Source of the DNA: a virus
Virus record (IMG/VR): IMGVR_UViG_3300050821_007139
Span: 27,469 to 91,468 of that record
DNA length: 64,000 bases
Direction: 5' to 3' (one strand)
Shown: positions 1-64,000 of the stretch, one piece after another
Position numbering within the stretch: the first letter of the stretch is position 1
Layout: the number at the start of each line of letters is the position of its first letter
Notes under the pieces: model-generated
Database searches by the model: none
What the model was told of the DNA's origin: nothing
Seen by the model: only the letters and a program-made list of their open reading frames with translations
Program-made: the position numbers and the translations under genes

Positions 1-1
1 A

Positions 2-64
2 GGTGCGATTCAAGTTCTACAAAACCATGAGATACTGATCTACTCTGGAAAAGATGGGTATTAA
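2..64 (+). CDS. 3' end of a CDS cut by the window edge
   Basis: An open frame enters from the left edge and stops with TAA at 62-64, leaving 20 codons ending IYSGKDGY. The gene points the same way as the genes that follow, so it is probably the end of another structural or surface protein. Nothing about its function can be said from this fragment. Confidence 0.4.
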   Translation, partial: GAIQVLQNHEILIYSGKDGY

Positions 65-86
65 TGAGCGAAAGTAAGCTATAGAT

Positions 87-1259
87 ATGCGAAGAGTCAG
101 CTTACTCTTACTTATTGTATCGCTTGCTACGACACTGATAGGGTTGTTGGTTTCGCTGCCAAATCGCGCAAATATGCTTTTTATGCCGTCAGGGTCAGGT
201 GGTGGGATTAGTCCAGATGGATCTTTTATTCAAGCTCCGGCAACTGGAGTCACGGGCGCTGCGGCGGGATCATTAAGGACCGTATATGGTACTTTCTCAT
301 TCGGGGATTTATACGCGCCTGTCCCGCATTATGGTGGCGGACAGCTTTACATCCCGTTGCTAAACGGCGTGCAGATGGAGCCGGGGCAGACGTTCGTATG
401 GGCGCAGTTCTTTTATGTCGGGTACGGCGGGAACGCTTTTGCAATGGTTACGGGTGATCAGCTACAAGCATCGTGGAGCAATAGTTCGTGGAACGGTGAT
501 AATGGTGGCACAGGGCCGGGACCATTTACCGGGTTTCCAGGCTTTGGCGGGGCTAATCAGATACCCGTTGGGACGCCGACCCCACCAACATTGCCGACAG
601 CTTGGGCCGGTCCTTACACACCATCAGCAGATGGTACAGCGATCTCAGGTGGAACAGGAACCTTAACCTCAGCACGGGGAGATGGTGGGATATGGACTTT
701 TGGTGCTGCTAGCGGCGGCGGATATATCATGCAGCGCCAGGGTATCACCGTATCGACGCCCAATTCAGGCTCGCTCACGCCTTATATCGTCACCGATATG
801 CAAATAAGCGCGTTTGGCTCGTTATTTTTTAAGACGGTAGATACAGTGTGGCACGTATGGAGCGGTCATCAGGCGAACGCCTCGACGGGGCCGCCCGGTA
901 CGGTGCCGATTCCAGTGGCGGTTAACTTCACGCCAAATGGATCGCTACCGCATGTGACGGTTGGCTCGGCGGATGGAACATTCGTCGCAGGCGTCGTGAC
1001 CACTATGAGTGATGGGGGCAGTTCTGTCGGCACGCTTTCTATCGGCCTCGACTTTAACACTGGTACGCGATTGTTGCGTAACTGGAATAGCGCCGATCCC
1101 TGTCCGTCTAGCTGTTCGGCAAATACGACGATAGTTGTGTGCGGCGTTGGCACTATAGGCACGGGGCTGGGATGCGTCGGCACTTATAATGGATCGAGTT
1201 CTCCGGTGACTGTAACGCAAAATGGAGCTTCGATCGTGTCAAAGATTAACGCGCAATGA
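87..1259 (+). CDS. Gly/Thr/Ser-rich exported or membrane-anchored phage protein
   Basis: 390 aa. Residues 4-24 form a hydrophobic stretch after RR at positions 2-3, so it starts like an uncleaved signal anchor or Sec signal. The rest is low in charge and rich in Gly, Thr, Ser and Pro, as in beta-rich phage surface proteins. The C-terminal half has four cysteines between about residues 330 and 365. It heads a rightward series of exported proteins. Base composition is GC-richer than the leftward block. I do not recognise the family; a tail-associated adhesin is an inference from composition and neighbours. Confidence 0.7.
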   Translation: MRRVSLLLLIVSLATTLIGLLVSLPNRANMLFMPSGSGGGISPDGSFIQAPATGVTGAAAGSLRTVYGTFSFGDLYAPVPHYGGGQLYIPLLNGVQMEPGQTFVWAQFFYVGYGGNAFAMVTGDQLQASWSNSSWNGDNGGTGPGPFTGFPGFGGANQIPVGTPTPPTLPTAWAGPYTPSADGTAISGGTGTLTSARGDGGIWTFGAASGGGYIMQRQGITVSTPNSGSLTPYIVTDMQISAFGSLFFKTVDTVWHVWSGHQANASTGPPGTVPIPVAVNFTPNGSLPHVTVGSADGTFVAGVVTTMSDGGSSVGTLSIGLDFNTGTRLLRNWNSADPCPSSCSANTTIVVCGVGTIGTGLGCVGTYNGSSSPVTVTQNGASIVSKINAQ

Positions 1260-1263
1260 CCTA

Positions 1264-1392
1264 ATGAGGATCTCCCTCGACTATCAGACGGGTAGCGAGC
1301 ATAAGCGCATGCGGCTTTGCCTGAGCTTCTATGGCAACGGCTGGCGCCGGAGCATCCCCGTCTGGTTTTGGACCAAATCGTTTTTCGTGTGA
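1264..1392 (+). CDS. Small aromatic and basic protein (42 aa)
   Basis: ATG at 1264 opens a 42-codon frame ending TGA at 1390-1392. It fills the gap between the gene ending at 1259 and the TatA-like gene. The protein is basic, with a WRR motif and a W/F-rich C-terminus, and has no membrane segment. The frame fits the gap with no conflict with its neighbours, which favours a real gene, but homology is unknown. Confidence 0.45.
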   Translation: MRISLDYQTGSEHKRMRLCLSFYGNGWRRSIPVWFWTKSFFV

Positions 1393-1409
1393 GGGAGTGA
1401 CCACACCTT

Positions 1410-1637
1410 ATGGGCTCGCTAAGTCTCGCTCATTGGCTGGTTGTTTTCGCGATCGTCACATTTCTATTCGGGGCTGGCAAAATCCCCCGACTTATGAGCG
1501 ACGCGGCGAAGGGTGTAAAAATTTGGAAGAAAGAAATTCACGCTCCGCTCGAAGATGTTGTTAGCAACGTGAACGAAACATCTGCAGAGGTAAGAGCACT
1601 TAATCCGTTACCCACAATTAAAAAGCTTGGATTATGA
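1410..1637 (+). CDS. tatA: TatA/E-like twin-arginine translocase subunit
   Basis: 75 aa with the full TatA plan. A short N-terminus MGSLS precedes a transmembrane helix at about residues 6-20. The hinge is Phe20-Gly21, the position held by the FG pair in E. coli TatA, followed by GKIPRLM and an amphipathic helix with KGVKIWKKE at about 34-42, then a loose tail. In bacteria TatA oligomerises to let folded RR-signal proteins cross the inner membrane. Upstream is GGGAG at 1393-1397, rather far from the ATG. The stop overlaps the next start (ATGA). Other genes in this block encode exported proteins and a lysis cassette lies 4.5 kb downstream. A holin-like use of the membrane-thinning TatA fold is possible but inferred. 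Confidence 0.85.
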
Positions 1638-1810
1638 TAATTCGCGCGTTTGTATGGATCTTAATATTACTGCTTGTAGCTCCGGCTTTCGCTAAGCCAA
1701 AACATGGTGGCGGCGGAGGCGGTGGGGCGCCGTCGAATTTTATACTGAATGACGCAGGAACTGCGATTCTCACCAATGACGCTGGCACACAGAGGTTAAC
1801 TCCGCCATGA
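1634..1810 (+). CDS. Small secreted Gly-rich protein (58 aa)
   Basis: The ATG overlaps the stop of the TatA-like gene by ATGA and its own TGA overlaps the next start, so all three are translationally coupled. Residues 1-20 form a Sec signal peptide ending PAFA. A KPKH and seven-glycine linker follows, then a repeated short pattern [14 protein letters not shown]. It is too small for a folded enzyme and may be an accessory or remnant of a larger surface protein. Function unknown. Confidence 0.6.
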
Positions 1811-2760
1811 AACGATATCTTTGGTTTCTTTTAGTTTTTATATTTCCTGCATCGTCTATGGCCGATGTAACTTTTAGCTCGACTCGGGCGTATCAATCAG
1901 TATCGCTAACTGGCAGCGCATTTATTCCAAATGTTCTGCTTGGCTCAAACTTGACCCTAACTCTCGTTCACGGAACTTGTCCGTGTACATTGAATAATAT
2001 GACCAATATTTATCCTGGTCAGTTCGGTGTAGTTCATATTATAAATAGCTCTAGTGGTAGCGAGATTCTTACCCTATCAGGTAGTCAATATTCGTTGACT
2101 GTAACGCCTCCTTTTACACCAGATCCAGCATCTGAAAACGATTGGTTTTATACAGTCAACGCGGATAGCAAGGTATTATTTACATCAGCGGCATTACCAC
2201 CTTCGATCTCTAACACACAGGCGAATTTGCTCTCCGGCGCCGACGGAATGACAAGTGGCTGGACTGCACAAAACGCGACGCTTGCCACGGGCGCGACATG
2301 TACTAGCCCAATTGGCGGCACAAATACCTGTGCTTTATTGACTGAAGATACGACTACAAATACGCATTTCGCGTTTCAAAACACAACGCTACCGACATCC
2401 ACAAATACCGCGAGCGTGTTTGCCAAGATAAATTCCGGCACACGTTTTGTAGAGTTTCGAATAGCTGACAATTCTTTTGTCAATGTTGCTAGTGAGATAT
2501 TCGATCCGGTAACGTGCTCGGATACGATATCAGGTACTGGTGCTACCACGATTGGAACGGCGGTAATTATCGGTCATGGGACCATAGCGCGCTCAAACGG
2601 GTTTTGTGAGGGATGGATACAGGCGAATTTAGGCGGCGCTGTTCCGGTATTTGAGAATATCCAATTAGCAACACCGGCTGGTGATAATTATCTTGGAACG
2701 GGGCAGAGTAATTTATTGTGGCGTCCTGCAGTGAGGAATTGTGTATGCTCACCACCATGA
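1807..2760 (+). CDS. Secreted surface/tail protein with possible C-terminal carbohydrate-binding module
   Basis: 317 aa. A clear signal peptide covers about residues 1-19 (cleavage after SSMA). The C-terminal half (about 140-317) has the pattern GADGMTSGW, TEDTTTN, TASVFAK and RFVEFRI. The same pattern recurs in the C-terminus of the following protein (VLFTEDSSTG, YTASFFFKVG, RYANLQI). This suggests a shared jelly-roll module of the kind found on phage tail fibres. The stop overlaps the next start by ATGA. Carbohydrate binding is inferred from pattern alone. Confidence 0.7.
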   Translation: MKRYLWFLLVFIFPASSMADVTFSSTRAYQSVSLTGSAFIPNVLLGSNLTLTLVHGTCPCTLNNMTNIYPGQFGVVHIINSSSGSEILTLSGSQYSLTVTPPFTPDPASENDWFYTVNADSKVLFTSAALPPSISNTQANLLSGADGMTSGWTAQNATLATGATCTSPIGGTNTCALLTEDTTTNTHFAFQNTTLPTSTNTASVFAKINSGTRFVEFRIADNSFVNVASEIFDPVTCSDTISGTGATTIGTAVIIGHGTIARSNGFCEGWIQANLGGAVPVFENIQLATPAGDNYLGTGQSNLLWRPAVRNCVCSPP

Positions 2761-5012
2761 AACGAATTATTCTTACACTTGCTATTGCGATGGCGAGTGC
2801 ATTTCCGGCGCTTGCCCAAAATCAGGGAACTACTAGGCTTTTTCCTCCGATCGATGACTTGAGCCTGGTGAATCATCAGCCCTGGGCCTGCACTCAACTT
2901 ACTGCTGGCTGTGCGTTTAACGTAATCACGCCAAATCCAGGTATTGATCAGAGTGCCCAGATACAGGCTGCGCTTAATGGGTCGAAAACTTTGCCGGTAA
3001 TGTTAGTTGGCGGTCCATTCATTTCTTGCACACAGCTCCAGGTTCCCAACTATGGAACCTTTTTAAGCTATAATACCCTTGCTTATGATCCATTTTTTGG
3101 GACAGAAGCAAATACTTACCTGTCATGCAATAGTACATTTCATGGCACTAGTTTTGTTGCCTTTACTGGGTTACATGGCGGGTTGATTCGAGATATCGCT
3201 ATTGATGATAATTATACGCATCAAACAACTTTTGTGGGATCAATTTCGGGAACAACACTTTCTGTCGCTTCAATTACATCGAGCAATCTATCTCCAACGA
3301 TTACGGTCGGCCAAAGTTTGCAGGACGCGGCAGGTCATATTGCGATGACGACGCAGATAACCGCACTTGGTACTTGTGGAAATCCCGTTGTTCCGCCTTG
3401 TACTTTTTCTGTGTGGCCGTCACAGACAGTTGCAAGCGAAACTATGGGTGCTACAGTACACTGCTTTGAAAACATCCATAATGCTTCGTTCACCACTGCC
3501 TACGATATTCAAGGTGTCCGCTGTACGGGGGATGGATATCATGTTGTTGCCGATGGTAATCAGCCGGGTGGGCAGGGAATTGGTGGCGCTATCATCCGTC
3601 CATTAATTGGTGGCGCCCATACATATCTATCACTAAATGTTGGCGCTGGATTACGTGTCGATCAGGTAAATAACGGATTTGCCTCGGATCTTTCAGTGCA
3701 ATGCTGTCTCAATGCAGCAAGCAACTCGAATAACGGATTCTTCGGTCAATCAGTCGGGGATATTATACTGGCTGGGACAACTGGTCAATATGACAACCTT
3801 CGGACAGAGCAAGATGGAGCGTGTGGAGTTGTATTGCTTAATAGTGGCTACTTAACTCTTTCTAATTTACACGTTGACTCAAACTCATGCGTTGTTAAGG
3901 CGTTTAATTCATCGCTCAGTTTGATAGGTGGAGATGCGTTTAATAGGTTTACTGGGGTCACGGCGATTCAATTATTCAACTCCACTATGACTATGCAAGG
4001 ATTTTTTCTAGGCCCCGGATATTCATCTTCGATCCAAGCTGACGCCACGTCACATTTCTCCGGTTGGTTCGGCGGTACTAACCCTGGAATATCTTTTGCC
4101 GACCCCACAAGCGAACTTGTAGTGGGCCCAGGATTAATAAATTCAGTCGGCGGCAACCCGCCAGCTACCGTAACGCTTACCGGAGCCGCTTTTGCTGCAC
4201 CCGATTTATTACGCTCGGCCAACTCTATATTTGCCTTAAATCATGCGGGTTGTGCAGGTGGAACCGGCGGACATTGCTCTGTTCCGAACCCGACTTTTTT
4301 CACTAAGGGCACGAATGGCGTTTTTGAAATTCAGCAAAGTCTTACCGGCAATGATACAATTACTTGGGGTTCTGCATATGTTAATGCGCCAACACTCAGT
4401 ACGGGAGCTGGTGCGGTAGATTATGTACCGTGGTATGTAAATTCAGTCGGTCAGGTAGTGCTCGAAGCGCCTAATCAGAATCGGCTTGTTACAACTCCTG
4501 TTCCGGCCCAGCCTAACATTGTCACGCTACCATTGAGTTTTGCTGGTGGCGTATGGGGCGGTGGAACGCCTACGGCAGGTCAACTCGATCCAGAAGGCGG
4601 CACTACAGCAGTATTATTTACCGAAGATTCCAGCACCGGTTATCATGGCATATCAACTAATGTTACAGGTGCTGCTGGCACTTATACCGCCTCGTTCTTC
4701 TTCAAAGTTGGCGCTACCGGGGCGACGCGTTATGCAAACCTTCAGATCAATTCGACTACGACTAATGACCAGGTACAGTATCAGGTCAATCCCTGTAATA
4801 ATACAGGAGCGAGTGGCGGAGAAATAGTTGCAAGCGGGTGCATCATGTCACCAAATGGATATGGGCGGGTGTATTTGACTGTGGCAGCGCCGAGTGCATT
4901 ATCAAGCGTCATATTCTTTATGGGTGATTATAGTAATTATACCTATACGGGCGACGGCGTTTCTAATGGTTATTTCTGGGGGCCAATTATGCGTGCTGGG
5001 AATGCGCCATAA
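2757..5012 (+). CDS. Beta-helix tail-spike-like secreted protein
   Basis: 751 aa from ATG 2757. This start is chosen over an upstream in-frame start because it overlaps the previous stop (ATGA) and begins directly with a signal peptide ending PALAQ. Residues of about 100-450 read like a right-handed beta-helix: short repeating strands rich in N, S, T and G with regularly spaced I/L/V, and motifs such as LRTEQDGACGVVLLNSGYL. The C-terminal 150 residues match the jelly-roll-like module of the previous protein. Spikes of this type bind or degrade host polysaccharide. A Sec signal peptide on a spike is unusual, as phage tail proteins normally assemble in the cytoplasm. Confidence 0.7.
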   Translation: MKRIILTLAIAMASAFPALAQNQGTTRLFPPIDDLSLVNHQPWACTQLTAGCAFNVITPNPGIDQSAQIQAALNGSKTLPVMLVGGPFISCTQLQVPNYGTFLSYNTLAYDPFFGTEANTYLSCNSTFHGTSFVAFTGLHGGLIRDIAIDDNYTHQTTFVGSISGTTLSVASITSSNLSPTITVGQSLQDAAGHIAMTTQITALGTCGNPVVPPCTFSVWPSQTVASETMGATVHCFENIHNASFTTAYDIQGVRCTGDGYHVVADGNQPGGQGIGGAIIRPLIGGAHTYLSLNVGAGLRVDQVNNGFASDLSVQCCLNAASNSNNGFFGQSVGDIILAGTTGQYDNLRTEQDGACGVVLLNSGYLTLSNLHVDSNSCVVKAFNSSLSLIGGDAFNRFTGVTAIQLFNSTMTMQGFFLGPGYSSSIQADATSHFSGWFGGTNPGISFADPTSELVVGPGLINSVGGNPPATVTLTGAAFAAPDLLRSANSIFALNHAGCAGGTGGHCSVPNPTFFTKGTNGVFEIQQSLTGNDTITWGSAYVNAPTLSTGAGAVDYVPWYVNSVGQVVLEAPNQNRLVTTPVPAQPNIVTLPLSFAGGVWGGGTPTAGQLDPEGGTTAVLFTEDSSTGYHGISTNVTGAAGTYTASFFFKVGATGATRYANLQINSTTTNDQVQYQVNPCNNTGASGGEIVASGCIMSPNGYGRVYLTVAAPSALSSVIFFMGDYSNYTYTGDGVSNGYFWGPIMRAGNAP

Positions 5013-5058
5013 ATGAGCCTTAAGTGATATATTTGTTAGTTGGACATGGAAGATTCTA

Positions 5059-5292
5059 ATGAGCGAACAGGAAAAACCAACTCTCTGGTCTCGTATTCGC
5101 GAGTTCTTATATCCACCACGGCCTGACAAAACAGCCGTTGGTTACCTTGACTTTGCAGCTGGGGTTGATGACTGTGGTCGTTGCGCCCATTATCTTTCTA
5201 CTACACACCGCTGTAAACTTATCCGTGGTCGGGTATCTCCTAACGGATGGTGCCGGTACTTTGTAAACCCAGGGGAGAATCAGCCCTTTTAG
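5059..5292 (+). CDS. HiPIP-like four-cysteine small protein
   Basis: 77 aa, no signal peptide. Cysteines at 39, 42, 52 and 65 form C-x2-C-x9-C-x12-C with the last one in GWC. High-potential iron-sulfur proteins use the same order (CxxC, C, GWC) to hold a 4Fe-4S cluster, though their spacings are longer. VSPNGWCRYF is typical of small proteins in many proteobacterial phages. A metal or Fe-S site is a reasonable inference; electron transfer is not shown. Confidence 0.65.
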   Translation: MSEQEKPTLWSRIREFLYPPRPDKTAVGYLDFAAGVDDCGRCAHYLSTTHRCKLIRGRVSPNGWCRYFVNPGENQPF

Positions 5293-5325
5293 GTGTAAAT
5301 AATGAGCGACGAGCGAGAATTCTAA

Positions 5326-6123
5326 GTGGCTACAGATGATAACGGCATCTCCGAGTTAAGAAATGCGACTGATGAACTTAAACGCGTTATTGACTTAGTA
5401 CGGGACCGCTCCTCTATATGGACGCTCCCGCCTCAGTCGTCGGTGGGATTACCTATAGGTTCAGATAACTGGAATTTTACTACATTTGAGAAATATATTA
5501 ACCAGCGCTTTGGCGATCTTTCGTTACAGTTGCGCGAGCGCTATGAAGCGCAACAGACTGGCGTTATTGCTGCTTTGGCCGCTGCCGAGAAAGCGGTTAA
5601 CGCAGCGTTGATCGCCGCTGAGAAGGCAGTTGATAAAGCAGAAGGTGCCCAGCAGCTTCGTAACGAAGCGCAAAATGAGTTTCGTAAATCACTTTCCGAT
5701 CTTTCAGGATTGATGTGGACTAGTAAAGAAGGCTTGGCAGCGGTTGATTCAGTACGACGCGAGCTTAACGCCCTAGTAACAAATGCGGAAAATCGTATCG
5801 GCGTGATTGAAAAGTCTATTGCTGATAAGTGGAATTCTAAGGATGGCCAGTCAGCGGTAGATTCGGCGCGCCGTGAGAGGGTTGAAAGCTTTAGTCTTTT
5901 GGAAAAACGCACCGGAATATTAGAAACTGGTTACGCGAATCTTCAAGGGCGCATTTGGGCTGTGAGCGCATCATTTGCAATTATAGTTGTCATTGTTGAG
6001 ATTGCTATGCATTTCATACCTTCTTCTGTTTCTCCTACACCCATCCCTTCTATGTATAATAGTACGCCATCATCTCAGTGGCCGACGGCGGTTCCAACCG
6101 CACCCGGTGGTCCACAAAAATGA
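5326..6123 (+). CDS. Coiled-coil protein with C-terminal transmembrane segment
   Basis: 265 aa from a GTG start at 5326, a few bases after an in-frame TAA. Residues 60-200 are a charged, Ala/Glu/Lys-rich coiled coil, including repeated AAEKAVNAALIAAEKAV and two AVDSxRRE repeats. A transmembrane helix lies at about 206-228, followed by a Pro/Ser/Thr-rich tail. The gene directly precedes a tiny membrane peptide and the endolysin, with an ATGA overlap to the former, so a role in lysis (spanin- or holin-like) is possible. Such coiled-coil plus C-terminal TM proteins are common next to phage lysins, but their biochemical role is not established. Confidence 0.7.
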   Translation: MATDDNGISELRNATDELKRVIDLVRDRSSIWTLPPQSSVGLPIGSDNWNFTTFEKYINQRFGDLSLQLRERYEAQQTGVIAALAAAEKAVNAALIAAEKAVDKAEGAQQLRNEAQNEFRKSLSDLSGLMWTSKEGLAAVDSVRRELNALVTNAENRIGVIEKSIADKWNSKDGQSAVDSARRERVESFSLLEKRTGILETGYANLQGRIWAVSASFAIIVVIVEIAMHFIPSSVSPTPIPSMYNSTPSSQWPTAVPTAPGGPQK

Positions 6124-6221
6124 ACGAAACCGATCCTATAGCAATAGCGCGATTCTTTTTAGAAATCTTTTTACTTATTGGCGCCATCGGAATTTTGCTT
6201 CTCCTTATAGATCATAGATAA
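6120..6221 (+). CDS. 33-aa single-span membrane peptide, holin candidate
   Basis: ATG 6120 overlaps the preceding stop by ATGA; TAA at 6219-6221 lies four bases before the endolysin ATG. The protein has one hydrophobic span (about residues 12-29) flanked by a short acidic N-terminus and a DHR tail. Its size, single span and place immediately upstream of the lysozyme fit a small pinholin- or holin-like lysis peptide. No sequence family is recognised. Confidence 0.6.
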   Translation: MNETDPIAIARFFLEIFLLIGAIGILLLLIDHR

Positions 6222-6225
6222 AATT

Positions 6226-6867
6226 ATGCCCACACTTCCTTATCTTCCTAAAGTTACAACCGATACAGTAATCGATATAAGTCATTATGAAAAGATTAGT
6301 CAAGATTTTACACAAGTTGCAAAATCAGGCATCGTTGCAGTAATTATGAAGGCCACTCAAGGTGTTAACTTTGTCGATCCGACATTTCTTGAACGTGTAA
6401 GAGAGGCTAAAGCAGCCGGATTATTAGTCGGCGCTTACCATTTCTTAGATGGATCTAATCCGGCCGAACAAATAGCGCACTTTTTAACGGTTGCAGTAAG
6501 CGAAGGTGGAGTGGAATGGCTCGCGCTCGATTGGGAACCTTATCCAAATTCGCAAGCAACGGCAATGCAAGCGGCTACAGCAGCAGCGAGTATAGAAGCA
6601 GTACAAGATGTGTGGCCGACGTTATATACTATTCGTAGTATGCTTAATGGACCAAATAAGACACTCTTAAATTGTCCCCTATGGCTAGCTGAGTATGGCT
6701 CGAGACCAATACCGCCTCCAGGATTTACGGCTTGGAAGCTTTGGCAACATACGGATGGCCAAGTAGGAAGCAGTGTTAATCCCGTTCCTGGTATCGGGCC
6801 GTGCGATAGAAGTAAATTCGCTGGTACAGTAAGTGAGCTTAAAGCTTGGTGGGCGAACCCGGTTTAA
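6226..6867 (+). CDS. GH25-type endolysin (lysozyme)
   Basis: 213 aa. N-terminal VIDISHY (Asp18), then MKATQG, GAYHF, LALDWEP (Asp102 and Glu104), LWLAEYG and WKLWQHTDG match the glycoside hydrolase 25 TIM barrel in order. In this family the Asp-x-Glu pair at the end of the fourth strand is catalytic and cleaves between N-acetylmuramic acid and N-acetylglucosamine. There is no signal peptide and no separate wall-binding domain; length is that of a single catalytic domain. It therefore needs a holin or other export route, and small membrane proteins at 6120 and 11058 are candidates. Confidence 0.92.
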   Translation: MPTLPYLPKVTTDTVIDISHYEKISQDFTQVAKSGIVAVIMKATQGVNFVDPTFLERVREAKAAGLLVGAYHFLDGSNPAEQIAHFLTVAVSEGGVEWLALDWEPYPNSQATAMQAATAAASIEAVQDVWPTLYTIRSMLNGPNKTLLNCPLWLAEYGSRPIPPPGFTAWKLWQHTDGQVGSSVNPVPGIGPCDRSKFAGTVSELKAWWANPV

Positions 6868-6884
6868 ATGAAAGGAATCTGGCT

Positions 6885-7109
6885 ATGAAATTGATCATGT
6901 TGGCGTTTCTCGGCATTTTGATGTACGCAACGACGGCGCAAGCCGCTAATTGCCGATGGACATACAATGGCTATGTATGCGCTCCGGGCTGGATGTGGCA
7001 GGATGGTCGCGAATGGAGCGAGTATGAGTGGCGCGAGCAGCACCGGCATCACGAGCGCGAGCGCGAGGGTGATTGGTCCCGTCATTATCACTACGATGAA
7101 AGGCATTAA
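6885..7109 (+). CDS. Small secreted protein with His/Arg/Glu-rich tail
   Basis: 74 aa from ATG 6885, chosen because AAAGGA lies 8 bases upstream and the protein then starts with a signal peptide (about 1-19, ending AQA). Two cysteines (NCRW, VCAPG) follow. The rest is W/Y-rich, then strongly charged with alternating H, R and E (EWREQHRHHEREREGDW). The tail could bind metal or polyanions. Function unknown. Confidence 0.65.
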   Translation: MKLIMLAFLGILMYATTAQAANCRWTYNGYVCAPGWMWQDGREWSEYEWREQHRHHEREREGDWSRHYHYDERH

Positions 7110-7168
7110 TAATAAATTTTAACCATGCTTATCTTTAATAAGGCGTTATTTTGATGAAAATGACTTAG

Positions 7169-8281
7169 ATGCCATATATTGTTCCTGATAAAGTAGTTGA
7201 GCCGTTATATGCAATAGTGCCGTTGAGTAATCCGTGGAGATGGAAAGCTCGGTGGAAGCACGTAGAACGATCAATCAAGCATTTCATGGACTCCGGCGCA
7301 GTGGTTGTCCTTGTGGAAGTCGCTTTCAATCGCCGCGAGTTTGCCTTTGCTAATAGTGGCCTCGACGGAACACCAGCTAACTGTGGCGTGCTTGGCAGTG
7401 ACCATCGGTTCCGCCATCGCTATATCGGCCTTCGTAGCTCGCATGAGCTTTGGTTCAAAGAGAATCAGATAAACATAGCCGTCGCACAAGCGCTGCCCTA
7501 TGACTGGCAGAATATGTGCTGGTTGGATAGTGACCTATTATTTCTCCGACCGAATTGGGTAGGAGAATGTATCCACAAATTACAACACTACGATTTTCTA
7601 CAAATGTTTGACCATGCTAGAGATGTTGGGCCGAATTATAGAGTTTTACCGGGCGGATATCCTCACGCTGATGGAACAAGTTGGGTGAGATGGTGGCTTG
7701 ATGGAGAGCCCGATTTTAGCGAGATTGCAGTCCGAAAGGGCGAAGATTTAGCAATCGATCCCAAGCGTCGGCATAAGAAAAAGCATCATCCATATCCGCC
7801 TCGTGTTTGGCCGGGTTTAGCATGGGCCGCGACGCGCCGTGGTTTTGATGCTGTAGGAGGTTTGCTCGATTTCGCTATATGGGGTGGCGGAGATTATCAC
7901 ATGGCACATTGCTTGATTGAGCGCAAAGATGGCATGATGCGTAACGATCTTCATCCTAACTATAAGATGAAAGTAATGGAGTGGTTCGACCGCTGCCAGC
8001 GTCATATTAGGCGAAATGTTGGAGTTATGGAAGGTAGCGTTTTCCATTTTTGGCACGGGCGCAAGACTGATCGGGGTTATAATGCTAAACACGCAGCTCT
8101 CGCGCGGATCGGATTTGATCCATTACGGCACTTGAAGAGAGACTATCAAGGGCTCTATCAGCTCAATGACGACGGTAGCGAAGGCTTTGTGCAGATGCGT
8201 GATACGCTACGAAGAGTCGCAATAGAACGCGACGAGGACAGCAATGATACGCGGCTTGATCTTTGGGATCAGGGACACTGA
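7169..8281 (+). CDS. Glycosyltransferase-like protein (GT-A fold)
   Basis: 370 aa, cytosolic. The order of motifs fits a GT-A glycosyltransferase: an N-terminal LYAIVPLSNP strand, ELWFKENQINIAV, then WLDSDLLFLRPNW at about 118-130 carrying a D-x-D metal site. Further on come WPGLAWAATRRGF, IWGGGDYHMA at about 236-246, and VFHFWHG near 290. The last two resemble the acceptor- and metal-site region of galactosyltransferase-type enzymes. It may glycosylate virion proteins or host envelope sugars. The donor and acceptor cannot be read from sequence. Confidence 0.75.
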   Translation: MPYIVPDKVVEPLYAIVPLSNPWRWKARWKHVERSIKHFMDSGAVVVLVEVAFNRREFAFANSGLDGTPANCGVLGSDHRFRHRYIGLRSSHELWFKENQINIAVAQALPYDWQNMCWLDSDLLFLRPNWVGECIHKLQHYDFLQMFDHARDVGPNYRVLPGGYPHADGTSWVRWWLDGEPDFSEIAVRKGEDLAIDPKRRHKKKHHPYPPRVWPGLAWAATRRGFDAVGGLLDFAIWGGGDYHMAHCLIERKDGMMRNDLHPNYKMKVMEWFDRCQRHIRRNVGVMEGSVFHFWHGRKTDRGYNAKHAALARIGFDPLRHLKRDYQGLYQLNDDGSEGFVQMRDTLRRVAIERDEDSNDTRLDLWDQGH

Positions 8282-8283
8282 CA

Positions 8284-8406
8284 ATGCGTGACTATTGGTA
8301 CGGCATAATTATATCTATTTGTTTCGCAGTCGTGGCTATTTGGTTTGGGGCATTTGAAATCATCAGATATCGGGAAGAAAAGAAGAAAAAGATATCTCAG
8401 CTATGA
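8284..8406 (+). CDS. 40-aa single-span membrane protein
   Basis: ATG 8284 follows the previous stop by two bases. One hydrophobic helix (about 7-28, rich in I, F, V and W) is followed by a basic tail with EEKKKK, predicting the N-terminus outside and the tail in the cytoplasm. It is one of many tiny membrane proteins in this phage. Function unknown. Confidence 0.55.
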   Translation: MRDYWYGIIISICFAVVAIWFGAFEIIRYREEKKKKISQL

Positions 8407-8432
8407 TACAAGATTAGATTGGGACATTAAAC

Positions 8433-8639
8433 ATGAGGTTCAGATATCAGGGTGCAGACGTGCAGAGCGCACGGCATTCGATCTTCGATGGGCCACCGCC
8501 GCAAATGGTCGTGGAGGGAGAAGTTGTCGGGGTGTACTATGATCCCGATACAGAAGGACCGCAGCTATTACTGTGGGATGATAAGGCTGGCTGTATCAGA
8601 ACATGCCCCGCTCTTGAATCTAAGAAAATCTATCCATGA
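8433..8639 (+). CDS. Hypothetical protein (68 aa)
   Basis: Soluble, with QMVVEGEVVGVYYDPDTEGPQ suggesting a small beta-rich fold, and two cysteines near the end. Its stop overlaps the next start by ATGA, so the two are probably co-translated. No family recognised. Confidence 0.6.
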   Translation: MRFRYQGADVQSARHSIFDGPPPQMVVEGEVVGVYYDPDTEGPQLLLWDDKAGCIRTCPALESKKIYP

Positions 8640-8983
8640 CTAAGATCATAACCCGAGTCATCTCGACGTTCGACACAAGTGGAAATGCGACATTGGTGAT
8701 TCCGAATCACGCCGAGAGCGTATCGCTAAAATTCTACGAGAATCCGCCGGACGATATTGGACAGCAGATTGCGGTAATCTTACTATTGGATGATCCGCCT
8801 ATCGTAGCTGGGACACACGAGCGTAAGTTTGTAATCGTACCAGACGGCCAGCCTGTGCCGGTAGAGTTTAAGAAGTATGTAGCTACTTTTCCTTACGGGC
8901 CGAATAAGATATTGGTTCATTGTATCGAAGTAGGGATACAGGAGATGGGAAGTTTTAATCCTGATACAGCAGTGATTTCATGA
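8636..8983 (+). CDS. Beta-rich small protein with C-terminal FNP motif
   Basis: 115 aa. Alternating hydrophobic residues suggest a beta sandwich. The C-terminus reads MGSFNPDTAVIS, which matches the ends of the proteins at 59364 (TGDFNPELATIT) and 59823 (VGNFNPATAVIT). The shared end suggests a common decoration or attachment role on the virion. ATGA overlaps both its start and the next gene. Confidence 0.6.
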   Translation: MTKIITRVISTFDTSGNATLVIPNHAESVSLKFYENPPDDIGQQIAVILLLDDPPIVAGTHERKFVIVPDGQPVPVEFKKYVATFPYGPNKILVHCIEVGIQEMGSFNPDTAVIS

Positions 8984-9489
8984 TGCGTTTAATCGCGGGC
9001 CTAGCTATACTAATCATCTCGTATATTCCAGTTTCGGCACAGATCACTAGCCTTTCGCCAGATTTGATAGTGAATTGTCCTAATGGAGCGCTCCCTTGCA
9101 CCATTGCTTCTCGCGCGCCTTTAGTTACTCATGGAGAGCAAAGTCTTAGTCTTGATCAAACCTTTATAGGAATGACTGTGGTGAGATCCTGCGCACCAGC
9201 GACTTGCCTGACAGGGATGAAAGACACTGTTGTTGATCCTTCAGTAATCGGTAAGAATAACTCCTTTGGCGTATGCACCGGCGCTGGATGGGATACCATA
9301 AGTGCAGTGACGCCTGTAATAAATGGCGCCAAATGGATATCGTTAACTCAGTGGCAATGCGCTGATTTCTTTTCGGACGGAACGAATTACCTGGTTGTAT
9401 TAAGTTGGCAGGCGGGAAATAATATGCAAAGGTGTCCGACAGGGCAACATATGACTTCGGCAGCGCCTTTCAGGTGCGGGCCGCCATAA
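8980..9489 (+). CDS. Secreted cysteine-containing protein
   Basis: 169 aa with a signal peptide (about 1-20, ending VSAQ). The mature part has about eight cysteines (CPNG, LPCT, SCAPATCLTG, VCTG, WQCAD, RCPTG, RCGPP) and probably forms disulfides in the periplasm or outside. It belongs to the group of exported phage proteins that includes 12591, 12981, 27826, 28462 and 53350. No family recognised. Confidence 0.65.
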   Translation: MMRLIAGLAILIISYIPVSAQITSLSPDLIVNCPNGALPCTIASRAPLVTHGEQSLSLDQTFIGMTVVRSCAPATCLTGMKDTVVDPSVIGKNNSFGVCTGAGWDTISAVTPVINGAKWISLTQWQCADFFSDGTNYLVVLSWQAGNNMQRCPTGQHMTSAAPFRCGPP

Positions 9490-9581
9490 TGACCAACTGG
9501 CAGGCTCAGTTGCTTGTAACCACCAGTATTATTCTCGCGATGATAGCAATCGTCATTTGGGGAATGTGGGATTATTTATAA
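9489..9581 (+). CDS. 30-aa single-span membrane peptide
   Basis: The ATG shares one base with the preceding stop (TAATG). The product is almost entirely one hydrophobic helix (VTTSIILAMIAIVIWGMW) with a short polar start. Size and position fit the phage's set of small membrane peptides; role unknown. Confidence 0.45.
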   Translation: MTNWQAQLLVTTSIILAMIAIVIWGMWDYL

Positions 9582-9599
9582 ACAAGGGCTAGGGCGTTC

Positions 9600-9926
9600 A
9601 TGATCGACAAGCAATATACTGTGGAAGAAATAGACCGCATGCGATCGGCGGTGCGTTATATAATATTTCCCGATGGCCATTTCTCTGACGATTTTCCTAT
9701 AGAAGAAAGGTATGTACAAAAGCAGACCGAAGATCAGCTTCGGACGTACATGATAAATGGGACACGCCCTGAAGAATTAGAAGAATTGGTAAGTGATAAA
9801 GAAGAATGGCTTAGATGGAGAAATAAAGAACGACAGAAATGTTGGGATACTGCTCCTCCTGATAGCACAGTAAAATACCCTGAAGAAATACAAGGCAATT
9901 GGCGTCCCGGACGGAAGGCAACATAA
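9600..9926 (+). CDS. Charged hypothetical protein (108 aa)
   Basis: Rich in E, R, K and W, with a helical centre (QTEDQLRTYMINGTRPEELEELV) and a basic end. No membrane segment or signal. It precedes the sedolisin gene by 13 bases. The YTVEEIDRMR start resembles many small phage helical proteins, but no specific family is recognised. Confidence 0.6.
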   Translation: MIDKQYTVEEIDRMRSAVRYIIFPDGHFSDDFPIEERYVQKQTEDQLRTYMINGTRPEELEELVSDKEEWLRWRNKERQKCWDTAPPDSTVKYPEEIQGNWRPGRKAT

Positions 9927-9939
9927 GGACTATAGTTAT

Positions 9940-11055
9940 ATGAGCATAATTACAACACAATCTATGCATTCTTATCTTAAATACCCAAGCGCCGACAATA
10001 TCTTAGTTGATATGCATGGGAATGATTTTCCTTGGCGAGTGCCCCAGCTTTGCGCTTCTTATAATTGGCCTACAAATGCGCCAGGTGGCGGAGTTATAGG
10101 TATAGTCGAATTAGGAGGCGCCTGGATTTGGAATGATATGGGGAAGTTCTTCACCGGCTTAAATCAGCCGGTTCCTAAAATTGGCGATTTCTCTGTTGAT
10201 GGAGCGATGAATAATGGAGATATCACAGACCCTGCTTCAGCAGAAGTAACGCTAGATATACAGATTGCTGGAGCATCTTATTTCGCAGCGACTGGAAAGC
10301 CAGCGATAATAAGGGTATATTGGGCCGGAAATACCGTCAATGCAATCTCGCAGTCTATCACGAGAGCAGCTGCTGACGGGTGTGATACGTGCTCGATATC
10401 TTGGGGCGCTGATGAGGCTAATTGGGGAAATGCTGCAGCAATGCAACTTGAAGCCGCTGCCGCTGCAGCAGTTGGAGCTGGGATGATAGTATTCGCCGCT
10501 GCCGGCGATAATGACTCTAGCGATGGCGGGCCGACTGCCGCTAATGTAGATCTTCCAGCATCGGCCCCACACGTTATTGGATGCGGAGGAACAACTAGAC
10601 CGCATAGCCCTAGTGCGGTTAAACCTGAAATAGTATGGAATCAATCGCCCGGTAACGCTAATGGCGAAGGTACGGGCGGCGGATTTTCTACTATCTTTCC
10701 TGTCTCACCTTGGATGGCAGGGGCGCCGTCTGGCCCAGGCAGGATGGTCCCTGATTTAGCCGCTAATGCAGATCCAAATACTGGCTATCATGTAACTCTT
10801 GGCGGCCGAGATGTTATTTTTGGCGGCACGTCGGCAGTAGCGCCTCTATATGCCGGATTATTCGCCTCGTTCGGCCTCAAGCTTGGATTTGTCGCACCCA
10901 AACTTTGGGCGAACCAGCTAGCGTTTAATGATATTACCAAGGGCGACAATGGCCAGTTTCGGGCGCTTGTGGGGCCAGACGCTGTGACTGGCTTGGGATC
11001 GCCTCGAGGAGCTCGCCTATCTGATCTATTCGCGCTCCGTCTATATATGAGGTAA
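9940..11055 (+). CDS. S53 family serine-carboxyl peptidase (sedolisin/kumamolisin-like)
   Basis: 371 aa with the sedolisin catalytic set: Glu102 and Asp106 in AEVTLDIQIA, the oxyanion-hole Asp190 in AAAGDNDSSDGG, and Ser298 in GGTSAVAPL. The ExxxD spacing and the GTSAxxP motif are as in kumamolisin. Near the end, FNDITKGDNG (about 329-338) and TGLGSPRG match the calcium-site region. It lacks the large propeptide and signal peptide of cellular sedolisins, so it starts at the catalytic domain. Known members act at acid pH as endopeptidases. Placed between a hypothetical gene and a holin candidate, it may act in lysis, virion entry or on surface proteins; this is inference. Confidence 0.88.
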   Translation: MSIITTQSMHSYLKYPSADNILVDMHGNDFPWRVPQLCASYNWPTNAPGGGVIGIVELGGAWIWNDMGKFFTGLNQPVPKIGDFSVDGAMNNGDITDPASAEVTLDIQIAGASYFAATGKPAIIRVYWAGNTVNAISQSITRAAADGCDTCSISWGADEANWGNAAAMQLEAAAAAAVGAGMIVFAAAGDNDSSDGGPTAANVDLPASAPHVIGCGGTTRPHSPSAVKPEIVWNQSPGNANGEGTGGGFSTIFPVSPWMAGAPSGPGRMVPDLAANADPNTGYHVTLGGRDVIFGGTSAVAPLYAGLFASFGLKLGFVAPKLWANQLAFNDITKGDNGQFRALVGPDAVTGLGSPRGARLSDLFALRLYMR

Positions 11056-11057
11056 AT

Positions 11058-11249
11058 ATGAATAAATGGGTTGATGTAGGGATTACAGCATTAACAGCAT
11101 TTATTATTACAGCTGGAGGAGCATATACGACTATTGTAACTGGAACAACTGCAAGTCCAGATACTGCTCAGATAGTGACGTGTATTGTTGCAGGAGTTAT
11201 GGCGGCCGCATTAGTCGTACAGAAACATTTAGCTCCGCCGCCGCAATAA
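11058..11249 (+). CDS. Two-span membrane protein, holin candidate
   Basis: 63 aa with two hydrophobic helices (about 5-28 and 38-56) and short polar ends, the layout of class II-type holins. It starts two bases after the protease stop and is the last gene of the rightward operon before a structured noncoding spacer. Holins permeabilise the inner membrane to release endolysin. Topology and location support the call; sequence similarity was not tested. Confidence 0.6.
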   Translation: MNKWVDVGITALTAFIITAGGAYTTIVTGTTASPDTAQIVTCIVAGVMAAALVVQKHLAPPPQ

Positions 11250-11261
11250 AGGATATCTTGT

Positions 11262-11398
11262 ATTGGCGTTACACAGGGCGACGACCGTAAGGGAATATCT
11301 GCGTAGCGAGTTAAGTCTTGGCTTAGCTTCGCCCCTGGTATCCAAGTCCCTGCACTCTAAGCCCAAGGGACGGCGCACCGGCCTGGTCCTCCGGCAAG
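11262..11398 (+). ncRNA. Recurring structured element, copy A
   Basis: No good frame fits in 11250-11545. The segment shares ATTGGCGT, CGACCGTAAGG, ACTCTAAGCC and GGACGGC...CTGGTCC, in this order, with copy B at 18066-18202 on the minus strand, and the first two blocks with copy C at 50859. Likely stems are CAGGGCGA (11274-11281) with TCGCCCCTG, and GGATA (11251) with TATCC (11339). The element reads in the same direction as the genes before it. Further perfect hairpins follow at 11395-11412 and 11424-11454 (10-bp stem). No known RNA class recognised. Confidence 0.5.
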
Positions 11399-11502
11399 AT
11401 TATTCAATCTTGGGCATTTAATTGTATATTAACGTGCATTCTTGGTTAATATACTGGCGGCCGGAAAGAGCTGGGCAGCCATGTGTCAAATGCCAAACTT
11501 GA

Positions 11503-11541
11503 TTGGAGCTACCTAGAGATGCACCTAGGTAGTAGCTCCAA
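11503..11541. terminator. Long hairpin at convergent gene ends
   Basis: TTGGAGCTACCTAG (11503-11516) pairs with CTAGGTAGTAGCTCCAA (11525-11541) with a three-base bulge. It lies past the stop of the leftward gene at 11546 and at the end of the rightward structured spacer, so it could end transcription from both sides. No long T-run follows on either strand. Confidence 0.5.
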
Positions 11542-11545
11542 GAGA

Positions 11546-11737
11546 TTAAATATTTGTCTCTTTAAGCTTAGCTTTGTAAGCTTGTTTTGCAGCTTCACGA
11601 GCTTTTGCTCTACGAAGAATTTGTTTGGCTCTTTCTACTACCATCCAATGGAGGTCACCCCAAATTGTGATTAATACTCCTATGAATACTCCTAGGCAAA
11701 AAATTCTAAAAGCCCAACTATTAAGTATGTCTGTCAT
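11546..11737 (-). CDS. Single-span membrane protein with basic tail, antisense to the lipoprotein gene
   Basis: 63 aa. One N-terminal helix (about 9-27), then a long basic helical tail (RAKQILRRAKAREAAKQAYK). AGAGGAAAG and AAGG precede its ATG on the minus strand, giving it a good ribosome site. Its 5' half lies opposite the start of the lipoprotein gene at 11682. Inner-membrane anchor plus charged helix is the layout of an i-spanin, and the partner lipoprotein overlaps on the other strand. Either frame alone could be spurious. Confidence 0.5.
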   Translation of the reverse strand: MTDILNSWAFRIFCLGVFIGVLITIWGDLHWMVVERAKQILRRAKAREAAKQAYKAKLKETNI

Positions 11738-12563
11738 AGCCTTATTTCTTTCCTCTTGTTCTGGATCTTTAACTGCAACACCGCCAGCACAACCTACGCC
11801 AGAGGCTATTCAGGCTTTGAATATCAGACTATTAGCTATTTCTTCCGATCCAATAATGACTTGGCAAATAGGAAATTATTCTGTTCGGTCGGCTTGTCAT
11901 GCTTATCTTAATGCTATGGCGGCGCGAAGTGCCAATATTAATCTTGCATCTGGCTCCCTTGGTCTTGCTGGGCCGGCAGCTGCAGGGTTTTTAGTAGCCG
12001 GATCAAATCCTATGGGAGCGGCTGCTGCAGGAGCTATAGCGGCTCTTGGGCAAACATTCTTGAATCTATTTAATTCTAGCGGCTCAATTCCTTATACTGC
12101 TGAAACATCTGGCATCATCCAAGCCGCCCTTGATGCTTATGAGGGTGGAGTTAATCTTTCTCCACCCTCAAGTATTCCCCAAGCAATTTCTTATATTGAT
12201 GATCTCTGGTGGCAATGCTCAGCTGGTGGATATGCAATATTAGTTAGTAAGGCTATTAGTACGGCTAATATTGGCGTTCAGATGAATGGAATGTTTTCGT
12301 TCCGTTCACTTACACCGACAGGTCGGCCGGTGATTACTGTAAATCCACCGCCAACTACTACAAATTCAACATTCGAAGAAATGCCACTACCGCGACCCAG
12401 ATTGCACCGTAAAATAGCACCGCCACTAGCACGGCAACAAATAGCGTCACCAGAGGCGGCCAATTTACCTGCCAATTTACCTGACGATCTTGATAAGCTG
12501 GCTCGTCTGCGTTGGCTAAAGGCAACTTGGACTTGTGTTCGGATGTTAGATGGAACATGTTAG
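11682..12563 (+). CDS. Putative lipoprotein
   Basis: 293 aa from ATG 11682, chosen because it gives a basic n-region (TPRQKILKAQ), a hydrophobic core and a lipobox LSSC. A longer TTG frame upstream has no signal character. The mature protein is Ala/Gly-rich in the middle (about 95-150), with possible membrane-like stretches, then Pro/Thr-rich and finally a charged region with W and two cysteines. Lipid attachment to the outer membrane is inferred from the lipobox. It is convergent with the leftward block. An o-spanin role would be unusual at this length. Confidence 0.6.
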   Translation: MNTPRQKILKAQLLSMSVIALFLSSCSGSLTATPPAQPTPEAIQALNIRLLAISSDPIMTWQIGNYSVRSACHAYLNAMAARSANINLASGSLGLAGPAAAGFLVAGSNPMGAAAAGAIAALGQTFLNLFNSSGSIPYTAETSGIIQAALDAYEGGVNLSPPSSIPQAISYIDDLWWQCSAGGYAILVSKAISTANIGVQMNGMFSFRSLTPTGRPVITVNPPPTTTNSTFEEMPLPRPRLHRKIAPPLARQQIASPEAANLPANLPDDLDKLARLRWLKATWTCVRMLDGTC

Positions 12564-12590
12564 TACCATTTATTTCCTTTCCTATTGCAT

Positions 12591-12965
12591 TTATTCCCAG
12601 CTGACTTTACAAACTATCACTACGTTGTCTCCACAAATACCGGGAGTTACAGCTGCACATGGAGATATTTGAAATACGATCGGAGCTTGACTCAAGTCGC
12701 TTGCACTGATATTTCCCCAATTTGCTGCACCGCCAGCAGTCGTTAGATCGACGCCGTAAACAATTCCGTCATCTGAGCCGACTCCATATCTCCCGGTCGC
12801 AGGGGTACTCGCTGTTCCTGGCACCGCCGTATAAAACCAGCCGCAATCTGGATGATTTGGTCCATTTGCCGTTGATGAACCATGTAATACTGCATTACCC
12901 GATCCGGCATTAGCTACACTTGTGAGCAACAAAAATGCCGATGTAAACGCTAACAGCTTATTCAT
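12591..12965 (-). CDS. Secreted small protein with cysteines
   Basis: 124 aa with a signal peptide (about 1-20, ending ANAG). The mature part is Gly/Ala/Thr-rich with four cysteines (DCGW, PCAAV, ICGD, VCKV), a periplasmic or extracellular type. It is the last gene of the leftward block. AGGAGAAAG lies just upstream of its start on the minus strand. No family recognised. Confidence 0.65.
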   Translation of the reverse strand: MNKLLAFTSAFLLLTSVANAGSGNAVLHGSSTANGPNHPDCGWFYTAVPGTASTPATGRYGVGSDDGIVYGVDLTTAGGAANWGNISASDLSQAPIVFQISPCAAVTPGICGDNVVIVCKVSWE

Positions 12966-12980
12966 CTTACTTTCTCCTTT

Positions 12981-13604
12981 TTAAGGTCCTGGATAAAAGT
13001 GCAGTCCGCAACTACACTGACCCGTACACATATTTACTAGATATGCACATGCAGGGCCAGATAACCCACTTGGATTCCCTAGCAGAAATACTCCCTCTAA
13101 AGTTCCTACAAAACTATAATGCCCTCCTCCATCGCATATTCCTCCAGGTGATAGATTATTCAACTCTGCTCGTGGGCCGAATGATACTCCAGATACTCCT
13201 ATTGCTTGTACTAGTCTTACATGCGTTCCTAATATAGCTTGTGCTCCATTCATTGCCTTTAAATCGCAATCATTCGCGCTTAAACCCGTAAGCTTCTGCA
13301 ACCCTGCACCAAATGCAGGATTTCCTATATTTGGCACACAAGGAAATCCTCTTCCTCCTGGCACTTGACTACCCATTCTTGGGTTGCACGGACCTTGAGT
13401 CTGAAATCCAACCCAAACATTGTTATGTTCCGCTACATTGTCATTGCTAAAATTGTTTAGCAATCTTCCAATTATTAATTGCGCCGTGATATCTACCACC
13501 ACACCCGCAACAATATCGCTTATTGCTGGTTGCCCTGCTTTTGCTGGCCAACCATGAACCAATAACCATCCTAATATTAACGCTCCTATTCCTATTGATC
13601 TCAT
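12981..13604 (-). CDS. Secreted cysteine-rich protein
   Basis: 207 aa with a signal peptide (about 1-23, ending AKAG). The mature protein has about ten cysteines, clustered at the end (CAYLVNMCTGQCSCG), suggesting disulfides. It lies between nrdJ and another secreted protein, an odd place for an exported protein in a replication block. Function unknown. Confidence 0.65.
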   Translation of the reverse strand: MRSIGIGALILGWLLVHGWPAKAGQPAISDIVAGVVVDITAQLIIGRLLNNFSNDNVAEHNNVWVGFQTQGPCNPRMGSQVPGGRGFPCVPNIGNPAFGAGLQKLTGLSANDCDLKAMNGAQAILGTHVRLVQAIGVSGVSFGPRAELNNLSPGGICDGGGHYSFVGTLEGVFLLGNPSGLSGPACAYLVNMCTGQCSCGLHFYPGP

Positions 13605-13621
13605 TCCTTTTTACTCCTTCT

Positions 13622-16570
13622 TTATCCACAGCCGGTGTTATTGCCACAGTTTGGGCATGTTAGACAAGTTCCAGTTTGGTTCATTTCAGAGCCGCATTCG
13701 GGACATAAAGTTCCTGAGCGATAAGAAATTAAATCTTCATGATTTTGATTTACATTTTCATTTTGATCTCCTATCAAATCTTTAGCAACTTGAACAAGAT
13801 TAGAATTACCCAGGTCGTTACGGGCTAAATATGTTATTCCAAGATCACGGAAGATTAGGTCCACAATGCTTGAACAAAGTTTAATCGTATCATGGCCTTG
13901 GACGATTCCGGAAGGCTCAAAGCGAGAATGTGTAAAGGCGTCTATATATTCCTCAAGTGGCACCCCGTATTGGATTCCAAGTGAAATTGCTTTTGAAAAA
14001 CATTCCATTAATGCTCGCGTGGTTGAACCTTCCTTAGATAGGTCTACAAAAATCTCACCTAGTGAACCATCAGAATAATTTCCGGTATGAAGGTACAATG
14101 TCTGACCGTTGATCTTATATTTATTTGTATATCCTCTGCGGCGTTCGGGTAAAGAAATTCTCTCGCCTCGGTAATGACCGTTAGGTTTAGTAGTAATATT
14201 CTGTAAATTTCCGTAATTCTCTTTATCTATTGATATAGATTCTTCTGTTAATGTCCATTTGTCTTGAGATTTAGTTTTACTATAAATAGAGCTGGTATAT
14301 AGTTCATTTGTTTCGCTTATGGCTTTATTAAGCAATTCTTCTTTAGCCCAAATCTCTTCTTTTGTATTTGAACTTAATGGCTGCGCTAACTTACATCCGT
14401 CTCGATAGATTGAGATTGATTTGAGGCCAAGTTTATGAGCCAATCTATAAATTTTATCTACATCTGCAACCGTAGCTTTATTTGGCATATTGACGGTTTT
14501 ACTGACTCCGCCGGATAAGAACGGCTGCACAGCCGCTACCATTTTAACATGGCCTTCAGGAGAAATACAATTTTCTCCGACCGCAGTTGCGAATACGGGC
14601 CAATGTTCTTCTTTTATCCATTTTCTAATATCAAATCCGGCTTCGACTTGTTTAACGATTTGGGTAGCTTTTGTAGAATCGTAGCCTAGTTCAAATAAAG
14701 CCCCGTATACGGATTGATTAATAAATTTCATGTTACCTCCCCCGGCTAGTTTCTTGGATTTAACTAGGGCAAAATCCGGCTCTATACCTGTAGTATCGCA
14801 ATCCATTAAGAGCGCTATTGTTCCAGTTGGCGCGATCAAAGTTACTTGAGCATTGCGAAAAATAATAGAATCACTTAAAAGAGTTTTCCAAACAAGATAT
14901 GCTTTACTGTCTATTACTGTCATTGGAGTAACTTGGGCTTTTCTGTAATGTTTATATATAATTTCGTGCATGAATTTACTATTTTCGCCGAATCTTAGAA
15001 ATGGACCTAGTTCGCCTGCTAGTTCAGCACTAGTTTTATAAGCAATGGCAGTCATTAGAGAAGTAATTGCGCCTGCTATACTTCTTCCTTCATCGCTATC
15101 ATAGGCTAAACCGTTGCGCATGATTAGTGCGCCAAGATTAGCATAACCGAGGCCCAAAGTACGGTAATTGTAACTTCCTAGAGCGATCTCCTTTGAGGGA
15201 AAACTAGCCATATAGACGCTGATTTCGAGTACTATGGTCCATAATCTTGTTGCGTGTTCAAAAGCTTCGATATCAAAATCTTTATTGGTTTTTAAAAATT
15301 TACATAAATTTAATGAAGCCAAATTACAAGCGGTATTATCTAAGTGGAGGTATTCCCCGCACGGGTTAGATGCATTGATATCACCATCAGCCTTGCAAGT
15401 GTGCCAGGATTGAATCGTATCATGAAATTGAACCCCTGGATCTCCGCACTCCCAAGCGGAGCTACAGATTTGATCCCATAATTCCTTTGCTTCAAGTACT
15501 TTAGTGACATGTCCTGTTGTACGTTCAGTCAGGAACCATGGTTTGTCTTCGCTAAGCGCATCGATAAAACTATCTGTAACTCGAACTGAGTTGTTAGAAT
15601 TTTGGCCTGATACTGTATCTAAAGCTTCATCGGGGCTCCAAGCTTCGGTAGCTGAAAGGACCTTTGCTTTCTCTTCTTCTTTAACTTTCCAATTTATAAA
15701 ATCTTCAATTTCAGGATGATCAAGATCACAAACTCTCATTAAGGCCGCACGGCGTGTTGTTCCGCCGGATTTAATGGCGCCAGCCGCCCGATCGCCGACA
15801 CGAAGGAAACTCATCATGCCGGAGCTAGTTCCGCCACCGGATAATAATTCTCCCTTGGCTCTCAACTTGCTTACATTTGTCCCTGAACCTGATCCGTATT
15901 TAAAGATCTTTGCTTCACGCAACCAAAGGTCCATAATTCCGCCGGGATTGACTAGATTATCATCTACTGGTTGAATAAAACAAGCGTGCGGAGTTGGATA
16001 TTCGTAAGAGTCCTTACATTCGACTTGATTTCCGTCCTCGTCGTTTCTCCATTGACCATTAACATTTCCGGTAATTCCATAGGCCCAATATAAGCCTGTG
16101 TTAAACCATTGTGGCGAATTGGGCGCTCCGATTTGCTTTGCGAGCATCAAGTAAAGCTCGTCATAGAATATTTGAGCATCATCGTGATTATCTAAGATTC
16201 CTTCGCGCCAGCCCCAATAAGTCCAACAACCTGCGAGCCGATGGAAGACTTGCTTGGCGGAGGTTTCGGAACCGAAAGTTAAGTTTATATCAGGTGCTGG
16301 AATGGATGGTAGGAGCCAAATTGGCATTTCGCCATGAAGTTCTTCGTCCCCTTTTAAATACCCTGTCTTATTTGGCATTCCGGCTTTACGAAAATATTTT
16401 TGCGCTAAGATATCTGTTGCAGTTTGACTCCAATGATCTGGGACTTCAATATCTTTCATCTCGAAGATTATATTTCCTTCGAGATCGGTTATTTGAGAGT
16501 CTACTCGTTTCCACGCGACTTGATCTTGAACTGGTGTATTGGGTAAAGAATAAAATCTCTCGAATTTCAT
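13622..16570 (-). CDS. nrdJ: Adenosylcobalamin-dependent (class II) ribonucleotide reductase
   Basis: 982 aa. It converts ribonucleotides to deoxyribonucleotides using B12, without an R2 subunit. NPCGEYLHLDNTACNLASLNL (about 400-420) is the active-site region and PNKATVADVDK follows the second substrate region. A TSCPD-type module lies at about 810-915 (NGQTLYLHTGNYSDGSLGEIF), as in NrdJ enzymes. The C-terminus carries CPEC...CPNC...C, the redox or zinc cysteines. The N-terminus TDLEGNIIFEMKDIEVPDHW fits the ATP-cone-less class. Length is typical. It supplies dNTPs for the polymerase genes further along the same strand and relies on host cobalamin. Confidence 0.95.
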   Translation of the reverse strand: MKFERFYSLPNTPVQDQVAWKRVDSQITDLEGNIIFEMKDIEVPDHWSQTATDILAQKYFRKAGMPNKTGYLKGDEELHGEMPIWLLPSIPAPDINLTFGSETSAKQVFHRLAGCWTYWGWREGILDNHDDAQIFYDELYLMLAKQIGAPNSPQWFNTGLYWAYGITGNVNGQWRNDEDGNQVECKDSYEYPTPHACFIQPVDDNLVNPGGIMDLWLREAKIFKYGSGSGTNVSKLRAKGELLSGGGTSSGMMSFLRVGDRAAGAIKSGGTTRRAALMRVCDLDHPEIEDFINWKVKEEEKAKVLSATEAWSPDEALDTVSGQNSNNSVRVTDSFIDALSEDKPWFLTERTTGHVTKVLEAKELWDQICSSAWECGDPGVQFHDTIQSWHTCKADGDINASNPCGEYLHLDNTACNLASLNLCKFLKTNKDFDIEAFEHATRLWTIVLEISVYMASFPSKEIALGSYNYRTLGLGYANLGALIMRNGLAYDSDEGRSIAGAITSLMTAIAYKTSAELAGELGPFLRFGENSKFMHEIIYKHYRKAQVTPMTVIDSKAYLVWKTLLSDSIIFRNAQVTLIAPTGTIALLMDCDTTGIEPDFALVKSKKLAGGGNMKFINQSVYGALFELGYDSTKATQIVKQVEAGFDIRKWIKEEHWPVFATAVGENCISPEGHVKMVAAVQPFLSGGVSKTVNMPNKATVADVDKIYRLAHKLGLKSISIYRDGCKLAQPLSSNTKEEIWAKEELLNKAISETNELYTSSIYSKTKSQDKWTLTEESISIDKENYGNLQNITTKPNGHYRGERISLPERRRGYTNKYKINGQTLYLHTGNYSDGSLGEIFVDLSKEGSTTRALMECFSKAISLGIQYGVPLEEYIDAFTHSRFEPSGIVQGHDTIKLCSSIVDLIFRDLGITYLARNDLGNSNLVQVAKDLIGDQNENVNQNHEDLISYRSGTLCPECGSEMNQTGTCLTCPNCGNNTGCG

Positions 16571-16806
16571 TAATTTAGCTCCTTTTCCCAGCTAAATGAA
16601 GGTATAATTCCACTCTCAGAGATAGCAAGTTCAGCATTTTCTGACAATAAGTGGGCAAGGGTATGCTTAGGCTTCCTTCCAGGGCGTTTGCAACGTGAGG
16701 AACCGAGTAAGATATTTAGGGCTTCTTTTTTATTCCTTCGCCACCTTTGTGTTCGCTCAATGTGCTTCTTTGGGTCTTCATTTATCTTTGCTACTAGCCA
16801 GGTCAT
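16570..16806 (-). CDS. Basic hypothetical protein (78 aa)
   Basis: Start set at ATG 16806 (GGAAAG upstream) rather than the longer frame. Basic N-terminal half with IERTQRWRRNKKEALN and CKRPGRKPKH, so nucleic-acid contact is possible. Its stop shares one base with the nrdJ start. No family recognised. Confidence 0.6.
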   Translation of the reverse strand: MTWLVAKINEDPKKHIERTQRWRRNKKEALNILLGSSRCKRPGRKPKHTLAHLLSENAELAISESGIIPSFSWEKELN

Positions 16807-16813
16807 AATGATA

Positions 16814-17095
16814 TTACTTTCCGAATTGCAAATGGTGAATTGCATCCGCTGCTTCTGATAATGCGTGTTTTGTTTCGATAGAATGAGGTAATATATCGCG
16901 AAGGCGGAGAACTATTAATTCTGCTTGATCCCTCATTTGTTCCACAGTTTTGGGCGGAGTAAAATGGGCCTTCCAAAGTGGATGGTTTGGATGCCATGCT
17001 AAACCACATACTTCTTGAGATAAGGGTTTTATAGATTTTGGCATATAGAAATTTTCTTTAGCTTTAATATGGTGATACATAAGTAGTATTGCCAT
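16814..17095 (-). CDS. Small helical hypothetical protein
   Basis: 93 aa, or 76 aa if it starts at ATG 17044. The C-terminal two thirds (PPKTVEQMRDQAELIVLRL...HSIETKHALSEAADAIHHL) is clearly helical and reads like small phage proteins with a conserved ExxxAL...EAxxAI helix. It overlaps the upstream secreted-protein gene by 32 bases if the longer start is used, which favours ATG 17044. Function unknown. Confidence 0.6.
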   Translation of the reverse strand: MAILLMYHHIKAKENFYMPKSIKPLSQEVCGLAWHPNHPLWKAHFTPPKTVEQMRDQAELIVLRLRDILPHSIETKHALSEAADAIHHLQFGK

Positions 17096-17306
17096 GTGGG
17101 TTTAATACTATATATCCACCATTATTATCGGGAAATGCGTAAGAAGTTCCTTTAGAATTTTGGATTATATAATTTGGTGGGTAAGCTGGAGCGATAGTTC
17201 TATTTGGCATTTGAAGTGGGTAGAACTGTAAAGGAGGAATTTGTGTATATTGCGCATGAGCAGAAAAAGAAATAAATACACAAGCTAAAATTATAATTGT
17301 TTTCAT
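17064..17306 (-). CDS. Small secreted Pro/Tyr-rich protein
   Basis: 80 aa. A signal peptide of about 18 residues ends AHAQ, followed by a Pro, Tyr and Asn-rich mature part (QIPPLQFYPLQMPNR). No cysteines. It sits among metabolic genes two bases after the MazG-like gene. Function unknown. Confidence 0.6.
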   Translation of the reverse strand: MKTIIILACVFISFSAHAQYTQIPPLQFYPLQMPNRTIAPAYPPNYIIQNSKGTSYAFPDNNGGYIVLNPHGNTTYVSPY

Positions 17307-17308
17307 AG

Positions 17309-17680
17309 TTAAAACTTCTTTCCATGTTCGGATTGTCTGTATTCTAAATCATGATCGATTCTGTCTTTATTGTATTTCATCTTAGCTTCAATTGCATGTT
17401 CAAGATCAATGTTTAATCGTCCTGCTAGATCGAAGATACGAATACATGCGTCTGCAAGTTCTACATTAATACCAGGTAGATATGGTATATGATCATCCAT
17501 TGTTCCTTTGCGAAAAGCTTCCATAGCTTCGCTAATCTCAGAATGGATTAGGGCGAATTTTGTTCCAATTATATACTTGCCGACATTCTCAGGTGTTAGA
17601 TTATCACTCCCAAAATCATTCCACCAGCCTCGATCATAACTTTCTTCAAAGCACTTCTCAACTAAATCATTTAAGTGCAT
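17309..17680 (-). CDS. MazG-like nucleotide pyrophosphohydrolase
   Basis: 123 aa of all-alpha type. The metal-binding helices are visible: ALIHSEISEAMEAFR with Glu48 and Glu51, and INVELADACIRIFDLAGRL with Glu74 and Asp77. This is the ExxE plus ExxD pattern of the all-alpha NTP pyrophosphatase superfamily. Members cleave NTPs or dNTPs to NMP and PPi, cleaning the nucleotide pool or lowering alarmone levels in phage infection. Its place close to nrdJ fits nucleotide metabolism. Substrate is not determined. Confidence 0.8.
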   Translation of the reverse strand: MHLNDLVEKCFEESYDRGWWNDFGSDNLTPENVGKYIIGTKFALIHSEISEAMEAFRKGTMDDHIPYLPGINVELADACIRIFDLAGRLNIDLEHAIEAKMKYNKDRIDHDLEYRQSEHGKKF

Positions 17681-17705
17681 TTTATAAATCTCCTATATAA
17701 ACTCT

Positions 17706-17930
17706 TTATTTATTTAAATGATTCGTCGCGCCTGAATCGGTGCTACACATTTCAGCTGCAGAACCAGTTAGAGAAAATTTCTCAGCATAAGGCCGAGCGA
17801 ATTTGACATATATTGGTTCTCGATTTGCTTCACTTAAATTATCTTCAAAGTGCATATCCCCTGGCCAGGGAATTAGTTCGTAGATTTTTTTATTATTATC
17901 AATTTCTCTATTATTAGCGGTAAGTGGCAT
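17706..17930 (-). CDS. Hypothetical protein (74 aa)
   Basis: Soluble, moderately acidic, with IPWPGDMHFED and PIYVKFARPYAEKFSL. AAAGGAAAG precedes the start, and a hairpin plus the copy-B structured element lie upstream, so expression could be leader-controlled. No family recognised. Confidence 0.5.
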   Translation of the reverse strand: MPLTANNREIDNNKKIYELIPWPGDMHFEDNLSEANREPIYVKFARPYAEKFSLTGSAAEMCSTDSGATNHLNK

Positions 17931-17957
17931 AGGTTTAATCTTTCCTTTACTTTAGTT

Positions 17958-17997
17958 GGGTGTTGTCCTAAGATACACACGGTACTTTAGGACACCC
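17958..17997 (-). promoter_or_regulatory. Leader hairpin upstream of the 74-aa gene
   Basis: On the minus strand GGGTGTCCTAA pairs with TTAGGACAACACCC (three extra bases in one arm). It lies about 27 bases before the start of the gene ending at 17706, directly 5' of its ribosome site. Could be an attenuator or a protein-binding operator hairpin. Confidence 0.4.
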
Positions 17998-18065
17998 AAA
18001 GGTTGTGGTGATTTACACTAGCGCGGGCCGAGAAATAATTAATCTTGAAAGGATAACTTTCTCTC

Positions 18066-18202
18066 GGCTTTGCTAAGGGGGACCAGACCTTCCTGCCGTC
18101 CTGAGGCTTAGAGTTAACCGGGCTTGAATGAGAGGATAAGAGAATTGATCCATCTTACGCGCACTCCTTTCCTTACGGTCGGGGGCCGGCAATCACGCCA
18201 AT
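18066..18202 (-). ncRNA. Recurring structured element, copy B
   Basis: The 277-base spacer 17931-18207 holds no convincing gene. Read on the minus strand it contains, in order, ATTGGCGT, CCGACCGTAAGGAAAGG, AACTCTAAGCC, AGGACGGC and TCTGGTCC. All have close matches in the same order in copy A at 11262. GGAC with GTCC can close a hairpin in both copies. The element runs in the direction of local transcription. Identity looks highest, about three quarters, over a 45-base core. Class unknown. Confidence 0.5.
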
Positions 18203-18207
18203 GAGAG

Positions 18208-18588
18208 CTACGTTGTTTTTAGCCGTATGGCTTCAAGGATCGGTAAATTCGCTTCAGTTGGGACATAGATCGTCTCGCCTTTACGTTCTTCCATCATCTT
18301 AATCCATTGCCATCTCAGATAGAGATCGTGCTGTTTTAGGTTGTCACCAATTATCTCTATCTGCTTAGCAACTGCTTCTGCCTCAATGATAGCTGCGGCC
18401 TTATTCAAATCAGCAGCCTTTAGGCGCCCGTTGGCATGGGCGCCTTGAATCTGTTGCTCGTTCTGAGCCCGTGCAAGGTCCGCAAGTCCCTTCTGGTGGG
18501 CGAACCATACGCGATAGCGCGGAAATCCCCAAAGCCAGATAACTAAAATTGCCAAGATTATTATGGTGGGTAAAATTAAATTGTCCAT
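18208..18588 (-). CDS. Membrane protein with prohibitin/SPFH-like C-terminal pattern
   Basis: 126 aa. One N-terminal transmembrane helix (about 4-20), then a charged Ala/Gln-rich helix (ARAQNEQQIQGAHAN, KAAAIIEAEAVAKQIEI). It ends with LRWQWIKMMEERKGETIYVPTEANLPIL. The helix followed by Y-V-P-T resembles the end of SPFH/prohibitin proteins, without the SPFH domain itself. Such short versions occur in phages; they may form membrane assemblies. Function is inferred only weakly. Confidence 0.55.
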   Translation of the reverse strand: MDNLILPTIIILAILVIWLWGFPRYRVWFAHQKGLADLARAQNEQQIQGAHANGRLKAADLNKAAAIIEAEAVAKQIEIIGDNLKQHDLYLRWQWIKMMEERKGETIYVPTEANLPILEAIRLKTT

Positions 18589-18602
18589 GTCAATAGAAGC
18601 TC

Positions 18603-18908
18603 TTATTTAGAGAAAATGTTGGGGTACACTTCGCGGACACCAGACAAAGCTGCATTCTGCTTAGCATAATCCGACATGGATATAGCACGAAGTTCATCGA
18701 ATGGCATAATAACCTTATTAAAAGATCCTTCTAACTCTAGTGTACTAGGTAAATCATTAGCCTTTTCATTCTTACGCCTGATTAGCTCGGCTATACGATT
18801 ATAGTTCGCTTGTGCTTGGTCAATATCCTCGAATCCAACATCGTGGAAAACGGGATTACCTATCATACCAAATGAAGCTTGAGTTAATCTTATTTCTGCC
18901 ACTAACAT
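18603..18908 (-). CDS. Hypothetical protein (101 aa)
   Basis: Soluble, with a helical middle (DIDQAQANYNRIAELIRRKNEKAN) and a C-terminal half with mixed charge. No motif recognised. It sits five bases from its upstream neighbour in a tight operon. Confidence 0.6.
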   Translation of the reverse strand: MLVAEIRLTQASFGMIGNPVFHDVGFEDIDQAQANYNRIAELIRRKNEKANDLPSTLELEGSFNKVIMPFDELRAISMSDYAKQNAALSGVREVYPNIFSK

Positions 18909-18913
18909 ACCAT

Positions 18914-19120
18914 TTATTCCTTTAGTACTTGTAATCTATGTAAAGTTGTACTTGTTATGTCGCGGATTTTTATTAAGCTTGCGATCAGTTTATCTAAGTC
19001 GAAGTTAATTTTTTTAGTTCCTATATCAGATATGACCTGACAGGGATTTATTATCGGTTCGGCCCAAATTTTGGCCATTATATCTATTGTTTGTTTTTCG
19101 ATGGGATTTCTTTTAGACAT
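18914..19120 (-). CDS. Hypothetical helical protein (68 aa)
   Basis: Mostly helical, basic, one cysteine. It overlaps the upstream metallopeptidase-like gene by 8 bases, indicating coupled translation. No family recognised. Confidence 0.55.
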   Translation of the reverse strand: MSKRNPIEKQTIDIMAKIWAEPIINPCQVISDIGTKKINFDLDKLIASLIKIRDITSTTLHRLQVLKE

Positions 19121-19511
19121 GCCATCTACTCACAAAACAGTGTAGTAATTCGTGTGCCCATGTTTCGTTGTTAGCCTCTTTTACCCATTTCGCCGACCAT
19201 TCATCTGTCGTTATCGCGTGTAATTTTTGTTTCGTTGGAAAGTGTATAGTACATGTGCCATCATTTCGTACTTGTGCATAAGCATATGCGCCAGGAACAC
19301 GTTTTGTTATGTCCTCTGCAGGATCAAAATAAATCGTGACTTTTCCAGGTAGTGTCTCTGCCGTTACAAATTGGTGGGCCTTTTCCTGTATAGTCAAATC
19401 TCTATTCCATCCAATATTACCTTTGTCGGTCCGAATAGTATTTGTAGTTATCAACCCGACTACTATGCCAACACATAAACCAAGAAGATAAACTATTATG
19501 TATTTCAGCAT
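19113..19511 (-). CDS. Membrane-anchored HExxH zinc-peptidase-like protein
   Basis: 132 aa. An N-terminal hydrophobic helix (about 3-21) acts as signal anchor. Near the C-terminus NNETWAHELLHCF contains His120-Glu121-x-x-His124, the zinc-peptidase signature, followed by His131 as a possible third ligand two residues from the end. A larger peptidase would normally have more sequence after the motif, so this is a minimal form. If secreted, it could act on periplasmic or wall proteins. Enzyme activity is inference from the motif. Confidence 0.65.
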   Translation of the reverse strand: MLKYIIVYLLGLCVGIVVGLITTNTIRTDKGNIGWNRDLTIQEKAHQFVTAETLPGKVTIYFDPAEDITKRVPGAYAYAQVRNDGTCTIHFPTKQKLHAITTDEWSAKWVKEANNETWAHELLHCFVSRWHV

Positions 19512-19523
19512 ATTGCTTATTTT

Positions 19524-19697
19524 TCAATTTTGGTTTTCATTTGAATCAACTTTTTCTTTAGGGAGACGATTCCATAACTCGTTCTCTATAGATTCTAATT
19601 TATCCCAGATAGAGTTTAATTTTTCACCAATTATCCATATACTACACCCTAATGCTAGCTGTATCAGGATAAAAAATATACCAATTCCAATTTCCAT
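19524..19697 (-). CDS. Single-span membrane protein (57 aa)
   Basis: ATG 19697 is preferred over a GTG at 19736 because it lies just after the stop of the upstream small gene. One helix (about 3-23) is followed by an amphipathic acidic helix (IWDKLESIENELWNRL). Function unknown. Confidence 0.55.
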   Translation of the reverse strand: MEIGIGIFFILIQLALGCSIWIIGEKLNSIWDKLESIENELWNRLPKEKVDSNENQN

Positions 19698-19698
19698 T

Positions 19699-19854
19699 TT
19701 ATAATTTGTCCATTCCTGAGCCTTTAATTTTACCACGATAATTATAAATTATATAGAATGGACCAAAATGTAAGCACCAAAAAGCTTTTTGCCTTTCTAA
19801 TAACCAGACCCAATTATGAGAATCATATCCGAATAGTAATGTTGATGGAAGCAT
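19699..19854 (-). CDS. Aromatic-rich small protein (51 aa)
   Basis: ATG 19854 to TAA 19699-19701, filling the gap between its neighbours. Very rich in W, F, Y and H (HNWVWLLERQKAFW, HFGPFYIIYNYRGK). Similar short W-rich proteins are common in phage early regions. Function unknown. Confidence 0.45.
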   Translation of the reverse strand: MLPSTLLFGYDSHNWVWLLERQKAFWCLHFGPFYIIYNYRGKIKGSGMDKL

Positions 19855-19860
19855 TCTAAT

Positions 19861-20070
19861 TTACTCTATAGGAATTAATTTAAAGCCATATTTAGCAGCT
19901 TGTTTATATAAATCCTTTATTCGATCTTCACGCCATACTGCACAACATTCAGGGCAATCTTCTTTCCAGGTTTTTCCATGTCCGCACATTTTCAAATCAG
20001 CTGCTTCTTGTGCAATGCGTAATATGGCATGGTCTAGGTTACGTTTATGAACAGGAGTAGTAATTGACAT
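19861..20070 (-). CDS. Small zinc-binding-like protein (69 aa)
   Basis: Contains CGHGKTWKEDCPECC, four cysteines and a histidine in a compact knuckle, probably holding zinc. The flanks are helical and basic. It follows the primase/helicase-like gene by four bases on the same strand, so a DNA-related role is plausible but unproved. Confidence 0.6.
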   Translation of the reverse strand: MSITTPVHKRNLDHAILRIAQEAADLKMCGHGKTWKEDCPECCAVWREDRIKDLYKQAAKYGFKLIPIE

Positions 20071-20074
20071 TGCT

Positions 20075-21283
20075 TTATACCCTTGTATGTTCGTTCATTG
20101 GCCTCGGTATCCAATGCGGTGATAGAGTATTAAATTTGGGATCTCGGCGTATCATTCCTGATCTTTCGGCAGTTTCTATGATTCGCGGTATCTGAGGACT
20201 AGGAACCCGATCTTTTAAGAATGTCCAAAGAAACTTATCTTCAATTGCGATTCTTTGTGTTGGAACATGACGGTTGTATTCGGTGTATATGAACTGCCAT
20301 AGGTCATGGATTAGCTGCGAATCACTTCTTTGGCCCATTGCACGGAATACATCGGGCATAACGCTCTCGGCTTCACTTAACCATTCATGGGCGCGCTCAT
20401 AATCTTCAATATCAATATAAAGATTTCTCCCTGCACTAACGCTTGATATCATCGCAAGTTTCATTATCTGAACGCCACGGCGTGAGGCGTAATGTTTTAA
20501 TCGCGAATGATCCGGGGCGCCTGGCTGATCTGCATCTAGCCAATTTATATGCGCCTCTTGTGCTTCTAGGCTCCACTCAAACTCCCCACCTAAGTTAAAC
20601 ATAAATTCTAGGCTTTTAACCAATCTTTCATTATCTCTTTCACTGCGCTTCTTAAAGTAATTTTTATTGTCAAACTTAGTTGCATCGCTATAAATGAAGA
20701 TTAACCGAGCTGTAAAACCTTGGCCCCAAGCAGTCTCAGGAAATAAATCTCCCATAAAGTCCGGCGTGATCCCGCATAACATATTAAAGTTTGGTTTATC
20801 TAAGTTTCGATCTTCTACTGTAGCTCGGGGCTCGGAATAAGTATCAGGATTATCGTAGATATGACTTAGGATGCTTAAAAATTCCATGTCCCATTTAGGA
20901 AAGAAGATGCCAAATTCTTCTACTGGAGCTACTAATGAGCTAAATATGTGCAAATCGCCGGTTCCGTTTAAGAATGCTCTTGTGCTGGTTTCAAATTCGG
21001 TTATAAAACTTGCGTGGGTGACGTTATCACTAGCGATGTATAATCCGTTTACTTTTGTCCATAATTTTCGGGTTTCTTTGATAATGATTGATTTTCCTGT
21101 AGCTGGGGCGCCGACTAAGGACACCCAAAGATTGGGACATAATGGGGCTGTACTAGCTTCGGTATAGGTATAAACGCGGCGTTGAAGCACTCCTGCTATA
21201 GTAACTAATCCGGCCCATAGGCGAAATATTGGAGGGGAGCGAATACCTTCTGTGCTTTGCATCCATGAGTCGATCCAGTCCAA
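20075..21283 (-). CDS. DUF3987-like P-loop ATPase, primase/helicase-type
   Basis: 402 aa. Walker A is GAPATGKS at 58-65. A candidate Walker B is VAPVEEFG near 116-123. NFNMLCGITPDFMGDLF and GQGFTARLIFIY further on match the DUF3987 ATPases found in phage and plasmid replication regions, often as the helicase part of primase-helicases. The N-terminal primase part is absent. The C-terminus (QLIHDLWQFIYTEYNR, IPRIIETAERSGMI) looks like a winged helix. It lies in the polymerase operon, so it is the best candidate for the replicative helicase. Confidence 0.75.
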   Translation of the reverse strand: MDWIDSWMQSTEGIRSPPIFRLWAGLVTIAGVLQRRVYTYTEASTAPLCPNLWVSLVGAPATGKSIIIKETRKLWTKVNGLYIASDNVTHASFITEFETSTRAFLNGTGDLHIFSSLVAPVEEFGIFFPKWDMEFLSILSHIYDNPDTYSEPRATVEDRNLDKPNFNMLCGITPDFMGDLFPETAWGQGFTARLIFIYSDATKFDNKNYFKKRSERDNERLVKSLEFMFNLGGEFEWSLEAQEAHINWLDADQPGAPDHSRLKHYASRRGVQIMKLAMISSVSAGRNLYIDIEDYERAHEWLSEAESVMPDVFRAMGQRSDSQLIHDLWQFIYTEYNRHVPTQRIAIEDKFLWTFLKDRVPSPQIPRIIETAERSGMIRRDPKFNTLSPHWIPRPMNEHTRV

Positions 21284-21300
21284 GATAAGAGGTCCATACT

Positions 21301-21648
21301 CTATGAGATTTTATATTCTCGACAATCAAGTTTGCAATCGCCTTCTTTTAATGGACAATAACTACAAGTGTATCCTTGCGGATTTGGGTTTACTTTTTCA
21401 AAATAAGTGAATTTATCATTATCTATTTTAGATAACCAGCTTGGCGGACCCCCTTGTACTTCGCGTGCCCAGATCATTCTTCTATATAGTATAGTAGTCG
21501 CTATCTCGTACCATTCGTATATATTATATAATTCTCCAGTGGGAGAATAATTGAAAATATCTTCTGGACTAGTTGGATCAGGGTGACCATTTTTACCTTT
21601 GAGGTATTTGGATTCAAATATAACTTTACACATGTCTAATAGAGTCAT
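21301..21648 (-). CDS. Hypothetical protein with C-terminal cysteine cluster
   Basis: 115 aa. C-terminal CSYCPLKEGDCKLDC (four cysteines) may bind a metal. The rest is helical and aromatic-rich (NIYEWYEIATTILYRRMIW). It starts 18 bases upstream of the DUF3987 gene in transcript order. Function unknown. Confidence 0.6.
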   Translation of the reverse strand: MTLLDMCKVIFESKYLKGKNGHPDPTSPEDIFNYSPTGELYNIYEWYEIATTILYRRMIWAREVQGGPPSWLSKIDNDKFTYFEKVNPNPQGYTCSYCPLKEGDCKLDCREYKIS

Positions 21649-21672
21649 ATTAGTTTTCCAAAATTGATTTCT

Positions 21673-21768
21673 CTAAGTTTCTTTTAAGGCTTCTATAAGC
21701 GTTTGGGCGTGCACCGCGACGGCCGAGTACAGCATCGTCGCGGCCAGCACGATTGGCCGTAGTCTCAT
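21673..21768 (-). CDS. 31-aa signal-peptide-like peptide
   Basis: The ATG overlaps the upstream stop (ATGA). The sequence is essentially a signal peptide, RLRPIVLAATMLYSAVAVHA, followed by 10 residues (QTLIEALKET). It is GC-rich, like its upstream neighbour and unlike the rest of the operon. It could be a lysis-type or secreted peptide; may also be spurious. Confidence 0.45.
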   Translation of the reverse strand: MRLRPIVLAATMLYSAVAVHAQTLIEALKET

Positions 21769-21992
21769 CGGCTACGCCTCACGATCCGGATGCCACGGGG
21801 ACCGAATTGCATCGTCTGGATTTCGCCACCAACGAGTATGGCGCACTCGCCTGTTTCTTCATCAGCAGAGACGATCAACCCAGAGACCTCAGCGTAGCTG
21901 TCCGTCCGCACGAGCTTCCAGCGGGCCTTGTCCTCAGCGCTGTGCCACGTTTCGAGCTTCATCGTGGCTATCCAGTTGTCGATGGCGATCAT
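21765..21992 (-). CDS. Small beta-barrel-like protein, paralogue of 30983
   Basis: 75 aa. It aligns end to end with the protein at 30983: KARWKLVRTDSY, then SADEETGECAI and QFGPRGIRIVRR here, against KARYKIIRTDSY, AADEVTGEVTL and NFGPHSIRIVLK there. This copy is much GC-richer, suggesting a separate origin or recent transfer. Function unknown. Confidence 0.65.
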   Translation of the reverse strand: MIAIDNWIATMKLETWHSAEDKARWKLVRTDSYAEVSGLIVSADEETGECAILVGGEIQTMQFGPRGIRIVRRSR

Positions 21993-22231
21993 GAATTCAT
22001 TCCCTTGTGCGGCGTCGGTTGTTTTCTATTTTCATCTGATAATTGCTTTATAAGATTTGCAAGAGTCAGCGCATCTGTTGTTGTCATTACCATTCCTGTA
22101 TGGGGCGTTTCGTTTCCATCAGGAGTTGTGTCGCAAAATGTTATTCTCGTAATGGTAGGGCTTACGCTAACATAAAACCTGTTCGCAAAAGCCGACGGTA
22201 CGAATCCCACAAACTCTTTGCTTTCACTCAT
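21989..22231 (-). CDS. Small DUF3467-like protein
   Basis: 80 aa. FANRFYVSVSPTITRITFCD then TGMVMTTTDALTLANLIKQL follows the beta-hairpin plus helix pattern of DUF3467-type proteins. ATGA overlap at its 3' end. Similarity is by eye and weak. Confidence 0.5.
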   Translation of the reverse strand: MSESKEFVGFVPSAFANRFYVSVSPTITRITFCDTTPDGNETPHTGMVMTTTDALTLANLIKQLSDENRKQPTPHKGMNS

Positions 22232-22517
22232 CGGAATATTCCTTTGGTGAATATGGACATGCTATCTCTTCGTCTAACTTCTTACCTTCAAACCAATCTT
22301 GATAAGTGATTGGTTTTCCTGATTTGTAATCGATATTTTCTTGTTTGCACCAAGTTACGAATCCAGCGCAGATTTGATTAGCGCTGTGACAGCTCCAATT
22401 AATGTTTTCATTATCTTTGAGAGACATTATCTCATATGGGTCTGGGACGCAACCATAGTTTATGGCGCGCTCGGAAGTTTCAGAGCCCATAAATGGGCAT
22501 GAGGAGCAAGCGGTCAT
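22224..22517 (-). CDS. Cysteine-rich hypothetical protein
   Basis: 97 aa with seven cysteines (ACSSCPFMG, YGCVPDPYE, WSCHSAN, ICAGF, WCKQE, ACPYS), a pattern fitting a metal- or Fe-S-binding protein. Its start overlaps the polymerase stop by four bases. Function unknown. Confidence 0.6.
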   Translation of the reverse strand: MTACSSCPFMGSETSERAINYGCVPDPYEIMSLKDNENINWSCHSANQICAGFVTWCKQENIDYKSGKPITYQDWFEGKKLDEEIACPYSPKEYSDE

Positions 22518-24079
22518 GCGACTAGCTCCAAGTTGTTATTTACTCTGGTTCTCTTATCGCCACTTGTGGTCCATTTGATTAATCCGTCGGGATGATCCTG
22601 ATTTGCATTGCCCCAACTCCAGCCTACTTTAGCTTCACTAGGAACAGTAAATCTCCGGCCTCGATAAGATAACGGAACATCTAAATGTTTTTGCATTTCG
22701 CTTATTATTTTAGCTTCATTAGTGTCAAATTCAAGTCTTTGCCCATAAACTGCGTCGTGTAATTGCGCTATAAGTTCTACGGGATGATTGCTATTTGGCC
22801 CCATGTATTTCCACATGCGCCATAAACCAAGATTAAGGCGCCTTGCTGTCGGAGCCTGGGACATGAAGGCAATGCCTTCTTTAATTGTATCATTTGAGTC
22901 TGCGCGGCCAAAAAAATCACGCCTTCCTCCGAAAGCATCTATTAAATAATGCTCGCGTTGAAGTTGTCCGGCTACCCAAGTAAAGAATTGATTTAAGCAG
23001 GGATAAGTAGCAAACATTCTTTCTTGGGCAGATTTAATGAGCTTATTTGGTACTCGAATTTGCCGGGCAATTTCTAAATAGCCGCCGAATTTTTCCGTTC
23101 CATGACGGACGCGTTTGGCAACTTCGCGATAGCTGTGTTGGCGGTAATATAATTGATCTGCAATTTTGCGATCATGTTTCAGATCCCCATTCCAATCTAG
23201 ATCGTTTTCCCAAATCTCGCGCGCTAAGATAGTATGAGGGTCGCCGGATTCGGCTGAGTCTAAGTAGCTTGAGTCGCCAAATAATACCCAACATAGCCAT
23301 CCGGTTTCTCTTGTTTCGGCTTGTTCTAAATCAGCGCCAAATAGCTTCTTATCTTTATTTGCTATGAACATATATCTTAATTCTTCTTCGATATTTTGAA
23401 AATTTCTCCCGGTTCCGGTTATTGATTTTGATGAACTAAAGCGCGATGTTGTTGTCATAGCGGGATTGAAACTGGTACGCATTCGCCAATCGGAATCAAT
23501 TTCGGTTTCTAAAACTTCAAGTTGTCCTTCATTGTCGCGATAAGATAGAATCGCAGCTATTATTGGCCTTGCTATAAAATAACCTTCGAGTTTTTCTAAG
23601 ATTTCCCTTTCCATTGGTTTTGTTAATTTGCCTTCTTTTTTTCTTATTATTGGTGGGATTTGCAGTATATCGTAGAAGAAAGTTGCTAATTGTGAGGTTG
23701 AGTTTGGGTTTAAGGTTTTTGGTTTCGGGTGGTCATTGGTGGCTTTGGTCGGCGAGCGTAAGTCACAAATGGCGCTGACGTAGCAATCAATTATATCGCT
23801 TAATCGTTCTAAGCGTTTTCTTAACTTAGCTATCCCATCTTCTCTTGCCCAAGGGTCAATTTTCCAGCCGCGTAAGTTCATCTCAATTGCGGGTGCCTGT
23901 AAAGCGCGCTCAAAGTCGTAGATTAGCTTTGGGCCTTGAAGCTCGATAGGAGAATTGTGACTTGGAAGCAGGGTTTTTAATTCGTTTAAAACCTCACAAG
24001 TCAACATGCTATCCATGGCATTATAGACTTGGATCGATCCGCAATCAGTATCAAGCTCGTGTGCGGCTATTAATGGCAT
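22514..24079 (-). CDS. Family A DNA polymerase, polymerase domain with the end of the exonuclease domain
   Basis: 521 aa. Motif A is DLEQAETRE (about 250-258). Motif B is a variant around KRVRHGTEKFGGY (about 320-332). Motif C is QLHDAVYG (about 438-445), with HDA where most family A enzymes have HDE. TSRFSSSKS and GTGRNFQNI are typical of the palm entry. The first 25 residues, SIQVYNAMDSMLTCEVL, carry Y-x3-D (Tyr19, Asp23), the third exonuclease motif. Motifs I and II are in the gene at 25095. The full proofreading domain is thus divided between two proteins. Replicates the phage genome. Confidence 0.88.
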   Translation of the reverse strand: MPLIAAHELDTDCGSIQVYNAMDSMLTCEVLNELKTLLPSHNSPIELQGPKLIYDFERALQAPAIEMNLRGWKIDPWAREDGIAKLRKRLERLSDIIDCYVSAICDLRSPTKATNDHPKPKTLNPNSTSQLATFFYDILQIPPIIRKKEGKLTKPMEREILEKLEGYFIARPIIAAILSYRDNEGQLEVLETEIDSDWRMRTSFNPAMTTTSRFSSSKSITGTGRNFQNIEEELRYMFIANKDKKLFGADLEQAETRETGWLCWVLFGDSSYLDSAESGDPHTILAREIWENDLDWNGDLKHDRKIADQLYYRQHSYREVAKRVRHGTEKFGGYLEIARQIRVPNKLIKSAQERMFATYPCLNQFFTWVAGQLQREHYLIDAFGGRRDFFGRADSNDTIKEGIAFMSQAPTARRLNLGLWRMWKYMGPNSNHPVELIAQLHDAVYGQRLEFDTNEAKIISEMQKHLDVPLSYRGRRFTVPSEAKVGWSWGNANQDHPDGLIKWTTSGDKRTRVNNNLELVA

Positions 24080-24156
24080 TATTTATGTTCTTCAGTAAGA
24101 AAAATTATTATAACTATTATGCATACAATGATAAATAGTGACCATGCTGGGTTCAT
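24079..24156 (-). CDS. 25-aa membrane peptide
   Basis: ATG 24156 directly abuts the preceding stop and the TAA shares a base with the polymerase ATG (TAATG). The peptide is one hydrophobic helix (WSLFIIVCIIVIIIFL) with an EEHK tail. Tight spacing on both sides supports a real gene; it may mainly keep ribosomes moving into the polymerase frame. Confidence 0.45.
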   Translation of the reverse strand: MNPAWSLFIIVCIIVIIIFLTEEHK

Positions 24157-24753
24157 TTAAATTTCTATATCAGAGCCAGATTCGTTGTTATAAGAATAAT
24201 CAGCCCAATCGAACCAATCAAAGATGCGTTTTTGTTTAGCGCGCTCGTCCCAAATAAACCATGCGTAACAAGTATTGCTTGGCGCTTCAGGGCCGGTCCA
24301 ATTGTATCGGTGCATCATAGGCAATCGGCGTGAAGATATCCAAAGCCGTGCTGGTGGATGTTTGCGAAAGAAGGGGAGTCTATTACAGCTTTCTAAGAAA
24401 TTGGTTCTTAATAAGAACGCTACATAAGGAACTTCACTGATTGCTTTCTTGGCGAATTCGACTGCGAGCTTATAGGGTGGATTTGTTATTATACCCTCCC
24501 ATGACATTTTAACTGCTAGGAAAAAATCTACCATTGAAGACCCATATCCATAATCCATAATATCTGAACTAAAAACATCAAAATTATTATCTTTTAAAAC
24601 TTTACTTATTGCTCCGTCTCCACAAGCGGGTTCCCAAATGTAATGAGGAATAAATTCTTTTTCTATATTAATTAGTGATATTGTAGCCTCTGGTGGCGTG
24701 AAATATGCATCTAAACCTCGGTCTTCAAAATTATGCGAGCTTTGAATTAGCAT
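24157..24753 (-). CDS. Adenine-specific DNA methyltransferase
   Basis: 198 aa. Motif I IWEPACGDGAISKVL (about 43-57) binds S-adenosylmethionine, and IITNPPY (about 88-94) is the catalytic N-P-P-Y of N6-adenine enzymes. AYFTPPE near residue 16 is the common N-terminal pattern of phage Dam-like enzymes. No target-recognition domain is obvious. It lies between the two halves of the split exonuclease domain. It may protect phage DNA from restriction. The protein ends SGSDIEI. Confidence 0.85.
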   Translation of the reverse strand: MLIQSSHNFEDRGLDAYFTPPEATISLINIEKEFIPHYIWEPACGDGAISKVLKDNNFDVFSSDIMDYGYGSSMVDFFLAVKMSWEGIITNPPYKLAVEFAKKAISEVPYVAFLLRTNFLESCNRLPFFRKHPPARLWISSRRLPMMHRYNWTGPEAPSNTCYAWFIWDERAKQKRIFDWFDWADYSYNNESGSDIEI

Positions 24754-24765
24754 AACTTTATCTTT

Positions 24766-25092
24766 TTAACGTATATTTCGTTCTGTAAACGGGATGATTA
24801 AGTTCTTTTCAAATAATCTTTCTTTTGCTTTTAACATCCCTGGCGACCATCCTAAGTCAATATAAAATGCTATTAATTCGGCACTTGACCACCAAGCATA
24901 TCCAGATTCTATCCCCATTTGCCTTTGTTCCGGTTTATTATCATCTAAAAATAATGGATATAATAGATGTGATCCAAATGGAGCCTCTCCGCGTTTTAAG
25001 CTATCTAATGCAGCTTCATAAGCATAAGCTTTATTTAAGGCTATATTGCCAGCAAAAGGAGATTCTATAATAACTCTACGACGTAATTGCAT
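24766..25092 (-). CDS. DUF7768-like protein, nucleoside deoxyribosyltransferase-type fold
   Basis: 108 aa. VIIESPFAGNIALNKAYA, then RGEAPFGSHLLYPLFLDD and WSPGMLKA, then IPFTERNIR. This pattern is familiar from small phage and bacterial proteins with the nucleoside 2-deoxyribosyltransferase-like fold. Catalysis is unproved. It sits between the UDG-exonuclease and methyltransferase genes. Confidence 0.65.
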   Translation of the reverse strand: MQLRRRVIIESPFAGNIALNKAYAYEAALDSLKRGEAPFGSHLLYPLFLDDNKPEQRQMGIESGYAWWSSAELIAFYIDLGWSPGMLKAKERLFEKNLIIPFTERNIR

Positions 25093-25094
25093 TT

Positions 25095-26240
25095 TTATTC
25101 CTCGCGTTTTAAACTCTCGCCATGAGCAAGCATAGACTTCCAGGCAATTTCGTTGCTGTATATCGAAGCCAAGTAACCCAGCCCGCGCCGCTTTTCTGGC
25201 AACGTGGCGTGTTGTAAAATCATTGGATCATCGGCGCAATTATTAACTATGATACCTATTCGTAGAAAATGACTTATATCGAAGATGCCATTTTGAAAGG
25301 CTTTTGGAACTGGAGAGCGCAATGCGCCTATCAGTAATTCCCATGCTTGAATTTCCTCTTCTAAACTTTTCCAATAATTAAGCTCGGGATCTTCTCGGGT
25401 CATGAAAGGAATTACAAGCGATTCGTAAGGACTTCTGGCAAAACTTACCATAGATATAAGTTCGGATAAGATCCGCCGCATTGGAACTGGCATATTTTTG
25501 ATTTCAGACCGGGAGAACAGGGCATATCCGGTTTCGATGTCGATTGTATAAGATTCAGCAGGCTGAGCTAGCCAAGTTTTGATTTCACTTAGGGTTATCT
25601 TTTCTTTCGTTTTTGGATCTTCACAAGTTATCCAGCGTTTGATTCGTCTTATTTCGGGAAAGTTTGATTCGTAGGCGACCTTTTGTAGATCTGAAATAAT
25701 ATCTGTTCTTAGTTGTTCTTGGCGCAGTGCTGCAGGATGGAATGTTGGAAAGACCTTTTTATTAAATCTCAAGCTTAGCTTAGGCGTGCCTCGAATTGAG
25801 CTTATATTAGTTATGCCTAGTAACGCCCAACAGGCATAGTTTCCTAAAGCGACGATTACATTGGGATTATGATTCTCTATTTCTTTCCATAAGTTCTCGA
25901 TATGATAGCGATATTCGGATTTGACATAAAAGATGCGGTTATTGATCTTGATTGGGGGTAAACTTGTGTCTATATTTCCTTGTGTAGCGAAGAATAGTTC
26001 GGTCTTATCGCCTTCCGGGTGTTCGTTGAAGACATTTGTTACTGCAATTTGGTGCTCGTCTTTTAGCCATTTCCAATGAGAGATCATGTCTTCAAGGCTT
26101 GGATAAGGTACGCGCAGTTCAGGCGCAAGATTGGAGCTTCCTAGCATCTTTGCTAATTCTCGGCCTGACCAGCCGACTAATGGATGACCGACTAGGGCTT
26201 CATTTTTTCCTAAACTTTCGGCTACAAGAACTACTTTCAT
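25095..26240 (-). CDS. Fusion of uracil-DNA glycosylase-like domain and 3'-5' exonuclease motifs I-II
   Basis: 381 aa. Residues 1-180 match UDG superfamily family 4/5: VAESLGKNEALVGHPLVGWSG at 6-26 and FPTFHPAALRQE at about 163-174. Residues of about 200-381 are the first part of a DnaQ-type proofreading domain: TIDIETG (motif I, near 230) and FQNGIFDISHF (motif II, near 315). It ends with LGYLASIY...HGES, where family A polymerases lead into motif III. Motif III itself lies at the start of the polymerase gene at 24079. The pair probably reassemble as one proofreading polymerase carrying a glycosylase module. Confidence 0.85.
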   Translation of the reverse strand: MKVVLVAESLGKNEALVGHPLVGWSGRELAKMLGSSNLAPELRVPYPSLEDMISHWKWLKDEHQIAVTNVFNEHPEGDKTELFFATQGNIDTSLPPIKINNRIFYVKSEYRYHIENLWKEIENHNPNVIVALGNYACWALLGITNISSIRGTPKLSLRFNKKVFPTFHPAALRQEQLRTDIISDLQKVAYESNFPEIRRIKRWITCEDPKTKEKITLSEIKTWLAQPAESYTIDIETGYALFSRSEIKNMPVPMRRILSELISMVSFARSPYESLVIPFMTREDPELNYWKSLEEEIQAWELLIGALRSPVPKAFQNGIFDISHFLRIGIIVNNCADDPMILQHATLPEKRRGLGYLASIYSNEIAWKSMLAHGESLKREE

Positions 26241-27622
26241 CTTACAGCTTCACTAGCTTTTCTTTTAGATCTTTCTTTTAGAGTTAATTCGTTAGCTTTG
26301 GCTGCGTATTCTTCATTAATTTCAATTCCCAGTACACTTCGGGCGCCTAGGCTTTCGGCAGCTCGAATTGCACTTCCGCTGCCGGAACATATATCTAAAA
26401 AATCTGTAGCGTTATCGACTAGCATTGATAGAAAATGTTTCAGCATTGATTCTGATTTTTGATTAGGAACGATTGGAGATGTAACTGCAGGGGCCGCGTA
26501 ACAGTCTGTCATTTTTTTAAATAAGGCTCGGTCGCCCCGGGTAACTAATAGACAACTTTCATAGCTTGGCTTAGGATGCAGTCCACGCACACCTGGAGCG
26601 CCGTTATTTGTGTCTGATTTGAACCAAATTAAAGGATAATCGGTAAGAAAGAATTGAGAATTGATAAATTTATTTATGATTGGCAGGGAATCTCCTTCAC
26701 GATCTAACCAAAACATTATATGACAACTGTAACTAGCAAAGTTGTCTATATTATCAATTAATGAATTTGGCAAAGCATAATACGAATTTTCATCATGTGT
26801 AAAATCACAATGAATCAGGTTAAATTTATCTCCGGAATAACTCTCGCTCCAAGATATAAAATCGGTAGTTATAATTGGAGGAGTAGCTTTATCCAAATTC
26901 GGCTTTGGTTTTACATCTGTAATAATAGTTTCAGTTTTTGAAATTGGCATTAATTGTTCATGATTTGTGTCAGTATAGATATCATGTGTATCTGAATAAC
27001 TAACTAATGTTGGAAGGACAGAATCGGCTAGTTTTGTTACTTGATCCTTATTTAAGGGGGCGCGTAGTAGTTCTTCGACTAAATCTGCGGCTTTTTTTTC
27101 CTCCTTTCGTTGTAAGATGCCTAGGGCTTGCGTAAAGTTATCAGCGTTAGATAATAGTGGTGAGTCTAATTCTTTAAAGACATTTAATATGTTTCCGATT
27201 TGTTGCGGGGTGTAATTTAAAGCTTCAGCTGTTTTGGAGTTTGTCCAAGAGATATCTTTGCTTGTTTTATTTTTATGAAAATCTCCTATGGCGCTGACAT
27301 GATCCTGCCAAGATAAGTTTTCGCGCTTGATATTTTCTTCAAGTTCGATAATTTGAAGCTCGTCTGGATCTAAGGTATCGTAATAACGTATGGGAACTTG
27401 GCTTAAGTTTAGTTCTAATGCACAAAGTAATCGTCTGTGTCCGGCGACTAAGGTTAGTTTGTCTAATCGCTCTAGCTTTTCTCTATGAACAATTATTGGG
27501 TTCCAGATTCCTCTGGATCTTATGGAATCTATTAAACCTTCTGTTGTCGCATTCTTTCGTTGGCGCTCGCCTATATTTATCTCGCCTGGATCAACAAAGT
27601 CGATTTCATTTGTTATTGGCAT
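26237..27622 (-). CDS. ParB-like domain fused to degenerate DNA methyltransferase
   Basis: 461 aa. The N-terminal 200 residues are ParB-like: IDSIRSRGIWNPIIVHR, LVAGHRRLLCALEL, IELEENIKRENLSWQDHV. The C-terminal 200 residues follow the N4/N6 methyltransferase order, with FNLIHCDFTHD at the catalytic position and LDICSGSGSAIRAAESLGARSVLGIEIN as the SAM-binding motif. The expected D-P-P-Y/W is CDFTHD, so the catalytic loop looks lost while the SAM loop is kept. Known ParB-MTase fusions modify DNA in phages. This one may be a DNA-binding regulator. Confidence 0.75.
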   Translation of the reverse strand: MPITNEIDFVDPGEINIGERQRKNATTEGLIDSIRSRGIWNPIIVHREKLERLDKLTLVAGHRRLLCALELNLSQVPIRYYDTLDPDELQIIELEENIKRENLSWQDHVSAIGDFHKNKTSKDISWTNSKTAEALNYTPQQIGNILNVFKELDSPLLSNADNFTQALGILQRKEEKKAADLVEELLRAPLNKDQVTKLADSVLPTLVSYSDTHDIYTDTNHEQLMPISKTETIITDVKPKPNLDKATPPIITTDFISWSESYSGDKFNLIHCDFTHDENSYYALPNSLIDNIDNFASYSCHIMFWLDREGDSLPIINKFINSQFFLTDYPLIWFKSDTNNGAPGVRGLHPKPSYESCLLVTRGDRALFKKMTDCYAAPAVTSPIVPNQKSESMLKHFLSMLVDNATDFLDICSGSGSAIRAAESLGARSVLGIEINEEYAAKANELTLKERSKRKASEAVR

Positions 27623-27810
27623 GGGTTTGTTCCGGTCTCCTTTGGAGGCTGGATGCGCTCCCCGATTACACTAATGTCTGAATAGACAACCATCTCCTCT
27701 CCTTGAGCCAGGATAAACCATTCGTGGCCGGTCCATTCCGCAGGCTCCCATTTATTATGAGAACTAGGCTTGACCCAATAAAAACCTTCTTCTAGTTTGA
27801 TCTTTGGCAT
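27613..27810 (-). CDS. Small W-rich phage protein
   Basis: 65 aa. GFYWVKPSSHNKWEPAEWTGHEWF is a widespread small phage protein pattern with spaced tryptophans. Overlaps the downstream ParB-fusion gene by 10 bases. Function unknown. Confidence 0.6.
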   Translation of the reverse strand: MPKIKLEEGFYWVKPSSHNKWEPAEWTGHEWFILAQGEEMVVYSDISVIGERIQPPKETGTNPCQ

Positions 27811-27825
27811 AAGGAAATTAACTTA

Positions 27826-28206
27826 TTATCTGACGCCAATAGCATTGATTATTCCGACGATTTGTAAGGTTCCATCGGGTCCATTTCCGAAACAAGGCAC
27901 CATTGGGGCCGAATAAGGAAATACAGGTGTGTAGTCGAATACAGTTGCTACTTCGATAGGATCGTTAGCGAGGTATTTTGTATGTATTGTGGTCCAACGC
28001 ATTTGTGCGTCAGAGTCATGGACGTTAATGGCGAAGGTTTTACCGTTTACTACAAATTTTGCGCATAGCGGCCCGGCGGGTAAGAAGTCGCTTGGGACCC
28101 CTGCAGCACTCCAGGTTGCGTTGGATCTTATTGGCGGCGACTGTGCTAAAGTTGCATTGGTGATTGCGATGAGACTTGTAGTGGCGAATATGATTATTTT
28201 AAACAT
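27826..28206 (-). CDS. Secreted protein, paralogue of 28462
   Basis: 126 aa. Signal peptide of about 21 residues ending LAQ. The mature domain has AGPLCAKFVVNGKTFAINV and VPCFGNGPDG, matching AGAFCAKRTVGGVQVAVDL and VLCNDGGVLL of 28462. Two cysteines are shared and probably form a disulfide. Two related secreted proteins flank the 28347 leader RNA. Confidence 0.65.
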   Translation of the reverse strand: MFKIIIFATTSLIAITNATLAQSPPIRSNATWSAAGVPSDFLPAGPLCAKFVVNGKTFAINVHDSDAQMRWTTIHTKYLANDPIEVATVFDYTPVFPYSAPMVPCFGNGPDGTLQIVGIINAIGVR

Positions 28207-28217
28207 AGATTATCTCC

Positions 28218-28328
28218 TTAGGTTGATTTTTTGTTAGGTTTTTGAAGTGATTTTCGCGAGCTTTTGGCGCCTTTACGTTTCATAATAGCGCTTGACCGAC
28301 GGCGTTTGGCAGTTGGGGTTGTGGACAT
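28218..28328 (-). CDS. Highly basic 36-aa protein
   Basis: ATG 28328 to TAA 28218-28220, with AGGGAAG upstream. About 40 percent Lys/Arg plus many serines (AKRRRSSAIMKRKGAKSSRK). Likely binds nucleic acid. A 93-base hairpin structure abuts its ribosome site, so its translation may be controlled by RNA structure. Confidence 0.55.
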   Translation of the reverse strand: MSTTPTAKRRRSSAIMKRKGAKSSRKSLQKPNKKST

Positions 28329-28346
28329 TTTAAATTTTCTTCCCTT

Positions 28347-28439
28347 ATAACATGGGGCTCCCCTCGTCGTTACCCGAAGCTAAGCGTTCAAAATTAGTCT
28401 GCCGAGTAGGCACAGACTACAAAGCTCCGCCCATGTTAT
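28347..28439 (-). ncRNA. Leader RNA abutting a ribosome binding site
   Basis: On the minus strand ATAACATGGG (28439-28430) pairs perfectly with CCCATGTTAT (28356-28347). Inside, AGTCT with AGACT plus TGCC with GGCA form a tight hairpin over TACTC. The closing helix ends one base before AGGGAAG, the ribosome site of the basic 36-aa gene. A riboswitch-like or protein-binding leader fits; no known class recognised. Confidence 0.45.
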
Positions 28440-28461
28440 CTTGAGTTGAGTTGACTTTACT

Positions 28462-28812
28462 TTAGTTTACGAAGTCTACTCCTGGGAGAAGTACACCCCC
28501 ATCGTTGCAAAGGACTGTATTGGTGCTGCCGGTGCCGAGGGCCGGATAGGTGTTGATTTGCATGGGGAGGCCGCTAAGGGCACGGAAATCCATCGTTTGG
28601 AGGCGTGCGAGAGCTTGTGCGGCTGGCGTATGGACCAAATCGACCGCGACCTGGACGCCACCAACGGTGCGCTTGGCGCAGAACGCCCCCGCTGTCGCCT
28701 TGCTAGGGTCATTGGTTCCCGAAGCGGTTACTACCGCCTGAGCCGATGCGTAATTGCTGCTAAGCAAAACGGCGCCAAAAGCGACTGCGATAGCGAGATT
28801 AATTTTAGACAT
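28462..28812 (-). CDS. Secreted protein, paralogue of 27826
   Basis: 116 aa. Signal peptide of about 24 residues ending ASAQ. FCAKRTVGGVQVAV and TVLCNDGGVLLPG match the other copy. This copy is GC-richer and has an ALARLQTMDFRALSGLPMQI helix. Function unknown. Confidence 0.65.
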   Translation of the reverse strand: MSKINLAIAVAFGAVLLSSNYASAQAVVTASGTNDPSKATAGAFCAKRTVGGVQVAVDLVHTPAAQALARLQTMDFRALSGLPMQINTYPALGTGSTNTVLCNDGGVLLPGVDFVN

Positions 28813-28825
28813 GATTTGATTCCTA

Positions 28826-28884
28826 GATTAGTTTGAGATTAGATTAGGGTTTGACTTGAGATTGACTTGACTTTAGCTTGACTT
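28826..28884. repeat. TTGACTTGA direct repeats
   Basis: The spacer before the 28888 stop consists of TTAGTTTGAGATTAGATTAG followed by several TTGACTTGA-type units on the plus strand, with another run (TTGAGTTGAGTTGACTTTAC) at 28441-28460. Could be operator repeats or simple slippage products. Confidence 0.4.
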
Positions 28885-28887
28885 GAC

Positions 28888-29382
28888 TTATCGTGGCGCC
28901 CCGACCATAAAGCTGATATTATTGAACACTCGTGGGGCCGCATCTTCTGGTTCACCTGGCCGTTTCTTGCCCGGCCTAGATGTAACGGTTAGCAATACCC
29001 GCTTTCCAATAACTTCATCTACCAACTGATCGGTGGATAGGTTTTGATTAAACTCTGGGAAGGACTTGAAGAGAATCTTAAAGGCGTGCATGCGATTTGT
29101 AGCAATTTCTAGTGCATAGGGGGGAAGGTTCATGCTTCGTAAATCAACGCCTTCTAGATCTTCCGTTGAAACATCTTCGGCTGGTTCAAGTAGTTGGCAA
29201 TGATAAAGAATAGCTTCGGTTTCGGGATTCCAAGGGGTCTGCCCTTTTTCTCGTCGGGTGACTACGCCGTAGTAATGGCCTGCTTTTAGTGTTGGCGGGC
29301 CGTCAGGCAGGGAAGAGACGGGCGCTGACATTGGATCTTCATGATAATCGCGCGCGTCGAAAGCTTTAGCTGTTTGAGCCAT
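28888..29382 (-). CDS. Putative single-stranded DNA-binding protein
   Basis: 164 aa. GHYYGVVTRREKGQTPWNPETEAILYHCQLLEPAED and GKRVLLTVTSRPGKKRPG fit an OB-fold-like protein of the kind encoded next to Sak4-type recombination ATPases. The gene directly follows the RecA-like gene. An SSB role is inferred from position and pattern. Ends VGAPR, without an acidic SSB tail. Confidence 0.55.
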   Translation of the reverse strand: MAQTAKAFDARDYHEDPMSAPVSSLPDGPPTLKAGHYYGVVTRREKGQTPWNPETEAILYHCQLLEPAEDVSTEDLEGVDLRSMNLPPYALEIATNRMHAFKILFKSFPEFNQNLSTDQLVDEVIGKRVLLTVTSRPGKKRPGEPEDAAPRVFNNISFMVGAPR

Positions 29383-29402
29383 AAAGTTGGGTTCCTATAA
29401 GG

Positions 29403-30434
29403 TTAGGTTAGGATAGGGTTTAGGGTTTGTTTGGGTTGTGTATAGTTCGGTTTTGGGTCCTCCTTCTTAAAGCTGGTTCGGTTTTGGATAGCTTCAATTA
29501 ACTCTTTTGGTTCAGGCTTCCCTTGAAGTTTGCAAAATATTTCAGCTAAACCAGTGCTTACATCGTAAGTTGGCTTTAGACTGAAGGGCGCGCTAGTTTT
29601 GACTGCTATTGCGCCTTGAGGAGTTGTATGGATTAGTCTTTTTGTATTTCTCCCGGTTCCTTCTATTCGCATTTCGACTACATTATTAAAGTATCTTCCG
29701 AATCTTGGACCCAAAGCGCGGCCAAGTGCACTTGGAAAGGCTTTTTCGGAGCCGAAAATATCGCTTGAATTGGAGCTTAGGACACGATTTTTTTGTCCGG
29801 TTTTATTATCCTCCATGAAGCTTTCACTTATGTAATTTATATGGGTGATTACTATTACATGGCACTTGACTGCATCGGAGTATAGAAATCGTAGTACATT
29901 TTCCATTTTTTCTTGTGCGGCGCCTATAAATCTTCGCCATTCGTTACCTAATGGTTCGGCGCCTAATTTACTATTCATTTGTTGAACGTAGCTTAAAGCT
30001 GCATAGCCAGAGAAAGTCGAAGAGTCGAGTACTATTACGCTATCTTCACTCCAAGATGTAATTGGGCCTAATTTGACTCCACAGGCTTCGTCCCAGGAGT
30101 TTAGTAATTTTTCTATCTTTGGCCAAACGGTAGCGCTTTGGGGTTGAATCCTGACCTTATCTCCGCCTAGATCCATTGTTATCATTTTATGATTAACAGT
30201 TTCGTATCGGAAGGATTCTTCGAGATCGAGACTTTGTGCAATTTTATAATATGGGCTTTCAGGATCATGGAGGCAATTTAAAATTATATCTAATCCGTTA
30301 TCGACATCAATAACACGCAATTTATGACCGTTTAGAATTAAGGAAACTATGGCGCCGCTTTTGCCGACACCGGAATCTCCGGCAATACAAATCTTGATTG
30401 GTTTCTTGCCTAAACCTTCAGCGCCGGAAGTCAT
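29403..30434 (-). CDS. Sak4/RecA-like recombination ATPase
   Basis: 343 aa. Walker A GDSGVGKS at about 19-26, KLRVIDVDNGLD after it, and Walker B VIVLDS near 128-133. HVIVITHINY (about 195) matches the sensor strand of AAA_24/Sak4 proteins. Such proteins promote single-strand annealing or strand exchange in phage recombination and replication. Its neighbour at 28888 is an SSB-like partner, the usual pairing. Confidence 0.82.
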   Translation of the reverse strand: MTSGAEGLGKKPIKICIAGDSGVGKSGAIVSLILNGHKLRVIDVDNGLDIILNCLHDPESPYYKIAQSLDLEESFRYETVNHKMITMDLGGDKVRIQPQSATVWPKIEKLLNSWDEACGVKLGPITSWSEDSVIVLDSSTFSGYAALSYVQQMNSKLGAEPLGNEWRRFIGAAQEKMENVLRFLYSDAVKCHVIVITHINYISESFMEDNKTGQKNRVLSSNSSDIFGSEKAFPSALGRALGPRFGRYFNNVVEMRIEGTGRNTKRLIHTTPQGAIAVKTSAPFSLKPTYDVSTGLAEIFCKLQGKPEPKELIEAIQNRTSFKKEDPKPNYTQPKQTLNPILT

Positions 30435-30520
30435 TTAGGATCTCTTCCAAAGTATGATATTAATACTACAAATAAACATGCTACAAAGCCGGAAATACAT
30501 ATACATTGCTCCCAAGTCAT
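30431..30520 (-). CDS. 29-aa membrane peptide
   Basis: ATG 30520; the TGA overlaps the start of the RecA-like gene (ATGA). A single helix (ICISGFVACLFVVLISYF) with a GRDPK tail. Coupled translation with the ATPase is likely. Function unknown. Confidence 0.45.
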   Translation of the reverse strand: MTWEQCICISGFVACLFVVLISYFGRDPK

Positions 30521-30535
30521 GATTCAAATTACTCC

Positions 30536-30733
30536 TTAACCATTCTCTGATTTTGTTTCTTCTACTTTTCCGTGATTAAAGTTCGGCCCTGCTTTTGGGT
30601 CAGGATCGATTCGCTCCCCGGGCGGGTGTTGATGTACGGTGCCATCAGGACGAATGTAAAGTGGTATTTGCAGATTATCACTTAATTGTTGAACTTTGGC
30701 TTTAGCTACAGGGTCGATTTCTTTTGTTTTCAC
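30536..30733 (-). CDS. Hypothetical protein (65 aa)
   Basis: Soluble, with QIPLYIRPDGTVHQHPPGERIDPDP and a charged C-terminus. Overlaps the upstream gene by four bases. No family recognised. Confidence 0.55.
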   Translation of the reverse strand: MKTKEIDPVAKAKVQQLSDNLQIPLYIRPDGTVHQHPPGERIDPDPKAGPNFNHGKVEETKSENG

Positions 30734-30978
30734 TTGTAGTGCTCATCATTATCTTTTACTAATTTTTCAGCTGCGGTTTTGGCTTGTTCTTTAGTTATGT
30801 ATTCGCCAAACCCCGCCCCGTTTTTATAAACACCCCACGGATTTGTGGTCTGTTTGGCGTGCATTACCATAACTAATACTTTGCCGGTACTTTCTTCAAC
30901 GAATCTCTCATATTCTTCAACGCTGTCGCTTGATGCAATCCACATCGCTGCCACTATGGCGATAATAGGCTTGTTCAT
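30730..30978 (-). CDS. Hypothetical protein with hydrophobic N-terminus
   Basis: 82 aa. The first 16 residues (NKPIIAIVAAMWIASS) could be a weak signal. The remainder, VLVMVMHAKQTTNPWGVYKNGAG and ITKEQAKTAAEKLVK, looks like a small alpha-beta domain. Function unknown. Confidence 0.55.
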   Translation of the reverse strand: MNKPIIAIVAAMWIASSDSVEEYERFVEESTGKVLVMVMHAKQTTNPWGVYKNGAGFGEYITKEQAKTAAEKLVKDNDEHYK

Positions 30979-30982
30979 CTCT

Positions 30983-31180
30983 TTATTTCCGCTTTAGGAC
31001 TATTCTGATTGAGTGCGGCCCGAAATTTATTTGTTGCGTTTCGCCTTTAACTTGTAGAGTAACCTCGCCTGTTACTTCATCAGCGGCTATAATATCCCCG
31101 GGCACATCGCGATAACTATCGGTGCGGATTATCTTATATCTAGCTTTTTCTTCTGTGTTATCGCCGGATTCGAATTTCAT
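30983..31180 (-). CDS. Small protein, paralogue of 21765
   Basis: 65 aa, AT-rich version of the 21765 protein (RTDSY, TGEVTLQV, NFGPHSIRIV in matching order). Its start overlaps the zinc-ribbon gene by four bases. Function unknown. Confidence 0.6.
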   Translation of the reverse strand: MKFESGDNTEEKARYKIIRTDSYRDVPGDIIAADEVTGEVTLQVKGETQQINFGPHSIRIVLKRK

Positions 31181-31350
31181 AATAAATCTTCCAACTTTGG
31201 TGGATTATAGCGATGACGGCACTGCTGACATTCGTATGGCTTATCATTGGCATTTAAATGAAAAATTTTGGTAGCTCTACCGCTGCATTTGGGGCAGACC
31301 CGTGGTGAAGTCCATTTTTTAGGAGCCTTTAATCTGTCCTCTATGATCAC
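31177..31350 (-). CDS. Zinc-ribbon protein (57 aa)
   Basis: GTG at 31350 overlaps the previous stop (GTGA) and its stop overlaps the next ATG. CPKC (19-22) and CQQC (41-44), 18 residues apart, make a four-cysteine zinc ribbon with aromatic residues between. Coupled to the Cas4/RecB-like nuclease upstream. Possible nucleic-acid adaptor. Confidence 0.6.
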   Translation of the reverse strand: MIIEDRLKAPKKWTSPRVCPKCSGRATKIFHLNANDKPYECQQCRHRYNPPKLEDLL

Positions 31351-32546
31351 GGCTTTTCTCTACTTTTTAGGGGATCCCAGACTCGCTTATCATAGTTAGC
31401 TTTTAGCAGGGTTTCTCTTATTTCAGGCGCTTCAGCGCAGACTTTCCTGAACGGGCATTGATAGCTTAATTCGCCAGTTTGTGGATCTTCATAAACTTGT
31501 CCACACATTTTTTCGTTCATAGGCCAATGATTTCTTTCAGCGGCTACTTCTGCTAAGCTGATATAATATTCGGTATCTGTTATCCATTCAGCTAGGTAAC
31601 TTTCACTTCGGGCTATCTCTCTTCGTTCAAATTCAGTGCTTTCTACTTTGATTTGACTTGCGTCGATGATCACACCTTTTATTTCTTCACTGAAGACGAG
31701 TTTACCAGCGTAGGAGTAAAAGGAGACTTGATTATCAGGTGAGTATTTGGCAAAATAAGCGGAATTTAAGGTAAATTTGGTTGTCTTCGCATCGGGTATC
31801 CAAAGTGCTTCTTGAAACTCAGCTATACGATCGAAATGGCCGCATAAAATATATGTTTCGCCAACGGTTCCGGTGCCGTTACAATTTCTGCATTCTTCTA
31901 AGCCATCATCAATGTGATCTGGCAAATTTAGATTGAGTGGTTCTCTTAATATTTGTCCGTCGCCGAAACAAATTGGACATTCGACTTGAGTTATAGTTGT
32001 TTTCTTATCTAGTTCTAATCTAAAGCTTAGTTCGACTGCGGCTTTTCCATTAGCTAAGATATAAGTCTTAAAGCTGTCATTTTTAAAATTATCTAAATAA
32101 TCAATAATGGAACGGATTAAGGTGATTCGGTTTTTATTGGGATTATCACTTATCCAGGGACGATTAAGTTTATCATCCCAGGTTGATATTAGAGCATGCT
32201 TAACTGACTCTATTAAGGCGCTTTCGTGATCGTCGCCGGCTGCTAAGCGGTGTTGGTATAACTCTAATGCGGAATGATACTCTAGGCCAAAACGTAGGTG
32301 AACGGACTGTTCACGAGGAACCCAGCCGTCAATGATAGTATATTTGTAACGCCGTTGACAGCCTTTAAATTCTCCAAGCGATGTCGAATCCCAAGCTAAT
32401 TGAAGGGTAGGAAGGAGTTTAGAGAAGCTGGAATTAATGTACGGGCCTTCCACCCGCGCGCCAGTTCTAGCCTGGTTCTCCTGACCGGCCATATTTTCGG
32501 TTTCAGGCAGATTGGAATTATTGATTATTAGCTCTAATTGGTTCAT
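31347..32546 (-). CDS. Cas4/RecB-like PD-(D/E)XK nuclease with inserted zinc knuckle
   Basis: 399 aa. SLGEFKGCQRRYKY supplies Cys63; C-terminal CGQ...CPFRKVC adds three more, the layout of the Fe-S cluster in AddB/Cas4 nucleases. HFDRI (Asp239) and WIPDAKTTK (Asp252, Lys254) form the nuclease core. Between them and the N-terminal part, CPICFGDG (190-197) and CRNCNGTG (219-226) make a DnaJ-type double CxxCxGxG knuckle, which is not a normal part of this family. Probably a 5'-3' exonuclease acting with the Sak4 ATPase and SSB-like protein in recombination. Confidence 0.8.
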   Translation of the reverse strand: MNQLELIINNSNLPETENMAGQENQARTGARVEGPYINSSFSKLLPTLQLAWDSTSLGEFKGCQRRYKYTIIDGWVPREQSVHLRFGLEYHSALELYQHRLAAGDDHESALIESVKHALISTWDDKLNRPWISDNPNKNRITLIRSIIDYLDNFKNDSFKTYILANGKAAVELSFRLELDKKTTITQVECPICFGDGQILREPLNLNLPDHIDDGLEECRNCNGTGTVGETYILCGHFDRIAEFQEALWIPDAKTTKFTLNSAYFAKYSPDNQVSFYSYAGKLVFSEEIKGVIIDASQIKVESTEFERREIARSESYLAEWITDTEYYISLAEVAAERNHWPMNEKMCGQVYEDPQTGELSYQCPFRKVCAEAPEIRETLLKANYDKRVWDPLKSREKP

Positions 32547-32714
32547 TTATTTGAATAATCTCATAAATTCAACTAACATAGCTACAAAAACAAATCCATT
32601 ACACCAAGCAAAGATGATTAAAAGTCCGTCATATTTTCCTAATCCAATACCGAGCGCCATCATTCCGCCAGTTAGAAGAAACATAAGAAACATGATTAAA
32701 ACAAACCAGCGCAT
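32547..32714 (-). CDS. Two-span membrane protein (55 aa)
   Basis: ATG 32714 to TAA 32547-32549, abutting the nuclease ATG. Two helices (about 3-25 and 29-50) joined by GLGKYDG. Fills the gap exactly, so probably real. Function unknown. Confidence 0.5.
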   Translation of the reverse strand: MRWFVLIMFLMFLLTGGMMALGIGLGKYDGLLIIFAWCNGFVFVAMLVEFMRLFK

Positions 32715-32715
32715 T

Positions 32716-32919
32716 TCACTTATCTTGACTTAAGTGCTGAGCAGTTTTCAAATTACTTAATGCGATATGGATTTGCGTTTGTGCGTTATTTGAAAGCTTC
32801 TCTTCTAGAGCTTTGTTTAAATAAAGCTCTATATTGCTCATAAGGAACTTAATTGCTTTTAGCTCGCCGGAACTAAGCCGCTTCGAGCGTGAGCTTGGAT
32901 TTGTTTTTGTTTCGCTCAT
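32716..32919 (-). CDS. Helical hypothetical protein (67 aa)
   Basis: Basic Ser/Lys-rich start, then two helices (AIKFLMSNIELYLNKAL, TQIHIALSNLKTA). Overlaps the upstream gene by ATGA. No family recognised. Confidence 0.55.
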   Translation of the reverse strand: MSETKTNPSSRSKRLSSGELKAIKFLMSNIELYLNKALEEKLSNNAQTQIHIALSNLKTAQHLSQDK

Positions 32920-33239
32920 ATCTCAATATCCTTGGCCATATCTAGGGCTTCGCTTATTGAAACTGTTTTCTTTCGGGTCTTTTTTGGTTCTAGTAGATCC
33001 TTTTCGATTTTTTCTTTGGCTAATTTGGCGAAATGAGATTTTTTATCGCGGACCCAACGAGCTAAGTAACGGACATTTGTAGTTAGATCCTCATTGCTTA
33101 ACGATAATGGGTTTGTATTAAAAGTAATCTGCGCTCGTTCCATAAGCTCGTCTAGCGATTTTGGATCGGCTTCGCTTAATGGCGAATTAGCACTGGCTTC
33201 TAAGAGAGCCTTTAGTGGCGATTGAGATTCTTCATTCAT
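32916..33239 (-). CDS. Hypothetical protein ending in DIEI
   Basis: 107 aa from ATG 33239, which overlaps the previous stop (ATGA); the longer frame is rejected for that reason. Helical with a basic segment (EPKKTRKKTVS). The last codons GATATTGAGATATGA hold both its end and the next start. Function unknown. Confidence 0.6.
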   Translation of the reverse strand: MNEESQSPLKALLEASANSPLSEADPKSLDELMERAQITFNTNPLSLSNEDLTTNVRYLARWVRDKKSHFAKLAKEKIEKDLLEPKKTRKKTVSISEALDMAKDIEI

Positions 33240-33598
33240 TTTGGACGGTCCGGGCAGTAATCGCACATTAATGGTGCGCCAATTAATATAAACGTTGCGC
33301 CGTGCCAATCTAGTTCGGGGTTCATTTCTTCTGGATTCTCTACTATGACATAGTGGAACAATGTCTTACGACTGTAAGGTCGTGCAACTTCCTCCAATTT
33401 AATATGGACATGGGATACATAGCTTATATTATTCATCTTGATATCCTTACTAATTATACATCCGAGCCTAATTTTCTCATAGCCTCTGAGCGTAGTTAAT
33501 TTGCGATCACGCAAATCTTGTGCTTCTTGAGAACGGTCATTGATATACAGCATGCCAATGAATTCATAACGCTTTGTATAGGCTGCATACCAAGTCAC
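33236..33598 (-). CDS. Hypothetical protein (120 aa)
   Basis: Alpha-beta type with YVSHVHIKLEEVARPYSRKTLF and a C-terminal MCDYCPDRPK. No recognised family. Followed by ATGA into the next gene. Confidence 0.6.
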   Translation of the reverse strand: MTWYAAYTKRYEFIGMLYINDRSQEAQDLRDRKLTTLRGYEKIRLGCIISKDIKMNNISYVSHVHIKLEEVARPYSRKTLFHYVIVENPEEMNPELDWHGATFILIGAPLMCDYCPDRPK

Positions 33599-33627
33599 GA
33601 TATTAGACCTGACTTGAGTTTCATTGC

Positions 33628-33825
33628 TTATTTGCTCTCTTCTTTATCTATCAGCCGCCTGGCTATATCTTCAGTTTCGATTAGAAATCGTCGAATTGCG
33701 ATTCGAACTGCTTTACTGACACCAATTTTTCCTTTACCCGCGAAAAGGAATTCTAACTTGGTATTGTCTTCCTTATCGACCATGTAGTGTTTTTTGATAA
33801 GGTTCTCTTGGCGAGCGGGAGGCAT
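33628..33825 (-). CDS. Possible ribbon-helix-helix regulator
   Basis: 65 aa. TKLEFLFAGKGKIGVSKAVRIAIRRFLIE reads as a short strand followed by two helices, the order of ribbon-helix-helix DNA-binding proteins. Basic overall. Could regulate the leftward operon. By-eye call. Confidence 0.5.
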   Translation of the reverse strand: MPPARQENLIKKHYMVDKEDNTKLEFLFAGKGKIGVSKAVRIAIRRFLIETEDIARRLIDKEESK

Positions 33826-33831
33826 GAGAAT

Positions 33832-34188
33832 CTATCTCTTCTCTTTTTTTATCATTTCCAGTCCAGCTTTTAGCCTTGCTTCAACACGTTTTTGAGCCGA
33901 AGCTATAGTTATTTCGTCGTTTGATCCTTGGGCTTCTTTGGCTATCTCTTCGCTATGATCAAAGTCAGGGACTTCTAGTTTCATTTGGCTTGAGATTATG
34001 TCAGCTTCTATTTGGACCTGAAGATTAGTTAGGTTTGGATGATCAGCTATAAATTGAATTAGTCCTTCTAAGAGTTGATCTAGGAAGATTTTATTTAGAA
34101 TTTTGGCTTCAATAGTTCCTAATGAATCGCCAGGATTAAATCTTGGTTTAAGGGTTATAATCAGCTCGTCTATTATTACTAAACTCAC
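33832..34188 (-). CDS. Hypothetical protein (118 aa)
   Basis: N-terminal beta-type half, then a charged helical C-terminus (SAQKRVEARLKAGLEMIKKEKR). Repeated pattern with the next genes in the operon is not seen. Function unknown. Confidence 0.55.
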   Translation of the reverse strand: MSLVIIDELIITLKPRFNPGDSLGTIEAKILNKIFLDQLLEGLIQFIADHPNLTNLQVQIEADIISSQMKLEVPDFDHSEEIAKEAQGSNDEITIASAQKRVEARLKAGLEMIKKEKR

Positions 34189-34194
34189 TTTGCT

Positions 34195-34443
34195 TTAACT
34201 CACACGCTTGATTTCAAAGGTTGGGGTTCTTTTAATTAAAATGCAGGGTTTTGATTCATGCTGTTCTAAGATGAAACTTAAACCGATTCCGATTTTCTTC
34301 CGTCGGCGTAAGCTATAGCATGCGAAGCGGAAACTTTCGGCCTCAGAGATGTTATCGAATTTAATTAAAGCTTCAGCGCCGTTTAAGATTGGCATTAGAG
34401 CAGCTCTAATTTGCTCCTCGCTCCATTTATGTCTTAGGGACAA
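34195..34443 (-). CDS. Hypothetical protein (82 aa)
   Basis: Basic (SLRRRKKIGIGLSF) with alternating hydrophobic residues. RHKWSEEQIRAALMPILNGAEAL is a helical start. No family recognised. Confidence 0.55.
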   Translation of the reverse strand: MSLRHKWSEEQIRAALMPILNGAEALIKFDNISEAESFRFACYSLRRRKKIGIGLSFILEQHESKPCILIKRTPTFEIKRVS

Positions 34444-34461
34444 TTTAACTTAGATCCTTAT

Positions 34462-34623
34462 CTAAAATAAACCTGAAACCCACCAAAGCCAGGCTGCAAA
34501 GATAGTGCTTGTCGTTGCCCGAAGTGTATAAACATCTGCACCCTTGAACTGACCGCCATTCGCGGCAGCTACTAAGCAATATGGTATATCTAACACTAAT
34601 GAAAGCAATAGGAACCATTTCAT
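34462..34623 (-). CDS. Two-span small membrane protein (53 aa)
   Basis: ATG 34623 to TAG 34462-34464. Helices at about 2-22 (WFLLLSLVLDIPYCLVAAA) and 38-53 (TSTIFAAWLWWVSGLF). It fills an otherwise empty gap. Function unknown. Confidence 0.5.
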   Translation of the reverse strand: MKWFLLLSLVLDIPYCLVAAANGGQFKGADVYTLRATTSTIFAAWLWWVSGLF

Positions 34624-34645
34624 GGGTTGGTCTTTATCACCTAAC

Positions 34646-35047
34646 TTAAGCTTTGAAGCTTACTTTGAGTTTATTGTTTAGATCAAATATTAATTCGCCT
34701 TCGATGTCTTCTGTTCCTATGTCCATTTTTTCGGCAAAGATGGCTGGGATATAGCCTAATTGGTGCTCGGTTAAATCGCAGACTTCATCTAAAGTAAATC
34801 CGGAACTAGCTAGGGCAGATATTAGCTCTCTTTTATCGACTTTTAAGAATTCTTCTGTTTTTATCCAAACGCCGATTGCATTGGCTCGTGTTTTGGGATG
34901 ATCGGGTTCTTGGCGTAGGATTAACTTTGCGCCGATTGGAAGGACTTCTAAGATTGCTTGAGCAGGTGGTCGGTAATGGGCGCCCACGATTTCATAGCTA
35001 TAGGCAGTTTTGAGACCTGAAGACATGAGTACCACGGTCTTGTTCAT
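34646..35047 (-). CDS. HIRAN-like domain protein
   Basis: 133 aa. EIVGAHYRPPAQAILEVLPIGAKLIL followed by RQEPDHPKTRANAIGVWI follows the HIRAN pattern (a repeat of L-x-REP-x-N-x-D-x-NAI/V). HIRAN domains bind 3' DNA ends at damaged sites in larger helicases. Here it stands nearly alone with a helical C-terminal part. Its start lies three bases from the previous stop. Confidence 0.6.
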   Translation of the reverse strand: MNKTVVLMSSGLKTAYSYEIVGAHYRPPAQAILEVLPIGAKLILRQEPDHPKTRANAIGVWIKTEEFLKVDKRELISALASSGFTLDEVCDLTEHQLGYIPAIFAEKMDIGTEDIEGELIFDLNNKLKVSFKA

Positions 35048-35049
35048 TG

Positions 35050-35418
35050 TTATATCTCTATTTCTCTTTCTAGCTCGAATTGGGTTTCTTGAAGTTTGTA
35101 GCTTCGCTTTAGATCCTTAGCAAATTCAACATCGCTGGGTTCATTGATTGAGCTTAGATTAATTTCAAATAAAGTCTCTAGGGTATTTTCTGGATCAAGC
35201 CGGTAAGAGTTGATAATCTCGCTTAGCTTTTCGTCGGGAATTATTCGTGTGACTTGGCGAGATAGATATCTTCCGGAACCGGAGTTTGGAATCATCGCAC
35301 TTATTGTTATTGTTTCGTCTTGATTTGGAAATAGGTTTAATCGCGGCACGACGACGCGTTTGCCGAGTAACTCGGGAATATCATTTATTCTTTTTCGATT
35401 GGGGTCAAAGAGGTTCAA
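35050..35418 (-). CDS. Hypothetical protein ending in EIEI
   Basis: 122 aa. Beta-rich first half (GKRVVVPRLNLFPNQDETITI), helical second half (FAKDLKRSYKLQETQFELE). Ends REIEI, one of several such ends. Function unknown. Confidence 0.6.
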   Translation of the reverse strand: MNLFDPNRKRINDIPELLGKRVVVPRLNLFPNQDETITISAMIPNSGSGRYLSRQVTRIIPDEKLSEIINSYRLDPENTLETLFEINLSSINEPSDVEFAKDLKRSYKLQETQFELEREIEI

Positions 35419-35434
35419 GGGTTTAATTCCTTTT

Positions 35435-35752
35435 TCAAGTTCTTGCCTCGTTACGACTTCGCTTCATTGCCCTTGCTGCTCGAATGTTGCTTTTTTGCTT
35501 TAACCTGAAATGCTCTCGTTCGCGCGATAGAATCTCAATTGCTTCTGGACTTAATAAAGGTTCTGCTATGGCCGCATCTATGGCTTGGATGTAGGCTAGG
35601 AGCTTACTTGAGCTGGTTTCTTGATTTGAATAGAAAGCTTCTATGGCTTCTTGCGTATAGGTTTTTATCATTGATTTTAATTGTCTTTGGCTTGTGATTG
35701 CTTCATCTACAATTTGTATTAGGGCTAGTAGGCGGTCTTGAGTTATGGGCAT
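35435..35752 (-). CDS. Helical hypothetical protein (105 aa)
   Basis: Two similar halves: LLALIQIVDEAITSQ and LLAYIQAIDAAIAEP, suggesting internal duplication, then a basic tail (RAARAMKRSRNEART). Function unknown. Confidence 0.6.
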   Translation of the reverse strand: MPITQDRLLALIQIVDEAITSQRQLKSMIKTYTQEAIEAFYSNQETSSSKLLAYIQAIDAAIAEPLLSPEAIEILSREREHFRLKQKSNIRAARAMKRSRNEART

Positions 35753-35756
35753 AAGA

Positions 35757-36035
35757 TTAGATTTTTATATCTTCTGAACTTATTTGTTCTTTATCTGAAT
35801 TTAGAATCCATAACTCATATTCGGGATTGTCTGGGCTTATTCGGATCTGCAAGTTGGCATATTTAGCGTTTGGGTATTTGGAGCGGAATTTGTAAAGTAA
35901 CATGCGGGCTTGAAAGGAGTCTTCGGTGCCGATTCTATAGCCGGTTTGGGCGTCAGCCCCGGCGCTTAGTGCAGCCTCACACATAATACCTAGAGGGGAA
36001 TCTAGGGTTAGATAATTGTATGAAGCCTCTGTCAT
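35757..36035 (-). CDS. Hypothetical protein (92 aa)
   Basis: DSFQARMLLYKFRSKYPNAKYANLQIRISPD reads like a small alpha-beta domain. Ends EDIKI, close to the EIEI ends of its neighbours. No family recognised. Confidence 0.6.
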   Translation of the reverse strand: MTEASYNYLTLDSPLGIMCEAALSAGADAQTGYRIGTEDSFQARMLLYKFRSKYPNAKYANLQIRISPDNPEYELWILNSDKEQISSEDIKI

Positions 36036-36036
36036 T

Positions 36037-36216
36037 TTATTTCTTTTTCTTACTTTGACCGCTTTCGCTGAGCCCGATTGCTATTGCTTGAGCACGCGAT
36101 TTTACTTTAGGGCCGGACTTGGAGCCGGAATGAAGCGAGCCGGATTTGTATTCGTCCATGACTTGTTTCATTGCGGCGCGCTTTTGAGGCTTGGTTACGG
36201 GAGTTTTAGAGGGCAA
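36037..36216 (-). CDS. DUF6496-like small basic protein (59 aa)
   Basis: TTG start at 36216 preceded by AAAGGAAC; TAA at 36037-36039. KRAAMKQVMDEYKSGSLHSGS then VKSRAQAIAIGLSESG and a poly-Lys end match the DUF6496 pattern (kV..e...G.L.SgsG..V....QAiAIaLse). Function of the family is unknown. Confidence 0.65.
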   Translation of the reverse strand: MPSKTPVTKPQKRAAMKQVMDEYKSGSLHSGSKSGPKVKSRAQAIAIGLSESGQSKKKK

Positions 36217-36231
36217 TTTTAAGTTCCTTTC

Positions 36232-36360
36232 TCATATGTTCATTGCAATAAAGAAAAATAAAATAGCAATGAGGAATAGTATATCTATAAATGGCTCTAG
36301 ATTCGCGATTATAAATCCGTTGCGCGTCGAAATCCAAAGCCTAGTTCCAATGAGCTTCAT
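36232..36360 (-). CDS. Single-span membrane protein (42 aa)
   Basis: ATG 36360 to TGA 36232-36234. Basic N-terminus, then one strongly hydrophobic helix (FIDILFLIAILFFFIAM) to the end. Function unknown. Confidence 0.5.
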   Translation of the reverse strand: MKLIGTRLWISTRNGFIIANLEPFIDILFLIAILFFFIAMNI

Positions 36361-36402
36361 TTTTTTCTAAACCTTATCTTCCATACGCTTACTTGAAGAT
36401 TG

Positions 36403-36544
36403 GGTAGTTGATTTTAGTTTGGCTCAACTACCAAAAGCCAAGAAGATTTTAGTAGGGCTTTCTACCCTACTGTTTGCATTTTAAAATCTCCTTTAATGGA
36501 GGTATCGCCTGCCCAATGCGCCAATATCTTGCATCAAAGGGCAG
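36403..36544. promoter_or_regulatory. Triple-hairpin noncoding segment
   Basis: 36361-36600 has no convincing gene. It holds three perfect inverted repeats: GGTAGTTGA (36403) with TCAACTACC (36424), AGTAGGG (36451) with CCCTACT (36465), and CTGCCC (36509) with GGGCAG (36539). In the leftward transcript these form consecutive stems, possibly a terminator/antiterminator or small RNA. Confidence 0.45.
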
Positions 36545-36600
36545 GGGAAGTCAAGGGCTTTTTGCTAAGCATACTTTTGCCAAGCATGGTTTATCCTTCT

Positions 36601-36828
36601 TTACCTTTCTGGCATTGGCCGGACTGGCTTCACTTCTTTACTTTCATATGTTGTTAGATGCCTATGGTTTTTGTGTATTTTTGGCCAAGGTGTTTGCTGG
36701 CCGATTACATATTCGCTCATTGCTATTAGTCGGGTTGCTATTTCTTTTCTAGTTCGGAAGGAATCTGTTAAATAAAGCGCTCTTCCCATTAAGAAAAGTT
36801 CTCTATAGTCGTCTCGATTGAAGCTCAT
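36601..36828 (-). CDS. Hypothetical protein (75 aa)
   Basis: Polar, Arg-rich protein (FRTRKEIATRLIAMSEYVIG). Its start overlaps the zinc-ribbon gene stop by ATGA. A longer open frame on the other strand has no gene-like composition and is ignored. Confidence 0.55.
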   Translation of the reverse strand: MSFNRDDYRELFLMGRALYLTDSFRTRKEIATRLIAMSEYVIGQQTPWPKIHKNHRHLTTYESKEVKPVRPMPER

Positions 36829-37061
36829 TTCTCTTGATCTCTTGTTCTAATTGCATTTACACATCGTTTATAACTATCGCTTGGCCCTGGTTCAATGGGC
36901 CAAAACCATCCGACAGAACAAAAGGTGCATAAATAAGGGCTTCCGCTGTAATAATCATCATCTGAAGATTGCCATACAAAGCCTTTAGCACCGCAACATG
37001 GACAATAATATTGTGTCTTGGTCCAAGATTCTCCGTTAAAGTTAATACTCCTTTCACTCAT
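36825..37061 (-). CDS. Zinc-ribbon protein (78 aa)
   Basis: CPCC (20-23) and CTFC (45-48) give a four-cysteine ribbon with a WQSSDDDYYSGSPYL loop, then a W/F-rich end. Overlaps both neighbours by four bases. Probably nucleic-acid or protein adaptor. Confidence 0.6.
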   Translation of the reverse strand: MSERSINFNGESWTKTQYYCPCCGAKGFVWQSSDDDYYSGSPYLCTFCSVGWFWPIEPGPSDSYKRCVNAIRTRDQEK

Positions 37062-37333
37062 GATCTATGTTTCCTTCTTAAACTCCAGCGGACCTTGGCC
37101 GCATTGGAGGCTATGTTAGAGCGTTGGGTGGGATTTAATTTGTCGGCCCTTGCCTTTCCGCCTAGCTTACCGTTGGTGCTACGGATTTGGCTTATATGGG
37201 CTAGCTTGCGCTCGTGTTCGATTTGCTTTTCGTCGCTATGGGTTCCGTCAAATCGGGCCGGGCAGAGGAACTTGGATTCATCTACGTCCCAGAATAGCTC
37301 GAGGCCGCAGTAGCATTTGTTGAAATTGTTCAT
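37058..37333 (-). CDS. Small protein with cysteine knuckle and basic helical C-terminus
   Basis: 91 aa. N-terminal CYCGLELFWDVDESKFLCP (three cysteines), then GKLGGKARADKLNPTQRSNIASNAAKVRW, a pattern common in small phage DNA-related proteins. Ends in RRKHRS. Possible DNA-binding protein. Confidence 0.6.
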   Translation of the reverse strand: MNNFNKCYCGLELFWDVDESKFLCPARFDGTHSDEKQIEHERKLAHISQIRSTNGKLGGKARADKLNPTQRSNIASNAAKVRWSLRRKHRS

Positions 37334-37342
37334 GGAAGGTTT

Positions 37343-37639
37343 TCAGTGCGCAAGGGCGATTATGGCGCCCAATGACGCTACGAGCAGCGCAAGCAAAATC
37401 TGGGAGATCGCTGCGATCTTGTTTTCAGATGCGGTACGCTCGCCAGCGACGGGGGTTAGCGAGATCTGCATCTCGCCAGATTCGAGTTTCTCCCGAACCC
37501 CTGGTGGATAGACGAGCGCTCCATCAGGGCCTTTTTTTGCTCCGGTTTCTGCCATGTATTGATTAAGGATGGCAGAAAAGGCGGCTGAGCGTGAGTCTCG
37601 TTGGGCCATTTTCATTTTTCTCCTGTTGAAGTTGTTCAT
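37343..37639 (-). CDS. Tail-anchored small membrane protein (98 aa)
   Basis: Start at ATG 37639, overlapping the previous stop (ATGA). Basic N-terminus, YPPGVREKLESGEMQISL in the middle, and a single C-terminal membrane helix (IAAISQILLALLVASLGAIIAL). GC-rich compared with its neighbours. Function unknown. Confidence 0.6.
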   Translation of the reverse strand: MNNFNRRKMKMAQRDSRSAAFSAILNQYMAETGAKKGPDGALVYPPGVREKLESGEMQISLTPVAGERTASENKIAAISQILLALLVASLGAIIALAH

Positions 37640-37752
37640 TTGTTTTCCTTTAGTTGCTCTAGGATCTTTTCTAGCGTCATATAAATACGCCATAATGCCA
37701 TGTTCACTGTTGCTGATGTTAGCACTAGAAGTAGTATTATAGTGGCCATCAT
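37636..37752 (-). CDS. Single-span membrane protein (38 aa)
   Basis: ATG 37752 (a second ATG follows directly). Helix at about 3-20 then an amphipathic tail (YMTLEKILEQLKENK). TGA overlaps the next start. Function unknown. Confidence 0.5.
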   Translation of the reverse strand: MMATIILLLVLTSATVNMALWRIYMTLEKILEQLKENK

Positions 37753-37755
37753 TGG

Positions 37756-37914
37756 TTATATCTGCCCCGATTCTACATCGTAGCAATAATCCTCGCAGAT
37801 GTCTTGTAGAGCTTGAGCCAGGGATTTTATCGTATCTTCGGAAGCTTTAGAGTCTTGTAGGAAATATTGAGCCAATTCGTAGCATTTTTCATCATATGAA
37901 TATTTCCTATTCAT
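37756..37914 (-). CDS. Acidic small protein (52 aa)
   Basis: ATG 37914 overlaps the previous stop (ATATGA). KCYELAQYFLQD and LAQALQDICEDYCYD are two amphipathic helices with three cysteines. Typical small phage protein; function unknown. Confidence 0.55.
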   Translation of the reverse strand: MNRKYSYDEKCYELAQYFLQDSKASEDTIKSLAQALQDICEDYCYDVESGQI

Positions 37915-38324
37915 ATCTCGATCTCCGATTCGGGTTTAGATATTTGTGATATTTCTTTTCGTAGTTTTGGTTCGGACTTAAATCTTGGTTTGTTACCTAA
38001 GCTTAGATTAGGAAAACCCCACCGATCGGTGTGCTCCAAAGCTCGCTTTAGATAATCTAGGGACATATCTCTTGTTATTAATATATCTCCGTCGTTATCG
38101 CAGAGATAACGGTAATTTTGAGCCCAGATTGGGAGGGTGAAATAAGTTGTGCTCTCGTTTTTCTTATTCCAATGCCAAGTTGTTACGTCAACGACCGCAT
38201 TTAAGGTGCCATGTTCGCTTAGAAATTGAGCTAGTGGGCAATAATTACGATCGCTTGCTTCGCCAATGATGGAATCTGGAGCGAAGCTTTCGTGCCAAGA
38301 TTGGAATTCGGTTGGATCTAGCAT
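37911..38324 (-). CDS. Hypothetical protein ending in EIEI
   Basis: 137 aa. Mixed alpha-beta with NYCPLAQFLSEHG and TTWHWNKKNESTTYFTLPIWA. Last codons GGAGATCGAGATATGA combine a ribosome site, the stop and the next start. No family recognised. Confidence 0.6.
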   Translation of the reverse strand: MLDPTEFQSWHESFAPDSIIGEASDRNYCPLAQFLSEHGTLNAVVDVTTWHWNKKNESTTYFTLPIWAQNYRYLCDNDGDILITRDMSLDYLKRALEHTDRWGFPNLSLGNKPRFKSEPKLRKEISQISKPESEIEI

Positions 38325-38340
38325 GAGATTTATCGCCTAT

Positions 38341-38541
38341 TTATAGTACATTCCTTGATTCGTTGTCGTCGTAGGTTACTTGTAAGTTGGATTCACATTC
38401 GGAGATTGTTTTTGGGAGCGTAAAGGCTACTCGGCCCCAATGATTAAGGTCCATTAGCCATTCAAGGGCCGATTCAAAAACAGATTCGGAAATTACATGA
38501 TTGTTGTTGATTAGCAACTTGGCGGTTTGATAAGTGAGCAT
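38341..38541 (-). CDS. Hypothetical protein (66 aa)
   Basis: ATG 38541 preferred over an upstream TTG since GAGGA lies before it. ESALEWLMDLNHWGRVAFTLP is the clearest segment. The 38572-38659 spacer beyond holds at most a 32-codon GTG frame. Confidence 0.55.
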   Translation of the reverse strand: MLTYQTAKLLINNNHVISESVFESALEWLMDLNHWGRVAFTLPKTISECESNLQVTYDDNESRNVL

Positions 38542-38659
38542 AGTTAGGTTTCCTCTTCTTTTTGGGGGCAATCTTTATGCTGCGTCCTTAGCGGCTTGCT
38601 TGTGGGCGCAAACACCACTACTAAGCGAATAGAAATCGCCACGGGTGCGGAGTGCTTTA

Positions 38660-38866
38660 TTAAGCAGGAGCTTTGTTTAGTTCAGAGCGAGCATCCCATA
38701 GGCCGAGCGGGATGGTGTTAAGATGCTCGTCTCCCTTTTCGAGGGCAGCCTTGATCACTGGCAACAGAGCGGAACCAACATAGCTAATGTGCGCGTCCTG
38801 ATAAACTCCGCGGTAATAGTCGGCGTGCGTCGCGCGACCATCCATGTAATCTTTGCGGGTAATCAT
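38660..38866 (-). CDS. Hypothetical protein (68 aa)
   Basis: ATG 38866 has AAAGGA upstream and overlaps the preceding small gene's stop. The long upstream extension is rejected because it runs through two other genes. GRATHADYYRGVYQDAHISYV is the most conserved-looking part. GC-rich. Function unknown. Confidence 0.6.
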   Translation of the reverse strand: MITRKDYMDGRATHADYYRGVYQDAHISYVGSALLPVIKAALEKGDEHLNTIPLGLWDARSELNKAPA

Positions 38867-38994
38867 TTGTAGAATTCCTTTAAGCTGAAGTTTGTATATT
38901 TCTTTAGGATTTGTTTTTCTCTTTGTTTTAGTTTTAGTCTCGCATACCTTCGGGCTCGCATGCGGACTAGGATTGTAAGGCGTTCTAGGGTCAT
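38863..38994 (-). CDS. Highly basic small protein (43 aa)
   Basis: ATG 38994 overlaps the previous stop (ATGA) and its own TGA overlaps the next start. About one third Arg/Lys (RMRARRYARLKLKQREKQ), one long helix. Nucleic-acid contact is likely. Function unknown. Confidence 0.5.
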   Translation of the reverse strand: MTLERLTILVRMRARRYARLKLKQREKQILKKYTNFSLKEFYK

Positions 38995-39302
38995 GAGATT
39001 TGATCCTTCTCCTTGTTGCGCTTGTCAGCCTTGCGTTGAAACCGAGAGCGTTTAGAGGGGCGATTGATTTTTTTGTGTAACTTGGGCGTCTCATCGACAA
39101 CTGACTCAGGCTCAGTTAGAAGGTCACGGCCAGCCATATCGCAACGTCGAACTTCTGTGAATCCTTCACGCATCTTCAATTCATGAGCAGTGATACCAAA
39201 CCAGTTTGAGCGATAAATCTTACCGTCAGCCACGTATAGGTAACTACCGTGAATCGGATAGTCGTCTGGTAAAACCGGCTCGTCTAATTCTTGATTGGGC
39301 AT
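38991..39302 (-). CDS. Hypothetical protein with basic tail (103 aa)
   Basis: Start set at ATG 39302 (GGAGTG upstream), since the longer frame runs into the tRNA. YPIHGSYLYVADGKIYRSNWF is beta-type; the C-terminus (KKINRPSKRSRFQRKADKRNK) is very basic. Function unknown. Confidence 0.6.
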   Translation of the reverse strand: MPNQELDEPVLPDDYPIHGSYLYVADGKIYRSNWFGITAHELKMREGFTEVRRCDMAGRDLLTEPESVVDETPKLHKKINRPSKRSRFQRKADKRNKEKDQIS

Positions 39303-39322
39303 GTTTTCACTCCTTTTGGTTT

Positions 39323-39409
39323 TGGTAGGTGTGGAGGGACTCGAACCCTCAAAGAGAACGGATTTTAAGTCCGCAAGTTGTGCCAGTTCACTATTATCTC
39401 CACACACCT
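39323..39409 (-). tRNA. tRNA-Leu (anticodon UAA)
   Basis: Acceptor AGGTGTG pairs with CACACCT, followed by A and an encoded CCA. The anticodon arm is GCGGA, loop CTTAAAA, TCCGT; anticodon TAA reads UUA. The T arm is GAGGG-TTCGAGT-CCCTC. The D region is long (28 bases between acceptor and anticodon stems, with AGT/ACT stem and GAACTGGCACA loop), about seven bases more than usual. It would read UUA leucine codons, which are frequent in this AT-rich genome. Confidence 0.88.
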
Positions 39410-39421
39410 AAAAGGGTTTTG

Positions 39422-39514
39422 CTAAAAGACTCCTGCTAGAGCTAGGATTGCGAAAGCTAAGATTGCACTTGCGCTTGGGCCGATGATATAGTCTATGATT
39501 TGTAGTGAGGTCAT
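39422..39514 (-). CDS. 30-aa membrane peptide
   Basis: ATG 39514 to TAG 39422-39424, between the tRNA and the next gene. Hydrophobic helix (SASAILAFAILALAGVF) after a polar start. Function unknown; may be too short to be certain. Confidence 0.45.
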   Translation of the reverse strand: MTSLQIIDYIIGPSASAILAFAILALAGVF

Positions 39515-39517
39515 GGT

Positions 39518-39712
39518 TTAAATCCTTGCGGGTTGCGGTTTGCAGTCTACCTTTTGTTCGCCATTGGAGATTCCACTGAGTCCTAGCCCGATCGATACAC
39601 CTTCTGCGGCTGCCCTGCAGAGACTCTCGGTCGAGTAGCAAATGACGGTGCCCTGATGTGGTGGATTGAATATGAGCGCCCAACTCATTGTTGCTGCGTA
39701 GCATAGCTGCAT
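39518..39712 (-). CDS. Hypothetical protein with hydrophobic start (64 aa)
   Basis: Contains four cysteines (QLCYA, VICYS, SLCRAAA, DCKPQ) and an Ala/Gly-rich helix. The alternative frames here are shadows. Function unknown. Confidence 0.5.
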   Translation of the reverse strand: MQLCYAATMSWALIFNPPHQGTVICYSTESLCRAAAEGVSIGLGLSGISNGEQKVDCKPQPARI

Positions 39713-39716
39713 TACT

Positions 39717-39917
39717 CTATCTCCAACCGATTGTAGCTGGAATATATGAAGCCAGTTCTTTAAGTTCTTCTTCGTTGAGCGTAAGTGTATATAGATTTTT
39801 ATTGTCTAACCCGGATAGCTCGAACACATATGAGCCAAAATCGGATCTTAGCCGGGATTTGATCTCGGCTTCTAATATGCATAGCCGACTAAAGGCTGAT
39901 GTTTTATGAATCTTCAT
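39717..39917 (-). CDS. Hypothetical protein (66 aa)
   Basis: FSRLCILEAEIKSRLRSDFGSYVFEL followed by LNEEELKELASYI. Alpha-beta type. Overlaps the upstream gene by ATGA. No family recognised. Confidence 0.55.
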   Translation of the reverse strand: MKIHKTSAFSRLCILEAEIKSRLRSDFGSYVFELSGLDNKNLYTLTLNEEELKELASYIPATIGWR

Positions 39918-40180
39918 GATATCGGGCTCCTTCCTTCAATATAGCAGTGCAAAACCCAACGATCCCACCACGGTTGAATTTTTGCTAGACGTATAACTTC
40001 GGCGTGTGTTAGATACTTGTGGTCAATTAAAGTTTGCATAGTAGCATTTTTACCTAGACATTTCTTGGCTAGTTTTAGCCTTGCTCTTACTGTTCCTGTA
40101 GAAATTATAATGTTATCATTAATTTGTCGAATGACATTCTGACTTTGTTTGTAGCTTTTCCATTGCTGTATTAGTTTCAT
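39914..40180 (-). CDS. Basic helical protein (88 aa)
   Basis: TGTVRARLKLAKKCLGKNATMQTLIDHKYLTHAEVIRLA could contain a helix-turn-helix. Basic overall. Ends in an aromatic segment. Possible DNA-binding protein; weak. Confidence 0.55.
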   Translation of the reverse strand: MKLIQQWKSYKQSQNVIRQINDNIIISTGTVRARLKLAKKCLGKNATMQTLIDHKYLTHAEVIRLAKIQPWWDRWVLHCYIEGRSPIS

Positions 40181-40356
40181 GATTTATTTCCTTTCTTAGT
40201 TTTTGGCTTCCCGTTATACAAAACCCAGTCCGATTGAACTGAATCCATAGCACGTCGGGTTCTATCAGTCTCGCGAGCCAAATCTTCGATTAGCTCGTCT
40301 GTGAGCTTGAAAGCGCTTTCTTCGGGATCGTAAGAATCGGAATCTAGCTTTGACAT
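40177..40356 (-). CDS. Acidic small protein (59 aa)
   Basis: ATG 40356; TGA overlaps the next ATG. Acidic N-terminal half (DSDSYDPEESAF, TDELIEDLARETDRTRR), basic end (KPKTKKGNKS). Function unknown. Confidence 0.55.
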   Translation of the reverse strand: MSKLDSDSYDPEESAFKLTDELIEDLARETDRTRRAMDSVQSDWVLYNGKPKTKKGNKS

Positions 40357-40362
40357 TGTTTT

Positions 40363-40629
40363 TTACTCCTTTACACGAAGGAAGGGTGAGTTTAGGCTAT
40401 GATTGTTCGGCCCGCCCCATTCGGTTCCGAGGGTTCCGTAACTATATAGTCCAACTTTAAATGGAATCCTTATACGATCCTGGTTACGTTTTTGCTTCCA
40501 AAGCTTGGTAGCTCCGTTGCGCCGGATTGTCCACCATTTGCCATTTTGCATGGCAATTTCTAGGCGACCAGCGTCTAATAATTGATCTACGTTGTCTTTT
40601 GTTAATGGTGGTGCTTTTGATATTTTCAT
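40363..40629 (-). CDS. Hypothetical protein (88 aa)
   Basis: LTKDNVDQLLDAGRLEIAMQNGKWWTIRRNG and RIRIPFKVGLYSYGTL suggest a small alpha-beta fold; the pattern is common in alphaproteobacterial phages. Function unknown. Confidence 0.6.
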   Translation of the reverse strand: MKISKAPPLTKDNVDQLLDAGRLEIAMQNGKWWTIRRNGATKLWKQKRNQDRIRIPFKVGLYSYGTLGTEWGGPNNHSLNSPFLRVKE

Positions 40630-40630
40630 C

Positions 40631-40795
40631 TTACTTGACTCCTAAAGTGTTAGAGAGTGTCATGGCGATTAAGATTAGTGTCATAATCACTAAGCCTACG
40701 CTAAGTATGTAAGCTGTTCTTTTCCACATTTTTGCGATTTTGTACCAGTAAGTGTAAAGTCGCACAAATTCTGCGAAATCATATTCTTGATTCAT
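40631..40795 (-). CDS. Single-span membrane protein (54 aa)
   Basis: ATG 40795 preferred. Aromatic amphipathic N-terminus (FVRLYTYWYKIAKMWKR) and one C-terminal helix (YILSVGLVIMTLILIAMTL). Function unknown. Confidence 0.55.
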   Translation of the reverse strand: MNQEYDFAEFVRLYTYWYKIAKMWKRTAYILSVGLVIMTLILIAMTLSNTLGVK

Positions 40796-40877
40796 AGGTT
40801 TCACTTTTTCTCTGGTTAACAAGCCAGATATGATCCTATTTTTATTTCATATCTGGTATCTTAATCGGAGCCTAATT

Positions 40878-41627
40878 TTATCCTTGCCTGACTAGTTCGA
40901 ACTTTTGAATAGCTTGAATAATACTTGACTCGTCGAATTCTGGTGATTGCTTGCCAATACGAAGCACATCATTGAGAATTTGTATGGCTCCGTTCCATAT
41001 GGGAGCATCATCAGCAGTACAAAGAGCAGCATGAGCAGCAGCATCAGCAGTACAAAGAGCAGCATGAGCAGCAGCATGAGCAGTACAAAGAGCAGCATGA
41101 GCAGCAGCATGAGCAGCATGAGCAGCATGAGCAGCAGCATGAGCAGCAAGAGCAGCATAAGCAGCAGCATGAGCAGCAGCATCAGCAGCAAGAGCAGCAT
41201 AAGCAGCAGCATGAGCAGCATGAGCAGCATGAGCAGCAGCACAAATTATAGAATAGTTGGCGTTATCTGGTAAGCTACGAAGGTTAAGGGCGATCATTGG
41301 CAGAGTAGGATCAAGGATTAAGGGAACAATTTTTCTCAACGTTTCAAGAATTATAAAGTGTAGACGGGCTGCTTCAGCAGCAGGATCTCGATTTCCTACG
41401 ACCCGGAGAATGAAGGGCTTTAGAAGTTGGCGTTTTTTAGTAGGCATATAATCGTTCAGTGCGACCGCATAAGCTCGGATTATTGGACAAGAACAGGGCG
41501 GGTTATCGCCGATTTTACCGTAGACTAGCCACATACCCGCATCGAAAAGGCATGCGCCGTTACGTGGATGATCAGTAGAACCTTTACGAAGATCATAGCG
41601 CCAAAGATTAGAAATGTCGGTGGTCAT
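40878..41627 (-). CDS. Alanine-histidine repeat protein
   Basis: 249 aa. The N-terminal 125 residues form a domain (HPRNGACLFDAGMWLVYGKIG, CPIIRAYAVALNDYMP, LLKPFILRVVGNRDPAAE) seen in a widespread family of bacterial and phage proteins. Residues of about 127-207 are Ala-rich repeats of AAHAAHAA, AAYAALAA and ALCTA units. A normal C-terminal segment of 40 residues follows. The repeat is encoded by near-identical GCTGCTCAT units and is likely length-variable. Function of the family is unknown. Confidence 0.75.
   Translation of the reverse strand: MTTDISNLWRYDLRKGSTDHPRNGACLFDAGMWLVYGKIGDNPPCSCPIIRAYAVALNDYMPTKKRQLLKPFILRVVGNRDPAAEAARLHFIILETLRKIVPLILDPTLPMIALNLRSLPDNANYSIICAAAHAAHAAHAAAYAALAADAAAHAAAYAALAAHAAAHAAHAAHAAAHAALCTAHAAAHAALCTADAAAHAALCTADDAPIWNGAIQILNDVLRIGKQSPEFDESSIIQAIQKFELVRQG
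41008..41240 (-). repeat. GCTGCTCAT tandem repeat inside a coding region
   Basis: About 230 bases of degenerate tandem units (plus strand ATGAGCAGC, AGCAGC, ACAAAGAGC), giving the Ala/His/Tyr/Leu-Cys-Thr repeats. Three copies of GCAGTACAAAGAGCAGCATG show higher-order duplication. Confidence 0.9.
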
Positions 41628-41692
41628 TTTGGAACTCCTGAAGAAAGTGAGTGGTAGGAGAGGATTCTCCTACCACTAAAATAGTTTGAGGT

Positions 41693-42874
41693 TTAATTTA
41701 TCCTTACTAGTTCACGTTGTTTGGAGGGTGAGAAGGGGATAAGGAGCTTACCGGCTTCACGTTCAAGCTCGGTTCGAGCGTCTTGATGCGTCAGACTTTT
41801 GGCGTATGCCGTTGCGGCTGTTACCGCATCGAAGATTGTTTCGATTGGATGATCTTCCTCGACCATGTGTTGAGTCAGGAGGGCGCTAGTATTGATCTTG
41901 CCAAAGCGCTTGGATAGGAATTCTTCTACGTCGCCCTTGATCTTGGCGGCTTGTGCGGCTTTAAGAGTCTCCTCGAACGGTTTCGCGCTGATATCGGTCC
42001 GTGCCAATTGTGCTAGGATTGGTTTGACTTCTTCCTTCCACTTGTCGGGCGCGCCTTTAGTGTGCTTGAAGGATATTTCCACCTGCTCTTGTACGCCCCA
42101 AAGGATACGATTGCCGCAGGCGTAATCGAATAGAAAGGCGCCCAAGGTGTATTTCTTGAAGCCGACTTCAGAGTTGGAGATATAAAATCCTCGGGCAAAG
42201 CTTCCGGATTGACCATTGCGACGATTTGGTATCTCGACTCGATTGGTTTCGTCGGCTAAGAAAATCCACATATCGCGGTCGGAGCCGTAGATTGTGGTGT
42301 TTTCTTTGGTGATGTTAACGCGCTTACCAAACTCGCCTGGTACTCGCCAGTCGCCACTAACGCCGTCGCCGAATTGATGGACTAATTCGTCTGTTACATC
42401 GAAATCCCAGATTCGGCCGTAGTTGGGGCCGGTAGCGGCTGCAATGGAAGCCTGATTTGTATCGGGATCACGCCGGAGCAGGATACCGATTTCATCCACG
42501 CTCCGAGCCTGCTGTAGGCCCCAATTCATGCAATCGGCTACTAATGGGCCAGGAATACCGCTGCGCATATAACCCGCAGGAACGCTGGCTAGGGCGCTAA
42601 GTTGACTGAAGCTCCAATGGGTAAAATTGACCGGGATGCCGGTTTTTCCATTTTCTGTTCTTGTCAGTGCGATATCGAAAAGATCGGTTGTGGATGGTAC
42701 AACGGTTAAGCTACGATTTGTTGTTACTAGCTGTTTGCTATGCTCGCGTTGATAGCGGCGTTGGGCCGCAAGAGCAGTTAAGCTTGTATATCGTTCATCC
42801 GGTCCCCGCTTGAACCATTCTTTGCTTACTACACTATTGGTTCCATTGTTGATTTGGGTTACTTGGGCTGACAT
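41693..42874 (-). CDS. DUF932 family phage/plasmid protein
   Basis: 393 aa. RYTSLTALAAQRR, SQLSALASVPAGYMR, LLRRDPDTNQASIAAATGPNYGRIWDFDV, MWIFLADETN and RGFYISNSEVGFKKYTL match DUF932 in order. These single-copy proteins are common in phages and plasmids. Function unknown. GC-richer than its neighbours. It begins a run of larger proteins near the start of the leftward block. Confidence 0.8.
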   Translation of the reverse strand: MSAQVTQINNGTNSVVSKEWFKRGPDERYTSLTALAAQRRYQREHSKQLVTTNRSLTVVPSTTDLFDIALTRTENGKTGIPVNFTHWSFSQLSALASVPAGYMRSGIPGPLVADCMNWGLQQARSVDEIGILLRRDPDTNQASIAAATGPNYGRIWDFDVTDELVHQFGDGVSGDWRVPGEFGKRVNITKENTTIYGSDRDMWIFLADETNRVEIPNRRNGQSGSFARGFYISNSEVGFKKYTLGAFLFDYACGNRILWGVQEQVEISFKHTKGAPDKWKEEVKPILAQLARTDISAKPFEETLKAAQAAKIKGDVEEFLSKRFGKINTSALLTQHMVEEDHPIETIFDAVTAATAYAKSLTHQDARTELEREAGKLLIPFSPSKQRELVRIN

Positions 42875-42877
42875 TGC

Positions 42878-43081
42878 TTAATTCCTTTCCATAGCGTGTT
42901 GAGCAAGTTGCACGTTAATTTTTCTTAATTCATCTTTATTTAATATAACACGATATGGAATATCTTGATATTTACCTCCACGAACGGCTAATACAATACT
43001 ATCTTCCTTAATTGTTATTAGAGGATAATCTAATTCTGCTCTTGTTATCCATATTCCCTTGACACTGTGTAGAATTTTCAT
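42878..43081 (-). CDS. Hypothetical protein (67 aa)
   Basis: Beta-rich (IWITRAELDYPLITIKEDSIVLAV) then one helix. Directly precedes the DUF932 gene in the transcript. Function unknown. Confidence 0.55.
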   Translation of the reverse strand: MKILHSVKGIWITRAELDYPLITIKEDSIVLAVRGGKYQDIPYRVILNKDELRKINVQLAQHAMERN

Positions 43082-43158
43082 TTGATCTTTACTCCAGTTT
43101 GTGACTAAGAGTTATTCACGCTTAATCACGTTAGATATGCTCTGATGAACATACCAAG

Positions 43159-43194
43159 TTAAGGTAAGGTTGGTTTTATTATTCCTTACCTTAA
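43159..43194. terminator. 11-bp perfect inverted repeat between genes
   Basis: TTAAGGTAAGG (43159-43169) pairs with CCTTACCTTAA (43184-43194) across a 14-base loop. It lies in the 126-base spacer between two leftward genes with no gene on it. It may act as a terminator, attenuator or operator. Confidence 0.45.
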
Positions 43195-43207
43195 TTGTGC
43201 TATGTTC

Positions 43208-43855
43208 CTATTGCTCGGTCATCGTCAAGCATGATTTATATCTCCTCTTCATTTGTGTTTTTTTTTCCCAGATACAGAATGAGCAATCGAATTGGCCTAC
43301 TTGGTTAATTTGAAATAGGAGCCGCTTATGACCGTGTGCGATAAATTCGTTATAAATTTTCTCAGGATCATCATTTTGACCGGGATGCCAGCCGCTTTCG
43401 TATCCACATTTTAATTCACGGTAGCCATATTTACTTAGATCAATATTTGAAAGATTGATTGCTCGTTTTGGAGTATTTTCTAGTGTAGCAATATCATCTT
43501 CTGTCAGACATTCGAGACAGTAGCATTCGTCATTATTTTGTAGATACGATGGTTGCCAGCTATGACTATCTGGGGATATACGGAGAGCGTTACCACAACC
43601 ATTGCATATGGTCCATTCATCTTCCCATTCTATCTCGTATCCCGCCCGTTCTAAAATAGAAGATAGATCGCGTGGGAAATAATTCCAGTTGGAAAATAGA
43701 ATGCCGTGCTTTGGGTTTTTATATCCAGGTTCGGCATACTCATGGGCGCCTTGTAAATTTTCAATATAACGCTCTGCTGTTCTACGCCATCCGGGTTCGT
43801 TGGCGCAGGATGGTGCCCGGCATAAGCTCTTGCGCATGATATATTGCGGGGTCAT
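43208..43855 (-). CDS. Cysteine-rich hypothetical protein with zinc-finger pairs
   Basis: 215 aa. LCRAPSC, TICNGCG, CYCLEC and DCSFC supply several CxxC-type pairs. The aromatic and charged composition suits a zinc-bound fold. It also has GILFSNWNYFPRDL. Function unknown. Confidence 0.65.
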   Translation of the reverse strand: MTPQYIMRKSLCRAPSCANEPGWRRTAERYIENLQGAHEYAEPGYKNPKHGILFSNWNYFPRDLSSILERAGYEIEWEDEWTICNGCGNALRISPDSHSWQPSYLQNNDECYCLECLTEDDIATLENTPKRAINLSNIDLSKYGYRELKCGYESGWHPGQNDDPEKIYNEFIAHGHKRLLFQINQVGQFDCSFCIWEKKTQMKRRYKSCLTMTEQ

Positions 43856-43873
43856 TGTTTACATTCTCCTTGG

Positions 43874-44353
43874 CTAGATTTCGATTTCTAGATCGTCTTC
43901 GCTTGGGATTCGCTTTGTAGTGAAGAATCCGTAGCGCCCGACTAGTTCGCCGCTTTGGGCCATACGCTCGATTTCTGAATTGTTGAACCCTTCGCGGCGT
44001 AATTTGCGCACTACATTTTCGCTGGGTTGAAGGACTGTAGGATCGATGAATTTAAGAGCACTTGGATAATGTGCAGCGGTATATTCGATGGTGCGGATAT
44101 GGCGTTGGTGGGCCATGAACTTTTCGTGCTCGAGTCTCTTTTCTTGCTCTTTCTTGATCGCCTGCTCTTGCATTATTATTTGTTGAGCGAGAAGTAGGGC
44201 ATTCTCGCGGATTGTGTCTGCCAGCGATTCGGCGCTCGATACAAAGACCTCGATTTGATCTAATTCAATCTTCAGGCGCGAACCGTTCTTACCGGGAGCT
44301 TCAGCTCGTAATGTTTTAAAGTCGTTGCGGAATAAAGTGATTTGGGCAGTCAT
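43874..44353 (-). CDS. Coiled-coil protein ending in EIEI
   Basis: 159 aa. A Gln/Glu/Lys coiled coil covers about 40-85 (QQIIMQEQAIKKEQEKRLEHE), and LRREGFNNSEIERMAQSG near the end resembles a helix-turn-helix. It overlaps the SprT-like gene by ATGA and ends DDLEIEI. Function unknown. Confidence 0.65.
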   Translation of the reverse strand: MTAQITLFRNDFKTLRAEAPGKNGSRLKIELDQIEVFVSSAESLADTIRENALLLAQQIIMQEQAIKKEQEKRLEHEKFMAHQRHIRTIEYTAAHYPSALKFIDPTVLQPSENVVRKLRREGFNNSEIERMAQSGELVGRYGFFTTKRIPSEDDLEIEI

Positions 44354-44745
44354 ATCTCTATCTCCGTTGCATCTGCTTTGCGTTGCCTACAAGCTGCATA
44401 GTTGTGTGTTCTTTCTGGCACTTGACCTAATCGGATCATTTGTTCGAACCAGTTATATCCGTGCCCGTATTTCCATCCACCATATATCAAACCTTCCATT
44501 GCATGAGCGACCTCATGTAGAAAAGTTGATATTAGGGCTATTTTTCCTTGATCTCTTAGTCCTGGATGCAAGTGTATTTTGCTTGTGCTGCCGCGACCGG
44601 CGCACGATTTTAAGTTCCAATTAAACGCAACTGGAATTTGCTTTGTTTTTTCTAATCTTGGATCGAAACTTATAGCGCGGGATAATATATCTTGTAGGCC
44701 CAGTTCTCGTGCGAAACTCTCGACAGTTCCAAGATTTTCTAACAT
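44350..44745 (-). CDS. SprT-like zinc metallopeptidase
   Basis: 131 aa. FLHEVAHAMEG holds His77-Glu78-x-x-His81, followed by GHGYNWF with His95 as the likely third ligand, the SprT/SprT-like pattern. KIHLHPGL upstream is also typical. Cellular SprT relatives clear DNA-protein crosslinks. The C-terminal zinc ribbon of cellular relatives is missing; it ends ATEIEI. An early leftward gene. Confidence 0.75.
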   Translation of the reverse strand: MLENLGTVESFARELGLQDILSRAISFDPRLEKTKQIPVAFNWNLKSCAGRGSTSKIHLHPGLRDQGKIALISTFLHEVAHAMEGLIYGGWKYGHGYNWFEQMIRLGQVPERTHNYAACRQRKADATEIEI

Positions 44746-44766
44746 AGCTCTGGTTCCTTCCTTTTC

Positions 44767-44991
44767 TTAATGATTTCCTAAGATGGAAATTTGACAATTA
44801 GAAGGAAGTATAGTATTTATATATCGTAGCGTTTCGCTATTTCCTGCGGAAATTTCTAACAAGGCGTAATTCGTGAGGTCGCGCGAGTCTTCTTTTGTTA
44901 TGGTGTTATCTAGCGTATAAAATGCTTTTGCGATTAAACACTCGATTGTTGTAGCGTCGTAGGTTTGGTTGTTTATAAGGAATTTTTCCAT
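44767..44991 (-). CDS. Hypothetical protein (74 aa)
   Basis: ATG 44991 used; a longer frame from 45063 adds a proline-rich extension of uncertain reality. Helical (TIECLIAKAFYTLDN, NSETLRYINTILP). Near the start of the leftward transcript. Function unknown. Confidence 0.5.
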   Translation of the reverse strand: MEKFLINNQTYDATTIECLIAKAFYTLDNTITKEDSRDLTNYALLEISAGNSETLRYINTILPSNCQISILGNH

Positions 44992-45107
44992 AGCGGGTGG
45001 CGCCTTTGGAAGAGAGGGTTGGATTGGAAGTGTAGCACAATGGGACAATGGGTTGTCAAACATTAATTGAGTTGAGGAAATAGAAGGATGCTCAACGCAG
45101 GGTTGTA

Positions 45108-45221
45108 CTACTGACTAAGGCTCCACGAACTAATTATCGTGATTAGTCCAAAAAATATTAATCCGAATGCGCAAATTAATGTCTCAATTTCCCAGCGAAT
45201 CTCTGATGGAATAACGCGCAT
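45108..45221 (-). CDS. Single-span membrane peptide (37 aa)
   Basis: ATG 45221 to TAG 45108-45110. N-terminus IPSEIRWEIE then one helix (TLICAFGLIFFGLITIISSW). First leftward frame after the control region. Function unknown. Confidence 0.45.
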   Translation of the reverse strand: MRVIPSEIRWEIETLICAFGLIFFGLITIISSWSLSQ

Positions 45222-45882
45222 GGTGAATCTGTCACCTGGTCTGTGAAACTGGCGGTCTGCTGTTTAGCATAGATTTGTGACTTTTTGTAGAGGGTTTGGT
45301 AGGGGATGCTTGGCAAAGCAGGCTATGTTAACGCCGATGTTGACCTGTAATGTTAGGATGGCAGAGTGGGCGCGCCGTGGTTCGATGGGCATGATTGAGC
45401 TTAAAGTGATGTTAGCGTCGATGTTGTAGTATGATGTTTAAGCGACCCGGGGAGGGTGGTTGTGTGTGAGGGTATCTAGGGTTGTAAGAGGGTACAACCT
45501 AGGGTATACTTACTTAAAAATATATATAAAATTAACTAAAGAGAGAAAGACATTTTCAGTTCTAAGGACGGAAATTATAATATATATACTTATACCAATA
45601 CCCTTTTGGATCGATGGCCATCCGAAAGTACCTTTACCACCCCCACCTTACCCTGCCTTGCTTAAACATTATAGCCTAACATCAGCCCTAACATCGAATC
45701 TGACCTAATCGCGCCCATAGAACCTCCTCAAGATTTGAATTTTGTGCTTAGTATAGGCGAAATGGGAGCCGGGCCGGAGCGGGCTCGAGTCGCGTGAGAT
45801 AGTTCCCCGACGGGTTGTGCCCGACGACGCCGCAAGCGCCCCGCTCCTCCGAAAAAAAAACCATCAAACCCCAAAATAAAAT
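45222..45882. other. Divergent control region, possible origin
   Basis: About 660 bases without a convincing gene, between leftward and rightward blocks. It contains repeated GATGTTAG-type words, an AT-rich core (about 45510-45600), a hairpin GGTTGTA-AGAGGG-TACAACC (45480-45499), and a GC-rich stretch at 45765-45850 followed by A9. Iterons beside AT-rich DNA are typical of replication origins; the same site also serves transcription. Confidence 0.5.
45335..45696. repeat. Iteron-like GATGTTAG repeats
   Basis: Plus strand: CGATGTTG 45335, AATGTTAGG 45349, TGATGTTAGC 45407, CGATGTTG 45419, TGATGTTTA 45432. Minus strand: TGATGTTAGG (CCTAACATCA, 45675-45684) and CGATGTTAGG (45687-45696), 12 bases apart. 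The copies face each other across the AT-rich core. Confidence 0.5.
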
Positions 45883-45911
45883 TTGACAACTCTCGCGCCA
45901 TATGAGATAAC
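45883..45911 (+). promoter_or_regulatory. Strong sigma70-type promoter
   Basis: TTGACA (45883-45888), 17-base spacer, GATAAC (45906-45911). Perfect -35 and a good -10. The gene downstream starts at 45967 with GGAG eight bases before. A TTG frame starting inside this -35 is an artefact. Confidence 0.8.
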
Positions 45912-45966
45912 TCTCTCGGTTAGTCGATACCGATTAGCTGGAACCAAAGCAAAGTGGAGTTTGAAA

Positions 45967-46548
45967 ATGTCTGAGAATCGTAAGCCGCGTGAAGTTCACG
46001 ATACGGTCGCAACCCGGCTGAGCAACCTGAGCAACCAGTATCTCGTGTATGTCAAGGACGAGGCTGCTGACGTTCATATCCCGGTCGCATACACCCCGCG
46101 CTTCACGCCAGGGGGTGCTGTGACACCTGAGCTCGCACGCGCTCTCAATTGGGCGCACGTCGAAAAGGCTTCCATGTCGGCCTCTATGGCGCTCCGGAAG
46201 CACTCGGATATGCCTGACAACTTGAAGGGTGAATTTGTCACCCGTCACGTTGCGGACTATAACTTTCCGAGTGACTTCGGCGACCTCGGCGGGAACATGC
46301 TCACGCGTGCGGCTATGGAAATCGCAATGGAGCTCGGCAAAGCGCAGCTGTCCGGCCTGACAGACGCCAAGCGCGCGGCAAAGGCGGCCAAGGCTGTGGA
46401 GGCAATCCTCAACACCCCGAGCGTCGCGGACAAGTACACTGACCGCGTTTCGCAAATTGCAGCCGGTATCCTCGCGACCCGTAAGCCAGTCTCGAAGCGC
46501 ACTAAGGGCAGCGATACCGAATCTGACGCAGGCGATATCGCCGTCTAA
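45967..46548 (+). CDS. GC-rich hypothetical protein, likely highly expressed
   Basis: 193 aa from ATG 45967, chosen for the GTGGAG ribosome site and because the promoter lies upstream. Helical C-terminal half (LTRAAMEIAMELGKAQL, AKRAAKAAKAVEAIL). Codon third positions are far more GC-rich than in all neighbours, so it has a different origin or strong codon selection. First gene of the rightward unit; possibly an early or abundant structural/regulatory protein. No family recognised. Confidence 0.7.
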   Translation: MSENRKPREVHDTVATRLSNLSNQYLVYVKDEAADVHIPVAYTPRFTPGGAVTPELARALNWAHVEKASMSASMALRKHSDMPDNLKGEFVTRHVADYNFPSDFGDLGGNMLTRAAMEIAMELGKAQLSGLTDAKRAAKAAKAVEAILNTPSVADKYTDRVSQIAAGILATRKPVSKRTKGSDTESDAGDIAV

Positions 46549-46594
46549 CCAAGAAAGGAAGTGGTAGGGCTGATCCCCTACCACTTAATTCCCC

Positions 46595-46870
46595 ATGTAT
46601 CATCTAGTGATCAAAGGAACCAAGCTTCAAGCGGAGCAGGCTGCTACCGAACGTGGTGTATCAGTAACATTCATAAGTTACTACCCACAGTGGGATCAAA
46701 CACTAGCCCATACCGATGCAGACCTTTCTACTCTTGCCGAGTGGTATCACGAATATGATGAAACTATGGATAAGACGACTAGTACTATAGTAGGAAGGTA
46801 TCCGCCCGGTAGCCTACTTGTATTCAGCTCTACACAAATAGAGACTACAATTTACAATAAAGAAGGATAA
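46595..46870 (+). CDS. Hypothetical protein (91 aa)
   Basis: HLVIKGTKLQAEQAATERGVSV, WDQTLAHTDADLSTLAEWYHE and PPGSLLVFSS read as a small alpha-beta domain. Downstream of the strong promoter and co-transcribed with the lipoprotein. Function unknown. Confidence 0.6.
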   Translation: MYHLVIKGTKLQAEQAATERGVSVTFISYYPQWDQTLAHTDADLSTLAEWYHEYDETMDKTTSTIVGRYPPGSLLVFSSTQIETTIYNKEG

Positions 46871-46877
46871 ACATCTC

Positions 46878-47126
46878 ATGCGAATACCAGCCCTCATAGT
46901 TGTTGGCGCACTCGTTGCCTCTTGCGGGTCATTACCACAACTGGAAGATTACCCTTATCGCTCGTCTCAGATAGCAGTCATTAACGCCGCGCCAAGCTTT
47001 GCGCCTACGCAACCATTACCCTTCTATCCGCTATCATTGCCGACAGGATATAACTCTCGCTCGACTAACTTCACTTGCTTCTCATCCCGTCTTAGTGCTT
47101 CGATGGCATATACTAACTGCAATTGA
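46878..47126 (+). CDS. Small lipoprotein (82 aa)
   Basis: Signal with lipobox VASC (cleavage before Cys16), AAGGA upstream. The mature part is Pro/Ser/Tyr-rich with two further cysteines near the end. Small, proline-rich lipoproteins can be o-spanins; no adjacent i-spanin is seen. Closed by a terminator. Confidence 0.65.
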   Translation: MRIPALIVVGALVASCGSLPQLEDYPYRSSQIAVINAAPSFAPTQPLPFYPLSLPTGYNSRSTNFTCFSSRLSASMAYTNCN

Positions 47127-47146
47127 TAAAGAAAGAATTAACTTGA

Positions 47147-47172
47147 GGGGAGCTTAATTGCTCCCCTTTTTA
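47147..47172 (+). terminator. Rho-independent terminator
   Basis: GGGGAGC (47147-47153), loop TTAATT, GCTCCCC (47160-47166), then TTTTTA. Perfect stem with a T run, 20 bases after the lipoprotein stop. Confidence 0.9.
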
Positions 47173-47379
47173 TTTGCCCTGAGTTACAACCCAAGCTTGT
47201 TCAACTCTTAATTTCAAATCTAATCTCAAGCTTAGTATTTATCTTATCTTAATCCATCCTTGGTTGTAAATCCCTTGTAGAAAAACGATATCCCTTTTAA
47301 TATCTCCTGCCACCCTTCGCCAGAACCAATCCCCAACATATCACATTTTTTCCCCCTGCAAGAAATTATTCAAAGAAGG

Positions 47380-47512
47380 TAAGCGCGAGTTAAAGGTCAA
47401 GTTTAAGCGCGGATAAAAGTGCCTAAAAAAGTGCCTAAAGGGCCTTGAAAGCTTGCGGCTCTTGACTATACGCGGGCGCCCGCATATATATAAAGCAAGG
47501 AGGGTAAGCGCG
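47380..47512. repeat. TAAGCGCG repeats and a 12-bp tandem duplication before terS
   Basis: TAAGCGCG at 47380, 47404 and 47505, and AAAGTGCCTAAA twice in tandem (47416-47427, 47428-47439). 47173-47547 otherwise holds no gene. Position before the small terminase fits binding sites for TerS (pac) or a regulator. Confidence 0.5.
47462..47490 (+). promoter_or_regulatory. Sigma70-type promoter with palindromic operator in the spacer
   Basis: TTGACT (47462-47467), 17 bases, TATATA (47485-47490). The spacer holds the perfect 12-base palindrome GCGGGCGCCCGC (47472-47483). Drives the terminase and head genes. The palindrome is placed to allow regulation by a dimeric protein. Confidence 0.75.
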
Positions 47513-47547
47513 ATCGGTCAGGAGCGCTCAGTAGAGGAACCCATATC

Positions 47548-48141
47548 ATGCCCATCAATCAAAACCTATCCTTAATCCCCCGGCGCGGCCTGAGCGCCCA
47601 AAATATCACCCTGACTCTCCTAGGCGAATTAACCCAAGCTGATCTAGCCCGGTTGCCATTAAAGCCGAAGACCTCCCCGCCGACCTTGCAAAAGGCCCGG
47701 GCGATCCACCACAAACAAGCCCAATTGATAGCGCAAGGTTTCAGCTTGGCTGAAATAGCGGCCCAAGTCGGCTCAACCGAATCCCGCCTAAGCTTGCTTA
47801 AAAGCGATCCTACCTTTGCACAGCTAATAGCTTTCTATGCAAACCAGCAAGATATAATTAATTACGAAGCCCATGCCCGGGTGCAAGAGACATTAGTTGA
47901 TGTCCTTGAGCTAAGCACTAATGAAATTCAAGAAAGATTAAGTGATGAAACGGTAAGGAAGAAAATTCCTATCCGTGAGTTGCGCCAGTTAGCCGAGTTC
48001 GCAGGTGATCGCAGTATAGCACCCCCGAAGGCAACCCAACAGGGAAGCATTAGCCCACCGCAAAAGATAACCCTAAATTTCGGCTTCGAAACAAAACTCA
48101 AGCCCGAGCCGCAAATTATTGATATGGATACGAATGACTAA
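47548..48141 (+). CDS. terS: Putative terminase small subunit
   Basis: 197 aa. RAIHHKQAQLIAQGFSLAEIAAQVGSTESRL is a helix-turn-helix as in small terminases, followed by helical DPTFAQLIAFYANQQD and RVQETLVDVLELSTNEIQERL. TerS binds the packaging site and loads the large subunit. The promoter with repeats upstream and the terminase-like gene nearby support this. The full-length large subunit is 9 kb further on, which is unusual. Confidence 0.7.
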   Translation: MPINQNLSLIPRRGLSAQNITLTLLGELTQADLARLPLKPKTSPPTLQKARAIHHKQAQLIAQGFSLAEIAAQVGSTESRLSLLKSDPTFAQLIAFYANQQDIINYEAHARVQETLVDVLELSTNEIQERLSDETVRKKIPIRELRQLAEFAGDRSIAPPKATQQGSISPPQKITLNFGFETKLKPEPQIIDMDTND

Positions 48142-48143
48142 AG

Positions 48144-48590
48144 ATGCGCGTAGCTTTCGATCTCAAAGTCGCGTTTCCAAGCATCTCAAAGTATATTCCA
48201 GAGCCGACTTCAATTCACGCCAAGAACGGCCTAAGATACGAGCGAAAGGTAGTTAAAGCCCTAAGTAAAGCTTATTTATTATCACACAACCCTTGGTATT
48301 TCTTTGAAGATATGAACGGCCCGGGCCATATCGTCCCTGATGCTATAATTGAATATCAAGATCAGCTAATAATTATCGAAATAAAGCTGACCTACACCGC
48401 TGAAGCAATCTTCAAATTGCGAAACCTATACTGCCCCGTCATAAGCTATGCTACAAATAAGGAAACTTTACCTTTAGTTATAACCAAAAATCTAACTTCA
48501 GCGTCGCCAAATCCAGCCTTCAATGTCTCCTCAGCTTTAATTAACCCCGAGCCACTCTTACATTGGCTAGGGAAAGGGAATTTAGATTAA
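48144..48590 (+). CDS. PD-(D/E)XK nuclease-like protein
   Basis: 148 aa. GHIVPDAIIEYQDQLIIIEIKLT gives Asp66, Glu79-x-Lys81, the core of the PD-(D/E)XK fold, after a helical start with NGLRYERKVVKAL. Follows terS by two bases. May process DNA ends in packaging or recombination, or attack host DNA. Confidence 0.7.
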   Translation: MRVAFDLKVAFPSISKYIPEPTSIHAKNGLRYERKVVKALSKAYLLSHNPWYFFEDMNGPGHIVPDAIIEYQDQLIIIEIKLTYTAEAIFKLRNLYCPVISYATNKETLPLVITKNLTSASPNPAFNVSSALINPEPLLHWLGKGNLD

Positions 48591-48601
48591 GAACCCTTTC
48601 A

Positions 48602-48630
48602 AGCCCCTATGGCTATCGTAGGGGCTTTTT
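48602..48630 (+). terminator. Rho-independent terminator
   Basis: AGCCCCTA (48602-48609) pairs with TAGGGGCT (48619-48626), followed by TTTTG. Perfect 8-bp stem, 12 bases after the nuclease stop. Confidence 0.88.
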
Positions 48631-48688
48631 GCGTTTCGGCCCGACATCTCCCATTGCCCCATGTACTTATCTTCTATAACCTCGCCTC

Positions 48689-48778
48689 GGATCAGTGTGT
48701 TTTAGTAGCCTGGCGTTCCCCCTGATGCAATTTTCCGCATAGCCATGCTTTCTCTTTAGAGCTAAGATACACTGATCC
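48689..48778. ncRNA. Candidate three-way-junction RNA
   Basis: GGATCAGTGT (48689-48698) pairs perfectly with ACACTGATCC (48769-48778), then TTAG with CTAA inside. Two inner arms follow: TGGC...ATGC with GCAT-A-GCCA, and GCTTTCT with AGAGC. It lies between a terminator and the ribosome site of the next gene, where no frame is convincing. No known class recognised. Confidence 0.5.
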
Positions 48779-48795
48779 AAAGCAAAGGAAATTAA

Positions 48796-49029
48796 ATGTC
48801 TTGCTTCAGTGAACAGTTTTGCATTGAGTTAGTAATTCTCTTTGCACTAATCATGATTATAAGGTTGGTTGTTCCAGCACTTTTAAATTTCTTCGGCCTC
48901 GGCGGCGTCGTAGCTCAAGTTATATCTATAATCTTGTGGGCAATTATAACTATAGTTGGGATCAAAATACTGTGGGTGTTATTTAGTTGCTTATGGTCGT
49001 CTATGGGCGCAAGCGGGATGAAGTTCTAG
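48796..49029 (+). CDS. Two- or three-span membrane protein (77 aa)
   Basis: Helices at about 10-33, 38-58 and 58-68. AAAGGAAA precedes the ATG, and the candidate structured RNA lies just upstream. A holin or membrane-associated head factor is possible. Function unknown. Confidence 0.55.
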   Translation: MSCFSEQFCIELVILFALIMIIRLVVPALLNFFGLGGVVAQVISIILWAIITIVGIKILWVLFSCLWSSMGASGMKF

Positions 49030-49039
49030 TAAAGCTCCA

Positions 49040-49861
49040 ATGGCTATTGAATTCCCACGGCCCCAATTACCAGCCAAGATAGCCCTTGGTATGTTTTGCG
49101 ACGCCAAGTTAAGCTTATTCGAGTGGTGTTCACCCAAGTCAGCCCGGGTAGAGTCGGGTTTAGCTTGGCTAACTGAGCGCGCCTTTGCTGGCACTGTAGA
49201 TCAAAATTTCTGGTGGGTCGGCCCCGACTTTAGTGCTTGCGCTCAAGCACTAATAACTTTAAAGAACGCCCTAAGCCCCGGCTCATTTACTATCCCTTCC
49301 CGCACGCCTGCCCTGACTTTGCTCAACGGTGCGATGCTCCACTTCCGCCCGGCCGAAAACCCGAACGTGTTATACGGCGACTCTGTTTACGCCTGCGTAC
49401 TTGATCAAGCAGTTCATGTTAGCGAAAAAAGCTATCGGGCCTTGCAGGAAACCCTTGCTAATACTCGCGCGCCTTGGCGGATTACAAGTACAGTGGGCGG
49501 AAGAGCAAATTGGTTTAATGAGCTTGCGCGCGAATCTGAGGACGATCCGACTTCCGGTATCTTTTACACCCGGTTCAATGCTCTCGATGCGTGCGAAGCA
49601 GGGTTATTGGCTCAGGAGGATATAGATTACGCCCGGGCGACCTTACCTGACCATATGTTCCGGGCGCTATATCTAGCCCAGCCTTATGACGATAGAATCG
49701 AAGCCGCTTATAAAGCCTCCGATCCGAGAATCATGCGCGATGAAGAGCTGGCTATCATAGCCGGATTAAATCCCGAATCTATCAATTCTATTTCCGATGG
49801 TGAGCTTCTTAAACTCATTCATCCTAACCTGAACGAAAGTAATTCCACTCTCGTTCATTAA
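49040..49861 (+). CDS. Terminase-ATPase-like protein with degenerate motifs
   Basis: 273 aa matching the ATPase half of large terminases in pattern: SGLAWLTERAF, WWVGPD, LTLLNGAMLHFRPAENPNVLYG, then a Walker B-like ACVLDQA (Asp122, Gln123), then ITSTVGGRANWFNEL as motif III. Walker A, expected near 30-40, reads CSPKSARVESG, without the G-K-T/S core. The catalytic Glu is replaced by Gln. No nuclease domain follows. A complete TerL is at 57426. This may be a non-hydrolysing partner of the packaging motor or a degenerate paralogue. Confidence 0.7.
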   Translation: MAIEFPRPQLPAKIALGMFCDAKLSLFEWCSPKSARVESGLAWLTERAFAGTVDQNFWWVGPDFSACAQALITLKNALSPGSFTIPSRTPALTLLNGAMLHFRPAENPNVLYGDSVYACVLDQAVHVSEKSYRALQETLANTRAPWRITSTVGGRANWFNELARESEDDPTSGIFYTRFNALDACEAGLLAQEDIDYARATLPDHMFRALYLAQPYDDRIEAAYKASDPRIMRDEELAIIAGLNPESINSISDGELLKLIHPNLNESNSTLVH

Positions 49862-49881
49862 CTTGAAGGGAATTTAAGATC

Positions 49882-50076
49882 ATGCGTAATATGGGTAAAG
49901 AGGTTAACATCATTAGCGATTCGCCGCATATGCCGCAAGAGCACGGCGATAGTGCGATGCAGAATACCAGCGTTGGTTCCGGCTCCCGGCCGACTCCAAG
50001 CAAGTTCAAGATCGATACTTCGGCCCCGGAAGATCCACACACCCTGGGCCGTGATGTGCCCGGCAGCTTAAAATAA
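49882..50076 (+). CDS. Small polar protein (64 aa)
   Basis: GAAGGGA ribosome site before ATG 49882. Rich in P, S, D and H; probably disordered (PHMPQEHGDSAMQNTSVG). Located in the head-gene block. Function unknown. Confidence 0.6.
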   Translation: MRNMGKEVNIISDSPHMPQEHGDSAMQNTSVGSGSRPTPSKFKIDTSAPEDPHTLGRDVPGSLK

Positions 50077-50085
50077 AGCCCTAAT

Positions 50086-50325
50086 ATGCCAGACGCTAAT
50101 AAATATGGGGGCAATGATTCCTGGGATGATTATGATAACACCAATACCCAAATAGCGCGTGATCATCCTAAGATTCCTATGCCTAAAATGCCTACTAAGA
50201 AAGACTTTACAAAATCCTTCGCCAAATCAAATCCTCCTATGACCGATGCTGAATTAAAGGAGGATTATGAAGGCATTCGAGCTGACAGAACTAGTGACAC
50301 CATAGCTCGTAAAGGAGGAACTTAA
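50086..50325 (+). CDS. Small protein, tandem paralogue 1
   Basis: 79 aa. Starts ANKYGGNDSWDDYDNTNTQIARD, the same as its neighbour's NNYGGKDSWDDYDNSNTQLIKD. Followed by Lys/Pro-rich and acidic segments. Probably duplicated small virion-associated or disordered protein. Confidence 0.65.
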   Translation: MPDANKYGGNDSWDDYDNTNTQIARDHPKIPMPKMPTKKDFTKSFAKSNPPMTDAELKEDYEGIRADRTSDTIARKGGT

Positions 50326-50329
50326 TTCT

Positions 50330-50548
50330 ATGAATAGTAATGGCGCCAATAATTACGGTGGCAAAGACTCTTGGGACGACTACGACAATTCCAATACACA
50401 GTTGATCAAAGATCAAAAAAAATCAAAGCCTAAAAGTAAAGATTTGCCGATCTGGAACGATCCTAAAGATTCAAAATTGCCTCCGCCTAAGCAAGACCCC
50501 AATGCTTATGATTGGGGCCCGCCATTCGGGAAAAATTGGCCACTTTAA
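50330..50548 (+). CDS. Small protein, tandem paralogue 2
   Basis: 72 aa, shares the 20-residue N-terminal region with the previous gene, then diverges into a Lys/Pro/Trp-rich end (KSKPKSKDLPIWNDPKD). GGAGG lies upstream. Function unknown. Confidence 0.65.
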   Translation: MNSNGANNYGGKDSWDDYDNSNTQLIKDQKKSKPKSKDLPIWNDPKDSKLPPPKQDPNAYDWGPPFGKNWPL

Positions 50549-50566
50549 TTCAAGGAGCCACTTAAA

Positions 50567-50842
50567 TTGTCAACCCAATATGCAACTAGTTATCTCAACC
50601 AACTGATATTTGCTGATAGAGATACTTCAATTCAGCTTCCTGATCCGACTAAAACTGGCGGCCCACTAGCTATCGGCGCCAAATTTACAGTTGAAGATAA
50701 TCTTGGAAGGGCCGGGGCCGCTAATATCGCCATTGTCGGCCCGATTAACGGCGGGACTACTGGGGTTTCAATTACTACTGCGTACAGTTCTATCGAATTC
50801 ACCTGGGTCGGCTCAACTTATACGCAAATTAACGGGCCGTAA
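50567..50842 (+). CDS. Beta-rich small protein (91 aa)
   Basis: TTG start at 50567 with GGAG 13 bases upstream. IQLPDPTKTGGPLAIGAKFTVED and SSIEFTWVGSTYTQI suggest a beta-sandwich, like the protein at 52036 (PLSSHVTTTIKDDGF, AFTFVWQNARSKWNV). Possibly a head-decoration or fibre protein. Confidence 0.6.
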   Translation: MSTQYATSYLNQLIFADRDTSIQLPDPTKTGGPLAIGAKFTVEDNLGRAGAANIAIVGPINGGTTGVSITTAYSSIEFTWVGSTYTQINGP

Positions 50843-50858
50843 GTTGGGCCCGGAGTTG

Positions 50859-50942
50859 TTGGCGTTTGTGAGGGTTATCGTCCGTAAGGGGAATCCTGCA
50901 TGGTCGGTGGAGTATCGCCCGGCTTCTGATCCTAAACCCTCT
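50859..50942 (+). ncRNA. Recurring structured element, probable copy C
   Basis: In the gene-free spacer 50843-51085. TTGGCGT, then CGTCCGTAAGGGGAAT at the spacing found in copies A and B, followed by TCGCCCGG and GATCCTAAACCC. GAGGGTT (50870) can pair with AACCCTC at its 3' end. It shares only the first half of the A/B element. Direction matches flanking genes. Confidence 0.4.
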
Positions 50943-51011
50943 TTCTCTGTGCCCACGTATTCCTGCGTTCTCAGGGAGCGATGAGCGTAGTCCATCACGC
51001 GAGCATCGTAT

Positions 51012-51053
51012 TTGGGTGCCATACGGCTTCCACCCCCGTATGGCCGCACCCAA
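51012..51053 (+). terminator. Long two-part hairpin followed by T-rich tract
   Basis: TTGGGTG with CACCCAA and CCATACGG with CCGTATGG form a 15-bp stem (51012-51053), followed by GGTTTTA. It lies 33 bases before the next TTG-started gene, so it could be a terminator/attenuator or the 3' part of the structured spacer. Confidence 0.5.
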
Positions 51054-51085
51054 GGTTTTAATTAAACCTTTATGGAACTTAAATC

Positions 51086-51388
51086 TTGTCCACACTTTAT
51101 ATAGCTGAATTTAATAAACTCTTAGTTGATGCTGATGCGCAATCAGTCCTTGCGCCGAATTATCCAGCCTTGCGTGAACAAGTTGTAGCTATAGGCGGCG
51201 CTTCAACTCAATCAGTTATGATGGGCTCTGAGACTAGATTTGTCCAATTATCTACTGATGTTGTATGTTCCTTTGTAGTCGGAGTAAATCCTACAGCTAC
51301 TACTACTAACTCTCGTATGGCTGCTAATGAGACTCGATTTATTGGTATAGTTCCTGGTCTAAAAATTGCTGTAATTAGTAATTCATAG
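51086..51388 (+). CDS. Hypothetical head/decoration protein (100 aa)
   Basis: TTG start, no strong ribosome site seen. Beta-type pattern (VVAIGGASTQSVMMGSETRFVQLSTDVVCSFVVGVNP, RMAANETRFIGI). Repetition of SETRFVQL and NETRFIGI suggests internal symmetry. Function unknown. Confidence 0.55.
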   Translation: MSTLYIAEFNKLLVDADAQSVLAPNYPALREQVVAIGGASTQSVMMGSETRFVQLSTDVVCSFVVGVNPTATTTNSRMAANETRFIGIVPGLKIAVISNS

Positions 51389-51399
51389 AGATCCTAGCT

Positions 51400-52032
51400 A
51401 TGATGGGCTCACCACCACCACCAATTTCATCTAATGTCCAAGCTTTATCTGTATTGACTGAAATTGTTGATCTATTACGCAATGGGCCGAAAGACATTAA
51501 AGATCAAATTAAATCTCTTCAAGACTTACATAAAAGTGTTTCTGAAGAAGTGATAGCGCTAGATAAAGTTAAAATAGAACATTTAGCTTTAGCTAATACT
51601 AATACTAAAGCTAGCGAATCTTTATCTTCTCGTGAAGTAGAGATTAATAATAAAATCTCTTTGAATAACGAAAGAGAAGTTAAATTAAATAAATTTAATG
51701 AAGACTTACATACTCGTCAGCAGAAATTGAATAATGATACTAAAGAATTTGAAGCTTTAAAGAAGACCACTGCATCTGATCTTTCACAAAAACTTAAAGC
51801 TGCTGAACAAGAGATTGCTACTAAACTTCAAGTTTGTGATAAAGAAATTAAAGCCAAGCAAACCAAAGCTGATCAAGAAATAAAAACTAAACAAGAAGCT
51901 TTTAATGCCTCTTTAGAGACTCAGAGAGCCGAACTTGCTCAACAAGCAGCCAGAATAAGCTCTTCCGAATCTCAACTTCGCTCCCGAATGGAACAACTCC
52001 GTGCTGTATTGCCGAATTTCAATGGTGCGTAA
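51400..52032 (+). CDS. Coiled-coil protein (210 aa)
   Basis: After a Pro-rich start, residues of about 35-200 are one long Lys/Glu/Gln coiled coil (SLSSREVEINNKISLNNERE, KAKQTKADQEIKTKQEAF). Ends in LPNFNGA. A tail-shaft, fibre or scaffold-like structural role is plausible. Confidence 0.6.
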   Translation: MMGSPPPPISSNVQALSVLTEIVDLLRNGPKDIKDQIKSLQDLHKSVSEEVIALDKVKIEHLALANTNTKASESLSSREVEINNKISLNNEREVKLNKFNEDLHTRQQKLNNDTKEFEALKKTTASDLSQKLKAAEQEIATKLQVCDKEIKAKQTKADQEIKTKQEAFNASLETQRAELAQQAARISSSESQLRSRMEQLRAVLPNFNGA

Positions 52033-52035
52033 TAG

Positions 52036-52413
52036 GTGGCCAGTGAAAAAATCAGCGCAATGCCAGATGCGGGCGCGCTTACTGGTGCCGAACTTGTTCC
52101 CGTTGTTAGATTTGGTTCTCCAAATTTAAATCTTAGCACGACTGTAGCTGATATTGCCAATTCAGGGTCTTCTCTTGGTATAATTGAATACATCAATAAT
52201 ACTTCTGGTCTCCCTATAACATTCACTCTTCCATCAAGTCATGTTACAACTACAATCAAAGATGACGGATTTAATGCAACTTTATTCCATATTACTGTTG
52301 TAGACCCGGTGGGAAGCTTAATTGATAATAGCTCTAGCTTTGTTATTAACCAATCTGGGGCTGCTTTTACTTTTGTGTGGCAAAATGCGCGAAGCAAATG
52401 GAACGTATTTTAG
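52036..52413 (+). CDS. Fibre/tail-like beta protein (125 aa)
   Basis: GTG start. MPDAGALTGAELVPVV is a widespread start of phage tail-fibre and structural repeats. The rest is beta-type, ending ARSKWNVF. Overlaps the next gene by 16 bases. Confidence 0.65.
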   Translation: MASEKISAMPDAGALTGAELVPVVRFGSPNLNLSTTVADIANSGSSLGIIEYINNTSGLPITFTLPSSHVTTTIKDDGFNATLFHITVVDPVGSLIDNSSSFVINQSGAAFTFVWQNARSKWNVF

Positions 52414-52691
52414 GTTTAAGTTTAGCTTTCAGTTTAATTATTGTCCACTTTTCTTATGCTGACGGGCCACAAGCTTGTAATGAGAAAGAAGATCCTGTTG
52501 TATGTATGCTTAAAGTCGAGCGTAATAATTCGCAAGATGAATTAGCTATTGCCCAAGGTACTATTATACGAACCTTGGATAAGGAGAAAGATCGTGCAGA
52601 GTATTGGAAGAAATGGGTGGAAGGGGATATTGAAAAGTCTGTCTGGTGGAATAGTTTCGTTCACGGTTTGCCTACTATATTCCGTAAGTAG
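52398..52691 (+). CDS. Small secreted protein (97 aa)
   Basis: ATG 52398 with a signal peptide (about 1-20, ending SYADG), then two cysteines and a helical charged part (DKEKDRAEYWKKWVE). Its 3' 98 bases overlap the next gene in another frame. This inside-overlap is like spanin pairs, but the second is not a lipoprotein. Confidence 0.6.
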   Translation: MERILGLSLAFSLIIVHFSYADGPQACNEKEDPVVCMLKVERNNSQDELAIAQGTIIRTLDKEKDRAEYWKKWVEGDIEKSVWWNSFVHGLPTIFRK

Positions 52692-53322
52692 TTTTGCAGC
52701 TTATACAGGATCACCGCCGCTACTTGTAGCTAATGGTGGAACGGGTGCGCAAACATTTACTGCACATGGCGTGCTGTTAGGTGAAGGCACTAATCCGCTT
52801 GTTCCAACTGCAGTTGGCACGAACGGCCAAATGTTTCTTGGTGCTACTGCCGCTGATCCTGGGTGGCAGACAATGGGTGGCGATGCGACTCTAGGAACTA
52901 CAGGTACTTTGACTTTAGCTACCGTCAATGGTGCGGGCGGTAGTTGTACGCTTTGCAGTATTACCTCGAATGCTAAGGGATTAATTACTAGCTTTTCTAG
53001 TGGTGCGGCTACTATTCCAACACTTGCGACTGCCTCTGGTGCTTCGCCAATTACTATCACTGCAACTAATTTGCTTACTACGATTGTTTCTATGGGAACT
53101 CCTGCGGCATCAACAATCAATCTTCCTACTGCTGTCCAAACGGCCGGGTTCCGGCTGTGTGTTAAGGATGGAACTACGAATTTTGCTACAAATAATGCTA
53201 CGGTTAAAAGCCCAACTGCCGGCACAATTGATGGAGTTGCTGGTGCAACTGGTATAGTAATGAACCAAGCCCATCAAGAATTATGCTTCATCAGCGATGC
53301 TAGCAATTGGTTTATAGAATAA
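52594..53322 (+). CDS. Secreted tail-fibre-like protein (242 aa)
   Basis: GTG 52594 chosen because AAGGAG lies 7-12 bases upstream. A signal peptide follows a basic start (RNGWKGILKSLSGG) and ends SFAAY. The mature region begins PPLLVANGGTGAQTFTAHGVLLGEGTN, the common GGTG repeat of phage fibres, then beta-type. Exported fibre-like proteins are unusual in phages. Confidence 0.65.
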   Translation: MQSIGRNGWKGILKSLSGGIVSFTVCLLYSVSSFAAYTGSPPLLVANGGTGAQTFTAHGVLLGEGTNPLVPTAVGTNGQMFLGATAADPGWQTMGGDATLGTTGTLTLATVNGAGGSCTLCSITSNAKGLITSFSSGAATIPTLATASGASPITITATNLLTTIVSMGTPAASTINLPTAVQTAGFRLCVKDGTTNFATNNATVKSPTAGTIDGVAGATGIVMNQAHQELCFISDASNWFIE

Positions 53323-53349
53323 TTTTCGTAATTCTTTAATTGCTACAAG

Positions 53350-53784
53350 ATGTCGCTAAATTTACGATGGGGACTTATTATTGGCGCTATTGTTTGTACT
53401 TTGTCATTATCAGTTCGTGCGGCTTATTTAGGAACTCCAACTTATATTATACCATGCGCCAATTGTTTATCTGGGACAGCAGATGTTACAACTACAACAT
53501 CAACAAGTCTTATTGCGGCGCCGGGAGCTAGTTTATTTATATATGTTACCCATATTAGTTGTTTTAACAGTAGTGTGACTAATACAACAGTAGTTCTACA
53601 AAATGGTAGTGCCGGGACAACTATTTGGAAAGGAATTGCATATGCGGGAAGTGGTTTTGTTGCTGACTTTTCCACTCCGCTTGGTGGATCGGTTAATATG
53701 ACTGCTAATACAGCACTCTTTTTTGCAGCAGGGACTGGCGTTACAACGTTAACCTGTAGTGCTGTTGGATATAAATCGTCTTAA
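53350..53784 (+). CDS. Secreted beta-type protein (144 aa)
   Basis: Signal peptide of about 24 residues ending RAAY. Four cysteines (PCANC, SCFN, TCSA), beta-rich sequence. Same group as neighbours. Function unknown. Confidence 0.6.
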   Translation: MSLNLRWGLIIGAIVCTLSLSVRAAYLGTPTYIIPCANCLSGTADVTTTTSTSLIAAPGASLFIYVTHISCFNSSVTNTTVVLQNGSAGTTIWKGIAYAGSGFVADFSTPLGGSVNMTANTALFFAAGTGVTTLTCSAVGYKSS

Positions 53785-53799
53785 TATGGAGATCAGGTT

Positions 53800-54156
53800 A
53801 TGAAAGGTTCAGTTACAGTATTTAGTGCTGCGACTTTGCTTATGATTGGTATTGCTGCGGCACAGGGTGCTTCAGTAAGTGGTAATCTATCAATTACAGT
53901 TCAACCTGGTGCTTTAGCACTAGTATTAAATCCTGCTACAGTTACGCTGACTTGTAATACAGCGGCCGGGACTCTAGTCAGCCAAGCGTCAACTACTGGT
54001 GGCGATGGAAACACGGTGACTTTTTCTATGACGGGGAACGTCACGGATTTTGCGATAAATTCTTCAACAGGTGCTATTACAGTAGTCGCCGGAGGTATTC
54101 ACCCCGCAGATTGTAATATGTCTTTTACAAATGTCGTTACTGCAACGCAACCATAA
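53800..54156 (+). CDS. Secreted Ig-like or cadherin-like domain (118 aa)
   Basis: Signal peptide of about 24 residues, then a domain with ALVLNPATVTLTCNT, VTFSMTGNVTDFAINSSTGAITVV typical of bacterial Ig/cadherin-like folds. Two or three cysteines. Possibly host- or virion-surface adhesion. Confidence 0.6.
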   Translation: MKGSVTVFSAATLLMIGIAAAQGASVSGNLSITVQPGALALVLNPATVTLTCNTAAGTLVSQASTTGGDGNTVTFSMTGNVTDFAINSSTGAITVVAGGIHPADCNMSFTNVVTATQP

Positions 54157-54166
54157 GATATTAATT

Positions 54167-55300
54167 ATGTATAGGCGCTTACATTTTTATGTAATCCCTC
54201 TGCTTGTATCTTTATGCTTTAATACACCTGCACATGCTGTAACGTATGTATTCTTTGCAACCGGAACAAATGCCAACTGGTGCCCTGGCGGCGCTACTAC
54301 TTGTTTTGGTGTTGGCGATACGATAACTGCGGAGTGTGTTGGGGGCGGCGGCGGAGGCGATGTCAATAGTAGCAGCACCAGTGGTTCAGGTGGCGGTGGC
54401 GCGGCCTACGCCCATACGGGAGCAACACCAGCAACAGTTGCCCAACGCACAGTTACATCTGGCGATATTGCTAATGGGATTCGATATACGGTCGGCCCTG
54501 GCGGCACGGGTGGTTCAACTGGAAGCGCAGGAACGGCAAGCACAGTTCTGGCTACAACTAGCACGTCTTTTGATACGACGATTTGCAATGCGGGCGGTGG
54601 CGGCGCAGGGTCAGTAACAGGGGCTGCTGGAACAGTTGGAACCTGCACGGGCTGCTCGGGATTTGCTGGCGGGGCCGCTGGTGGAGATGCTACAGGTTTT
54701 GGCGCGTCCGGAGGAGGCGGATCAGCTGGACCGCATGGAGTAGGTAAAAACGGTGGTATTGGTAATGCCGGAAGTGCTGTTGCCGGTTCCGGCGGGGGTG
54801 GAGGCGGCGCCGATGATACTTCCGCTACAGTCGGGAGTGCCGGTGCTAATGTTTCATCAAATATCGCTACGGGTGGGGCTGGAGGCGCTAATTCTGCTGG
54901 CTCAGGTGGCGGCGCTGGAGGTAACACAACAGGTGCGGGCGGCGCTGGTGGTTCAGGAACCAACGGTGGCGGCGGTGGCGGCGGTGGCGTAGGTTCCAGC
55001 ACAGGTATTAAAGGCGCTGGTGGTTCAGGCTCGGCTAGTAATTTGGATTGGGATGCTACACATGGAGTCAGCGGTGGCGGTGGAGGCGGGGCTGGAAATG
55101 CAGCTTCAGCTGTAACGGGTGGGGCTGGTGGAACGCCACCATGTTGTGGTGGTGGCGGAGGCGGGGGCGGTTCGGGAAATTTATCATCGATTGCTAATGG
55201 CGGGGCTGGCGGGGCCGGTGCTGCTGGCCTCATTATCTTCACCCGGACTTTAGCAGCAGCTGGTGTTCATCAACTTCTAATGCTCCATGTAGGAAACTAA
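54167..55300 (+). CDS. Secreted glycine-rich fibre-type protein (377 aa)
   Basis: ATG 54167 chosen: signal peptide of about 24 residues ending AHAV, after a basic start. The mature part is VTYVFFATGTNANWCPGGATTCFG, then a very Gly-rich domain (GGGGAAYAHT, GGTGGSTGS, many GGGG), ending AAGLIIFTRT. This is the glycine-rich domain pattern of phage tail fibres and spore proteins. A proline-rich frame on the other strand is a shadow. Confidence 0.7.
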   Translation: MYRRLHFYVIPLLVSLCFNTPAHAVTYVFFATGTNANWCPGGATTCFGVGDTITAECVGGGGGGDVNSSSTSGSGGGGAAYAHTGATPATVAQRTVTSGDIANGIRYTVGPGGTGGSTGSAGTASTVLATTSTSFDTTICNAGGGGAGSVTGAAGTVGTCTGCSGFAGGAAGGDATGFGASGGGGSAGPHGVGKNGGIGNAGSAVAGSGGGGGGADDTSATVGSAGANVSSNIATGGAGGANSAGSGGGAGGNTTGAGGAGGSGTNGGGGGGGGVGSSTGIKGAGGSGSASNLDWDATHGVSGGGGGGAGNAASAVTGGAGGTPPCCGGGGGGGGSGNLSSIANGGAGGAGAAGLIIFTRTLAAAGVHQLLMLHVGN

Positions 55301-55305
55301 TTTCT

Positions 55306-56439
55306 ATGCGGTATGTAATAATATTATTATTTCTAATTTTGGTTGTCCTGGCTGGTGCTGCCGTTGCCGCTACGGTTCACGCTAATCTATTCATGACTGT
55401 GACGAGTGGGGGTGGGGGCGCATGCCCGAGGGGCAATAGCTTCGCGGATGGGTGTCCTGGCGCTCCGGTTCCGGCTACAGCTATTCAATATCCGAATATT
55501 CTAACGTCATATGGTGCTAACCGCCCGCCCTGGAATGTTGCGGGCGTCGATTACTATGTAGGGAAGCCGAATGATGGTCTAACACTAACAGATTGGCGAA
55601 CGATCCAGACGGACCCAAACTGGTCAAGTTGTGGTGGCGGGTGTTGGCGCTTCAACGGGACCACGCTTGTTATGGATCATTACGACTTCACGACGGGCAC
55701 GGCTGGTGAATGGAGCATATACACTACTAGTGCAGCCAGTATCACCATAACGAATAGCGTCATTGGCTGTAATGGCCCTACTGGCGGCTATGACGGAATT
55801 AACAGCCAGAGTAGTCCATTCGCCTTTGTATTTAAAAACAATACCGTCGATTTTACCAATTGTCAAGGACACGGTACTGGTATCGTCGGTATGGGTGGTC
55901 TCGGCTGCAGCGATTGTAGTATGGACTTCGAGTATAATTTTCTTAAATATATATATGCAGATCCATTTGGTATTGGCGGTACAATTACGAGTGTAATATA
56001 TAAGTACAACCTTATCGACACACCTGCGATATCCGATCCGACTTGCGGTAGTTGCATTCACATGAACAGTTTGAGCTTTCTTAACGGCCCATCGTATTCA
56101 AACGTCGTCGTAGCGTTCAATACCGTTTTCGCGAGTAAGAGTTACACGGGCGGCGAGTTCATGCAATTCTATTTCAATGCCGGCGGGACGGCTAATTCAC
56201 CAGTTCTCTCGAACAACACATTCCCATTCAGCGCTTGCGGATGTGTGTCGTATAATATTCACGGTACTGGAGGATATAGCCCAACCACCACGCTAGTTGG
56301 CGGTGGGACCAACAGCCAGAATTACTTTGATATTACCGGCAATGGCGGCTCGAATCCGTACTACCCAACTTCTATGATAGGTTGGACCAATACGGGTAAT
56401 ATAAATATGGTCACAGGTGCAACTATCACGCCGCCGTGA
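55306..56439 (+). CDS. Secreted beta-helix-like protein with possible readthrough
   Basis: 377 aa. Signal peptide or anchor (about 1-25). ITITNSVIGCNG, FVFKNNTVDFTNC, VVAFNTVFASKSYTGG, VLSNNTFPF are the N-rich turns of a parallel beta-helix as in pectate-lyase-like spikes. After the TGA (56437) the same frame stays open for 19 codons to TAA 56497, with protein-like sequence (SAIGVGSATCNAYAGSC). Confidence 0.7.
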   Translation: MRYVIILLFLILVVLAGAAVAATVHANLFMTVTSGGGGACPRGNSFADGCPGAPVPATAIQYPNILTSYGANRPPWNVAGVDYYVGKPNDGLTLTDWRTIQTDPNWSSCGGGCWRFNGTTLVMDHYDFTTGTAGEWSIYTTSAASITITNSVIGCNGPTGGYDGINSQSSPFAFVFKNNTVDFTNCQGHGTGIVGMGGLGCSDCSMDFEYNFLKYIYADPFGIGGTITSVIYKYNLIDTPAISDPTCGSCIHMNSLSFLNGPSYSNVVVAFNTVFASKSYTGGEFMQFYFNAGGTANSPVLSNNTFPFSACGCVSYNIHGTGGYSPTTTLVGGGTNSQNYFDITGNGGSNPYYPTSMIGWTNTGNINMVTGATITPP

Positions 56440-56499
56440 GCGAGTAGTGCCATTGGTGTTGGTAGTGCCACCTGCAATGCATATGCCGGGTCTTGTTAA

Positions 56500-56676
56500 T
56501 TGAGTGAAGATGTAATTTTACTAGAGCTTAGTGGCGATCCAATTTTACTGGAAGATTCTAGTGGAGATATTTTACTTGAGGTTCAACCTAGTCCTGGTCC
56601 TGGCGGTGAAATTATTTGGCCCACAGATTTCATAGCTAATATGGCTCGTTTTATGGGTAGAATGGGGTCAAGTTAA
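56500..56676 (+). CDS. Small repeat protein (58 aa)
   Basis: TTG 56500 shares no bases with the preceding TAA. Three units of (L)SGDPILLE/ SGDILLEV, then PGPGGEIIWPTDF. Possibly the end of a spike module cut loose, or a small decoration protein. TTG starts recur among nearby genes. Confidence 0.5.
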   Translation: MSEDVILLELSGDPILLEDSSGDILLEVQPSPGPGGEIIWPTDFIANMARFMGRMGSS

Positions 56677-56748
56677 GTGAGAGTTAAATTGGCTCAAGTC
56701 TTGATTTGTGTTTATATTCTATTTCTTAGACGTTACTTGGGGCTTTAA
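56677..56748 (+). CDS. 23-aa hydrophobic peptide
   Basis: GTG directly after the preceding stop; stop two bases before the next TTG. Single hydrophobic helix (VLICVYILFLRRYLGL). Very short; weak. Confidence 0.25.
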   Translation: MRVKLAQVLICVYILFLRRYLGL

Positions 56749-56750
56749 TT

Positions 56751-57416
56751 TTGTTACAAGATTTTGACCAATCTTTTGGAACAACATGGAACCCGACTGA
56801 CAATTCGGATGCGTTGTTAAGCAACGGTAACTTGACGGCGCTTTTTGGCGCCTCAGTTAATGTTTTCCACTCGATTCGATCTAATAGTTCTAAGACCTCT
56901 GGCAAGTTTATGTTTGTTACACAAATGGATAAGGTGGATTCAGTCGGCGGTTGGGTGATTGGGGTTGGATCGTTATTTGAATCTTTATTTGTCAAACCTG
57001 GTGATACACCTTTGAGTGTAGGAGCCTTATTTGGCGCTCCAATTAACAATTTATATATCTATGCAAATCAATTTAAATCTCTTAACTTGACCTCTCGTAT
57101 GCGCAATCATATTGCAACTTGTGTTGATGTAGATAACAAATTGGTTTGGTGGAATAATTTAGATCAAGGCTTTGGTTGGACAAATATAAGCACGGGCGAC
57201 TTTAGTGGCGATCCAACTCAAGGTATTGGAGGCACTGAATTTAGCTTTGATACTTCCTTGGGCTTGTTTATTATTGGCTCTGGATATAATTATCTTAATG
57301 AAGGCGATTCTTTAATCCTTAATCCCCAATGCTTCGGTTACACAGACTTTATTCCGGATGAATTTCAATCTTGGGATTTATTAACTAAAGGCTTTACAGT
57401 AGCTGAGCAATGTTAG
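56751..57416 (+). CDS. Structural protein of lectin/SPRY-like pattern (221 aa)
   Basis: TTG start. SIRSNSSKTSGKFMFVTQMDKVDSVGGWVIGVGSLF, then NHIATCVDVDNKLVWWNN, matches the SPRY/concanavalin-like phage domain (GxxYxExxxD...WxGIG). Directly precedes terL. Probably a fibre or head-surface adhesin domain. Confidence 0.6.
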   Translation: MLQDFDQSFGTTWNPTDNSDALLSNGNLTALFGASVNVFHSIRSNSSKTSGKFMFVTQMDKVDSVGGWVIGVGSLFESLFVKPGDTPLSVGALFGAPINNLYIYANQFKSLNLTSRMRNHIATCVDVDNKLVWWNNLDQGFGWTNISTGDFSGDPTQGIGGTEFSFDTSLGLFIIGSGYNYLNEGDSLILNPQCFGYTDFIPDEFQSWDLLTKGFTVAEQC

Positions 57417-57425
57417 AAAATAATT

Positions 57426-58865
57426 ATGGCAAACCTTATAACTCCAAGTGAAGCTGCAGAATTAATCTTAGCTCGACGTAAAGCTCGAGCTTCTATGGTT
57501 GAGTATGTTAAATATCTTGACTTGGGTTTTGTTCCTGCTAAGCATCATGAACTTATGTGCGCCAAGCTTGATGCGGTCGAACGTGGCGAAATAGATCGCT
57601 TAATGCTTTTCCTTCCTCCAGGATCAGGCAAATCAAAGTATGGATCAGAATTATTCCCAGCGTACTATTTGGGAAAAAATCCAACAAAATCAATTATCGC
57701 TTGTTCACATACTCAACCTCTCGCAGATCGGTTCGGGCGTCGAGTTCGTAACTTGTTTATGCAACCAGAACATAACGCCCTGTTTGGAATTGGACTCGCA
57801 AGTGATTCTAAGGCCGCTTCGTATTGGAGCACTGAGCGCGATGGAGAATATTTCGCTGCTGGTGTAGGTGTTGCTATCTCAGGCCGCCGGGCTGATATTG
57901 GCTTGATCGATGACCCCGTAAAGAATCGTGAAGATGCAGATTCGATTACCTCTCAAGAGCGAGTATGGGATTGGTATATAAATGACTTCTATCCTCGCTT
58001 AAAACCTAATGCCTCACAGATAATTATCTCCACACGTTGGCACGAGCGAGACTTGTCTGGCCGAGTTATTGAACGTGAAGGCTCTCGTTGGGATATAGTT
58101 GAGATTCCTTTTCTTGCTCGTGAGAATGATTTACTCGAACGTGAAATTAATGAACGTCTTTGGCCTGAATGGTTTACACAAGATCAGGTCGATACGGCCC
58201 AGTTAGATGCTCGTAGCTTCAGTGCTTTATATCAGCAACGCCCGGTTTCAGACGAAGGAGAATATTTTAAGCTGAATTGGTTCTCCGAATACGATCAAAT
58301 TCCTGAAAATGCGCATAGATATGGGGCGAGTGATTATGCCGTTACTGAAGGACATGGAGACTTCACGGAACATGGAATTTTTGCCTTAGATAGTTTTGGA
58401 AATTTATATATTGAAGATTGGTGGCGAAAGCAAGCTACAAGTGATGTATGGATTGAGGCACAGTGTGATTTGATTCAAGAATACGAACCCTTACGCTGGT
58501 TTGGCGAATCTGGGCCAATTCGTCGTTCAGTCGAGCCTTACCTTGCCCTCCGTATGACCGAACGCAATGCAGGCTGTTATATTGAATGGCTTCCTTCGCT
58601 TCATGATAAAGCCACACGTTGCCGATCTTTCCAAGCCTTAGCTTCTCGTGGTAAAGTCTTTCTTCCTCATAATGCCTCTTGGAAAGCTGAGCTATTAACT
58701 CAACTTACTCACTTTCCGGCTGGGCATCATGACGATGGTGTTGATGTGTGCTCGCTATTAGGCCGTGGGTTAGATCAGGTAGCGGCGCCAAGGATGAAAA
58801 AATGGAACCGAAATGAAAATCTAACTACTCGTGAACCTAGTGAACATGGTTGGATGGTAAGTTAA
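57426..58865 (+). CDS. terL: Terminase large subunit
   Basis: 479 aa. Walker A LPPGSGKSKYGS (64-75), ATPase motif IIISTRWHE, Walker B region DIGLIDDPV (about 158-166), then a nuclease domain with YGASDYAV (near 300), WFGESG (about 360), and HHDDGVDV (about 437-444). This is the full ATPase-nuclease TerL, P22-like in length. It pumps DNA into the procapsid and cuts the concatemer. Followed by portal and scaffold. Confidence 0.95.
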   Translation: MANLITPSEAAELILARRKARASMVEYVKYLDLGFVPAKHHELMCAKLDAVERGEIDRLMLFLPPGSGKSKYGSELFPAYYLGKNPTKSIIACSHTQPLADRFGRRVRNLFMQPEHNALFGIGLASDSKAASYWSTERDGEYFAAGVGVAISGRRADIGLIDDPVKNREDADSITSQERVWDWYINDFYPRLKPNASQIIISTRWHERDLSGRVIEREGSRWDIVEIPFLARENDLLEREINERLWPEWFTQDQVDTAQLDARSFSALYQQRPVSDEGEYFKLNWFSEYDQIPENAHRYGASDYAVTEGHGDFTEHGIFALDSFGNLYIEDWWRKQATSDVWIEAQCDLIQEYEPLRWFGESGPIRRSVEPYLALRMTERNAGCYIEWLPSLHDKATRCRSFQALASRGKVFLPHNASWKAELLTQLTHFPAGHHDDGVDVCSLLGRGLDQVAAPRMKKWNRNENLTTREPSEHGWMVS

Positions 58866-58880
58866 CTCAGGAGTGTGGAA

Positions 58881-59360
58881 ATGGACGAGCGTTTGAAATT
58901 ATTCTCAGATCGGATTATAACTAAAGATAAGCTTATATATGGTGTAACTACGCCAGAAGAAGTTAGTAATAATTTTGCTGAAATTGCAGAAATAGTCAAT
59001 AAATTATTAATTGAAGAAATTAAAAAAACTGAATTAATACTTATACATTATCCTGATTTTGTTAAACATGGCACAATGGTAGGGGATGGCTATAAAGCTA
59101 TTCAGCTCAATTGTTGTACTGATCATTGGATGGAATCAGGCTATATGCAAAACTTTTGTTCAAGATTAAAAAAAATCCTACCAGCAATGGTAGAGAGTCT
59201 TGTTGCTGGAGTAAAAGATCACAAATTTACAAGAATATATACTCTTGAACTTCCGATGGGGGTTATAGACTCCCGTCATGCAGGAATCTCCCGTCTAGTT
59301 ACTGCTTACAATATTAATATTGACGATTATTTTACTAGAATTGATATAATTGGAGCTTAA
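58881..59360 (+). CDS. Hypothetical protein (159 aa)
   Basis: Start at ATG 58881 (AGGAGTG upstream). Helical N-half (VSNNFAEIAEIVNKLLIEEIKK), then an alpha-beta part with an CC pair (LNCCTDHW). More AT-rich than terL. No family recognised. Confidence 0.6.
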   Translation: MDERLKLFSDRIITKDKLIYGVTTPEEVSNNFAEIAEIVNKLLIEEIKKTELILIHYPDFVKHGTMVGDGYKAIQLNCCTDHWMESGYMQNFCSRLKKILPAMVESLVAGVKDHKFTRIYTLELPMGVIDSRHAGISRLVTAYNINIDDYFTRIDIIGA

Positions 59361-59363
59361 TTT

Positions 59364-59765
59364 ATGGCTAACAGTCCCGATCCGCATTCACAAACACTTT
59401 TAGATGATTATAATGCTCAATTGGTAATTTTGGTACAAGAAGTTCGTGGCCTTAAAATTATAGCAAGTGATCCAAATATAACTCCGGATGAATTAAATAT
59501 TGTAAATATACAAATTGGTGCTCGACAACTACGTGCTGATCTGATTAATGCATCAATTGTGGCAATTAATGCTTTGGCTGTGGATGATTATCCTGATCTT
59601 CTTCCTGTTGTTATCCCTCCAGATATACTTAAAGCAATTCAACAAGAGGTCTCTGATGTAACAATTGCAGCTGCTATATTTGCTTCTCCTCCTGCTGAAA
59701 CAGGGGATTTTAACCCAGAACTAGCAACGATTACACCAAATAATCCTATTCAAACGGCGCGGTAA
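59364..59765 (+). CDS. Helical protein with C-terminal FNP motif
   Basis: 133 aa. Helices (LLDDYNAQLVILVQEVRGLK, LNIVNIQIGARQLRADLI), then the end TGDFNPELATITPNN, related to 8636 and 59823. Suggests a head-associated role. Confidence 0.6.
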   Translation: MANSPDPHSQTLLDDYNAQLVILVQEVRGLKIIASDPNITPDELNIVNIQIGARQLRADLINASIVAINALAVDDYPDLLPVVIPPDILKAIQQEVSDVTIAAAIFASPPAETGDFNPELATITPNNPIQTAR

Positions 59766-59822
59766 CGCTCGAAGCCGCAAATTAACGATCATTCATCGAG
59801 CATTATGTAAGGAACTAAATTT

Positions 59823-60146
59823 ATGGCTACCCCAGTTGTACTTGCTACTATGACTCCAGGCCAAACAGCTGTTGGAGTTCTTACTTTTGACGAAGCACCG
59901 CCCACTGATGGTGCTGTTACAAGCGACAACACTGCAGTTATGACTATTAGTCTTGCTCCAGATCATATCACTTGGACAGCTATTGCAGTTGCTGTTGGGA
60001 CTTGTAATTTTAATTATACTGGTACTTCTCTTCCACCTGATGTTGGACCGGTTGTAGTTGCAACTATGGTCGGCACTGTTGAGGCTGTACCTGCTGCAGA
60101 GGTAGGGAATTTTAATCCGGCCACTGCAGTTATTACTGGACCTTAA
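59823..60146 (+). CDS. Ig-like decoration-type protein (107 aa)
   Basis: AAGGAAC upstream. GQTAVGVLTFDEAPPTDGAVTSDNTAVMTISLAPDHITWTAIAVAVGT is a bacterial Ig-like (Big_2) pattern as on phage capsid decoration proteins. Ends VGNFNPATAVITGP. Confidence 0.65.
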   Translation: MATPVVLATMTPGQTAVGVLTFDEAPPTDGAVTSDNTAVMTISLAPDHITWTAIAVAVGTCNFNYTGTSLPPDVGPVVVATMVGTVEAVPAAEVGNFNPATAVITGP

Positions 60147-60282
60147 TTAAATCTCTGGACAAGACGGTGAGTGTCCTTGGTAGACCTAAATAACCCCGTC
60201 CGCCAATGGAATCCCAGGTTATGTTTGGCCACACGACTTAATCATGGTTCGCGATTGGCAACTTTAAGAGAGGAACTTAATT
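60147..60282. other. Structured 136-base spacer
   Basis: GGACA with TGTCC and GACGG with CCGTC form alternative stems at 60157-60201. It ends in GAGAGGAAC before the next ATG. No gene. It is weakly reminiscent of the spacer at 50.9 kb but lacks the CCGTAAGG word. Confidence 0.3.
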
Positions 60283-60480
60283 ATGCCTGCACCAAGTGAA
60301 GAGAAGTTATTTAAGTATTATCCGGGCCGTGCACGTAAACGCGAGATTGAGGATAGGCTTGAAGATAAGGAAGGCCGGAGTCTGGTCCGTCAACATGATG
60401 CCCAGCCTGATTGGGGCCGAGAAACTGAGAATAAACTTGCTAAGAAACGCAACATGAATGGCCCGCAAGGAATCTTTTAA
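60283..60480 (+). CDS. Charged small protein (65 aa)
   Basis: GAGAGGAAC upstream. Very charged (ARKREIEDRLEDKEGR), ends GPQGIF. Small head-block protein. Function unknown. Confidence 0.6.
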   Translation: MPAPSEEKLFKYYPGRARKREIEDRLEDKEGRSLVRQHDAQPDWGRETENKLAKKRNMNGPQGIF

Positions 60481-60717
60481 TTGGTTAATTCCTATTCCGA
60501 ATTTGAATTTTATTCGCCAATTTTAGATTCTGTTTGCCTCCGTGTCTCTGTCTCCGATGGCCATATTGGGGAATTTTTTGCAATTGTCCCGAAACCTTCA
60601 CAAGGTTCCTCGTTGCGTGAATTGAGAAACCGTGTTCTTAATGCTATAGAGGCCGCAATGGAAGCTAACCTGCTGCCTGGTGAGGTCAAGATAGATTTGG
60701 ATAAGATATCTCCATGA
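60481..60717 (+). CDS. Hypothetical protein (78 aa)
   Basis: TTG start right after the previous stop. Alpha-beta (FEFYSPILDSVCLRVSVSD, LRELRNRVLNAIEAAMEANL). Ends with ATGA overlap into the next gene. Function unknown. Confidence 0.6.
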   Translation: MVNSYSEFEFYSPILDSVCLRVSVSDGHIGEFFAIVPKPSQGSSLRELRNRVLNAIEAAMEANLLPGEVKIDLDKISP

Positions 60718-60869
60718 AACAAATCAAATCTGAAATCAAGCCGGTTAAATTAAAGGCTGATAAAGTACCTGCACTTAAAGGTTCTACACTTAAAGTATCT
60801 AAGCTTAAAGGACCAAAGCTAACCAAACCCCGGCTTTCTATGGGTTCAGGTGTTAGTAGAAAGCGCTAG
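60714..60869 (+). CDS. Lys-rich small protein (51 aa)
   Basis: ATG 60714 overlaps the previous stop. Repeats of LKG/LKxSKLKGPKL, about 30 percent Lys, ends SRKR. Probably binds DNA or the negatively charged portal environment. Three bases before the portal start. Confidence 0.6.
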   Translation: MKQIKSEIKPVKLKADKVPALKGSTLKVSKLKGPKLTKPRLSMGSGVSRKR

Positions 60870-60871
60870 TT

Positions 60872-63091
60872 TTGCAAGACCCTCTTAAGCCTTTAAACGA
60901 CGGTAAGATCGGCTTACCCACGGTTGATGCTGGGCATAATAAAATTGCGCCGAATTCTCTTAATGACTCTAATGATGGTAAAGTAAGACCGCTTCGGGCC
61001 GAACAAGTTTCTTCTGAAGAGGAAGACAATGAAATCTTGACTCGCGCCCGTAAACGCTTTGAGCGGGCGATCCAAACCTCGGCTGATAATCGCCGTGATG
61101 GTTTAGATGACGATAAGTTTTACTCTGGAGATCAATGGAGCGCGGATGTTCGCGCAAGGAGAAACGCTGAAAAACGGCCTTGCCTAACTTTAAATAAGTT
61201 TCCGACTCTGGTTAAACAAGTCACTAATGATCAAAGACAAAATCGCCCTACAATTGATATCCATCCGGTTGGCGATAAAGGAGATGTAACTTCTGCAAAG
61301 ATTTATCGAGGCTTGATACGCGAAATCGAACGGGAGTCTTATGCAGATCGTGCTTATGATACCGGATTTGAATCTGCGGCCCGTAAAGGTTGGGGTTATT
61401 GGCGTATAGTTCCGGAATACGAATCTCCTGATACTTTTGATCAAGTCTTACGGATTCGTCGTATTCGTAATACATTCTCTGTTTATGATGATCCTGATTC
61501 GATAGAAATTGATGGTGGTGACTCTACTTGGTGGTTCATTACTGAAATGATGGATCGGGACGATTTCAAACTTAAATATCCCGATAAAGATCCAATGCCG
61601 TTTACAGCAGCCGGTTATGGCGATGCTTATAGAAACTGGCTAGATCAGTATAACATCCGTGTCGCGGAATATTATGAGACTATATTAAAATCTCGTGAGC
61701 TTGTTATGCTCAACAATGGTTTTGAGGGGTGGAGGGACGAATTAAGCAAGGAAGCTTTGGATCAATTTGAGATTGTTCAAAAAAGAAAATCTCTTGTTCC
61801 TACAATTTGGTGGTATAAGATTACAGGAAAACAAATACTAGAGCGCTCAAAATGGCTCGGACAATTTATGCCAGTGATTCGCGTAATCGGCGACGAGATT
61901 GATATTGAAGGTAAGGTTAAATATTCTGGCATAGTTCGCCATGCTAAGGATGCCCAAAGGAGCTACAATTATTTTCGTACTGCTGAGGTAGAACGAATAG
62001 CGCTTATGCCTAAAGCGCCTTATTTAATTGCTGAAGGCCAGCTTGAGGGCTATGAAGGGGTGTGGAAAGAGGCAAATACCAAGTCGCATCCGTATTTGCC
62101 ATATCGAGTTGCTGAGTTACATGGACACTTAGTCCCGCCTCCACGCCGTGAACCTCCTATTTCTCCTGATGCTGGCGATGCAGCTATAGCGGCTAATGCT
62201 GCCCAAGATATGTTGACAACAACAGGGATTCGCTTCGACGCTACACTTAATGAACGTACTTATGACGAGTCTGGTAGAGCACTTCGTGAACTTCGCCGCT
62301 CGGGTGATATTGGCTCTTTCAATCTTGTGGATAACCTTATGCACTCCCTCCGCCATACTGGCGAAGTTTTAGTTGATGCAATTCCGAAGTATTACACCCG
62401 TCCGGGCCGAGTGCTTACAATTATCCGTGAGGATAATACAGAAGAGATGATTAAAGTCTCTGTTGGCGGGAACCAAAGTCCAGTTTCTGAAAGTACTGAT
62501 CCTGATACACAAAAAATCATTCGCGCTTTTGATCCCAAGGTCGGCAAGTATGGCGTGACTGTTACTATCGGCCCAAGTTACGCCACGCGACGGATTGAGA
62601 CTGCAGAATCTATGATGGATTTCCTACGGGCGATTCCGACTGCAGCACCAGTAATTGCTGATCTTGTTGCTAAAAATCAAGATTGGGAAGGCTCGGAAGA
62701 AATTGCTGCGAGGTTGGCTACCTTGCTTCCGCCTGGCCTTAATAAACCTGAGCTACGCGATGTCCCGCCGCAAATTCGCGCAGTTATTAATCAACTTGAA
62801 CAACAAGTTCAACAACTTACCCAAGAACGGCAAATGCTTACGGCTCAGATTAATGATCGTAATGCCGATCGGCAGCTTGCCCGCGAACGTATTAATCGCA
62901 CTTTTGAGGTCCAGCTTCTTAATGTCGTTCAGAAAGCGCAAACAGCGGCGCAAAAAGTTGAGGCTGAAGATAAGCGCACTGCAGCTGCAAACATGCATCA
63001 ACTTGCGGGCGACGTGTTAGATCTTTATGCTGATTTAACTAAGGCTGCCGATAAACCAGAGAAAGAGTCTAAGGGTGGTAAAGGGACTTAA
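60872..63091 (+). CDS. P22-type portal protein
   Basis: 739 aa from TTG 60872. RFERAIQTSADNRRDGLDDDKFYSGDQW, LTLNKFPTLVKQVTNDQRQNRP and FSVYDDPDSIEIDGGD match the P22-like portal start. TRRIETAESMMDFLRAIPTAAP marks its crown-stem part. The C-terminal 130 residues are a Gln/Glu/Arg coiled coil. Forms the dodecameric DNA gate and TerL docking site. The match points to a podovirus. Confidence 0.93.
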   Translation: MQDPLKPLNDGKIGLPTVDAGHNKIAPNSLNDSNDGKVRPLRAEQVSSEEEDNEILTRARKRFERAIQTSADNRRDGLDDDKFYSGDQWSADVRARRNAEKRPCLTLNKFPTLVKQVTNDQRQNRPTIDIHPVGDKGDVTSAKIYRGLIREIERESYADRAYDTGFESAARKGWGYWRIVPEYESPDTFDQVLRIRRIRNTFSVYDDPDSIEIDGGDSTWWFITEMMDRDDFKLKYPDKDPMPFTAAGYGDAYRNWLDQYNIRVAEYYETILKSRELVMLNNGFEGWRDELSKEALDQFEIVQKRKSLVPTIWWYKITGKQILERSKWLGQFMPVIRVIGDEIDIEGKVKYSGIVRHAKDAQRSYNYFRTAEVERIALMPKAPYLIAEGQLEGYEGVWKEANTKSHPYLPYRVAELHGHLVPPPRREPPISPDAGDAAIAANAAQDMLTTTGIRFDATLNERTYDESGRALRELRRSGDIGSFNLVDNLMHSLRHTGEVLVDAIPKYYTRPGRVLTIIREDNTEEMIKVSVGGNQSPVSESTDPDTQKIIRAFDPKVGKYGVTVTIGPSYATRRIETAESMMDFLRAIPTAAPVIADLVAKNQDWEGSEEIAARLATLLPPGLNKPELRDVPPQIRAVINQLEQQVQQLTQERQMLTAQINDRNADRQLARERINRTFEVQLLNVVQKAQTAAQKVEAEDKRTAAANMHQLAGDVLDLYADLTKAADKPEKESKGGKGT

Positions 63092-63094
63092 ATC

Positions 63095-64000
63095 ATGCCA
63101 GATGTGATTGTTAATAATGCTCCAGCACTTAGTGCTACCAGTGATCTTCCGCAACCAGCCCCTGTAGATACTAATGCTGCTACTACTCCGCCGGTGGCTC
63201 CGAGCGCGGAAACTATACCGACTGAAACTACAGCGCCGGCTGCGCCACCAGAACAAGTAACTACACCACCCAGTGATAGAACTATTACTGGTAGGTTTTC
63301 TGAACTTGCAGGTCAGCGGCGCGAAGCAGAGCTTAGAGCGCAAAGGCTGGAAGCCCTAGCGGCCCAACAGGGCGAGCAAATCTCACGCTTGTTAGATACA
63401 GTTGGGAAGTTAGCAGCTCCAGTAGCACCTAGTGGTCCTGAACCAACGCAAATATCTACTTTTTCTGAGCCTCGGCCTTCTCGTGAGGCTTTTGAGGATT
63501 CTGAAGTTTACGAATCTGAGCTTGTATCTTGGGCGGGCCGAGAAGCGGCCTCTAAAGCTGCTGCAGAAATGCAACGTCTTCAAGTCGAGGCTGATGCTGC
63601 TAAAGCCGAACATGAACGCGTAGCTGGTGAGACTAAAGCTCGCGAAGAATCTGAAGCCAAAGCCCGTGAAGACTCTAATAAACTTCAAGCCTCTTGGCAA
63701 GAACGGCGCGAGTCTGCTGCTAAGAAATATGAAGATTTTGATGAAGTAACTCAAAATCCTGATCTGCCATTTGTTCCTGGCTCTCCTATGGCCCACGCGA
63801 TTCTTAACCGCGAAGATGGGGCCGAGCTAGCTTATTATCTTGGCAAACATCCAGAAGAAGCAAATAAAATTGCTCGGATGGTTATCCCAGGTCAGGTTTT
63901 CCCGCCTGGTTCGCCTCAAGCCGGCTTGCCTATGTGGGATTTTATGGGACAGGCACTTGAATTAGGAAAAATTATAACTAAGCTTGATCTGACTCCAGCT
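63095..64000 (+). CDS. Scaffold-like protein (cut by window end)
   Basis: ATG 63095; at least 302 codons and still open at the edge. An Ala/Pro/Thr-rich N-terminal third, then a long charged Ala/Glu/Arg coiled coil (GQRREAELRAQRLEALAAQQGEQ, REAASKAAAEMQRLQ). Then a globular part (YEDFDEVTQNPDLPF, AYYLGKHPEEANKIA). This composition and the place after the portal fit a podovirus scaffolding protein that shapes the procapsid. Confidence 0.75.
   Translation, partial: MPDVIVNNAPALSATSDLPQPAPVDTNAATTPPVAPSAETIPTETTAPAAPPEQVTTPPSDRTITGRFSELAGQRREAELRAQRLEALAAQQGEQISRLLDTVGKLAAPVAPSGPEPTQISTFSEPRPSREAFEDSEVYESELVSWAGREAASKAAAEMQRLQVEADAAKAEHERVAGETKAREESEAKAREDSNKLQASWQERRESAAKKYEDFDEVTQNPDLPFVPGSPMAHAILNREDGAELAYYLGKHPEEANKIARMVIPGQVFPPGSPQAGLPMWDFMGQALELGKIITKLDLTPA

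Follow-up and report, generated by a model that had tools for sequence, protein, structure and literature searches.

Small and large terminases are generally regarded as pairs that evolved together, and it is an open question how a phage can swap its packaging motor while keeping genome recognition. An extra non-motor subunit has a precedent in the three-subunit terminase of herpesviruses, whose accessory subunits, unlike the protein described here (Q), are not dead TerL ATPase domains. In lambda and P22, the C-terminal region of the small terminase binds TerL, and in P22 this involves the first 23 TerL residues (reviewed in PMC9611059). The closest solved fold to Q is the TerL ATPase domain of Thermus phage P74-26 (PDB 4ZNI-4ZNL, 7KS4; E 6e-12, TM about 0.6), an active ATPase with a trans arginine finger, R139. 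A full-text search of the open-access literature gave no precedent for a large terminase that was duplicated or had lost its activity in this way, and no conserved TerL pseudoenzyme was found in the literature searched.

Q is a 273 aa protein encoded at 49040..49861 (+) of the window, by which we mean the whole stretch of 64,000 nucleotides that was analysed (positions 27,469 to 91,468 of IMG/VR virus record IMGVR_UViG_3300050821_007139). Coordinates refer to the window unless a contig is named. An earlier note on this DNA had given the correct coordinates and residue numbers for the gene, which is present once in its own 91-kb virus record. On the minus strand, the same phage encodes a ribonucleotide reductase large subunit (982 aa, 13622-16570), a DNA polymerase match (22514-24079), and a protein matching ParB-like and DNA methyltransferase families (26237-27622).

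Sequence, profile and fold comparison identify Q as a truncated, apparently inactive ATPase domain of a group of large terminases that we call TerL-A. By tblastn, Q matched the TerL of cyanophage S-2L (30.5% identity, 8e-9) and those of Gordonia and Vibrio phages, and the PHROGs match was PHROG 7579 (TerL, 3.4e-4); a Pfam search with Q gave no match. A profile of 62 relatives matched Q at 2e-87, but that profile contains Q itself, so the independent evidence for TerL is provided by the tblastn, PHROG and fold matches. The AlphaFold2 model made from 57 aligned sequences (pLDDT 84.5, pTM 0.77), which was used in place of an earlier 5-sequence model (pLDDT 62), predicts an ASCE ATPase fold of the TerL type. 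In a Foldseek comparison to the PDB, the first 31 matches of the model were large terminases, including those of P74-26 (6e-12), D6E, Sf6, T4 gp17 and HK97, followed at rank 32 by the PhiV-1 terminase bound to Avs3 (8dgc). The earlier note had taken Q to be the ATPase half of a large terminase, and the S-2L, PHROG 7579 and P74-26 matches all agree; the fold and profile comparisons that it proposed both put Q in the TerL family. It had also noted the missing nuclease domain. The open reading frame ends after the ATPase part, where a nuclease domain would start, and a nuclease remnant sought downstream of Q, in the window and in its relatives, was not found.

The nucleotide-handling motifs of Q are degenerate relative to TerL-A. 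The P-loop, which reads [AGS]-x-[TS]-K-x-G-K-T in 58/58 TerL-A, is CSPKSARV in Q (aa 30-37; 49127..49150, +), and the Walker B motif is VLDQA (aa 120-124; 49397..49411, +); every family member has Q in place of the catalytic E123. Alignment with the tblastn TerLs shows the same changes, from CGRRFGKT to CSPKSARV and from IDEA to LDQA. At positions 14, 33, 35, 36, 37, 122, 123 and 126, all 58 full-length TerL-A have Q, K, G, K, T, D, E and R, while the Q family has I, K/R, A/F, R, V/L, D, Q and H. Among the catalytic positions D122 alone is kept, with changes in the adenine motif (Q14I), the P-loop (G35A/F, K36R, T37V/L), and Walker B (E123Q). The degraded Walker A (CSPKSARVESG) and Walker B (D122, Q123) that had been pointed out from the window alone are thus also seen against TerL relatives, and the changes extend beyond them to Q14I, P32, R126H, and ST for GN at 150-151. 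The Q family also has a tryptophan (W29) inserted ahead of the P-loop. By profile, R139 of P74-26 corresponds to Y112 in Q; TerL-A already has Y/F at this position, so it does not count among the changes specific to Q.

Thirty-one of 66 nearly invariant TerL columns are retained in all Q proteins, including D122, G154, N157, F57, and W58, and 30 are lost in all of them, including the P-loop, the catalytic glutamate, and GN at 150-151. The dead motifs are common to 5/5 Q family members; intact motifs are present in 58/58 full-length TerL-A, and Walker A and B are intact in 12/12 TerL-A records from the cassettes described below (including one near-duplicate pair, L185/L188). Judged by sequence, the adenine, P-loop and Walker B functions are all gone from Q. 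Lambda gpA has a deviant Walker A, KSARVGYSK, and the KSARV of Q prompted a comparison, but this reading was rejected because the relatives read RSFRLEAG and E123 is lost too.

Homologues of Q were identified in four other IMG/VR contigs, two through TerL-B neighbours (L006 and L007, with TerL-B being the resident large terminase described below) and two through an alignment scan (L074 and L075). Relatives were recovered by these two routes; single-sequence scans with Q or with the small terminase TerS-A recovered none, a scan of genome contigs with the Q alignment recovered none, and the Q profile had no match in 31 records of other TerL-B phages. The four homologues share 58-60% identity with Q and have CSPRSFRLEAG and VIDQA as their Walker A and Walker B motifs, so the replacements that the earlier note asked to be looked for in related phages are present there. 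Homologues with intact motifs belong to the separate full-length TerL-A clade. In three pairwise comparisons, Q had dN of 0.011-0.025, dS of 0.16-0.35 and ratios of 0.05-0.08, near the TerL-B values in the same phages (0.03-0.05); synonymous sites are saturated in comparisons to the window copy. These ratios indicate that Q has been under purifying selection since it lost its catalytic residues, and on them the pseudogene reading was rejected. The sample is five Q-bearing records in two lineages, possibly including partial genomes, and the nuclease domain and nucleotide-handling residues were lost before these two lineages split.

The position of Q on the genome identifies its source. A putative small terminase of 197 aa (TerS-A; 47548..48141, +) precedes Q, as had been suggested, and matches the putative TerS of Caulobacter phage Kuura (6e-6). 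It is followed by a conserved second cassette gene, which encodes a PD-(D/E)xK-like protein recognized by its PD...EIK signature (48144..48590, +). The Hjc match of the L006 relative of this protein falls below the cut-off, a sequence comparison to solved structures found no relative, and it is possibly a resolvase or a nuclease for genome maturation with a link to packaging. Between this gene and Q lies a gene for a small hydrophobic protein (48796), and a small conserved gene that is also found in the Q-bearing relatives lies 3′ of Q (49882..50076, +).

In other phages, orthologues of TerS-A precede a full TerL-A (about 400-580 aa, 36-43% identical to Q over about 215 aa). In L098, L088 and L159, TerS-A and PD-(D/E)xK orthologues are followed by a DUF6362-like gene and then by a full TerL-A, and alignment scans with TerS-A and the PD-(D/E)xK protein raised the count of distinct cassettes with this order to about eleven. 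No TerL-B was found in the available stretches of these phages, with whole records checked for three. In the Q phages, the order is TerS-A, PD-(D/E)xK, (DUF6362), Q, and TerL-B, with Q in the TerL-A position in L006, L007 and L074; the window has the small hydrophobic protein at the cassette position of DUF6362. Q and TerL-A of the L098/L088/L159 type thus share the ATPase fold, the GR-x-N region, and the slot after TerS-A, PD-(D/E)xK and DUF6362, and differ in that Q is without the nuclease domain, keeps D122 alone of the canonical nucleotide residues, and ends in a new helical tail of about 55 aa.

The cassettes show other variation. DUF6362 (PF19889) lies between the PD-(D/E)xK gene and Q in L006 (5538-6092) or TerL-A in L098 (2177-2662). 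L098 has an inserted PAPS-reductase-like ORF (799-1668) between TerS-A and PD-(D/E)xK, and L159 has an inserted block of genes (1665-5079), with glycosyltransferase- and methyltransferase-like ORFs among them, between PD-(D/E)xK and DUF6362. The portals of the TerL-A cassette phages have a C-terminal inorganic-pyrophosphatase-like domain (PF18823 InPase; L098:4577-7114, 4e-39; L088:10033-12540, 2e-35). The TerL-A members L078 and L079 match phrog_2 and Pfam Terminase_6N/6C, and TerL-A is distantly related to the P74-26/P23-45 TerL.

In the phylogenetic tree, the Q family forms a single clade (100/100) on a long branch that groups with the cassette TerL-A of L098, L086, L088 and L159 (96/71), and with L112 at 92/92. 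Placement of such a long branch is uncertain, though synteny agrees with the tree. On this evidence Q shares both descent and locus with active TerL-A, and it is the ATPase half of the former cognate TerL-A of the TerS-A/PD-(D/E)xK cassette. The earlier note had called Q a paralogue of the complete TerL at 57426, which the evidence does not support, as Q belongs to another TerL lineage whose full-length members fill the same slot elsewhere. Q is very probably a conserved pseudo-ATPase derived from the TerL of this slot.

That complete large terminase, TerL-B (57426..58865, +; phrog_38, 2e-97), was recognized as such in the earlier note and has both ATPase and nuclease domains. It shares a genome with Q but is of another lineage and not a recent paralogue, as the best E value of the Q/TerL-A profile against TerL-B proteins was 0.03. 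A P22-like portal that belongs with TerL-B is encoded at 60872..63091 (+; PF16510, 9e-166). The portal of the Q-bearing relative L006 (14278-17505) has 1075 aa compared to 739 aa in the window, and its insert starts with CLSISTPIPTPSGWTTMGQLKTGDKVFDENG and ends with HN, as an intein would. The TerL-B P-loop reads PPGSAKS in L006, L007 and L074 and PPGSGKS in the window.

TerL-B usually comes with a small terminase of its own. Of 65 loci that lack Q and extend far enough upstream, 50 have a DUF5681-type TerS (TerS-B) that overlaps or abuts the TerL-B start; the other 15 had no detectable adjacent DUF5681 TerS. A Pfam DUF5681 search of whole records missed 2/3 positive controls, and a tuned profile was used instead. 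This profile found the positive controls and no DUF5681-type TerS in the window, the other 27 kb of its 91-kb record, or the Q relatives, so that in the Q phages a TerS of one lineage is paired with a TerL of another. The N-terminal element of TerL-B, I[ST]P.EAA.ELL.RR, is kept in the Q phages as in TerL-B relatives.

In Q, the linker and RNase H-like nuclease domain of TerL are replaced by a Q-specific helical tail (aa 219-273; 49694..49858, +). The tail contains IMRDEELAIIAG (aa 231-242; 49730..49765, +), which resembles the C-terminal motif of the DUF5681-type small terminases, [LM][ST]DxELAxIA, and a second, weaker copy, SISDGELLKLIH (aa 250-261; 49787..49822, +). The corresponding motifs in the Q relatives are LMTDTELAIIAN and AISDEELASLAQ. 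Tails were scored with a position matrix built on the C-termini of 39 distinct TerS-B (consensus [LM][ST]DDELADIA). Of 4660 C-terminal 57-mers from the loci examined, only a few equalled or exceeded the Q tails in score, and shuffled tails reached the score in 17/20000 cases for the window and 3-5/20000 for the relatives. The window copy scored 16.1, below every TerS-B self score (at least 17.5), and the motif is short, resembles a generic helix start or helix cap, and was noticed after the fact. In most TerS-B, the DNA that encodes the motif also covers the TerL-B start and is constrained by it. One of the other high scorers is encoded immediately upstream of TerL-B in L065, a similar gene is present in L069, and both carry the motif essentially without coding overlap with TerL-B. 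TerS-A proteins lack the motif and have a conserved tail of their own, ITLNFG...ID.TP, in Q phages and TerL-A phages alike. The DUF5681-type profile aligned to the tail of Q alone (E 0.08-7), and Q has neither a DUF5681 body nor a TerS fold and is not itself a small terminase. Homology of the tail to the C-terminal tail of TerL-A was unsupported (hhalign probability 0.4%).

The most economical history of this locus would be a recombination joining a TerS-A/TerL-A cassette to a TerL-B/portal module, and a terminase swap of this kind probably took place. It would have placed TerL-B and the P22-like portal downstream of the TerS-A cassette, without TerL-B's own TerS. One crossover inside TerL-A and inside TerS-B, which we infer, would leave the ATPase part of TerL-A fused to a TerS-B-like tail and next to TerL-B, and later insertions would have separated Q from TerL-B. 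TerS-A may still recognise the genome and dock on the A-type ATPase scaffold of Q, and the tail, resembling the C-terminus of the usual TerL-B small terminase, may dock on TerL-B. In this scheme Q, as a non-hydrolysing adaptor, would pass TerS-A-bound DNA to TerL-B, and we propose that it has been retained because both dockings persist. We give about even chances to this account as a whole, in which a former TerL-A ATPase was retained, TerL-B and its portal recombined in, and Q became an adaptor, and slightly lower chances to the bridging of TerS-A and TerL-B by Q. An adaptor need not always be required, as L191 and L193 combine a very distant cassette-like TerS-A and PD-(D/E)xK (3e-12) with another phrog_38 TerL and have no Q.

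Other roles for a conserved dead TerL domain were considered. It could be a weapon or a decoy that sequesters TerS-A, poisons the terminase of competing TerL-A phages, or occupies Avs-type sensors. Q is indeed derived from a TerL of related, competing phages, with much of the scaffold preserved (31/66 invariant columns), the fold search also matched the Avs3-bound PhiV-1 terminase, and the gap between terS and terL houses defence and counter-defence genes in Pseudomonas prophage JBD26 (Tab/anti-Tab, PMC10884400). Such a role is a serious rival, though it seems unlikely. Q was found only where TerL-B and its orthologous TerS-A cassette are both present, in the slot of the ancestral TerL, rather than as a mobile accessory gene; by sequestering TerS-A, Q would also tie up the one candidate small terminase that the phage itself has; and the greatest change in Q is at the nucleotide site, where TerL is otherwise best conserved. 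The earlier note had suggested a regulatory or structural subunit, in which case Q would join the TerL-B ring or the portal and modulate packaging without a role as a TerS adaptor. A conserved pseudo-ATPase with a TerL fold in the late region is in keeping with this, and the isolated D6E ATPase domain can oligomerise (PMC5727402), but ring contacts are homotypic in known motors and are not expected to be shared between Q and TerL-B, as the two are of different TerL lineages (best profile E 0.03). We regard this role as somewhat less likely still, the comparative results pointing more to an adaptor that links the old TerS to the new TerL.

Since TerS-A, the PD-(D/E)xK protein and Q are kept together, and Q is the sole A-type partner remaining for TerS-A, Q might instead serve as a chaperone or regulator that binds TerS-A, DNA or the PD-(D/E)xK protein, as it might during genome maturation, and has no contact with TerL-B. 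This is improbable, as it leaves the missing TerS-B, the retained TerL-B N-terminus, and the TerS-B-like tail unexplained. Finally, the loss of the nuclease and catalytic residues and the plausible takeover of function by TerL-B could mark Q as a functionless remnant of the replaced terminase, but a frame open in five records, 58% identity across a deep split, identical fixed replacements, and the low dN/dS ratios contradict decay and make this very improbable.

Under the preferred adaptor reading, Q may be a third terminase subunit, a stripped ancestral TerL with a TerS-like tail that couples the old recognition subunit to an unrelated new motor, which we put forward tentatively. If true, a dead former motor between an old TerS and a foreign TerL would be a concrete, testable answer to how motors are exchanged, and terminase modules would be swappable through a third subunit.
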